A DNA stretch of 35,847 nucleotides from an uncultured Verrucomicrobiota bacterium (GTDB lineage Bacteria; Verrucomicrobiota; Verrucomicrobiia; Verrucomicrobiales; Akkermansiaceae): the NCBI GenBank assembly GCA_937867415.1, contig CALMKO010000310.1, forward strand, positions 1-35,847. The letters run 5' to 3'. The notes beneath the pieces were generated by a model that made no database searches, was not told the origin of the DNA, and saw only the letters and a list, made by a program, of their open reading frames with translations. How positions within the stretch are numbered: the stretch's first letter is position 1; each line of letters starts with the position of its first letter. Shown here in pieces: positions 1 through 35,847 of this stretch. A program made the translations under genes and the position numbers.

Positions 1-1286
1 TCCCAATCCCCCACCCTCCTCAGACACTCGATTTCGTAAAATCCTGCATAATCCCCGTCCGATTGCCCCGCGCCAGCCACCTTGATTTTGGCAAACACAG
101 CTTGAGCTTCCCGATATTTCCTTCCCTGATAGAGATCCAGCGCCGAGACGAACTCGCGGGTCTTTGGTAAAACGGACGGAATGCTTTCATTGGAGAGCTT
201 CACCCGCGGCAGCTCGTCCGCAAGGTCGCCACCCTTTTGAAAATCCTCAAGCTCGCCCAGATACCTTGATTTTGGAAAATCTTTGAAAAGTCGCCGTGCA
301 TAAATTCGAGCCTCTACGATTTCCCCGAGCCATGCAGCGGTCCGGACGAGGTGATAGAGATGATCCTCACGCTGCGCATCATTTCCACCATACCCTTCGA
401 GCAGACGATAAGCAGCGAAGGCACCACGGACATTACCATTTCTCTCATGGATGAGCGCTAGAGCCGTGAGACGGATGGCGCTGCCTGACTCCCCTTCAGT
501 GAAGTTCACGAGCTGATAGACCAGAAGCGCCGCCCCTTCCATGCCCGACGCAAGCACATCCCCGGCGAGCTTGAGGTAAACGGCCGCATACGCAGCCCCG
601 CCCCCATGGTCCATGGTCAACTCACCCCGGTTTTTTCCGATGAAATCCACTAGCGCCTGCTCGTTCTTTGTCTCCACCACCCGTCGGACCAGTGCTTGAA
701 ACGCAGCGACGATCCCCGCGTCCGGGGTCGGGAAATTCACCTTGTTGTGAATGGCGATTTCCAGATTCTCATTGCCCTCGGCGATGTTTCCCAGCTGATA
801 CTCGCAGATCGCCAGATTCACGTAAAAAGCCCCTTTCGGAAAATCGTCGTCCGTCTTCTCCCGTTCGTCCACAAACTTGCGGAAACGACTCTTCGCAAGC
901 TCCCAATGCTCCGCACCCATCGCTGCTTCCCCCCATTTCAAGAGAGCTAGCTTATGGAACCGGTTTCCCCGGTCCGCTCCCCGGTTGGGAAAATCCCGAT
1001 AGCAAATCTCGAACGAGTGCATCGCCGCCGACCAGCGTTTCAGCTTCATTTCGCAGATCCCCTTGCGATAATAAATGCTGCCAAACTGCGCCCCGTAGGA
1101 TTCATACGGCTCGTTGCGACCGAAGCGGGAGAGCGCCTCTTCATGATCGCCGAGCGCCTGCTCCCATTTTTCCTGATTCATCGCCAGCTGCGACTTCTCC
1201 GCCAAGACCTCCAAACCCTCGGCAACTAACAACTCCGGCCGGATCCACAGACACAAGATCACCGTCGTCCGTAAAAACCTCGACAC
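1..1286 (-). CDS. TPR-repeat protein, exported (3' part outside window)
   Basis: The minus strand is open without a stop from about position 1380 down to base 1, so the gene runs off the left edge; about 428 residues are visible. The translation is almost entirely helical pairs of tetratricopeptide type, for example segments reading FYVNLAICEYQLGNIAEGNE, SIYYRKGICEMKLKRWSAAM and EFVSALDLYQGRKYREAQAV. The first ATG lies well inside the repeats. I therefore chose a GTG at 1286, which gives a short basic and hydrophobic leader (MSRFLRTTVILCLWI) ending near LLVAEG, as in a signal peptide. GTG at 1262 or 1313 is also possible. TPR proteins act as protein-protein scaffolds; the specific role here is unknown. 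The gene is divergent from recQ. The start is uncertain, but the reading frame is well supported. Confidence 0.72.
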   Translation of the reverse strand, partial: MSRFLRTTVILCLWIRPELLVAEGLEVLAEKSQLAMNQEKWEQALGDHEEALSRFGRNEPYESYGAQFGSIYYRKGICEMKLKRWSAAMHSFEICYRDFPNRGADRGNRFHKLALLKWGEAAMGAEHWELAKSRFRKFVDEREKTDDDFPKGAFYVNLAICEYQLGNIAEGNENLEIAIHNKVNFPTPDAGIVAAFQALVRRVVETKNEQALVDFIGKNRGELTMDHGGGAAYAAVYLKLAGDVLASGMEGAALLVYQLVNFTEGESGSAIRLTALALIHERNGNVRGAFAAYRLLEGYGGNDAQREDHLYHLVRTAAWLGEIVEARIYARRLFKDFPKSRYLGELEDFQKGGDLADELPRVKLSNESIPSVLPKTREFVSALDLYQGRKYREAQAVFAKIKVAGAGQSDGDYAGFYEIECLRRVGDW

Positions 1287-1351
1287 CCTCAAATGGTAAA
1301 ATCTCGTTTGCACCGGAAAATCTGAAAGTTTTCTTCTCGCCAAAAAGCAAC

Positions 1352-1380
1352 TTGACGTGTTCAATTGATTAGCGTTTAAC
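1352..1380 (+). promoter_or_regulatory. Probable recQ promoter, leaderless geometry
   Basis: TTGACG (1352-1357) and TTTAAC (1375-1380) are separated by exactly 17 bases, a good match to a sigma-70 type promoter. The recQ ATG begins only 7 bases after the -10-like hexamer, so transcription would start at or within a base or two of the start codon. No Shine-Dalgarno sequence precedes the ATG, which fits a leaderless transcript. This is inferred from sequence alone. Confidence 0.5.
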
Positions 1381-1387
1381 CGCTGCG

Positions 1388-3571
1388 ATGAGCCTGCATC
1401 AATTATCCAGCCGCCTCAAGCAAACGTTCGGCTATGATGAATTTCGCCCCCTCCAGCGCGAAATCATGGAAACCTCGCTCGCCGGGAAAGACGCTCTCGC
1501 CATCCTGCCCACCGGAGCCGGGAAGAGCCTGTGCTATCAGCTTCCAGCGCTCGTCCGCGAGGGGCTCACCCTCGTCGTCTCCCCACTCATCGCCCTCATG
1601 AAGGATCAGGTCGATCAATTGGAAGCCAGCGGCGTCGCCGCCACCTTTCTCAACTCCACCCTCGACGGCGAGGAGGCCCGCCGTCGCATCGACGGCCTCG
1701 ACGCGGGCGCTTATCAGCTGCTTTATGTGGCCCCGGAGCGCCTGATGCTTCCCGACTTTCTCTCCCGCTTGGAGCGTTGGAAAATCGCAGCGCTCGCCGT
1801 GGACGAGGCGCATTGCATCAGCGAGTGGGGCCACGACTTCCGCCCGGAATATCGCCGCCTCAAGGAAGTCCGACAACACATCCCATCCATTCCCGTGCTG
1901 GCACTCACGGCCACCGCCACCGAGCGCGTTCGCGAAGACATCGTCAAGCAGCTCGAGCTCCGCACCGCCGCCGTCTTCCTTGCAAGCTTCAACCGCCCGA
2001 ACCTCAAATATCAAGTCATCGCAAAGTCCGGAGCCGCAGCCCAAGTCTGCAACTTCGCCAATGCCAGACCCGACGAGTCAGGCATCGTCTATTGTCAGTC
2101 CCGCAAGAATACCGAGGCCCTTGCCGCCACTCTCCGTGCCCAAGGATTTTCCGCCGTAGCCTACCATGCCGGACTTGACGCCCAGGAGCGTGCGAAAAAC
2201 CAAGATGCATTCCTCCGTGACGAGGCAAAAATCGTCTGCGCCACCGTCGCCTTCGGCATGGGCATCAATAAGCCGAACGTCCGCTACGTCATCCACGCCG
2301 ACCTCCCGAAGAACATCGAGGGCTACTATCAGGAAACCGGCCGCGCCGGACGGGATGGCCTACCGGCCGACTGCCTGCTCCTGTTTTCCCGTGGTGATGT
2401 GATGAAATACCTCAAATTTCTCGACGAAATTCCGGATGAGCAAGCGCGCGAGGTCGCCCACCGCCAACTCGACCAGATGACCCACTTCGCAGAAAGCGAT
2501 CGCTGCCGCCGGATCGGCCTGCTGGGTTATTTCGGTGAAACCTGGGAGCTCGAAAACTGCGGTGCTTGTGATCACTGCCTCCACCCCCGGGAAAAATGGG
2601 ATGCCACGGTCGATGTACAGAAGCTTCTCAGCTGCGTCCTGCGCATCCGCCAGGCTGGAAATTTCAATGTCGGCCTTAACCACATTTCAGAAGTCCTCAC
2701 CGGCGGCATGTCGGAAAAAATCATTCGTTGGCAGCACGACCGCTTGAGCACCCACGGCATCGGCAAGGACCAGGCCCGCAGTTATTGGGTGGATCTTGGG
2801 CGCCAGTTGTTGCGCGCCGGGCTGTTAGCGGCGAGCACCGACAAATTTCCCACCGTGTCCGTCAGCCACCAAGGGTTGGATGTTCTGAAAAAACGTGAAA
2901 CCGTCCTTCTCACCCGTGCCATGAGCGCGCCCCGGACCAAAACTCCGAGGACGGGCGAAATCCCCTGCGATTCCGATCTTTTCGAAAAACTGCGCAGCCT
3001 TCGCAAATCCCTTGCCGACGCCCGCAACATTCCTCCCTATGTGGTCTTTTCAGACGTCACGCTGCGGCATTTTTCTCGGGAATATCCAAGCGACACTGGC
3101 GCCATGTTGCGCATTCCCGGCGTCGGCGAGAAGAAGCTCGCGGACTATGGCCACGCCTTCATGGACGCGATCCGCGAGTGGCTCAGCAGTCAACCCAGAC
3201 AAGCATTCACCCCGCTGGACCCGCCGTTGGTGGAACGGCAGGCCAGAACCACACCGGCTCCGCTCGGCGGCTCCCCCGCCCTTTCCGTAGAGCTTTTCAA
3301 AAGCGGCCAAAGCATCGCCGAGATCGCCCGAACGCGTGGATTGGTCGAGAGCACCATCGAAAACCACCTCGCACAAGCAATTGAAAACGGCAACACCTTC
3401 GATCCACGCGCATTCTACACCATCGAAGAAGAACAGGAAATGCGAACCGCCTTCGAAGGCTACGAAGAGACCTCACACAAACCGGTTTACGAGCACCTCG
3501 GAGGGCGAATCAGCTATGGAAAGCTCAGGCTCTATCGGGCCATGAACCGCTTTTGCGAACCTGCACCGTGA
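1388..3571 (+). CDS. recQ: ATP-dependent DNA helicase RecQ
   Basis: RecQ-family 3'-5' DNA helicase acting in recombination and repair of stalled forks. The 727 residues show the full architecture. The Q-motif region reads FGYDEFRPLQ (14-23), Walker A is TGAGKS (42-47) and the Walker B/DEAH box is at 139-142. Motif VI reads QETGRAGRDG. The zinc-binding cysteines are C373, C391, C394 and C397, with spacing close to that of E. coli RecQ. An HRDC domain lies around residues 527-600 and contains IPGVGEKKLADYG. The C-terminal 100 residues look like the helix-turn-helix found at the end of many RecQ proteins (SIAEIARTRGLVESTIENHL). Length is slightly above the E. coli enzyme (about 610) because of this tail. 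It stands alone, transcribed away from the TPR gene. Confidence 0.96.
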   Translation: MSLHQLSSRLKQTFGYDEFRPLQREIMETSLAGKDALAILPTGAGKSLCYQLPALVREGLTLVVSPLIALMKDQVDQLEASGVAATFLNSTLDGEEARRRIDGLDAGAYQLLYVAPERLMLPDFLSRLERWKIAALAVDEAHCISEWGHDFRPEYRRLKEVRQHIPSIPVLALTATATERVREDIVKQLELRTAAVFLASFNRPNLKYQVIAKSGAAAQVCNFANARPDESGIVYCQSRKNTEALAATLRAQGFSAVAYHAGLDAQERAKNQDAFLRDEAKIVCATVAFGMGINKPNVRYVIHADLPKNIEGYYQETGRAGRDGLPADCLLLFSRGDVMKYLKFLDEIPDEQAREVAHRQLDQMTHFAESDRCRRIGLLGYFGETWELENCGACDHCLHPREKWDATVDVQKLLSCVLRIRQAGNFNVGLNHISEVLTGGMSEKIIRWQHDRLSTHGIGKDQARSYWVDLGRQLLRAGLLAASTDKFPTVSVSHQGLDVLKKRETVLLTRAMSAPRTKTPRTGEIPCDSDLFEKLRSLRKSLADARNIPPYVVFSDVTLRHFSREYPSDTGAMLRIPGVGEKKLADYGHAFMDAIREWLSSQPRQAFTPLDPPLVERQARTTPAPLGGSPALSVELFKSGQSIAEIARTRGLVESTIENHLAQAIENGNTFDPRAFYTIEEEQEMRTAFEGYEETSHKPVYEHLGGRISYGKLRLYRAMNRFCEPAP

Positions 3572-3759
3572 GGACCAAACTCTCCGGCAGGTCATTCCCG
3601 CCCCAGGTTCAATGCTGCGGGGTGAGAACAGGCGGTGACCCAAAACCCGTGATCAAGGTCACCAAGCCAAACGGTTAGTGCCGTGTAAGACAAAAGCCGT
3701 TTCAGGTGGGAAGGGCGCATCGCCTCTTGGTCCTGATGCAGCAAGCGATGGGGAGCTGA
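3572..3759. other. Convergent intergenic region with a 7-bp inverted repeat
   Basis: This 188-base gap separates the convergent ends of recQ and the DUF1080 gene. It holds a perfect 7-bp inverted repeat, GGTGACC (3634-3640) and GGTCACC (3657-3663), with a 16-base loop. It could form a transcript-end hairpin, but no T-run follows on either strand. I see no gene. Confidence 0.3.
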
Positions 3760-5142
3760 CTATTCTTTGGATAACGAGCGAATCTTGATATTGCGGTAAG
3801 CGACGGTATTGCCGTGATCTTGGAGAAGGATATGACCTTCCGGAAGCTCGCCGAACGCATTCCATTTGGCATATTTGCTGGTGGCGACGGTTTTCCTCCA
3901 GTCTTCCGAGCCGCGCTCAAACTCAAGGGTTTTGACGCCGTTGAGGGTGAAGGTCACTTTTTTGCCGTTCGATATGATATTAGCCGTATTCCAACATCCG
4001 GGAGGATACACCCGCTTGGTGGAAGGGGCGGCGATCATGTCGTAGAGCGAGCCGATGGTGCGATTGCCGTCGCGGCCGAGTTTGGCATCCGGATGCCGGT
4101 CGTCATCGAGGATTTGGAACTCGGGCCCGATGGCCGAGCCTGCGCCTTTGTTGATGGATGGGTCCACGAAGATCTTGATTCCGCTGTTGGCTCCGGGGGT
4201 GATTTTGAAATCCACGCTGAGTTCGAAGTTCGAGAATTTTTCCAGAGTGATGATATCGCCGGCGGCAGCGGATTCGGCTCCGCCGGTCTCCGTGATGACG
4301 AGTTCACCGCCTTGGATTTTCCAACCGCCCTTGGGAAAATTCGGTCCCTTGGCGCTGCGCCATCCTTGGTTGCTTTTGCCATCCCACAGCAGCTTCCAGC
4401 CTGCCGCGGTTTCCGCTGCGGTGAGGGTGTTTTGCACCGGCGCAGGGAGCTCTTGGATACGGAGGTTGCGCCAACGGACTTGGGTGCCGCCGATGGCGGG
4501 GTCATCGATACTGTGCACTTGCAGCGCGATGAAGCCGGCGGGCGTCAGGTTGTCCACAATCGAGGCGCAGGGACTGCCATTGAGAATGGTCTTCAGGGTG
4601 TTTCCGACCGCTTCGACACGGACCTTGTTCCAGTCCTGTTGTTTGAAAATGGCGCGCCCCTGATCGCTGAAGGTTTTACCCGTGCCGCCGAGGATTCCTG
4701 GGTAGAGCCAAGACCGGCGCCCCTCGTCAAAGATGCCAGCCGACCACCAACGGTCTTTTTTGGGGTCGGGATCGATTTCGATTTGATAGCCATGGACCCG
4801 ATTGGCACCGATGGAGATTTTCTTCCCCTCCCAGGCTAATTCGGTAGCGGTAGGAAACATTTGGCTGCGGATTTGAACTCCGGAGTTAAGCCGGGGATCC
4901 ACCTTGAACTCGTATTCGAGGATGAAGTCGCTGTAGTCGCTTGCGGTGCAGAGAAAGCTGTTGGGAGTATTCATCACCGAGGTGCCCACGATGGTGCCGT
5001 CCTCGACGGTGTATTGGGCCTTGCCGCCGCGCTGAATCCAACCTGCGAGGTCATTTCCGTTGAATAGATTGGACCACTCGCCGGCGATCAGAAGGTGGGT
5101 AGAGGCAAGAAGAAGAAGGGATGAGTTACGAAGAAGATGCAT
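3760..5142 (-). CDS. Secreted protein with two DUF1080 (3-keto-disaccharide hydrolase-type) domains
   Basis: This 460-residue protein starts with a clear signal peptide (MHLLRNSSLLLLASTHLLIAG). Two copies of a DUF1080-type, concanavalin-like jelly-roll domain follow. The first starts at WSNLFNGNDLAGW (about residues 23-215) and the second at WKLLWDGKSNQGW (about 245-457). Shared family features are the opening (L(F/W)(N/D)G...GW), the F-x-L-x-(V/F)-(D/E)-(F/Y)-K strand (YEFKVDPRLNSG and VDFKITPGANSG, each leading into a G(V/I)(Q/K)I strand) and a late NTANIISNGKKVTFTLNG segment. Members of this family (PF06439) include 3-keto-disaccharide hydrolases and are abundant in Verrucomicrobiota and Planctomycetota. 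The substrate here cannot be read from sequence. The protein probably acts in the periplasm or outside the cell. No sugar-uptake genes adjoin it; moaA lies upstream on the same strand, 75 bases away. Confidence 0.88.
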   Translation of the reverse strand: MHLLRNSSLLLLASTHLLIAGEWSNLFNGNDLAGWIQRGGKAQYTVEDGTIVGTSVMNTPNSFLCTASDYSDFILEYEFKVDPRLNSGVQIRSQMFPTATELAWEGKKISIGANRVHGYQIEIDPDPKKDRWWSAGIFDEGRRSWLYPGILGGTGKTFSDQGRAIFKQQDWNKVRVEAVGNTLKTILNGSPCASIVDNLTPAGFIALQVHSIDDPAIGGTQVRWRNLRIQELPAPVQNTLTAAETAAGWKLLWDGKSNQGWRSAKGPNFPKGGWKIQGGELVITETGGAESAAAGDIITLEKFSNFELSVDFKITPGANSGIKIFVDPSINKGAGSAIGPEFQILDDDRHPDAKLGRDGNRTIGSLYDMIAAPSTKRVYPPGCWNTANIISNGKKVTFTLNGVKTLEFERGSEDWRKTVATSKYAKWNAFGELPEGHILLQDHGNTVAYRNIKIRSLSKE

Positions 5143-5217
5143 GGGTGCGGGTAGGTCTGAGAACTACGAATCACCGCGTGAAATCTTACAAACCAATTTC
5201 GACGATGGGTGGTTTTC

Positions 5218-6246
5218 TCATCCGCCGAGGTAGCTCATTTCCGCCTTTTGCCGATTCACCTGGCCGCGCTCTTCCGAGTAGCGGTCGTCGCGCACTTGCC
5301 AGATGGCAATGACGAGGTTGGCAAGGCGCTGCGGGTCGGCGGAGCTGCGGAGAAGCGCCTTGAGATCGTGCCCCGCCGCGGCAAAGAGACAGGTGAAGAG
5401 TTTGCCGTCCGCCGAGAGACGCAGGCGTTGGCAATCCTTGCAGAAAGGCTTGGTAACCGAGCGGATCAGGCCGACTTCTCCTTGCGCATCGTGGTGGGCC
5501 CAGCGGGCGGCGACTTCTCCGCGGTAGGCGGGAAGGCGAGGCACCAAGGCGAATTCCTGGGCGAGAATCGAGAGGATTTCATCGCCAGAGACGACTTCGT
5601 CGAGCTTCCAGCCATTCGTTTCTCCGACGTCCATGTATTCGATGTAGCGGAGATCGACCTGATGGTCACGTGCCCAACGTGCCAGCGGAAGGATTTCGCC
5701 CTCATTTACCCCCCTTTGAATCACGGCATTCACCTTCACGGGCAGACCGAATGCCTGTGCGGCCTGGATCCCGGCAAGCACCCGCTCGACCTTGGCGGCG
5801 ACGCCGTTCATCTGGGCGAAGATGTGGGGGGACAGTGCATCCAGGCTGACGGTAACCCGGTTCAAGCCTGCGAGTGCGAGCGCCTCCGCATGGTGTGCGA
5901 GAAGGACGCCATTGGTGGTGATGGCGATGTCCTGCACCCCTGCAATAGCGGCAAGCATGGCGACGAGGTCTTCCAAGCCGCGGCGTAGCAGCGGCTCGCC
6001 GCCGGTGAGTCGGATTTTTCGGATACCCAGCGGAACCATGATCCTTACCAGGCTGACAATTTCCTCGAAGGAGAGGAGTTCATCGTGCGGCATGAACCTG
6101 TAGCCCGGGCCGAATACCTCGACAGGCATGCAGTAGCGGCAACGGAAGTTGCAGCGGTCTGTCACGGAGATGCGCAAGTCGCGCAGGCCGCGGGCGAGGA
6201 GATCAGTTGGAGCTTGCATTCGACCGACTTGGTTTGCGAAAATCAC
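5218..6246 (-). CDS. moaA: GTP 3',8-cyclase MoaA (molybdenum cofactor biosynthesis)
   Basis: Radical-SAM enzyme that converts GTP to 3',8-cyclo-GTP, the first step of molybdopterin synthesis. The N-terminal [4Fe-4S]-SAM cluster motif is CNFRCRYC (C32, C36, C39). The second, substrate-binding cluster is C269, C272 and C286 (C-x2-C-x13-C). LTGGEPLLR and ITTNGVLL are the expected radical-SAM elements, and the protein ends in the conserved Gly-Gly tail (YLGG) characteristic of MoaA. The first start codon at 6246 is GTG. An in-frame ATG at 6219 would give 333 residues, nearer the usual length, and may be the real start. No other molybdenum-cofactor gene lies in the window, so it appears to be a stand-alone gene. 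It may be co-transcribed with the lipoprotein upstream, 63 bases away. Confidence 0.95.
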   Translation of the reverse strand: MIFANQVGRMQAPTDLLARGLRDLRISVTDRCNFRCRYCMPVEVFGPGYRFMPHDELLSFEEIVSLVRIMVPLGIRKIRLTGGEPLLRRGLEDLVAMLAAIAGVQDIAITTNGVLLAHHAEALALAGLNRVTVSLDALSPHIFAQMNGVAAKVERVLAGIQAAQAFGLPVKVNAVIQRGVNEGEILPLARWARDHQVDLRYIEYMDVGETNGWKLDEVVSGDEILSILAQEFALVPRLPAYRGEVAARWAHHDAQGEVGLIRSVTKPFCKDCQRLRLSADGKLFTCLFAAAGHDLKALLRSSADPQRLANLVIAIWQVRDDRYSEERGQVNRQKAEMSYLGG

Positions 6247-6309
6247 GCCGGTTCGGAGGATGTTAGATCGATGGCCAACAATCTACCGCATCCTGGGAGG
6301 AAATGAAAT

Positions 6310-8604
6310 TCACCGGGTCTTGAGGTGGACGCTGGAGCGCAGCACCGAGCCTTCTTTGCGGCTGTGTACGGTCATTTTGTCGAGGTCGCTCAAGAGTTCG
6401 ATGGATTTGCTGACCATTTCCAAATCCTCTGGTGGCAAGGCCGAGCCGGTGAGAGTCTCGGCATTTTCCTCGACGAGCGAGGCGGTTTCCTTGGCAAAGG
6501 CTTCGAGAGCTTTGAAGTTGATGGTGAGCCAGAATCCGTCGCGTGCGGGGCTTGGGGAATCCGCCTTGGCGACGAGATCCAGAGCGTGATTTTTCGAGGT
6601 GGATGCCACGAACCACTTGTCGCCCACGGTGACGGAAGGAAGAAAGTCGTCGGTAAAAAACGGCATGGGGAAGAACCAGGTGGTGTTGCCATTTTTTTCC
6701 GAGCTGATGGGCTTCTGCATGGGGATCGGGCTGCCAGTCATCTCGCTGACCTTGGCAAGAGTTCCGGTGAGGGAGGTATTCATTTTCTCCCAAGAGGCTG
6801 CGAGCTTCGAGCGATCTGTAACGGGGCAGACCATGGAGATACGAGGCACCTTGGCCTTGTCTACGACGTTTTGAGGGAGACCGGGAATGGCGGGCGCGCC
6901 CCCCTTCAGATCGACAACCCATGCGCTTTCATGACCGAGGCCGCCGCTGAGTTGATTGCTCAAGGCGTCCCACATGGCCACCATCTCGGGGCGGAAGGTG
7001 CTGTCGAACATTTTGGCCATTTCCTTGAACTGGACCATGGCCTCATCCTGGATGGGGCTTTCCGCGATCTTCAGGGTCATGGCATAAGCCGTTTCTAGCA
7101 GCGCTTCGTAATACTCGCGGGATTTTTCGCTAAAAACGGCATCTCCCGTCATGTTTGCGAAACATACCACGTCCTCGGAATCCCCGAGATGGCCGAGTTT
7201 GTTCGGGGACTTGAGATCGAGCATCCCGTAGCTGTAGCCGCCGTAGGATTCGATTTTGAGGCCGTCTTCGAAGAATGCGAGCATGCCCGAGGCTTCGTTA
7301 CCGGCGAGTTTGCGAAGAGCGGCCTCGCGCTCGGCGACGATTTGAAAAAGGGCGTCCAGCTCTCTGGAGTCGCCGAGGCCATCCGCCGTGGCAAGTCCGT
7401 CCCGGAGGCCGTTGGTCATTTCCGCCAGTCCGCCGGCGGATTCCAGCATGATGTCGGTGGCTTCTTTCTGGCCGTAGGAGAGGATGCAGAGATCCTTGGA
7501 GGCGTAGTTGTCGCTGAATGCGAGGGCATTGGTGGAGACGAGCGATTGGCCGGAATCCGCGGCGAGCTTAAAGTCGTCCGTAGAGGCGCCGATGAACAGA
7601 ACCACGTAATCCCCGACGGTTCCGCTAAGAAGGACGATGTCTTTTTTAGCGAGCACCGCCAGCAGTTGGTCGACCGTCGCCGCGTCTAACATCTCTTCCA
7701 TGCCAGCGCGATCTTCGGCAAGGGCAGCGGAGATCTTCGTGCCGAGGATTTTAAGTCCGACGAATTTCTGACCCGCCACCTCGGTTTCGACAGGCTCCAC
7801 CATTTCACCCAACATGTTTCCATTGGCGATCATGGCGGCCAATTGCTGAGCGGCCTCGGGGCGGTCCGCAGGGTTGGTTTTGAAAGCGGCGTAAATCGGC
7901 GGCATCTGGGTTTTCTCGAGCAGTGGCATGCCCGATTGAGGGTCCTTGAGAAGATTCTTGAAGATGTCCTCGCCATAACCATCCGCCATGGCTGCGGTGA
8001 GTGTTTCGAGGTTACCGGTCTTGACCGCTGAGGCGAAGGCTGTGGCGATGCCACGCATTTGGAAGTAGCCCATGCGGCGATTCACGGTGAGAAGATTCCC
8101 CAATTGAGCACCGCTGGTCCGCCCCATGGCGAGTGTGAACTCCGTACCAAACAAGGATGAGGGGCCGAAGGGTTCGTCGGCCGCCGCCGCAGGATCGGCG
8201 GGCAAGGGAGCCTCGCCAGCCTCAGCTTCGAGGGCGTCCATTTCCTCGTCGCCGGCCATCGCCGGGCCGACGCCGATTTCCTGTTGAATCATGTTCCAGA
8301 GCTTGCTGGTTTTCATGCGGTTTGCGAGTTTGGTGCCCTCATAGACCGCAATCACCGCTTCGGTGTCTTGTGGGAGATGTTTGGCGAACCCGAGCTTGGC
8401 GGCTCGTGCTTCCAGGTTTAGCGCGGGAGCGGCCACCGGAGGTGGCAAGGAAGGAGCCTCAGGCGGCTTCGGCGGTTCTGGGGTGGCAGGAGCTTCCACG
8501 ATGCTAGCCGGTGCCTCGGGAGTCTTGGCCTCTTCGGCTTTTTTGCACGCTCCCAAGCTCAGAGCGATCGCGGGAAGCCATAACCAGTTGGAATGATTTT
8601 TCAT
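6310..8604 (-). CDS. Large proline-rich lipoprotein of unknown function
   Basis: The 764-residue product begins with a lipoprotein signal ending LSLGAC, with the lipidated cysteine at position 20. A Lys/Glu/Pro/Ala-rich linker (about residues 21-65) follows, reminiscent of a spacer lifting a domain off a membrane. The remainder is a soluble domain of about 700 residues with no catalytic motif that I recognise. It contains recurring statements such as PQDTEAVIAVYEG, LLSGTVGDYVVLFIG and DKWFVASTSKNHALDL. That pattern of short hydrophobic strands resembles DUF3352-like proteins, but the match is only an impression. It probably sits at the outer or inner membrane facing the periplasm. It is transcribed toward moaA, with its own 259-base upstream region. 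Function is unknown. Confidence 0.8.
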   Translation of the reverse strand: MKNHSNWLWLPAIALSLGACKKAEEAKTPEAPASIVEAPATPEPPKPPEAPSLPPPVAAPALNLEARAAKLGFAKHLPQDTEAVIAVYEGTKLANRMKTSKLWNMIQQEIGVGPAMAGDEEMDALEAEAGEAPLPADPAAAADEPFGPSSLFGTEFTLAMGRTSGAQLGNLLTVNRRMGYFQMRGIATAFASAVKTGNLETLTAAMADGYGEDIFKNLLKDPQSGMPLLEKTQMPPIYAAFKTNPADRPEAAQQLAAMIANGNMLGEMVEPVETEVAGQKFVGLKILGTKISAALAEDRAGMEEMLDAATVDQLLAVLAKKDIVLLSGTVGDYVVLFIGASTDDFKLAADSGQSLVSTNALAFSDNYASKDLCILSYGQKEATDIMLESAGGLAEMTNGLRDGLATADGLGDSRELDALFQIVAEREAALRKLAGNEASGMLAFFEDGLKIESYGGYSYGMLDLKSPNKLGHLGDSEDVVCFANMTGDAVFSEKSREYYEALLETAYAMTLKIAESPIQDEAMVQFKEMAKMFDSTFRPEMVAMWDALSNQLSGGLGHESAWVVDLKGGAPAIPGLPQNVVDKAKVPRISMVCPVTDRSKLAASWEKMNTSLTGTLAKVSEMTGSPIPMQKPISSEKNGNTTWFFPMPFFTDDFLPSVTVGDKWFVASTSKNHALDLVAKADSPSPARDGFWLTINFKALEAFAKETASLVEENAETLTGSALPPEDLEMVSKSIELLSDLDKMTVHSRKEGSVLRSSVHLKTR

Positions 8605-8863
8605 GAATGCTGGACGTTAGCGCCTTGGCAGGCGAACGAGCAAGGATATAACTCGACGAAGTGGCGCGAATCCGTGGGCTTGCTGAGAATTTCACGAACC
8701 CAACAAGTTCGGGCACCGTTGATGTGGAGACGGCTCATTGACTTGGGAAGACCACCCGCGTCTGGTCCTTGCGCCCCCGGCGCCTGAAAAGGGAAACAGG
8801 CGTGGCCACGGAAGCATTAGCGCCCGCTGATTCCCGGGGTGTGTCTCCGAGGGGAGCGCGGTT
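8605..8863. other. Intergenic region upstream of the large lipoprotein gene
   Basis: This 259-base gap lies between two minus-strand genes and is the longest gene-free stretch in the window. It contains a small hairpin, CGCCTG (8781-8786) pairing with CAGGCG (8797-8802), not followed by a T-run on either strand. A TATATC-like element lies on the minus strand near 8645 and could be a -10 box for the lipoprotein gene, but no convincing -35 accompanies it. I see no coding potential. Confidence 0.3.
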
Positions 8864-10033
8864 CTATTTTTTCCGGATATGCCAAATTTCGACCAATTGG
8901 TTTCGCTCGGGGATGCGGCTGCTGAAGCGGTCTGTCTGCCCGAGATAGACCGCTTGCGTGAGCTGCTCGGGACGCTTCACCGAGCTGATCAACTGTGCGG
9001 CGGCGGTGGCGCGGTCGGATGAGAGAGAGCGGTTGCTATCGACATTCCCGGTCTCCGAGGCGTAGCCGATGGAGAGGAGGAGGTCGCCATCGGGGATGTC
9101 GGCGACCATGGTGCGGATGGCGTCTTGATCGGTCGAAGCAAGGGCGCTGGAGCCGGTGGCGAAGCTGAGGGTTTTGACGACATTCGCACCGAGTTTGACG
9201 GCGAGGCTGCTGTAGGCGGAAGAGATTTCCGAGTCCGGCATATTTTCCAACTGCCGAAGATTGCGGAACAACTCAACGGCGGCGGGAAGCAGTTCATTTT
9301 CCGAGCTCGCGAACAACCTGGCCTTGGCGAGTTCGGCTTCAAGGTCCTTGGCGCGGGCCTCGAAGAACTCCTTGGCACGGAGCGTCTCGTCGAAGCGGCG
9401 TTGGAGGTCGGCAAAGTCCTCTCCCGAGGGGCCTGAGGTCATGGTGAGCATTTTTTCCCGTAAAGTTGCCAACTCGGCGGCCAAGGCGTCGCGCTGGGCT
9501 TTGAGATCGACGAGGTCACGCCGGAGGATGTCGGTATCGGTGCTGCTGACCAAAGCGCGCTGGAGTTCGTTTTGGAGTCTAACGCTTTCTGCGGCGAGGC
9601 TTTGGCGGAGGTTTTCGGAGCGGAGGATCTCAGCATTTCGTGCGGCGAGTTCCGCATCCTTTTGTTCGAGCATTTTTTGGTAGCTGCCAGCGAGGGCGAC
9701 GAGAGAGTCCGCGTCTTTTTTCAAGCGCCCGGCAATGTTTTCGATGGGCTCGGAATCACCAAGGATGGGGCTGAGGCCCATGGCGATACGCTCGTTGTTA
9801 TGAACCTGGCGGAGGACCTGCAGCTCAGCCTGGGCTCTTTGGATTTCCGCTGAGCTGGAAGAGGAAAACATCGACCCGTTTTTCAGGACCATGACGATGA
9901 TGACCCCTAACAGGGCGATGATGACAAAGGCCAGGGCCACGGCGGGCGGAAGGCTTGATTTGACGGGACTGCTCCCCGGGGTTTCCTCGGGCGTGATTTG
10001 CTCGCCCGCTGTTTGCGCTTTATCATCCGACAT
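8864..10033 (-). CDS. Inner-membrane coiled-coil protein with OmpA-like C-terminal domain
   Basis: I chose the ATG at 10033 (MSDDKAQTAG) rather than an upstream start at 10072, whose extra 13 residues look unlike a real N-terminus. The product has 389 residues. A cytoplasmic Pro/Glu-rich head is followed by one transmembrane helix (about 28-50, AVALAFVIIALLGVIIVMVL). A long heptad-rich coiled coil follows (about 60-240, rich in Leu, Ala, Glu and Arg). The C-terminal 100 residues read like an OmpA/MotB fold, with IGYASETGNVDSNRSLSSDR followed by an alpha-helix ATAAAQLI; in OmpA domains this region contacts peptidoglycan. It could link the inner membrane to the wall. It is the last gene of the proC-to-HAD cluster, 48 bases after the phosphatase gene. 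The family is not identified more precisely. Confidence 0.78.
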   Translation of the reverse strand: MSDDKAQTAGEQITPEETPGSSPVKSSLPPAVALAFVIIALLGVIIVMVLKNGSMFSSSSSAEIQRAQAELQVLRQVHNNERIAMGLSPILGDSEPIENIAGRLKKDADSLVALAGSYQKMLEQKDAELAARNAEILRSENLRQSLAAESVRLQNELQRALVSSTDTDILRRDLVDLKAQRDALAAELATLREKMLTMTSGPSGEDFADLQRRFDETLRAKEFFEARAKDLEAELAKARLFASSENELLPAAVELFRNLRQLENMPDSEISSAYSSLAVKLGANVVKTLSFATGSSALASTDQDAIRTMVADIPDGDLLLSIGYASETGNVDSNRSLSSDRATAAAQLISSVKRPEQLTQAVYLGQTDRFSSRIPERNQLVEIWHIRKK

Positions 10034-10081
10034 GGCGGGAGGTTGCCCCCCCTGCCCCGCCGCTGTCAACACAGGCGTTGC

Positions 10082-10717
10082 TCAGGACTCATGAAGGAGG
10101 CGGAGGAAATCGGCAGGCTTGTCGAAAAGGTAGTCGGGGCCGGAAGCGGCGAGTGACTCACGGGAATTGAATCCCCAGGTGACGGCAGCGATGGGCACGC
10201 CTGCTTTTTGTGAGGCTTTGACATCTCGCAACTCGTCCCCGATGTAGAGCAGGTCCTGGGGTCCAAGCGAGAATGTCTTGCGGATTGCACGGAGGTGCTT
10301 GGCTTTGCCGGTGAGCTTGGAAGTGGAGGAAATGAAGTCAAACTGATCACGAAGGCCGTGTGCTCTGAGAAACAGATCGACGTTCGGAGTGGCGTTGGAT
10401 GTGAGAATTCCGAAGCTACGGACATGGCGCCGGAGTTCGGTCAGCGTTTTCGGCATTCCGGGGATGAGTTGGAGCTGGGTGATGTTTGCCCGCATCATGC
10501 TGGTGCCACGGCTGATGAGTGCGGGAACGCGGCGTTTTGGAATGTCCAGGTGATCGAGAAGTTGCTTGAGTGAAAGGTGGCGGAGGCCATCGAGTTCATG
10601 TTCCGCAACTTGACGGATGCCGTAGTCCGGGGCGATTTGGTTGAAGATGATGCGCGTTTCGCCGAGCGTGTCCGCGATGGTGCCGTCGAAGTCAAAGACG
10701 AGAGTTTGGAATTTCAT
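10082..10717 (-). CDS. HAD-superfamily phosphatase (phosphoglycolate phosphatase-like)
   Basis: A 211-residue haloacid dehalogenase-type hydrolase. Motif I is FDFDGTIADT with the nucleophile D9 and acid D11. Motif II is the TSNAT segment (ILTSNATPNV), a lysine follows in LTGKAKHL, and motif III is IGDELRDV. A small helical cap lies between motifs I and II (about residues 15-85). The architecture matches Gph/PGP-like enzymes that dephosphorylate 2-phosphoglycolate or similar small phosphates, but substrate cannot be assigned. It starts 18 bases downstream of tsaD, so the two are probably co-transcribed. Confidence 0.9.
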   Translation of the reverse strand: MKFQTLVFDFDGTIADTLGETRIIFNQIAPDYGIRQVAEHELDGLRHLSLKQLLDHLDIPKRRVPALISRGTSMMRANITQLQLIPGMPKTLTELRRHVRSFGILTSNATPNVDLFLRAHGLRDQFDFISSTSKLTGKAKHLRAIRKTFSLGPQDLLYIGDELRDVKASQKAGVPIAAVTWGFNSRESLAASGPDYLFDKPADFLRLLHES

Positions 10718-10735
10718 CGCGGGATGGGTAAGTGG

Positions 10736-11743
10736 CTAGACGAGGGGAAGGTTCGGATGGATGTCATCGGTCAAGGATGAGGATTCACCTGCAAGATGGC
10801 GAAGTAGTCCTGCGAAGGCGATCATTGCCGCGTTATCCGCGCACAAAGCCGGTGGCGCGACAAAAAGCTCGAGGCCCGCCTGGGTGGCAGCCACTTCGAA
10901 AGCCCTGCGGAGTTCGCGGTTGAGGCTCACGCCACCGGACAGCGCGATGCGAGTCCGGCCGGTGTGTTGAATGGCACGGAGGGCTTTGTGGATCAGGATG
11001 TCGATGACAGCCTGCTGGAATGACGCCGCCAGATCGGGGATGGAAAGCGGACAAGTTTCCCGCTGGAGAGTGTAAAGCACGGCTGTCTTCAAGCCGGAGA
11101 ACGAAAAATCCAGATGGGGTTCGTGAATCATCGAGCGCGGGAAGCGATAGGCCTGAGGATTCCCCATGAGCGCTGCTTTTTCGATTTCAGGGCCGCCGGG
11201 ATAGGCGAGGCCTAACATCTTTCCGACTTTGTCGAAAGCCTCGCCCGCGGCATCATCACGGGTGCTGCCAAGTTTCTGATAGATTCCCGGTCTTTCGACA
11301 TCCAACAACAGAGTGTGTCCACCAGAGACGATCAGGGCGATGTGGGGAGGGACCTCCGTGAGATCCAAAAAGGGGGAAAGAAGATGCCCTTCGAGATGAT
11401 TGATGCCGATAAACGGTCGGCCGGTGAGGCAGGCCATGCCTTTGGCGGCGGTGCTGCCAATGAGGAGCGAGGAAGCGAGCCCGGGCCCGGTGGTGGCCGC
11501 GAAAGCATCAATTTCAGCAATCTTCACGCCGGCCGTGTGCAAGGCGGCCTCGACTAGGCCGCGCAGGTGAAGCGAGTGATTGCGGGAGGCAAGTTCCGGC
11601 ACGACTCCGCCGTGTTCCCGGTGGAGAGCGATCTGCGAGGAGATCTCGGACGCCAGCACCGTGGTCGGGAGACCGGCCGAGCCGCGCACGAGCGACACAG
11701 CGGTCTCGTCGCAGGAAGATTCGATCGCTAGGAGCAATGCCAC
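10736..11743 (-). CDS. tsaD: tRNA N6-adenosine threonylcarbamoyltransferase TsaD
   Basis: TsaD (Kae1/YgjD/Gcp) transfers the threonylcarbamoyl group to A37 of ANN-decoding tRNAs, working with TsaB, TsaC and TsaE. The 335-residue length is normal. It opens with LLAIESSCDET. The metal-binding histidines are in INHLEGHLL (H116 and H120), preceded by HGGVVPELASRNH. ALIVSGGHTLLL and a late LSGGVSLNRELR segment, followed by VAPPALCADNAAMIA, provide the rest of the ATP/metal site. No tsaB, tsaC or tsaE gene is in the window. It sits in the middle of the minus-strand operon between the ThuA gene and the HAD phosphatase. Confidence 0.97.
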   Translation of the reverse strand: MALLLAIESSCDETAVSLVRGSAGLPTTVLASEISSQIALHREHGGVVPELASRNHSLHLRGLVEAALHTAGVKIAEIDAFAATTGPGLASSLLIGSTAAKGMACLTGRPFIGINHLEGHLLSPFLDLTEVPPHIALIVSGGHTLLLDVERPGIYQKLGSTRDDAAGEAFDKVGKMLGLAYPGGPEIEKAALMGNPQAYRFPRSMIHEPHLDFSFSGLKTAVLYTLQRETCPLSIPDLAASFQQAVIDILIHKALRAIQHTGRTRIALSGGVSLNRELRRAFEVAATQAGLELFVAPPALCADNAAMIAFAGLLRHLAGESSSLTDDIHPNLPLV

Positions 11744-11829
11744 AGGGTAAATGATGGTGGAGGCTTTGGTGCAGACCCGCAGGCAAGGCGCGGCGACCGG
11801 ACTTGAAGCGGCGATGGGTGGTGGCCCGT

Positions 11830-12765
11830 CTATTTCGGGTCGAGGTTTGCGTTCATTTCCTCATCGGTCGGTGTTTTGGACACCAGTCCTGCCTCTGGGA
11901 TTTCAAGGTTAGCGATCCAGGCAGCTGCGTTGAGGACAATCCGGCGGTGGTCATCGTGTTGCCAATTTTTATGGAAATGGCCTCCTGTGAAGCCAAAAGC
12001 GCGACCGCCGCCGAGTTCAGCGGGGCGCTCGTAGGCCCACATGACGTGTTGGGGTTCCTTACGGTCCAGAACTGCCGCGCGAACGGCGGGATTTCCCTCA
12101 TGGGGACCGTCTTTACGCGTCAAGGATGCCGGAGGGGGGAGGTCGGAAAGAATCGGAGTGACGCCCTGCATGTTTTCGCGGAAGCGCATGTGATAATACC
12201 ACTCATCGCGAATCTGGAAATCCTTGATTCCACGGGTGATCTCATGCTTGGGGATTTTGAACGAAGCGTCCCAGTGCGGATTCACCGACCAGTCTGTCTC
12301 GAAGTAGCCACCGATGAGATCAAGAAACGAGTTTCCGGGTTCCCCTTTGGGAACCTCCACGGCGTAATGGATGCAGCCGATGCCCACACCCGCGGCGGCC
12401 ATGGCTTTGAGGGCGGCCATTTGCTTCATGGCAGGGTGCCCGGCGCCGCCATCGGCATAGATGATCACAGCCGAGGCGCCGTTGAAAACGGAGGGTTCCT
12501 CCGGCCAGCCATCGGTGGTGACCACGGCCTCGATCGGGAGCCCGCTGCGGTTGAGTTGCTCCGCAAGAAGCTTGCAACCCGCACGATGTTCGTGCTGACC
12601 GGGGGCGTGGCTGGGTTTTCCGGCGACAAAGACAATCTTCTTTTTCACCGTGGTGGAGATGTTTGTGTCGGCGCGGCTGTTGGAAATGATGAATACCGCC
12701 GATCCAAGCGCGCAGGCGATTGGAAAAAGAATCGGGAGCGCGATGCGTCGTGTGAGACTTTTCAT
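11830..12765 (-). CDS. Exported ThuA-domain protein
   Basis: A 311-residue protein with an N-terminal signal or anchor (about 1-32, ALPILFPIACALGSAVFII), then a ThuA-like domain (trehalose-utilization, class-I glutamine-amidotransferase-like fold). Typical elements are KIVFVAGKPSHAPGQHEHRA, VIIYADGGAGHP, IGCIHYAVEVP and the C-terminal AFGFTGGHFHKNW. Proteins of this group are common beside DUF1080 genes in Verrucomicrobiota and Planctomycetota and are thought to act on carbohydrates or their derivatives. No enzymatic assignment can be made here. The gene starts 9 bases after the LptE-like gene, so co-transcription is likely. The combination with outer-membrane assembly genes is unexpected. 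Confidence 0.85.
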   Translation of the reverse strand: MKSLTRRIALPILFPIACALGSAVFIISNSRADTNISTTVKKKIVFVAGKPSHAPGQHEHRAGCKLLAEQLNRSGLPIEAVVTTDGWPEEPSVFNGASAVIIYADGGAGHPAMKQMAALKAMAAAGVGIGCIHYAVEVPKGEPGNSFLDLIGGYFETDWSVNPHWDASFKIPKHEITRGIKDFQIRDEWYYHMRFRENMQGVTPILSDLPPPASLTRKDGPHEGNPAVRAAVLDRKEPQHVMWAYERPAELGGGRAFGFTGGHFHKNWQHDDHRRIVLNAAAWIANLEIPEAGLVSKTPTDEEMNANLDPK

Positions 12766-12774
12766 GAGGATTGT

Positions 12775-13281
12775 TTAGAAGCCGTTTGCAAGAGTTGAGA
12801 CGAGGGCGGCGCTGGCCCGCTCGAGAGCATCCGGCATGGCGTTATTTCTCGCGGTCTGAAGGTTGGACGCCGCGAAGAAGATGCTTGAGCCCTCCGAGAT
12901 TCCGGAAGCGAGGATCCTGGTGGGGTTTCTGGCGTCCCGCAGCGACCACTGGAGAGTGACTGTGTTTTCGAGTTCCTCGGGGCGAAGCACATTGACGCGC
13001 GAGCCCCGGAGGCTCGAGAATTCCAGCCTGCTGAGCGAGCCTTCCAAGACCGCATCCGCCTTATCGATGTTTGAAATCTGATAGGTCCCATCCTGGATCA
13101 ATGCATCAGTCACCGCAGAGGTCGCCATGGCCTCTCCACGGGGGAAGAGTGTCGCGTTCGAGAACATGGGCACGGTAATGGACCTTACGTTTGCCAGAGA
13201 AGCGGGCCTGGAGTTGCCCAAGCGGTAACCCGCACAGGAAACCAGCAACAGTGAAGAAGCGAGCATGAGAACCATTTTCAT
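12775..13281 (-). CDS. LptE-like outer-membrane lipoprotein
   Basis: 168 residues with a lipoprotein signal whose lipobox is LVSC (C16), immediately followed by AGYRLG. The LptE/RlpB-type family typically begins this way. The next segment, VRSITVPMFSN, is also characteristic of LptE-like proteins in diverse phyla, as are TDALIQDGTYQISNIDKADAVLEGSL and the terminal helix with DALERASAALVSTL. LptE plugs the LptD translocon that inserts lipopolysaccharide into the outer membrane. Sequence is weakly conserved in this family, so the assignment rests on these patterns and length. It lies directly downstream of the BamD-like gene (21-base gap). Confidence 0.72.
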   Translation of the reverse strand: MKMVLMLASSLLLVSCAGYRLGNSRPASLANVRSITVPMFSNATLFPRGEAMATSAVTDALIQDGTYQISNIDKADAVLEGSLSRLEFSSLRGSRVNVLRPEELENTVTLQWSLRDARNPTRILASGISEGSSIFFAASNLQTARNNAMPDALERASAALVSTLANGF

Positions 13282-13302
13282 CGGATTGGAAGATGAAAAG
13301 AG

Positions 13303-14241
13303 TTACTCGCCGAGTTCCTTGAGGCGACTGCGGGCCTTCTCGTAGAGAGGTCCGGACTTGGCGCGGGCCATCACGTCCCGATAGTAAACTTTGGCGGATT
13401 CCGACTTGCCAGTTTTCTGATAGAACTCGGCAACATCATAGGACCGCTGGATGTCACGTCCGCCCAGGTTATCAAGCAGCCTGCGGGCTTCAGCATTGTT
13501 AGAATCACCGGGGTATTGGATGAGGTAGTCATTGAAAGCCTCGCGGGCGAGATCGAGGTTCGCCTGGTTCTGATTGCCCCGGTCGGCATCTGCGGTGAGC
13601 AGCACCCCGACTCGAAACAAGGCAGTCGGTGCTTGCGCACTGCCTGGTTGGTCACTGACGAGTTGGCGGTATGCAGCAATGGCCTCCTTCGGTTTCTTTT
13701 TTCCTTCGTATAACTGACCAATCGTAAACTGTGCCTTTGCCGCTTCGGCGGATTTCGGGGCATTGTCACGGACCTTGCCGAGCATGGCGACGGTCTTATC
13801 CAGCGAGAGCTTGGTCTTGAAGCCCATCATGCTTGACTTGACGTCACCGTCTGCGGCGGATTGCGCCATGGTCACCTGGCGCTTGTAGGCTGTGGTGTAT
13901 AATCCACTCCCCTGGTATCGCTTGAGGACCATGTCGTAAGCTTCGAAAGATTTTTCGATATCGCCGCGTTCCTCCAACAGTTGCGCCTGGCGGAACCGGG
14001 CTTGGGCGGCGGAAGGAGCAAAAGGAAACTTGGTAGCCACCTGATCATAGAGCCTGATGGCTTTGCCGGTATTTCCAGCGCCATCCGCCTGCTTCGCTTT
14101 CTGATAGATTTTCTCCCCCTCATCGGAAGCTACCTGGGTATTACCCGCCATGAGCAGCGGAACCTCATCATCAGAACCACAGGAACAAATCAAAAAAGAG
14201 GTGGCGGAAAGCAACGAAAGCGCGATTACCCGAAAGGTCAT
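13303..14241 (-). CDS. BamD/YfiO-like TPR lipoprotein
   Basis: An outer-membrane assembly-type lipoprotein of 312 residues from the ATG at 14241 (MTFRVIALSLL), with lipobox cysteine near residue 21 (ICSC). A start 12 bases earlier (14253) is possible. After a short linker, several TPR units follow: EKIYQKAKQADGAGNTGKAIRLYDQVATKFP, then repeats around 60-100, 140-190 and 240-300. The opening pair, with its FPFAPSAAQARFRQAQ continuation, is the signature seen in BamD (YfiO), which helps BamA insert beta-barrels. BamD is about 245 residues, so this is longer. It may be a BamD homologue or another TPR lipoprotein of the same class. It is followed by the LptE-like gene, consistent with an envelope-assembly cluster. 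Confidence 0.75.
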   Translation of the reverse strand: MTFRVIALSLLSATSFLICSCGSDDEVPLLMAGNTQVASDEGEKIYQKAKQADGAGNTGKAIRLYDQVATKFPFAPSAAQARFRQAQLLEERGDIEKSFEAYDMVLKRYQGSGLYTTAYKRQVTMAQSAADGDVKSSMMGFKTKLSLDKTVAMLGKVRDNAPKSAEAAKAQFTIGQLYEGKKKPKEAIAAYRQLVSDQPGSAQAPTALFRVGVLLTADADRGNQNQANLDLAREAFNDYLIQYPGDSNNAEARRLLDNLGGRDIQRSYDVAEFYQKTGKSESAKVYYRDVMARAKSGPLYEKARSRLKELGE

Positions 14242-14288
14242 GGGCGCAAGCATAGGGACTGCTTGAAGGTGTGGAAGCCCAAAATACC

Positions 14289-15092
14289 TTACCTGCCAAG
14301 TTCTGTGGCACGCTGTACCGCAGCACCGACAGCCTCGATGAGTGCCGAGCGCAACCCGTCACGCTCAAGCACTGCCAAGCCCGCAATCGTGGTCCCGCCC
14401 GGCGACGTCACCATATCCTTGAGCACCGCAGGGTGCTCGGCGGTTTCCAGAACCATTTTAGCGGCCCCCAAGACCGTTTGGGCGGCGAGTCGGACCGCGT
14501 CCGCCCGAGGAATACCCGCGCGGACGCCACCGTCGGCCAAGGCATCGATGACGACGTAGATGTATGCAGGACCACTGCCGGAGAGCCCCGTGACTGCGTC
14601 CATCAGGCGCTCCGGGACCTCGACCGCCAACCCGACGGCGCCGAGAAGTGCTTGAGCCACAGCGGCGTCCGCAGGAGTAGCGCGGCTGCCGAGGCAGTAA
14701 CCAGCCGCCCCCTCTCCGACCAGAGCTGGGGTGTTCGGCATGGCGCGAATGATTCTGAAGTTTTCCGAGGCGACGGATTCAAGCGCCTTGAGCGTCACCC
14801 CGGCGGCGATCGAGATGACCAGTCGTGGCTGCCCTTCCACCCATGGTGTCGCAGCAGTCAGCACTTGCGAGATGTCCAGCGGCTTGGTGCATAGCAATAA
14901 GACGTCAGAGCCAGCCGCAACCGCAGCGAGATCGGCAGTGACGGCAGCACCGGTGGCCGACTGGAAAGTCATGCGCGAATTTTCGTAGGGATCGCAGCCC
15001 ATGACATTCTCCGCACTGACTACCCCGGCACGAATCGCGCCTTGGATCAGCGCCGTGCCCATTTTTCCACATCCAATGACGCCAAGCTTCAT
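14289..15092 (-). CDS. proC: Pyrroline-5-carboxylate reductase ProC
   Basis: Catalyses the last step of proline synthesis, NAD(P)H-dependent reduction of 1-pyrroline-5-carboxylate. The 267 residues start with the Rossmann dinucleotide motif GVIGCGKMG. IRAMPNTPALVGEGAAGY, AVTGLSGSGPAYIYVVIDALADGGV and DMVTSPGGTTIAGL are hallmark segments of the family. Length is normal. It is the first gene of a minus-strand cluster and is divergent from a TPR gene with 83 bases between starts. A TAGTCT element ends 6 bases before the ATG, hinting at a leaderless start, but no -35 is convincing. Confidence 0.97.
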   Translation of the reverse strand: MKLGVIGCGKMGTALIQGAIRAGVVSAENVMGCDPYENSRMTFQSATGAAVTADLAAVAAGSDVLLLCTKPLDISQVLTAATPWVEGQPRLVISIAAGVTLKALESVASENFRIIRAMPNTPALVGEGAAGYCLGSRATPADAAVAQALLGAVGLAVEVPERLMDAVTGLSGSGPAYIYVVIDALADGGVRAGIPRADAVRLAAQTVLGAAKMVLETAEHPAVLKDMVTSPGGTTIAGLAVLERDGLRSALIEAVGAAVQRATELGR

Positions 15093-15175
15093 GCGGGGAG
15101 ACTAAACGAACGAAAGCGCAACATGCCAGCGTCATTTTCCTTGGATGAATCGGAAGCCATGGCCATCGTGCGGCC

Positions 15176-16873
15176 ATGAAAGGTCGTCTTGCCGTTTGTT
15201 TTTTGATCAGTAGTGCGCTCGCCATGGCAGAGGTTCCCCAGGAAGTGAAAAAAGGGGTTCCCAGTTCCGGACAGCGGCCGAGTGTGGAGGATGCCATCCC
15301 CGGTCCGGTCAAAGCACTCCCGCCCCCGGTGATCGCGATTTTCCCATCGGGCATCCAGACGGCGGTTACCGCCAGAAGCGAAAGCGCGCAGGCATCCGTC
15401 AATCAAGGACTCAATCACCTTCACGGCGGGTGGGAGTTCGAAGCAAGCCGGCACTTCGCCGCCGCCATGCGTGAAGATCCCGAATGCCTGCTGGCGCACT
15501 GGGGCATGGTCATGTCCATGCTCACCCCATCCGGTGAGTCCGATATGGCGCGGGGCGCTGCGACCGAGCGCTTTCTTGACCTCGTCGACGAGGAAAAAGG
15601 AACCGATCTTGAACGTGGTTACGCGTATGGGCTTATCAAATACCTGGAGGGCGGTCCGGCGGCGGCGGCGGAGGCATTCCGCAAGGTTGCTGCGGACTTC
15701 CCCAACGATCTGCAAGCGGGAATTTTCTCCGCGCTTTTCAGCCGCGCTGGCTACGACGACTTCGGATCCGCGACACCGGAGCAGTCCGCCGCCGAAAACT
15801 ACCTATTGGAAATGGTCGAGAAGAATCCTCAAAATCCCCTTCCCCTCAACGCACTGCTCTCGATCCGCTCAGAGGGGGCCGAGCTGAAGGCGTCTCTGCC
15901 GCTGGCTCGTAAACTTTGTCAGATGGTGCCTGATTATCCACCATATTTCCATCTTCTCGGGCACTATGAGTGGCGTTGTGGCGAACACGCCCGGGCCGCG
16001 TCGGCATTCGGCAGAGCCTCCTCCTACTTTGAAAAATGGATGAAATCCAGCAAGGCGACGGTCGCGGATTGTCCGGAATGGGTGAAGGCCGAGTGCTACC
16101 GCATCGTTTCACTCGTCTCCAAGGGCGACTTTGACACCGCCTACGCCGCCTCCCGCCAAATCGCTGCGACCCCGTTTCCACCGAACCGTGGCGGATCACC
16201 CGGGGTGCGACTGTTGCTCTGGGACGCCAAGACCCTGCCCGCCCGCGTCCTGTTGAATCGCGGATTGAGTGGAAATGCCAGCGAGGCCATGAACTCCCTG
16301 CCATCCCCGGTGGAAATCAAAAAAACCCACGCCAAGTCCCTCGCCTTCTGGTGGATCGACGGTTTGCGGTTCGCTCTGGAAGCACGCCGCCTCATCGATG
16401 AACGAAAATTCGTTGAAGCGCGCGAAGTGATTAGCGCCTTCACCCACCACGGAGAAATGATGAGCAAGAACCAAGCCGCTTCCATGGCTGGAGGTGAGCG
16501 CTCTTCCTGGAACCGCTCGTTCCGCGCCCTCGAGGTTCTGGCCAGCGAACTTCGCGGGCGGCTCGCGATGGCGGACCCGACGAATGGGATCGGCACGGCC
16601 TACAATTGGTTTGCCTCCGCTGCTGATCGCCAGCGCCACGCGGTGATGATGCACCCTCCGATGTTGATGACGCCGATGGAAAACCACGTCGGTGAATACT
16701 ACCTCGCCGCCCAGAAGCCTCAGGACGCGGTGGAGGCCTATCAACAGGCACTCACCCGTTTTCCCAACGACATGAACTCGCTGTTAGGATTGAAAGTTTC
16801 CTATGAGAAGGCCGGGCTGCCTGATGAAGCCGCCAAAACCGCCAGTCTGCTCGAGCGTCTCAAATCCCCATAA
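15176..16873 (+). CDS. Exported TPR-repeat protein
   Basis: A 565-residue protein with a typical signal peptide (MKGRLAVCFLISSALAMA, probable cleavage before EVP). The mature part has scattered TPR-like pairs: VNQGLNHLHGGWEFEASRHFAAAM near residues 78-100, further pairs in the middle, and a clear C-terminal one (EYYLAAQKPQDAVEAYQQALTRFPNDMNSL). The opening pair, with histidine-rich and WEF segments, resembles proteins seen near copper or beta-propeller secretion genes, but no function is assigned. It is followed after 12 bases by a small exported protein, so the two probably form a unit. It is divergent from proC. Confidence 0.82.
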   Translation: MKGRLAVCFLISSALAMAEVPQEVKKGVPSSGQRPSVEDAIPGPVKALPPPVIAIFPSGIQTAVTARSESAQASVNQGLNHLHGGWEFEASRHFAAAMREDPECLLAHWGMVMSMLTPSGESDMARGAATERFLDLVDEEKGTDLERGYAYGLIKYLEGGPAAAAEAFRKVAADFPNDLQAGIFSALFSRAGYDDFGSATPEQSAAENYLLEMVEKNPQNPLPLNALLSIRSEGAELKASLPLARKLCQMVPDYPPYFHLLGHYEWRCGEHARAASAFGRASSYFEKWMKSSKATVADCPEWVKAECYRIVSLVSKGDFDTAYAASRQIAATPFPPNRGGSPGVRLLLWDAKTLPARVLLNRGLSGNASEAMNSLPSPVEIKKTHAKSLAFWWIDGLRFALEARRLIDERKFVEAREVISAFTHHGEMMSKNQAASMAGGERSSWNRSFRALEVLASELRGRLAMADPTNGIGTAYNWFASAADRQRHAVMMHPPMLMTPMENHVGEYYLAAQKPQDAVEAYQQALTRFPNDMNSLLGLKVSYEKAGLPDEAAKTASLLERLKSP

Positions 16874-16885
16874 ATTCCTCCTTCC

Positions 16886-17467
16886 ATGAAATCATCCCTC
16901 ATTGTTTTCCTACCGCTTTGCCTGTGCCATTGCGCACCGATCCTGCTTGGCACCGCCGAGGGGATCGACCCGAATCCCTTCATGCTGCTCGATCAGCAGG
17001 CCACCGCCATCCACCGGGATGCGAGCCGCATCACCATTCCCATGCTTCGTGCACCCCGCCTCGAAAAACGCTGGGGCAAGCCAAAGCTGTTAGTCGGTCC
17101 GCAGGGCGGCTACGCGCTCCGCTATCAGAATCCCGAGTCGAGCACCGAACACATGACCATTTTCGGCTCGCCGGAGAAGTTCCGAAAAGCCGGTTTCATT
17201 CCCCCGCCCTACACTGACGTCGGACATGATCCGAAGAAGATGACCTTCACCCCGATCGAAGTCAGGCAGAAATGGCAAAGCACCCGAATCGCGGGCACAA
17301 CGGTCCGCTACTACATCAGCCAGGGAGAGTCCGGTGGCGAGCCGCTCCAGTATAGCACGGAGACGTTGCCGCTGACAGCTCCAGACGGGAGATTCGCAAG
17401 CTATCGGATCCGGGTGAGCTCCGCGCGCGGCGACATCACCCCGCTCCTTCAGGCCGCGGAGTTCTGA
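16886..17467 (+). CDS. Small exported protein of unknown function
   Basis: 193 residues with an N-terminal hydrophobic leader rich in cysteine (VFLPLCLCHCAP). It may be a lipoprotein signal, but the residue before C16 is histidine, so lipidation is uncertain. The mature protein is basic, with Pro-Arg-rich segments (ITIPMLRAPRLEKRWGKPKLLV) and a beta-rich C-terminal part (YALRYQNPES and TTVRYYISQGESGGEPLQY). I recognise no family. It follows the TPR gene by 12 bases and precedes a strong terminator, so it is probably the end of a two-gene operon. Confidence 0.72.
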   Translation: MKSSLIVFLPLCLCHCAPILLGTAEGIDPNPFMLLDQQATAIHRDASRITIPMLRAPRLEKRWGKPKLLVGPQGGYALRYQNPESSTEHMTIFGSPEKFRKAGFIPPPYTDVGHDPKKMTFTPIEVRQKWQSTRIAGTTVRYYISQGESGGEPLQYSTETLPLTAPDGRFASYRIRVSSARGDITPLLQAAEF

Positions 17468-17487
17468 GGGACACTGGAGAACCCAAA

Positions 17488-17519
17488 AAAAACGGCAACC
17501 CTTGCGGATTGCCGTTTTT
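17488..17519. terminator. Bidirectional intrinsic terminator between two convergent operons
   Basis: AAAAACGGCAA (17488-17498) and TTGCCGTTTTT (17509-17519) form a perfect 11-bp stem with a 10-base loop. The A-run on one side and T-run on the other allow it to end transcripts from both directions. It lies 21 bases after the stop of the small exported protein and 22 bases beyond the end of gap, so it can serve both genes. Confidence 0.9.
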
Positions 17520-17540
17520 GAGGATTCTGGATTTCAGAAC

Positions 17541-18668
<1,128 letters not shown>

Positions 18669-18688
18669 TCAGGGTCAAATCGTTAAAA

Positions 18689-18719
18689 ATTCCTAGGAAT
18701 CGCCCTGTTTTTGGGCGAT
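18689..18719. promoter_or_regulatory. Perfect 12-bp palindrome overlapping a 7-bp hairpin, between gap and dtd
   Basis: ATTCCTAGGAAT (18689-18700) is a perfect 12-bp palindrome. It overlaps by two bases a second element, ATCGCCC (18699-18705) pairing with GGGCGAT (18713-18719) around a loop of Ts. The pair lies about 24 bases upstream of the predicted gap -35 box and about 40 bases before the dtd start. Its symmetry suggests a dimeric regulator site. The second hairpin is not followed by a T-run, so it is not a terminator. Confidence 0.4.
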
Positions 18720-18760
18720 GAACTTCCAGCCCGCATCTCCATGTATCCCGGATTTTCCCT

Positions 18761-19213
18761 ATGAGACTTGTCATCCAGCGCGTTCTTGAGGCCTCGGTGA
18801 CGGTTGAGAACGAGACACTCGCACGCATCGGCCGGGGCTTATTGATCCTGCTCGGTGTCGAGGAGGGAGACCGTCAAGAGGACGTCGCATGGCTTGCCCC
18901 GAAAGTCGCCAAACTGAGAATTTTCCCCGATGACGATGGAAAAATGAACCGATCTGTCATGGACAGCGCTGGCGAAGTCATCGTCGTGAGCCAGTTCACC
19001 CTCCATGCATCAACTCAAAAAGGCAATCGTCCGTCTTTTTTACGGGCCGCCGCGCCGGCGATTTCCGAGCCGCTGTATGAGTCATTTTGCCAAGCATTGG
19101 AGAAGGAATTAGGCCAAAACATTGGCCGCGGCGTGTTCGGAGCGGATATGAAGATCGCCCTCATCAATGACGGTCCGGTGACAATTTTGATCGATAGTCG
19201 TGCAAGAGAGTGA
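18761..19213 (+). CDS. dtd: D-aminoacyl-tRNA deacylase Dtd
   Basis: Removes D-amino acids (and glycine from tRNA-Ala) mischarged onto tRNA. The 150-residue length and start MRLVIQRVLEASVTV are typical. The two active-site signatures are SQFTLHA (around residues 78-84, catalytic Thr) and NDGPVTI near residues 137-143 (the cross-subunit Gly-Pro motif). The GNRPSF segment is also conserved. It is divergent from gap, with 170 bases between starts, and is followed by carA after 45 bases. Confidence 0.97.
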   Translation: MRLVIQRVLEASVTVENETLARIGRGLLILLGVEEGDRQEDVAWLAPKVAKLRIFPDDDGKMNRSVMDSAGEVIVVSQFTLHASTQKGNRPSFLRAAAPAISEPLYESFCQALEKELGQNIGRGVFGADMKIALINDGPVTILIDSRARE

Positions 19214-19221
19214 GCATTCGC

Positions 19222-19250
19222 TTGCATCGCCCGAATCGGCTGCCTAGTTT
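19222..19250 (+). promoter_or_regulatory. Probable carA promoter, leaderless geometry
   Basis: TTGCAT (19222-19227) and TAGTTT (19245-19250) are spaced by exactly 17 bases. The GTG start of carA begins only 8 bases after the -10-like box, and no Shine-Dalgarno sequence is present. As with recQ, this geometry suggests that transcription begins at or near the start codon. Confidence 0.42.
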
Positions 19251-19258
19251 GCGCCGCC

Positions 19259-20404
19259 GTGCCGATTAATGCCATTCTAGCCCTTGAAGATGGACGTTGC
19301 TTTGAAGGAACTGCCTTCGGAGCAACAGGAACCACCACCGGAGAAATTTGCTTCAACACCTCGATGACAGGTTACCAGGAGGTGATCACCGATCCATCCT
19401 ACCGCGGGCAGATCGTCTCCATGACCTATCCCCAAATCGGGAACTACGGGATCAACCCGGAGGACGCCGAATCCGCCTCGCCTCACATCCGCGGATTTGT
19501 CATCGGGGAGCTCTGCGAAGTCCCGTCGAACTGGCGGTCGACCCAGGCGCTTTCCGCCTACCTGAGTGAGCACCAGATTCTCGGCATTGAGGGCATCGAC
19601 ACCCGCGCCCTCACCAAGCACCTCCGCTCGCTCGGAGCCATGCGCGCCTGTCTGACCACCGAGCTCGATGCGGATGCAGCCGTGGCCGCGGCCAAGGCCT
19701 CGCCGTCCATGGAAGGCATGGACTACGTCAAGGAGGTCTCGACCGCGGAAGGCTACCACTGGACGGAGGAATCCCGTGAATGGAGATTGCCGAACGTGAT
19801 GACCCGGCAGGAGGGATATTTCATCGAGCTCCCGCCGGTCCGCCACCGGATTGTGGCCTATGATTTCGGCTTGAAATACAACATCCTCCGGCGCCTCCGG
19901 CAAGCGGGTTTCGAGGTGGAGGTGGTCAACTCACGCACCACCGCCGCCGAGGTCTTGGCCAAGAAGCCGGACGGAGTGTTTCTCTCGAACGGCCCGGGCG
20001 ACCCTGCGGCCCTCGGCTATGTGCACGAGGAAATCCGCGCCCTGATCGGCAAGCTCCCGATCTTCGGAATCTGCCTTGGAAATCAAATCCTCGCCCACGC
20101 CTTCGGTGGCAGCACCTTTAAGCTGAAGTTCGGCCATCGCGGCGGCAACCAACCCGTCAAGGACCTCCGCACCGGCCGGATATCCATCACCTCGCAGAAC
20201 CACGGCTTCGCAGTCGATCCAGCATCGCTTCCTCCCGAGGTGGAAGTCACCCACATCAACCTCAACGACCAAACGGTCGAGGGCATGCGCCACCGCGAAT
20301 TCCCCGTTTTCAGCGTGCAGTATCACCCCGAAGCCGCTCCCGGCCCGAATGACGCCTCCTACTTTTTCGAGGAGTTCGCAGCGTTAATCTCAGAATCTAA
20401 ATGA
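19259..20404 (+). CDS. carA: Carbamoyl-phosphate synthase small (glutaminase) subunit
   Basis: Hydrolyses glutamine and passes ammonia to CarB for carbamoyl phosphate, the precursor of arginine and pyrimidines. The start is a GTG at 19259 (MPINAILALEDG), which aligns with the usual N-terminus. The product has 381 residues. The N-terminal CPSase_sm_chain domain shows GEICFNTSMTGYQEVITDPSY. The C-terminal class-I glutamine amidotransferase domain has the nucleophile C272 in GICLGNQ and the catalytic His-Glu pair H356 and E358 in YHPEAAPGP. The ATGA overlap with purA (20401-20404) indicates translational coupling. carB is not in the window. Confidence 0.96.
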   Translation: MPINAILALEDGRCFEGTAFGATGTTTGEICFNTSMTGYQEVITDPSYRGQIVSMTYPQIGNYGINPEDAESASPHIRGFVIGELCEVPSNWRSTQALSAYLSEHQILGIEGIDTRALTKHLRSLGAMRACLTTELDADAAVAAAKASPSMEGMDYVKEVSTAEGYHWTEESREWRLPNVMTRQEGYFIELPPVRHRIVAYDFGLKYNILRRLRQAGFEVEVVNSRTTAAEVLAKKPDGVFLSNGPGDPAALGYVHEEIRALIGKLPIFGICLGNQILAHAFGGSTFKLKFGHRGGNQPVKDLRTGRISITSQNHGFAVDPASLPPEVEVTHINLNDQTVEGMRHREFPVFSVQYHPEAAPGPNDASYFFEEFAALISESK

Positions 20405-21672
20405 ATACCATTATTGTTGGCCTCCAATGGGGCGATGAAGGAAAGGGCAAGATCGTCGATTACCTCACGGAAAATGCCGATATCGTCGTTCGCGGCCAAG
20501 GCGGGAACAACGCGGGCCACACCGTGATTGCCAAGGGCGTCCGTTACATTCTCAACCTGCTTCCATCCGGCATCATCTGGGATGGCAAGGTGAACATCAT
20601 CGGCAACGGTGTGGTGGTGGACCCCTCTGGACTCGTCGCCGAGATCGAGCGCAACGAGGCCCTCGGCGTGTCCGTCACCCCCGGCAAGCTGTTGATTTCA
20701 GATCGGGCCCACGTGGTTTTCCCGTTTCACAAGGAGCTCGATGCAGCCCGCGAACTTGCCCTGGGCGATCAGAAAATCGGCACCACCAAGCGCGGAATCG
20801 GCCCGACTTATTCGGATAAGGTGAACCGCTGTGGCATCCGCATCGCGGATCTGCTGGACGAGGAATTCACCCGCGCCCAGGTGACGCGCCGGCTGGTCGA
20901 GGTGAATGAAATTCTCGGGAAATATGATCTCCCGCAGTTCACCGCGGACGAGGTTCTGAAAGATATCTACACCGCCTTCGCGCGGCTCAAGCCACATGTC
21001 ACCAACACCATTCCCGTGCTCCACGCGGCGTGGAAGGCGGGTAAGTCGATCCTTTTCGAGGGCGCACAAGGCACCCTGCTCGACATCGACTACGGCACCT
21101 ACCCCTTTGTCACGTCTTCGAACACCACCTCCGGCGGTTCCTGCACCGGGTCCGGCTTGCCACCGAATGCCATCGAGCGAGTGATCGGGGTTTGCAAGGC
21201 TTACACGACCCGTGTCGGATCGGGTCCCTTCCCGACGGTCGATGAAGGTCTGTCGGAATATCTGCACGGTCTCGGACGCGAGTTCGGCGTGGTCTCCGGC
21301 CGTCCGAGGGGCTGCGGTTGGCTGGATACCGTCCTGCTGCGCTTCGCCTGTATGGTCAACGGCGTCACCGGTCTGGCCGTCACGAATGTGGATGGACTCG
21401 ACAATTACGACAGTCTGCAAATCTGCACCGGCTACGACATTGACGGCACTGTCCACACGCTGCCGCCTGCGGATCGGAAGGCATGGGAGCGCGCCGTTCC
21501 CGTCTATGAGACGCTTCCCGGCTGGAAGTCGGACACCACCGCGTGCACGAGCTATGAGGATCTCCCGCCACAAGCCAAGGGCTACCTGAAGCGGCTTTCG
21601 GAGCTCTGCGATGCCCCGCTTGCGTTCGTCGGTGTGGGACCGGACCGGGTTCAGACTTTGGTGGTGTCATAG
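20401..21672 (+). CDS. purA: Adenylosuccinate synthetase PurA
   Basis: Joins IMP and aspartate using GTP to form adenylosuccinate, the first committed step to AMP. The 423 residues start with the GTP-binding loop QWGDEGKGK (about 9-17), followed by GNNAGHTV. GTTKRGIGPTYSDK, FEGAQGTLLDIDYGTYP and TSSNTTSGG are diagnostic. Length matches the family (E. coli 432). It overlaps carA by four bases (ATGA) and is followed by uppS after 42 bases, so the three genes are probably co-transcribed from the carA promoter. Confidence 0.98.
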   Translation: MNTIIVGLQWGDEGKGKIVDYLTENADIVVRGQGGNNAGHTVIAKGVRYILNLLPSGIIWDGKVNIIGNGVVVDPSGLVAEIERNEALGVSVTPGKLLISDRAHVVFPFHKELDAARELALGDQKIGTTKRGIGPTYSDKVNRCGIRIADLLDEEFTRAQVTRRLVEVNEILGKYDLPQFTADEVLKDIYTAFARLKPHVTNTIPVLHAAWKAGKSILFEGAQGTLLDIDYGTYPFVTSSNTTSGGSCTGSGLPPNAIERVIGVCKAYTTRVGSGPFPTVDEGLSEYLHGLGREFGVVSGRPRGCGWLDTVLLRFACMVNGVTGLAVTNVDGLDNYDSLQICTGYDIDGTVHTLPPADRKAWERAVPVYETLPGWKSDTTACTSYEDLPPQAKGYLKRLSELCDAPLAFVGVGPDRVQTLVVS

Positions 21673-21701
21673 GTCCTATAAGTCTCGTAGGTGCTGTAAA
21701 G
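21669..21701. repeat. Degenerate short repeat between purA and uppS
   Basis: The stretch contains two imperfect copies of a short unit, TAGGTCCTATAAG and TAGGTGCTGTAAAG, separated by a few bases. It starts at the purA stop codon and fills most of the gap before uppS. It looks like the remnant of a small intergenic repeat rather than a promoter. No function is apparent. Confidence 0.35.
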
Positions 21702-21714
21702 CTGACTCACCATC

Positions 21715-22425
21715 ATGCCTGATTATCCGGAAATCCCTCGCCACATTGCAATCATCATGGATGGCAACGGGCGCTGGGCCAAGGAGCGCGGCCTGCCGCG
21801 CTTGCAGGGGCACCGCGCCGGCGCGGAATCGGTTAGAGAAGTGATGGAGGCCTGCATCGAACTGGGCGTGGAGTATCTCACGCTCTACGCATTTTCCTCC
21901 GAGAATTGGAACCGCCCTGCGACCGAGGTCAGCGCGCTGATGAATCTGTTAGATCGATTTCTCGATGAGAAGGCCAAGGACCTGGATCGCCAGAACGTGC
22001 GTCTGCTGGCGATCGGGCAGTTAGACCGCTTGCCAGCGAAGACACGCGCGTTGATCGAGCGCATCCAGGCACGAACCGCCGGCCACACGGCCATGACCTT
22101 GGTTCTTGCGCTTTCCTACGGCAGCCGCGAGGAGATCGTGACGGCCGCCCGCACGCTTGCCAGTGATGCCGTTGCGGGAAAGATTTCCCCGAGCCAGATC
22201 GACAACGAAGTCTTCGCCTCCCGGCTGCAAACCGCGGGAATTCCGGATCCCGACCTGTTGGTAAGAACTTCCGGTGAAATGCGGATTTCCAATTTTCTTC
22301 TCTGGCAGATCAGCTACGCGGAAATCGTCATTGTCAAAAAATTCTGGCCCGACTTCCGGCAAGGTGACTTGTTCGAAGCCGTGACCGAATACAAGCGACG
22401 CCACCGACGCTTCGGCGCGCTTTAA
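21715..22425 (+). CDS. uppS: Isoprenyl transferase (undecaprenyl diphosphate synthase)
   Basis: cis-Prenyltransferase that extends farnesyl diphosphate to the C55 carrier lipid used for peptidoglycan and other envelope polymers. The 236 residues contain IAIIMDGNGRWA with the catalytic Mg-binding D16, RLQGHRAGAESVRE, LYAFSSENWNRP and, near the C-terminus, DLLVRTSGEMRISNFLLWQISYAE, which binds the diphosphate. The E-M-R spelling replaces the more usual E-Q/L-R. The stop (TAA, 22423-22425) overlaps that of the opposite hisH gene. Confidence 0.96.
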   Translation: MPDYPEIPRHIAIIMDGNGRWAKERGLPRLQGHRAGAESVREVMEACIELGVEYLTLYAFSSENWNRPATEVSALMNLLDRFLDEKAKDLDRQNVRLLAIGQLDRLPAKTRALIERIQARTAGHTAMTLVLALSYGSREEIVTAARTLASDAVAGKISPSQIDNEVFASRLQTAGIPDPDLLVRTSGEMRISNFLLWQISYAEIVIVKKFWPDFRQGDLFEAVTEYKRRHRRFGAL

Positions 22426-23051
22426 GGGGGGCTTGCTGCAAGGCCCAGGAAGTTCCGCATCAAGCGGAGCCCTGCTTCCTGGCTTTTTTCGGGGTGGAAT
22501 TGGCAGGCAAAGGTATTCCCTTGTTCTACCGCGCCGGCGAAAGTCTGCATGCCGTATGTCGTCTCCGCCACAACCACCGCGGGATCACCCGGCTCGGGGA
22601 AAAACGAATGGATGTAGTAAAAGTAAGGATCTGTCCCAAGTCCTTGCCAGAGTCGGGTGTCGCCGCCGGTGGCAGAAGCCGAATTCCATCCCATGTGCGG
22701 GATTTTCAATCCGGGTTCCTCTCGGAAACGGCGCACCACCCCCGGAAAAACTCCAAGGCCGGCGACGCCCGGAGCTTCTTCACTGGAATCAAAGAGGATT
22801 TGGTAACCCACACAGATGCCGAAGTAGGGACGGTCCCCAGCGATCCACTGCTTTAAGAAACCGGCCAGTCCGCGCTGTTCAAGTCTCGCCATGGTATCGC
22901 CGAACTCTCCCTGCCCGGGAAGAAGAAGATGGGTGACATCGACCGCCTGTTCCGGACTGGCGATGATGATGGGCTCCTCCCCCAGAGACCGGATGGCGTT
23001 GGCAACGCTGCGCAGGTTTCCGCCGCCGTAATCAATGATCCCGATTTTCAC
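22422..23051 (-). CDS. hisH: Imidazole glycerol phosphate synthase glutaminase subunit HisH
   Basis: Glutamine amidotransferase that feeds ammonia to HisF in histidine synthesis. The start is a GTG at 23051, overlapping the hisB stop as GTGA, and gives 209 residues beginning MKIGIIDYGGGNLRSV, exactly the family N-terminus. A longer upstream frame exists only as an antisense-like extension inside hisB. The nucleophile is C80 in GICVGYQ (usually GICLGMQ, a mild variant), with H186 and E188 in FHPEKSQ. hisF and hisA are not in the window. The 3' end carries the probable uppS terminator on the other strand. Confidence 0.95.
   Translation of the reverse strand: MKIGIIDYGGGNLRSVANAIRSLGEEPIIIASPEQAVDVTHLLLPGQGEFGDTMARLEQRGLAGFLKQWIAGDRPYFGICVGYQILFDSSEEAPGVAGLGVFPGVVRRFREEPGLKIPHMGWNSASATGGDTRLWQGLGTDPYFYYIHSFFPEPGDPAVVVAETTYGMQTFAGAVEQGNTFACQFHPEKSQEAGLRLMRNFLGLAASPP
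22445..22489 (+). terminator. Probable uppS terminator inside the hisH coding region
   Basis: On the plus strand CCAGGAAG (22445-22452) pairs perfectly with CTTCCTGG (22475-22482). The inner part forms a second stem, TCCGC (22454-22458) with GCGGA (22464-22468). A run of six Ts follows (22484-22489). It lies 20 bases after the uppS stop, a usual intrinsic terminator distance, but wholly inside the 3' end of the oppositely transcribed hisH. Confidence 0.7.
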
Positions 23052-23641
23052 AACGCGTCCTTGGTGCTGGGAATCCCTTTGACTCTTGCATCCCGCTCGC
23101 AGGCGTCCCGCAGGGCACGCGCCAAACCTTTGAAAACAGCCTCTGCGATGTGGTGACCGTCCCGGCCATAGAGAAGTTCGACGTGGATATTCGCACGGAG
23201 ATTTGACGCGACCGCCCGACAAAACTCCTCGACCAGGGTGAAGGGCATGTTGGGCGCGGAAGGCGTCCCGGCGGGTGCCCTGAATTCAAGATGAGGACGA
23301 TTGCTCAGATCCACGACGACCCGGACCAGGGTCTCATCCATCGGGAGGTAGGCACAGCCATAACGGCGGATCCCCTCCTTGGTTCCGAGCGCTTCTCGCA
23401 GGCAATCACCGATGACGATGCCGGTGTCTTCGACGGTGTGGTGATAATCGACGTCGATGTCACCGACGGTTTTTACCTTGAGATCGAAGAGGCCGTGTTT
23501 GGAAAAAAGCGTGAGCATGTGATCGAAAAACGGAATTCCGGTTTCGATGTGGGAGACTCCTGATCCATCGATGTCGATGGCGAGATCGATCGAAGTTTCA
23601 GCCGTTTTTCGGATGCGTGTGGCGCTGCGGGAATTGGACAT
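23048..23641 (-). CDS. hisB: Imidazoleglycerol-phosphate dehydratase HisB
   Basis: Dehydrates imidazole glycerol phosphate in histidine synthesis. The 197-residue monofunctional form lacks the N-terminal phosphatase domain of the E. coli enzyme. Metal-binding histidine motifs are FFDHML, YHHTVEDTG and RDGHHIAEAVFK; the last is the counterpart of the usual N-x-HHxxE. It runs directly into hisH by a four-base overlap, so the two are translated from one mRNA. Upstream, after 18 bases, lies a PTPDL-like exported protein gene. Confidence 0.97.
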   Translation of the reverse strand: MSNSRSATRIRKTAETSIDLAIDIDGSGVSHIETGIPFFDHMLTLFSKHGLFDLKVKTVGDIDVDYHHTVEDTGIVIGDCLREALGTKEGIRRYGCAYLPMDETLVRVVVDLSNRPHLEFRAPAGTPSAPNMPFTLVEEFCRAVASNLRANIHVELLYGRDGHHIAEAVFKGLARALRDACERDARVKGIPSTKDAL

Positions 23642-23659
23642 GAATAAGAATCCGGTCGG

Positions 23660-24715
23660 TTATTTGATTTTTTTAGCGGCCTCTTCAAGAGGTGCGAGAT
23701 AACGCTCAGGGACCATGGCGGTCTTGGCCGCAGCCATGGCAGCGGCGATCGCGGCGGAGTCCCCGCCGCCATTGACAGCGTTCCACGCGTCGCGGAAGGC
23801 CTTGCCCCCTTCCACCCCGAGAGTCGTCTTCACCGCGTTGATGCGGGTCAATTCCAGCTCGCCATTGCGGATGGCGTCTTCCATCGAGGCCTTGTGATAG
23901 GGAGTGGTGGACAGCCAAATCTGTTTGGCTTCCTTTTCGGCTTTGTAATTCGCCTCGATGCGCTCTTCTTCCTCGCGGATCGCATTCACGGTATTGTTAC
24001 GGTCATCCACGGCCATCTGAGTGAGGCCGGAATTGCGTTGCTTGATCAAGACATCCAAGTTGGCAAGGCCCAGCCGGATCTCCCCCAGATGGCGTTGAAT
24101 GGCCTGCCGAATCGTTTCGAGCAGCGCGCCGCGCGGGATGGATGTCGAGTAGTCCCGGTCGAACTCGGAAAACAGCCGGAGCGCGGCGAGAACCTGATTA
24201 TCCGCAAGCAAGCGGCGGATCTGTGCTTCTTTGATCCGAGCGTCCAAGTCATACCCATTGGCCTGATACTCGGCGGCGCTGAGCATTTTCCCGTTGAACT
24301 TGATTCCGCCGCTGGCGATCTGACTCGATTCCGCAGTCAAGGTCTCGAGCATGGCCTTGGCATCCTTGGCCTTCGAGCTTTGGGGGAAATCTTGGGTGAA
24401 CTTCTTTACCGAAGCAATGAGCCGGCTGTAATCGTCGCTCCCTAACAAATCGGGCACGGGAAGAAATTTCTGAATGGATTCGAAGGCTTTGAGGTCGTGC
24501 TGCGCGCGTTGGATTTTCACCACGTCGGATTTCAGGACCTTGCGTTCATCTTTGATGGATTTGGAGAACTGGACTTCGAGCACATACGAGTCTGCGGTCT
24601 CGCTTAGGATCGTCCCTTCCAGAGAGCTGCCGTCTTTTAGGACGAAGGTATCCGCCAGCGCTGGCAGAGAAAGGAACAGGAAAACGAGAGGGCTGAGGAA
24701 GGGCTTTAGTTTCAT
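23660..24715 (-). CDS. Exported protein, PTPDL-like, unknown function
   Basis: I chose the ATG at 24715 (MKLKPFLSPLVFLFLSLPALA), a textbook signal peptide with cleavage after ALA (about residue 21). The alternative is a TTG at 24757, which overlaps the upstream stop as TTGA but adds an odd leader. The mature protein (about 330 residues) begins DTFVLKDGSSLEGTILSE, an SH3-like strand set common in proteins of this phylum. FLPVPDLLGSDDY follows, resembling the motif that names the Verrucomicrobiota PTPDL family. The rest is mostly helical, with an acidic/basic coiled segment (EEEERIEANYKAEKEAK). Function is unknown; it is probably periplasmic. Confidence 0.78.
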   Translation of the reverse strand: MKLKPFLSPLVFLFLSLPALADTFVLKDGSSLEGTILSETADSYVLEVQFSKSIKDERKVLKSDVVKIQRAQHDLKAFESIQKFLPVPDLLGSDDYSRLIASVKKFTQDFPQSSKAKDAKAMLETLTAESSQIASGGIKFNGKMLSAAEYQANGYDLDARIKEAQIRRLLADNQVLAALRLFSEFDRDYSTSIPRGALLETIRQAIQRHLGEIRLGLANLDVLIKQRNSGLTQMAVDDRNNTVNAIREEEERIEANYKAEKEAKQIWLSTTPYHKASMEDAIRNGELELTRINAVKTTLGVEGGKAFRDAWNAVNGGGDSAAIAAAMAAAKTAMVPERYLAPLEEAAKKIK

Positions 24716-24753
24716 AAAAATCTCTGGACTGGATCGGCTGGAAGGAGGCTTGA

Positions 24754-26934
24754 TCAATTAATCGCGGTCGGCAAGAGCGCTTCTCGCAAAGCAGCTGGAC
24801 TGGTGACCATTTGTTTCCGGCCAGTCGGGTCGAGCACGAGCACGGAACCGGCAGGCACGTCATCTGCAGGCTTGGCGACCACGCGCTGGATCATCCGCAG
24901 CGGCAGCATTTCCACCGACTTCTTCAGGTCTGCGGGAAGATCCCGGCCGATGACCACTTTTACGGGGAATTCCCGCGCGAGAGTCGCCTGCAAAAGGTCG
25001 GTGTGGAGAATCGGCCGGTCCATGGCATAGACCGGTAAGGGGATGGCCAAGGCGCTGAAACTCTGAACCAGCGGCCGTCCGCGGGCCGCCAGGCGACTCT
25101 CGGCGAATGAAATCAATCCGGCGGTGGAGTCATCAAAAAGCATGACCAGGTCGGTAACGGGCAAGTCGATGATCCGCGCGTCGTCCGGGCATTCTTTGAG
25201 AAATTCTGAGCCGGTGAAAAGCTCAGCAGCCACGGTAGCGAGATCATCAGACCACAGGAGCCATTTCTCGTCCGAGGTGATCACGGAAACATCGAGCGCC
25301 GCCTGCAGAGCAAGCCCGTAAAGAAACGCCCGTCCCTCGCCCAGGGATTGAGGGGCTGGCTTGGAAAAGTTCCGGAGCTTCGCCCCGTCGCTAAAGACTT
25401 CGCGTGACTTCGCCAGCAAGGCGATCGCCTTTTCCTTGAAGCGCTCGTCACCCGTGACCCCAAATGCAGCGGCATAGGCCGAGACCATTCGGAAACTCGC
25501 ACCGGCGTGCGAGGCGTCGTCCCTCATCACCTCGCCATGGCGGGCATTCCGCACCTTGAGTAACTTTTTCCGGCTGGTCTCAAAACGGGTCGAAAACTCC
25601 TCCGGCGGCAGGGAAAACTCTTTGGCAAGTTCGGGTATTGATTTGCCGATGCCAATGCTGTTCGCCCGGAAGAACTCACGCCGTGGATCCACCTCCGAGG
25701 GAAGATTGCCGAGCCCTTTCATGCCGGTTGCCTTGATCCACCATGCGGCCTCTTCCGCGGGCAGTTCCTTTTCAATCTCCTCCACCGTCCAAAGCCAGCG
25801 GGAAATGTCGACTTCCGGCACCAGCCCCACGGCAAACAGGCCCTCGGTCGTGGTGAAGGATTTTTCGGCATAGGAGATGCTGGCCAGCGCCTTGTCCAGA
25901 GCACGCAGATCGCCGGTAGCGCGGTAGGCATGGATCAGCGCCACCACCGCGCGGGTCTGTGAGACGCAGTCGGTTGAGAAGCCTGGCAAGGCCCATGAGT
26001 TTCCGCGACGGGATGAGAACACCCCGCCCTCGATGGGGTCGAACATGGGGCTTGGCAACAAGTCGATCAGCAGTTCCCGGGTGGTCTCCATGCAGCGCGT
26101 GCGGACCTCATCCGATAAACCGGGATGCACCGCCGCAGTGGAGAGAAGATCGAGCGCACCGGCCGGAAACAATCCGCCGGCCTCATCGAAGTTCCGCGAA
26201 TAAGTGTCATACAGTGAGCACATCTGACGAATACAACGTAGCAAATCCGCAGCGGGCTGCTGGCTCATCACCGTCGCATTCTTGCGCTGTCCGATCCGCA
26301 TCCGGCGGTTGATGTTGTCCTTGCCGCTGTTGGTCAGCACGTAGCCTGAATCATCCGTCCACATGCGGTTGACCATGGAGTGGGATTGGTTGAAAAGTTC
26401 GGAAACGGAGTTGGAGTTGGAGGCGGCCACCGGAATCCACGCCACCGGATTTCCTTCCGGGGTGATCCAGATGAACAAGGGAAGTTGGAGTGGTCGCTTG
26501 ATTTCCGCACAAAGATCCGCCGTGAGCAGCCCGAGCTCTCGCGAGGCATCCCCATCGACAAGAACAGGCACGTAGCTGTCGTTGATGGAGGAAACCAGAT
26601 CCGAGTCACCGTCCAGAGCGGAGAGCACGGATTGGAACCCTGGTTGCTGCGGCAGAGCCACCACACAAAAAAGCAAGCGGTTCGCCGCCTTGGCCCTCTC
26701 GAATGTTGTCTGGGTCCACTGCTGCCAGTGAATGGGCGAGGCGGCTTGGCTCCGGTAAACTGCGCCGGGAAGCGAGACCAGATCATTTTTCAGAAGCTCA
26801 GGCGCCACCTCGGCACGGGCTCCGGGCGGCGCTGCGCTCTGCCCTTCATTTTTGCGGCAGCCGCCCGATCCCAGCATCAAAAGGCACACAAGGGTGCAGG
26901 TGGCTACTCTCGCTGAGATCATTTGTGAGTTCAT
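24754..26934 (-). CDS. Thioredoxin-fold (DUF255/YyaL-like) lipoprotein without CxxC
   Basis: I chose the ATG at 26934 (MNSQMISARVATC), after which a lipoprotein signal ends LGSGGC (cysteine about residue 26). The longer frame back to 27084 would put a poor leader in front and overlap the parA start region. The mature protein (about 700 residues) starts with a segment SPIHWQQWTQTTFERAKAANRLL, the counterpart of the N-terminal N-P-x-x-W-x-x-W of the DUF255/YyaL (spermatogenesis-associated protein 20) family. The following strand should carry CHWC, but here it reads VVALPQQPGFQSV, so the redox motif is absent. The C-terminal part resembles the alpha/alpha barrel of this family (ALAFGVTGDERF-type helices). 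It probably acts in the periplasm. The gene is divergent from parA and upstream of the PTPDL-like gene. Confidence 0.72.
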   Translation of the reverse strand: MNSQMISARVATCTLVCLLMLGSGGCRKNEGQSAAPPGARAEVAPELLKNDLVSLPGAVYRSQAASPIHWQQWTQTTFERAKAANRLLFCVVALPQQPGFQSVLSALDGDSDLVSSINDSYVPVLVDGDASRELGLLTADLCAEIKRPLQLPLFIWITPEGNPVAWIPVAASNSNSVSELFNQSHSMVNRMWTDDSGYVLTNSGKDNINRRMRIGQRKNATVMSQQPAADLLRCIRQMCSLYDTYSRNFDEAGGLFPAGALDLLSTAAVHPGLSDEVRTRCMETTRELLIDLLPSPMFDPIEGGVFSSRRGNSWALPGFSTDCVSQTRAVVALIHAYRATGDLRALDKALASISYAEKSFTTTEGLFAVGLVPEVDISRWLWTVEEIEKELPAEEAAWWIKATGMKGLGNLPSEVDPRREFFRANSIGIGKSIPELAKEFSLPPEEFSTRFETSRKKLLKVRNARHGEVMRDDASHAGASFRMVSAYAAAFGVTGDERFKEKAIALLAKSREVFSDGAKLRNFSKPAPQSLGEGRAFLYGLALQAALDVSVITSDEKWLLWSDDLATVAAELFTGSEFLKECPDDARIIDLPVTDLVMLFDDSTAGLISFAESRLAARGRPLVQSFSALAIPLPVYAMDRPILHTDLLQATLAREFPVKVVIGRDLPADLKKSVEMLPLRMIQRVVAKPADDVPAGSVLVLDPTGRKQMVTSPAALREALLPTAIN

Positions 26935-27057
26935 AATTAAAGGGGTAAGGTAACCAAAAATCAGTCGTCGAAATACCCTCGGCAGCCGCATCTTGAAGAA
27001 AAGACTTCCGATGTGGCAAGCCGAAGCTAACGTCTCCCCACAATTCCCTAGCTCAGC

Positions 27058-27846
27058 GTGATCAGTATTGCCGTTTCCAGCCAAAAAGGAGGTGTGGGTA
27101 AAACCACCGTCTCAATCAATCTAGCCCATTCTTTCGCCAGGGCAGGAGTGCGAACTTTACTTGTCGATGCCGACCCACAAGGATCGGTGGGACTGTCACT
27201 CACGCGCCAATCTCGTTTACTCACAGGCTTTTATGACTACCTAGCAGATCCGGGCATCCCCCTGGAGCGCCTGATCGTCCCCACTCGGCTCGAGACATTC
27301 TCGCTGGTTGCGAGCGGACAGGCGAGCGATTACGAGGCGGGAGGGGCAGGCATGGGCGCCCACCTGGCAAGGGTCAGGGCGTTTCTCCGGAGTGTCGCCG
27401 CCCGTGGCTTTGACTTATGTCTGATTGATACCGCCGCCGGACTTTTTGGAGTCACGGGGGATGTCATCGCTTCAAGCGACGCGATCATGATCCCCCAGCA
27501 GGCGGAGCCTTTGGGGATCCGTTCGGTTCCCAAGCTACTGGAGGGCCTGAATCGCTTGCGCGTGATGAATCCCCGCCTGACCGTTCTGGGAGTGTGCTTG
27601 ACGATGGTGCAGAATGATTTGGCCGAAAGTTCCGAAGCCGCAGCAGCCCTGCGGCAGCTACTTCCGCCCGAAATGGTATTCCAAACCCAGATTCCACGCG
27701 ATGGCCTGTTCGTTCGGGCCAGCGCCCGGGGACTCCCCATCGGAGTCCTGGAGGATGGCGCGGGTGCCCAAGCTGTCTTTGACTCACTGCGCGGAGAAAT
27801 TGAGGCAAAAATCGAACCTAACAGCGGTCAGACCGCACTTTTCTGA
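27058..27846 (+). CDS. ParA/MinD-family ATPase (orphan)
   Basis: 262 residues from a GTG start at 27058. The deviant Walker A is QKGGVGKTT (9-17), with both signature lysines K10 and K15. A switch I-type motif, LLVDADPQGS, follows (D37, D39), and a Walker B-like strand is LCLIDTAAG. The order matches chromosome-partition ParA or MinD-type dimeric ATPases that sort cargo on nucleoid or membrane. No parB or parS-like repeat is visible beside it, and no DNA-binding tail is present, so it is probably not the chromosome-segregation ParA. The stop is 2 bases before the ATG of the next gene, implying translational coupling. Its partner could be that gene product. Function is not known. Confidence 0.9.
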   Translation: MISIAVSSQKGGVGKTTVSINLAHSFARAGVRTLLVDADPQGSVGLSLTRQSRLLTGFYDYLADPGIPLERLIVPTRLETFSLVASGQASDYEAGGAGMGAHLARVRAFLRSVAARGFDLCLIDTAAGLFGVTGDVIASSDAIMIPQQAEPLGIRSVPKLLEGLNRLRVMNPRLTVLGVCLTMVQNDLAESSEAAAALRQLLPPEMVFQTQIPRDGLFVRASARGLPIGVLEDGAGAQAVFDSLRGEIEAKIEPNSGQTALF

Positions 27847-27848
27847 AA

Positions 27849-28493
27849 ATGGACCCGATTTATCCATGGCTGGACCCCGTCGAAGTCCGCCGCCTGGCCG
27901 AGCGCCTGATGAAGCCAAACCGGGAACCGGCCACCACCGTGGTGGATGCGGGTTTTGACGATGGCTTCGTCGGCTATGCGGCGGGCCAGAATCCGTCTGA
28001 AGTCCCACTCGCAACGCCCGCATTCCAGCCACCTCCACTCCAGGCGATCGCTCCCCAGATTTCGGAACCCGTGCAGGCTCCCGTCGCCCCGACCATTGCG
28101 ACCGCTTATGAAACGGCGGAGAATCCGACAACCGCGAGAGGGCCGTTCCTTGACCGCATCACCCGCTTCAGAGACTGGATGCGGCACAATTTTTCCGCAA
28201 CCGGCATCTTTATACTCGACCGCGAGGGCGCAGTGATTTTTGACGAAACCAGCCACGGTCGCCTTCACTTCCTCGCCAGAAGTCTCGCACTTGCCTCCCG
28301 CAGGCCCGGCACGTCTACCGGAAACGTACACGTCAAGATCAGTGCCGCAGCGACTCTTGAAGTCATTCCAGTCGAGACCGCCTACGGCTGCCTCGTCTTG
28401 GGTGCCGTCGTCCCGGAATCGCTGACGCCCGCATCGGTCGCCGCCGTGATGGAGGCTCTGACACTCGTGGCATCCCCCCCCGCCGAGAGCTGA
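27849..28493 (+). CDS. Probable Roadblock/LC7-like domain protein
   Basis: A 214-residue protein coupled to the ParA-like gene (2-base gap). The N-terminal 110 residues are low-complexity, Pro/Ala-rich after a short conserved head (MDPIYPWLDPVEVRRLAERLM). The C-terminal half (about 115-210) has the alternating strands and helix of Roadblock/LC7 proteins: GIFILDREGAVIFDETS, a helix ARSLALASRR, a strand VHVKISAAATLEVIPVE, YGCLVLGAVVPES, and a closing helix VAAVMEALTLVA. Such domains (as in MglB) regulate small GTPases or dimerise in bacterial polarity and motility. This assignment is an inference from pattern only. The disordered N-terminus could be a tether to the ParA. Confidence 0.6.
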   Translation: MDPIYPWLDPVEVRRLAERLMKPNREPATTVVDAGFDDGFVGYAAGQNPSEVPLATPAFQPPPLQAIAPQISEPVQAPVAPTIATAYETAENPTTARGPFLDRITRFRDWMRHNFSATGIFILDREGAVIFDETSHGRLHFLARSLALASRRPGTSTGNVHVKISAAATLEVIPVETAYGCLVLGAVVPESLTPASVAAVMEALTLVASPPAES

Positions 28494-28516
28494 AGATCAG
28501 GCAACTTCTTGAGGAC

Positions 28517-31500
28517 CTAACGGGTCTTGCGGTTTTGCATCGAGATCACCCGGATGGAAATGAGCAAACAGCCGATGATGGTCCCCATCAGGACAATTCC
28601 GCAGTATTTCTGAGTCTCGATTTCGTTCGCCGGCTCCACGTATTTGTTCGGGAATTCAGCAGGCGCGGCACTCATGAACGGAATCGGCTTTTTAAGCGCG
28701 TGGAATACGATCCGCCGCTCCTTGTCCCGGTAATCATTGCGGAAAGTCTCCGCCTCCCTAACCAGGAGGTCGATCCTCTCGTTGACAAAAAACTCCGACG
28801 CCGGACGGGCGTTTTTTTCATTTTCCGGCCAGACGACCATGGTCTCCACCTCGAGACGCGAACCATTGATGGAAGTCCGCCGGATTCGATCCACCAGATC
28901 GGCCGCCTCCGCAGAGGAGCCCGCCCCTGCGGCTAACAGCCGACGAAGGCCCTCTTTCACCAACTCGAACCGCTCGATCTGTTGGGCATCCATCGGCTCC
29001 AGCCTTGCCCGCATCCGGTCGATCCGGCGCTGGAGCCTCACCCGCTCCACCTCGAATGGATTTCTTGTCGCCTGGGCCACGATCATTCCCTCGTAGGCGT
29101 AGCGTAGCGGCATCACCATCGCGGGGACAGGCACACCACCCCGATCACGCACCTCTCCCGGATTGTTGAACAGCCCGTGATTCATCTCACGGTAAGAGAC
29201 CAGGGCTCCGGCAAGCAACATCTGCGGAACCAGCAGGAGCGGCACCGCCGTGAGCGCCGCCCGTTCGGATTTCACCAGCGATGACACCACAAGAGCCATC
29301 GCGGTCCCGGTCCATGCCGTCAGGGTCATCCACAGCCAGAGATAGATCAAGGTGCCCTCGATCTCCAGGAAGTAGTTTCCCACGATCAGATACACCAAGC
29401 ATTGGAGACAGCCGACCAAGCCCAGCGCGGCGAATTTGGCAATCACATACGAACTGGCACCTGGCTGGCAATTCCGCTCGCGCCGGAGCGTCGGCCGGTC
29501 CCGCAACACCTCGGTCGCCGAATTCGTGAGACCCAGAAACATCGCCACCGTGGCACTCAGGAACAGATAAGCCGGGACGTGCAGCGCCGTTGCAAACTGA
29601 TAGGCCCCCTCGGGCGATGAACGCAAGGTGATCGCCACCAGGGCTGCCAGCAAAGGAGCCTCCAGACAGGTGCTGTAAACCGTCCCGCGATTGCGGATTT
29701 TTGAAAACAAGGAGCGCAGGAAATGAGTGGCGAAAACCGCCAGAATCGCCCGCAGCCGCCGTGTCGGCTTCGGTGGCACCGGCAGATGCCCGCTATCACC
29801 CAAGCCACTCAATTTCGACACCGGACTTCCGCCGTGTTGCAACGAATGCATCAAGTCCAGACTTTCGAAGCGCTCCTGCCAGAACGACGGTGGAAACCGG
29901 CGCGCGGCACCCGTGTTCGAGCCGCCACCGATGGAACTCAAAGGTGTCTCTAACACATCGAACACGAAATCCGCTCCCAAGGGTGACTTGGCCGTCACCG
30001 ATGGATGGGAAATCGAGAGCTCCTCGCAAGCATCACGGAAATACCCGACCATCTCCGCAGGTGTGCCGAAATAAGCCAGGCGGCCGCCACTATCCAGCAG
30101 TAACACCTTGTCAAACAACCGCAATACCGTAGCCCCGGGCCGGTGAAGGGACGCGATCACGATTTTTTCCCGCGCCAGAGACCGCAGCGTTTCCGCGACA
30201 TGCTCCGAATCCTTCGAAGACAGCCCGGATATCGGTTCATCGAACAAAAAAACCTCAGCCCTGCTCCCCAGATCCACTCCGAGATTCAAGCGGCTGCGCT
30301 CACCACCCGAAATGGTTTTTTCACCCGGAGCCCCCACCCTGCGCCGTGCGATCGATTGCAGCCCGAGCTCAGCCAACATGCTGTCCACCCGCCGCTCATG
30401 TTCGGCAAGTGAGAGCGCGGGCCGCCGGATGGTCACCGCATAGCGCAAGTGCTCGCGGACCGTCAGTTGCGGGCTCAGCGCCTCTTCCTGCGGCATGTGG
30501 GCGATGAAGGGCACCAACTGCTCGCGTCGTTCGTAAAGCGGAATCCCGTTCAACTTCACCTTGCCGCGCGTCGGCTCCCGTTGACCTGATAGAACGGCGA
30601 GCAAGGTGCTCTTGCCGCTGCCGCTGGGGCCGATGATGCAGAGCATCTCCCCCCGCTTGACCTCGAAATTGATGTGATCGAGAGCCCTCGAATCCGGCCC
30701 GAAGTCATGGATCAGATCCTCGACTTGCAGTGACTCGATCAAGGTCCGTTCCTCATCGAGAAAGCCCTCGCTGAACCGGCAGCGCACCGACTGGCTGCCG
30801 GAGAGACGGATCAAGGATCCATCCAAAAGCGTGGCCGTCTGGCGCACCGGCACACCATCCACCAGAATCGTTCCTTGGCTTTCCCGGACGATCAACTCGC
30901 CCTCCGCGCGCTGCGCGTCGTAACGGATGAACAAAACCGTCTTCGGAGCCAGCTTGGGCCCCAACAGAAGATCACCCGGGGACAGCGCGGAAGCATCATT
31001 GGAGACCAGATACTCCTGCCGGTCACCCGCAAGCCGAAAGCGCCGACCCTTCTGGGTTGCCTGACGCCTGAGTTCATTGATTGAAAGACTGAACCCGGAC
31101 TGATCTCCCAGGCGTTCGTGATTGAAGCATTTGACAAGATCCCCCTTCTTCAAAGGCCCCCGACTTCCGGCATGCAGGTCGGTATCACGCAGCGCCTCCA
31201 CTTCCGCCGCGAGCCCGAAGCGGACACGCAAGGCGCTGTTGCGCACCTTGGTCCTTTCCACGGTGAGGCCCGTATCTCCCGCAGCCAGATAGATCGCGGG
31301 CGAGTTCCCGGTCCGCTTTACATCGAGGAAAAACATCAGATCCTCATGACTCAAGGTCCAGCCCGGCACGACCAGAGGTTGGCGCTCCCGCATCCGCAGA
31401 AACGATCCCGTTTCCACCGAGCGTCCCCGGATCCATAGCGGCGAAATACCCGTGTTTCTCACCAACACCAAATCCGCCGCGCGATAAACCCGGAATTCAT

Positions 31501-32116
31501 GATCACTGGCCGCCGGCGGTAACAATACATCCGCCTCATCACGTCCGAATACCAAGCGCTCGAACGGCAGATCAGCCTCCGCAGGTTCACCCGCATCCCC
31601 GCGCATCTCACGTAAAATAGCCGTCCCATAGTCCGGCCTGCCCAAGCGGCGCATGAAGACCTCGAAGCTCGTCCGGTTCCGCTCCGACCGCCCGGCCGCA
31701 TCCACCAGAGTGAACAACTGGAGGCCCAGCGCCAGCTTCCCCGCATCATCGAAACTATCCTTCAACTCCATTGCCAGGCCCTGCAATGGTTGAGGATTCC
31801 GCACGGCCTTTTGCAAACGCCTCCCTAGCCATCCATGGTCCACCTCGGGAAAGGCGCTCCGCAACATATCAAGAATCAAGTCGGCTTCCAACGCGCTCAA
31901 CTCATCGTCCAAGGTGGCAAAGGCCGCGAACGCATCCACCAGCACCCCCACATGCGCATCCGCCCCTGGACGCAGCGCCCGCAACCGTCCCACCCCGGGA
32001 ATCAACCTCAGCCACCCCAGAAGCCGGATCTTCCACTGCGATGCTTTCGGCTGCTCTCTCGGGGTCAAATGCGGTTCCACGCCCGCTTTGTAAGCAGACC
32101 CACACCCGACCCGCAA
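28517..32116 (-). CDS. Multi-domain ABC transporter: TerB-like, FHA-like, ABC ATPase and ABC-2 permease
   Basis: A 1199-residue single chain, ABCG-like in order (ATPase then permease), with a large N-terminal regulatory half. Residues about 55-150 form an all-helical acidic domain ([20 protein letters not shown]) that resembles TerB. About 175-290 and 360-460 contain beta-rich FHA-like segments ([12 protein letters not shown], and [23 protein letters not shown]), though the classic Arg/Ser phosphothreonine-binding residues are not clear. The ATPase (465-690) has Walker A GPSGSGKS (496-503), signature [10 protein letters not shown], Walker B VFLFDEP and H-loop ASLHRP. The permease follows (about 800-1000), with a last helix near 1172-1192. 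The start here is TTG, and GTG at 32080 is possible. It is convergent with the ParA-like pair. Substrate is unknown. Confidence 0.8.
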
Positions 32117-32136
32117 GACCCACGCAAAAAAGGGGT

Positions 32137-32163
32137 TTGCTTTTCAGCATGTTCAGGTATCAT
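32137..32163 (+). promoter_or_regulatory. Possible ftsH promoter
   Basis: TTGCTT (32137-32142) and TATCAT (32158-32163) on the plus strand are spaced by 15 bases (16 if TTTGCT is used), slightly short but with a good -10. It would give a leader of about 70 bases before ftsH. The region is also the divergent upstream region of the ABC gene. Confidence 0.3.
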
Positions 32164-32241
32164 TCAATCGTCCTACGCAGCATCCTTCCACGCCCCCTAA
32201 GTCGCGCGGAGCTGGACCGATGGGACATTTTACCGCCTACC

Positions 32242-34614
32242 ATGTCAGACTCACCGAACTCAACTCCGCCACCCCATCACCCAAATCGCAACCCTGGCGG
32301 AGGGGCCAGCGGCTTCAATTGGCGTCTGCTTGGCCTGCTTAGCATTGCCACCGTGATCCTCGGTGTGGCACTCGTCGGCAATCCCATGGGGAACCGCCCG
32401 GCCAAGGAAATGACTTACGCCCAGTTCAAAGTCGCCTGGGATCAGGGCCGCATCGTCACAGACAGCCCCAAGGATAAGCCGCTCAAGGTCACCACTACGG
32501 ACACCACCACGGACGCGACCATCACCGGCTGGATCACTCCTGAAATCGCCGCTCCCAAGCCGGAGACCCCTACCAAAGACTTCCAAGTGCCGGTGAATCT
32601 CGCCCTGCAGCGCGAAGAAATCAAGGAACTGCTTGGCAGCAACATCCGCTACCAGCCCAGCGACACCGCAGGAGCCAAGCCGCTTGAAAGCGATGTGGAA
32701 AGCCTCTCCATGCCCGAGCTGCGCAAGTTTCTTGCCCTCGGCTGGATCGTCGTCGGGGACGCCGTCAATCCGCTCCGGATCCTCACCTTCACCGGCTCCG
32801 AGTCCGCCGTGATCGTCGGAACCCGCAAGCTCGTCACCAACCCGACACCGGTCGTCGATGAAAAAGGCGCCGTTCCTGCAACTACGGAATTCATCGTCCC
32901 GGTATTCACCGCCATTCAGGGTGATGACCTGCGCGCCCTCATCGGTGACAAGGCGATCTACAAGCGTACCACCAACTACCTCAGCAGCGCGATTTTCACC
33001 TTTCTGCCGTTCCTTCTCATCATCGGCATCCTTTTCTTCCTCTTCCGCCAGCAAATGAAATCCGCCGGGCGCGGTGCCATGTCTTTTGGCAAAAGCAAGG
33101 CCCGCCTGCTCACCATGGATCGTAACAAGGTAACCTTCAAAGACGTTGCTGGCATCCAGGAGGCCAAGGAAGAGCTCTTCGAAATCGTCGATTTCCTCCG
33201 CGATCCCCGCAAATTCCAAAAACTCGGAGGATCGATCCCCAAGGGCGTGCTCATGGTCGGATCTCCCGGCACCGGCAAAACACTGCTCGCCCGCGCAATC
33301 GCCGGCGAAGCCGACGTCCCCTTCTTCTCGATCTCCGGCTCGGATTTCGTCGAAATGTTCGTGGGCGTGGGAGCCTCGCGCGTCCGCGACATGTTCGAAC
33401 AAGGTCGCAAGCACGCACCTTGCCTCATCTTCATTGACGAGATCGACGCCGTCGGGCGCCACCGCGGCCATGGCATGGGGGGCGGTCATGACGAGCGCGA
33501 GCAGACACTCAACCAGCTCCTCGTCGAAATGGACGGCTTCGACACCCAGGAAGGCGTCATCATCATCGCCGCCACCAATCGCCCGGATGTCCTTGACCCC
33601 GCACTTCTGCGCCCCGGCCGCTTCGACCGACAGGTCACCATCTCCCTCCCCGACGTCCACGGGCGCGAAGAAATCCTGCGCGTCCACGTCAAGAAGATCA
33701 AACTCGCCGCCGGCGTGGATCTATCCAAGATCGCCCGTGGCACCCCAGGCTTCTCGGGGGCCGAGCTTGCCAATCTGATCAACGAGTCCGCCCTGCTCGC
33801 CGCCCGCCGCGGCCTGAGCGCCGTCACGCTCGATGAAATGGAAGAGGCCCGCGACAAAGTCCGCTGGGGCCGTGAGCGCCGTAGCCTCGCCATGTCCGAC
33901 AAGGAGAAAACCGGCACCGCATGGCATGAGGCAGGTCACGCCTACCTCAACATGGTCCTGCCGAATACCAACCCCCTCCACAAGGTCACCATCATCCCCC
34001 GCGGCCCGTATCTCGGCGCCACGATGTATCTCCCCGACGGCGACAAATACTCCACGCAGAAAAAGGAAGCACTTGCCAATCTCATCGTCACCATGGGCGG
34101 TCGCATCGCGGAAGGCTTCCACAGCGACGACGTCTCCAACGGCGCTTCCGGCGACATCCGCCAGGCAACCTCCCTCGCCCGCCACATGGTCTGCGAATGG
34201 GGCATGAGTGACAAGCTTGGGATGGTCGAGTATGGCGAAGGAGACGGCCCCGTCTTCCTCGGTCGTGGCGACATGGGCGGCCGCCGCTCGAACTACAGCG
34301 AAAGCACCGCGCAAATCATCGACGAGGAGATCAAACGCTTCATCGACGACGCCTACGCCACCGCCACGCGCATCCTCAATGAAGGACGCGACAAGGTGGA
34401 ACTCATCGCAAAGGCCTTGCTCGAATACGAGACGCTGGACGCAGCCCACCTCAAGGACATCATCGACTTCGGTGAAATGCGCAATCCTCCATCAGCTCCC
34501 AAGCCACCTCCAGTCCCTGACGAGCTCAAGAAAAAGCCAGCCCCGAAAACGGCTGACGAGGACCGCCCGGAAGGACCCGGCCCCATTCCCGGAGCCATCG
34601 GAGCCCCGGCTTAG
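32242..34614 (+). CDS. ftsH: ATP-dependent membrane zinc protease FtsH, enlarged periplasmic domain
   Basis: AAA+ protease that extracts and degrades membrane and soluble proteins. The start is the ATG at 32242 ([11 protein letters not shown]); an open frame reaching 31771 is antisense to the ABC gene. It has 790 residues against 644 in E. coli. A Pro/Asn-rich head precedes TM1 (28-46) and TM2 lies at about 250-270, leaving about 200 periplasmic residues instead of about 70. The AAA module has Walker A GSPGTGKT (340-347), [11 protein letters not shown] and RPGRFDRQV. The zinc site is HEAGH (H562, H566) with the third ligand D638 in [11 protein letters not shown] Pro/Lys-rich tail follows residue 740. 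It is divergent from the ABC transporter gene and 61 bases upstream of a carbonic anhydrase. Confidence 0.97.
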
Positions 34615-34675
34615 AGGAATCACAAACCCGAACTCGACGCAGCCCGGAATCCACGCTTAGCTCCCAGCCAAGCTC

Positions 34676-35329
34676 ATGGATTCCCTGCGTCACCTCCTCA
34701 ACAACAACCGCCAGTGGGCGGAATCCATCTCCGCAAATGATCCCGGGTTTTTTAAAACCCTCGCCGGTCAGCAAAATCCACAATACCTGTGGATCGGTTG
34801 CTCCGACAGCCGCGTCCCTGCCAACCAAATCACCGGCCTTGCCCCAGGCGAGATCTTCGTCCACCGCAACGTCGCCAACATCGTCGCCGAGACCGACTTC
34901 AACGTGCTCGCAGTCATTCAATACGCTGTGGACGTCCTCAAGGTCGGTGACATCATCGTCTGCGGCCACTATGGCTGCGGCGGAGTCAAGGCAGCCTTGG
35001 AAAACTTCCGCCACGGCATGATCGACAACTGGTTGGCAGGCGTCCGGGCCATCAGCCGCGTCCACCGCAAGGAACTCGACTCCCTGCCCCTCGACGCCGC
35101 GGTCGACCGACTCTGCGAACTCAACGTGCTCGCCCAGGCACGCCACGTCGCCCGCACCACCATTTTGGAGGACGCCTGGCAACGCGGTCAGAAAATCTCC
35201 ATTCACAGCTGGATCTACGGCTTGGACACCGGAATCATCACCCCGCTTCGCCCCCGTATTACCCAGCCGCTCAGCCTCTCAGCCGCCGATGCCGCCCCAA
35301 GCGGAGACGAATTTCTCGATTCTCATTGA
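34676..35329 (+). CDS. Beta-class carbonic anhydrase
   Basis: Interconverts CO2 and bicarbonate. The 217 residues have all four key elements: zinc ligands C42 (in IGCSDSR, with the D44-R46 dyad), H98 and C101 (GHYGCGG), plus the surrounding GEIFVHRNVAN and IQYAVDVLKV. The length and start MDSLRHLLNNNRQWAE match E. coli Can/YadF-type enzymes. It begins 61 bases after ftsH and may be co-transcribed with it. It could support bicarbonate demand of carbamoyl phosphate synthase (carA lies some 14 kb away), but that is a general inference. Confidence 0.95.
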   Translation: MDSLRHLLNNNRQWAESISANDPGFFKTLAGQQNPQYLWIGCSDSRVPANQITGLAPGEIFVHRNVANIVAETDFNVLAVIQYAVDVLKVGDIIVCGHYGCGGVKAALENFRHGMIDNWLAGVRAISRVHRKELDSLPLDAAVDRLCELNVLAQARHVARTTILEDAWQRGQKISIHSWIYGLDTGIITPLRPRITQPLSLSAADAAPSGDEFLDSH

Positions 35330-35371
35330 TCCCACAGAGAACTGGTGCATCTTCTTCCTGTCACACGTGAC

Positions 35372-35730
35372 GGGGGCGTTCTGGTTTCGACGGGATGTTT
35401 GACGCACGGGTTGCATGTAGAGGTTGATCGGTTGGCCTCTTTAAAAAGCCGCTCAAAACAAATAAATGCAGACTCTAACGAGCTCGCACTGGCCGCTTAA
35501 TTGACGACCACGTCTGAACCCCGACACCTGCTGAGGGGGATGGCGAACACCTGGCAGGCTGGGATCGGAGTCGGGTAACCGGACTGCTTTCCGAGATCAA
35601 ACAGGTTTCTAGGATGGTCAACGCTGCATGAGGGCCCAGCCCATCCGAAATTCCAGACATCATGCTAAACATGTAGATGCCCGGGTAGATGGCGTTTCGG
35701 ACAGGGGTTCGACTCCCCTCGCCTCCACCA
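35372..35730 (+). ncRNA. ssrA: Transfer-messenger RNA (tmRNA)
   Basis: Rescues stalled ribosomes and tags the unfinished protein for degradation. The 5' end GGGGGCG pairs with CGCCTCC near the 3' end (one G-U), and the 3' CCA is encoded (35728-35730). The conserved tRNA-like ends are TTCTGGTTTCGACGGGATG (5') and GGTTCGACTCCCCTCGCC (T arm). The resume codon GCA (35468) starts a short frame that codes the tag ADSNELALAA, ending TAA at 35498-35500, with the usual LALAA degradation end. Pseudoknot-like GC-rich segments follow. The total is 359 nucleotides, the normal one-piece form. SmpB is not in the window. Confidence 0.97.
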
Positions 35731-35736
35731 ATTGAT

Positions 35737-35772
35737 CCTCAGTGAGTTACATCACTGAGGGTCTCCTTTTTT
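35737..35772 (+). terminator. Intrinsic terminator of tmRNA
   Basis: CCTCAGTGA (35737-35745) and TCACTGAGG (35752-35760) form a perfect 9-bp stem with a 6-base loop. A T-run follows at 35767-35772. It starts 7 bases after the tmRNA CCA end. Confidence 0.9.
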
Positions 35773-35780
35773 AGCTCCGC

Positions 35781-35846
35781 TTATGCCAGCAGCGAACGCC
35801 GCGCATATTGCCAGCCGGCGCACTTAAGCGCTCTGTTGAAGCCCTC
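35781..35846 (-). CDS. Possible 3' end of a minus-strand gene, cut by the window edge
   Basis: An open frame enters from the right edge on the minus strand and ends at TAA (35783-35781). It codes about 21 visible residues, EGFNRALKCAGWQYARRSLLA. The fragment is too short to identify. Genes next to tmRNA are sometimes integrases because tmRNA 3' ends are favoured attachment sites, but nothing here proves that. It could equally be a chance open frame. Confidence 0.25.
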   Translation of the reverse strand, partial: EGFNRALKCAGWQYARRSLLA

Positions 35847-35847
35847 A

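Follow-up and report, generated by a model that had tools for sequence, protein, structure and literature searches.

ParA ATPases belong to the SIMIBI class. In the known ParA/MinD systems, an N-terminal peptide of the partner protein is described as contacting the ATPase, and the remainder of the partner serves the cargo (PMC10241942). Contact through N-terminal peptides is reported for most ParA partners (PMC10241942, PMC12204374, PMC12462528, PMC13170346). McdB contacts McdA by way of the 20 residues at its N-terminus (PMC12204374). PomX carries an N-terminal activating peptide, whereas PomY departs from this rule and acts via its C-terminal region (PMC13170346). PpfA, an orphan ParA of the Rhodobacter chemotaxis clusters, is described as functioning without ParB, together with the non-ParB partner TlpT (PMC9178275).

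The DNA analyzed here, a stretch of 35,847 nt that we refer to as the window, forms contig C310 in a draft genome of 4.9 Mb (95.75% complete). It encodes a ParA-type ATPase which is directly followed by the gene for a partner with a predicted Roadblock domain, named RBL (Table 1). In the papers listed for ParA with Roadblock, MglB or Verrucomicrobia, considered mostly by title and abstract, no such pair was described. By its predicted anatomy, RBL fits the common plan of ParA/MinD partners. We consider it fairly probable that the two genes form a positioning module of the ParA/MinD type with a dedicated modular adaptor, composed of a head, a linker and an exchangeable domain. The reading as a ParA-Roadblock pair, given in a preliminary description of the window, is supported by anatomy and evolution, and from these we infer the positioning function.

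Table 1. Features of the ParA/RBL locus and its direct neighbors (window coordinates).
Feature	Position	Strand	Basis
Lipoprotein-like protein with Thioredox_DsbH/DUF255 domain, divergent neighbor	24754..26934	-	E 4.2e-11 (on 24757-26928); synteny
ParA-type (deviant Walker A) ATPase, 262 aa, GTG start	27058..27846	+	ORF list, Pfam, FastTree
Deviant Walker A KGGVGKTT, ParA residues 10-17	27085..27108	+	invariant in 39/39 rows of A2
Junction TGA-AA-ATG between both genes	27844..27851	+	sequence
Partner protein RBL, 214 aa	27849..28493	+	ORF, relatives, profile search
Proposed head for docking to ParA: N-terminal motif, RBL residues 1-22 (MDPIYPWLDPVEVRRLAERLMK), with a predicted helix at 10-21	27849..27914	+	alignments, motif scan
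Second short motif DAGFxxxFVGY, RBL residues 33-43, typical of family f1	27945..27977	+	A4
Pro/Ala-rich linker, RBL residues 45-96	27981..28136	+	low pLDDT, length varies among relatives
Predicted Roadblock/LC7-fold domain, RBL residues 97-209	28137..28475	+	AlphaFold2, Foldseek, VIA-align
ABC-ATPase + ABC-2 permease, up to 1199 aa, convergent neighbor; syntenic in some relatives	28517..32116	-	domain search, synteny

The pair has the ParA motifs in common with ParABS, but it has no ParB neighbor, its ParA is placed in a clade separate from the Soj protein of its own genome, and the equivalent of R238 is lost. The positioning of carboxysomes by McdA/McdB likewise relies on a ParA-family ATPase and a small adaptor. 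RBL differs from McdB by its Roadblock domain and by a W-[ILV]-D head that carries no net positive charge, and there is no microcompartment protein among the annotated neighbors of the pair. A ParA/MinD ATPase is also shared with PomX/PomY/PomZ, which act at the division site of Myxococcus, and the partners from family f102 of another order are coiled-coil-like. In contrast to the Pom system one partner is seen instead of two, the partner carries a Roadblock domain in the order of the window, and nothing observed here points to FtsZ as the cargo. In MglA/MglB, MglB is a Roadblock protein, and the predicted RBL domain aligns to its structure 6hjm_C, but the adjacent NTPase is a ParA here and a Ras-like GTPase there. 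PpfA/TlpT has a different partner, and no chemotaxis protein was found among the annotated neighbors of our pair.

The window ParA matched the Pfam models AAA_31 (E 1.5e-24) and CbiA (E 5.8e-21). Its DxDPQ box, present as DADPQG, was invariant together with the Walker A motif in all 39 rows of alignment A2, which comprises window-type ParA proteins; the full set of ParA motifs claimed in the preliminary description is thus present. The closest solved sequences in a PDB sequence search were 1wcv/2bek, which we take to be Thermus Soj, and 8ray, the chain of which shows a D60A change. From this change and from the mention of 8ray in PMC12462528, we take this entry to be ParA of M. xanthus. In a FastTree analysis of 91 ParA proteins, 85 window-type proteins were split from 6 canonical ones by a branch of 1.70 with support 1.0, which places the window ParA in a clade distinct from chromosomal Soj/ParA. 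Among the matches listed for a ParA profile in 150 genomes of the class, window-type proteins scored at least 250 bits and the rest, including the Soj of the own genome, about 108-144 bits. Members of families f3 and f4 (L066-L072) have a conserved ParA tail, e.g., YTRLMD or HASLLD, that is missing from the f1 rows.

The absence of a ParB partner, as previously stated, applies to the locus, where no ParB lies beside the window parA, but not to the cell. The genome encodes a chromosomal-type ParB on contig C312 (182.8 bits) as well as a separate Soj-type ParA on contig C407. These two (G000:C312 and G000:C407; loci L220 and L221) are located on different contigs, and neither neighbors the other.

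The TGA stop codon of the ParA gene (27844-27846) is located 2 bases before the ATG of the partner (27849), in agreement with the preliminary description. In 36 of 55 relatives the junction has the overlap TGATG (offset -1) when the start nearest to the ParA stop is taken. Judging from this arrangement, the two genes are likely translationally coupled. A scan for promoters and terminators revealed no promoter-like site, and 3 terminator-like sites compared to 1.7 expected.

The C-terminal half of RBL is predicted to have a Roadblock/LC7 fold with the order a-bb-a-bbb-a. In the AlphaFold2 model (53 sequences), residues 98-208 formed a helix, two strands, a helix, three strands and a helix. The pLDDT of ten-residue blocks from 101 to 210 was 84 to 97; a helix was modeled at 10-21, and most of the remainder had low values. 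The best PDB matches in Foldseek were MglB (6izw, E 1.3e-4) and a Thorarchaeota Roadblock protein (7f8m, E 1.4e-4). VIA-align resulted in a Z of 12.2 with an rmsd of 2.7 for both the Streptomyces Roadblock protein 3kye_A (over 107) and MglB 6hjm_C (over 111). Among the rows of other folds, the highest Z was 9.9, for a GAF domain and a profilin. The architecture was unchanged in a model, built with 29 sequences, of the relative L144 (331 aa, 36% identity, far longer linker), which aligned to 6hjm_C with a Z of 13.3 and an rmsd of 2.6 over 117. A misreading of the fold was rejected, since the two models agree. The Roadblock-like C-terminal half and the disordered Pro/Ala-rich stretch before it (residues 45-96, of low confidence) had both been anticipated; the domain extends over about residues 97-209 instead of 110-214.

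Sequence searches did not assign RBL to a known family. No Pfam or NCBIfam model matched RBL, and Robl_LC7 (PF03259) matched none of the 53 alignment members at E ≤ 1 and nothing in the own genome. Because PF03259 was unmatched, we assign RBL to the Roadblock fold without Robl_LC7 membership. Pfam gave only scattered weak matches across the 53 members, namely CHASE4 in 4 (best E 0.035) and five other models in 1 or 2 members each. The top three hits of a PDB sequence search with RBL were MglB proteins with weak E values (0.43-0.52), and the fourth was a glycosyltransferase (E 0.77).

Between head and Roadblock domain, F40 and G42 of the second short motif were invariant in the 53 rows of A4. 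The linker had a mean majority-residue share of 0.28, and the length of the partners ranged from 168 to 604 aa (broken L073 excluded). In some loci the linker is enlarged by simple repeats, such as Ala-Pro runs (L037, 8443-9114) or APV repeats (L050, 5955-7016).

RBL was detected in 58 of the 239 genomes of the order by a single-protein search and in 159 genomes, representing 41 of 48 genera, by a profile search. From the 159 positive genomes, 80 loci were hand-picked for close study. ParA was directly upstream of RBL on the same strand in all 55 loci from named genome records, two of which have an incomplete partner (L147, contig end; L148, broken frame). Among 40 loci from the genomes of the single-protein search, BLAST found the pair in 39, counting L067, where the contig edge truncates ParA, and L073, whose partner is broken; for the remaining locus, L064, clustering still put RBL adjacent to ParA. 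The pair was also present in 38 of 40 loci of families f2, f4 and f6, the other two (L180 and L193) representing RBL at a contig end. The neighborhood comparison suggested along with the first description thus found both genes conserved together, and chance adjacency was ruled out by the 55/55 and 38/40 loci and by the control ORF ends described below. On this evidence from genome sequences, the ParA and RBL genes are inherited as one unit. Genus g1, to which the window belongs, also includes Luteolibacter pohnpeiensis (locus L108), which NCBI assigns to the Verrucomicrobiales. Genome G149 (L073 and L148) has a ParA that reads intact next to a broken partner gene, of which the ORF scan found a 77-aa remnant.

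The 80 genomes of the order without an RBL match comprise 20 listed ones, namely 19 of genus g2 and G225 of the own genus g1, and 60 further genomes. G225 had no match in the single-protein search either. Genus g2 (same family, 2.2-3.3 Mb) is probably Akkermansia. Among 18 listed g2 genomes, 17 had one ParA match with a Soj-type score and one had no ParA match at E ≤ 1e-30, and the RBL profile had no match in the 19 listed genomes. Window-type ParA and RBL are thus jointly missing from the listed g2 genomes. One weak match of an RBL profile in the g2 locus L222 (E 0.0031) was mostly over linker positions. Scans of the phylum and the class with RBL profiles A1 and A5 matched 20 of 387 and 28 of 286 genomes. 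All 20 from the phylum scan are within the order, and one of the 28 from the class scan is outside it (G734, E 2.2e-4, inside a 576-aa frame). A 190-aa frame in genus g7 of family f1 (G132:C39:230138-230521) was hit by profile A5 (E 3.3e-6), with the match confined to profile positions 1-113; as far as its sequence tells, it may be a partner whose C-terminal domain has changed strongly.

The N-terminal motif of RBL, which was missed in the preliminary description, offers the best hint at the mechanism. This head has the consensus M..SW[ILV]D, and a helix is predicted behind it. W7 was invariant in alignments A1 (35 rows), A4 (53 rows) and A5, and in A5, whose 49 RBL rows represent the families f1, f2, f3, f4 and f6 of the order, it was the sole invariant residue beyond the start Met. 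The pattern [SPTFA]W[FILVM][DEN], which was chosen with the sequences already known, was found right after window-type ParA in 73 of the 76 loci that were counted for the order. As a control, the ends of other long ORFs in those loci were scanned, and 5 of 949 were followed by the pattern. The three misses in the order were L062 (QWMD), L065 (QWLD) and L073 with its broken partner. L067, L180, L187 and L193 were not counted, as they have no ParA above 180 bits (truncated or absent), and outside the order the pattern missed L217, L224 and L233.

Peptides of characterized ParA/MinD partners are described as positively charged, whereas the RBL head has no net positive charge in the order. Over the first 24 residues, the net charge averaged -1.8 in f1 (n = 30, range -5 to 0), -2.2 in f2 (n = 16), -1.3 in f3 (n = 3), -2.2 in f4 (n = 22) and -1.0 in f6 (n = 2), and the window head is neutral by hand count. 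Arg14 was kept in 94% of A4 (f1) and inconsistent in f4. The N-terminus of the ParB from the own genome (LGKGLGALI; usual motif MAKQALGKGLGALIKK) is unlike the RBL head. Head and ParA of the pair thus differ from the ParB N-terminus and the Soj encoded elsewhere in this genome, as two ParA systems insulated from each other would be expected to.

Outside the order, window-type ParA was found in G654, G645 (family f102) and G655 (f113). In the order of G654, 9 of 62 genomes contain it, and 8 of these belong to f102, corresponding to 8 of the 12 f102 genomes. The head pattern followed ParA in all eight f102 loci. Seven of the heads read SW[FI][DN], L228 was identified by pattern only, and a Pro-rich stretch comes next. 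In this family, the first 24 residues carry a positive net charge, with a mean of +2.9 (n = 8). In the three complete f102 partners (L226, L230 and L232), the C-terminus is an apparent coiled coil, as judged by eye, and the Roadblock profile had no match near ParA in L215 and L216. For G655, no partner was found. Since f102 keeps the ParA clade and the head and has a coiled-coil-like C-terminus, the C-terminal domain of the partner seems to be exchanged between the orders while the head is constant. G714:C130 (f100; L224 and L233) carries two window-type ParA genes in tandem, both with a coiled-coil-like ORF behind them; by eye, these ORFs have a related, W-less version of the head.

These data also bear on the idea that the Roadblock domain is itself the regulator, which would bind ParA and control its ATPase as MglB does with MglA, the head serving otherwise. 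It has been proposed that Roadblock/LC7 is an ancient superfamily of NTPase regulators (Koonin and Aravind 2000, cited in PMC4316618), and the lack of net positive charge in the heads of the order would agree with such a role. In addition, the Roadblock domain of f1 is nearly as conserved as the head (majority-residue share 0.66 and 0.73). We nevertheless regard this idea as unlikely, given that ParA clade and head are kept in f102 with its apparent coiled coil and that no residue other than W7 is invariant after the start Met in A5.

We compared the window ParA with the residues by which M. xanthus ParA binds ParB. Equivalents are present for Y81, E82 (as Asp) and L150, and are missing for L152 (Gly131), L155, L187 (Arg166), D110 (Gln88) and E117 (mostly Gly95). 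Ser128 together with Leu, Ile or Val at 131 is the state in five Soj-type proteins and in M. xanthus ParA. The window clade has Gly128 in 39/39 rows of A2, 19/19 of f4 and 17/17 of f2/f6, and Gly131 in 38/39, 14/19 and 9/17 rows, respectively. That a ParA pocket opened by these glycines receives the tryptophan of the head is speculation. Position 217, corresponding to R238 of M. xanthus ParA, the arginine for non-specific DNA binding, was non-Arg in all rows (39/39 A2, 19/19 f4, 17/17 f2/f6). Most A2 rows have Arg or Lys at 220 and 224, and position 220 is acidic in 19/19 f4 rows. Going by the alignment, the basic residues 220/224 could replace the lost arginine in f1.

The neighborhood of the pair is partly shared among families. 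Parts of a block composed of hisH, hisB, the secreted protein, the DsbH-like lipoprotein, the ABC transporter and ftsH are common to f1, f2, f4 and f6, and none of them is universal. The signal of the DsbH-like lipoprotein ends with LGSGGC, and its gene is syntenic in many f1 and some f2 and f6 loci. The secreted-looking protein (351 aa, 23663-24715, minus strand) has no Pfam match and adjoins hisB; members of its cluster accompany the pair in f1, f2, f4 and f6. Crude clustering of the 80 loci gave the DsbH-like protein in 31, the secreted protein in 31, HisB in 23 and the ABC transporter in 22, compared to ParA in 59 and RBL in 55, and we therefore rejected the neighbors as obligatory members of the module. 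No cargo gene was recognized among the partly annotated neighbors. MinC_C was found in 0 of 39 genomes (the own and 38 relatives) and in 6 of 14 control genomes. Because the search found no MinC in the own genome and the 38 relatives, the division site is a candidate cargo.

With no cargo gene recognized beside the pair and the DNA-binding arginine absent, the ATPase might also be a regulatory ParA, comparable to FleN/FlhG or a switch protein, that acts with a signaling partner and without transport or positioning. The very variable linker and the conserved catalytic residues would rather favor a cycling tether, and we see a slightly smaller chance for this reading than for regulation by the Roadblock domain.

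Classic par loci consist of a ParA gene and a small gene downstream of it, and the pair resembles this layout. A second DNA partition system, with RBL as an unusual centromere-binding protein, is nevertheless improbable: the genome has its own ParB and Soj, Roadblock is the only confidently predicted domain of the partner, and the locus is syntenic with hisH, hisB and ftsH in many relatives. Plasmid-type partition was rejected on account of this synteny.

Least probable of all is a branch of the MglA/MglB polarity system with its GTPase encoded elsewhere. In its favor, MglB is among the best structural matches and MglA members are reported from Verrucomicrobia genomes (PMC4316618). Searches of the own genome, an assembly 95.75% complete, with the models of two Ras-like GTPase families speak against it: Roc (PF08477) and Arf (PF00025) gave one match each, with 22.2 bits (cut-off 27) and 20.3 bits (cut-off 22.3), respectively. 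The likeness to MglA/MglB that was drawn in the preliminary description therefore holds for the fold and, as far as tested, not for the partner.

For the positioning module, the following mechanism can be proposed. The N-terminal helix of RBL would dock at the edge of the ATP-bound ParA dimer, like the N-termini of ParB, PomX and McdB, and the docked head would control ATP hydrolysis by ParA. The Roadblock domain would dimerize the adaptor, as assumed from other Roadblock proteins, and bind the cargo, and the linker would let the surface-held ParA pull on this cargo. The adjacency of the genes, their joint absence, the motif counts (73/76 and 8/8 versus 5/949 in the control) and the coiled-coil ends of f102 argue for a positioning module. 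The mostly missing equivalents of the ParB-binding residues, the lost equivalent of R238, the lack of a recognized cargo gene, and G225 and the 60 further genomes without RBL argue against it. The head, which lacks a net positive charge in the order, speaks against a simple copy of ParB or McdB, and since PomY acts via its C-terminus, the RBL head need not be the ParA contact.

A wider reading, which we put forward tentatively and hold to be possible rather than probable, is a class of ParA positioning systems in which a fixed W-[ILV]-D head recognizes a remodeled ParA pocket and the rest of the partner is exchangeable, with Roadblock in one order. This class would be widespread in an order of the Verrucomicrobiota and could serve to position the division site or some other core structure in cells where no MinC was found.

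ParA/MinD ATPases work with diverse partners, most of which are known as single cases. The pair described here would be a ParA/MinD system with a new adaptor architecture. Its order-wide inheritance, the short diagnostic motif and the apparent swap of the C-terminal domain make a "constant head, variable cargo module" directly testable. The Roadblock superfamily is otherwise tied to Ras-like GTPases and dynein; through RBL, the Roadblock fold would be connected with a ParA ATPase.
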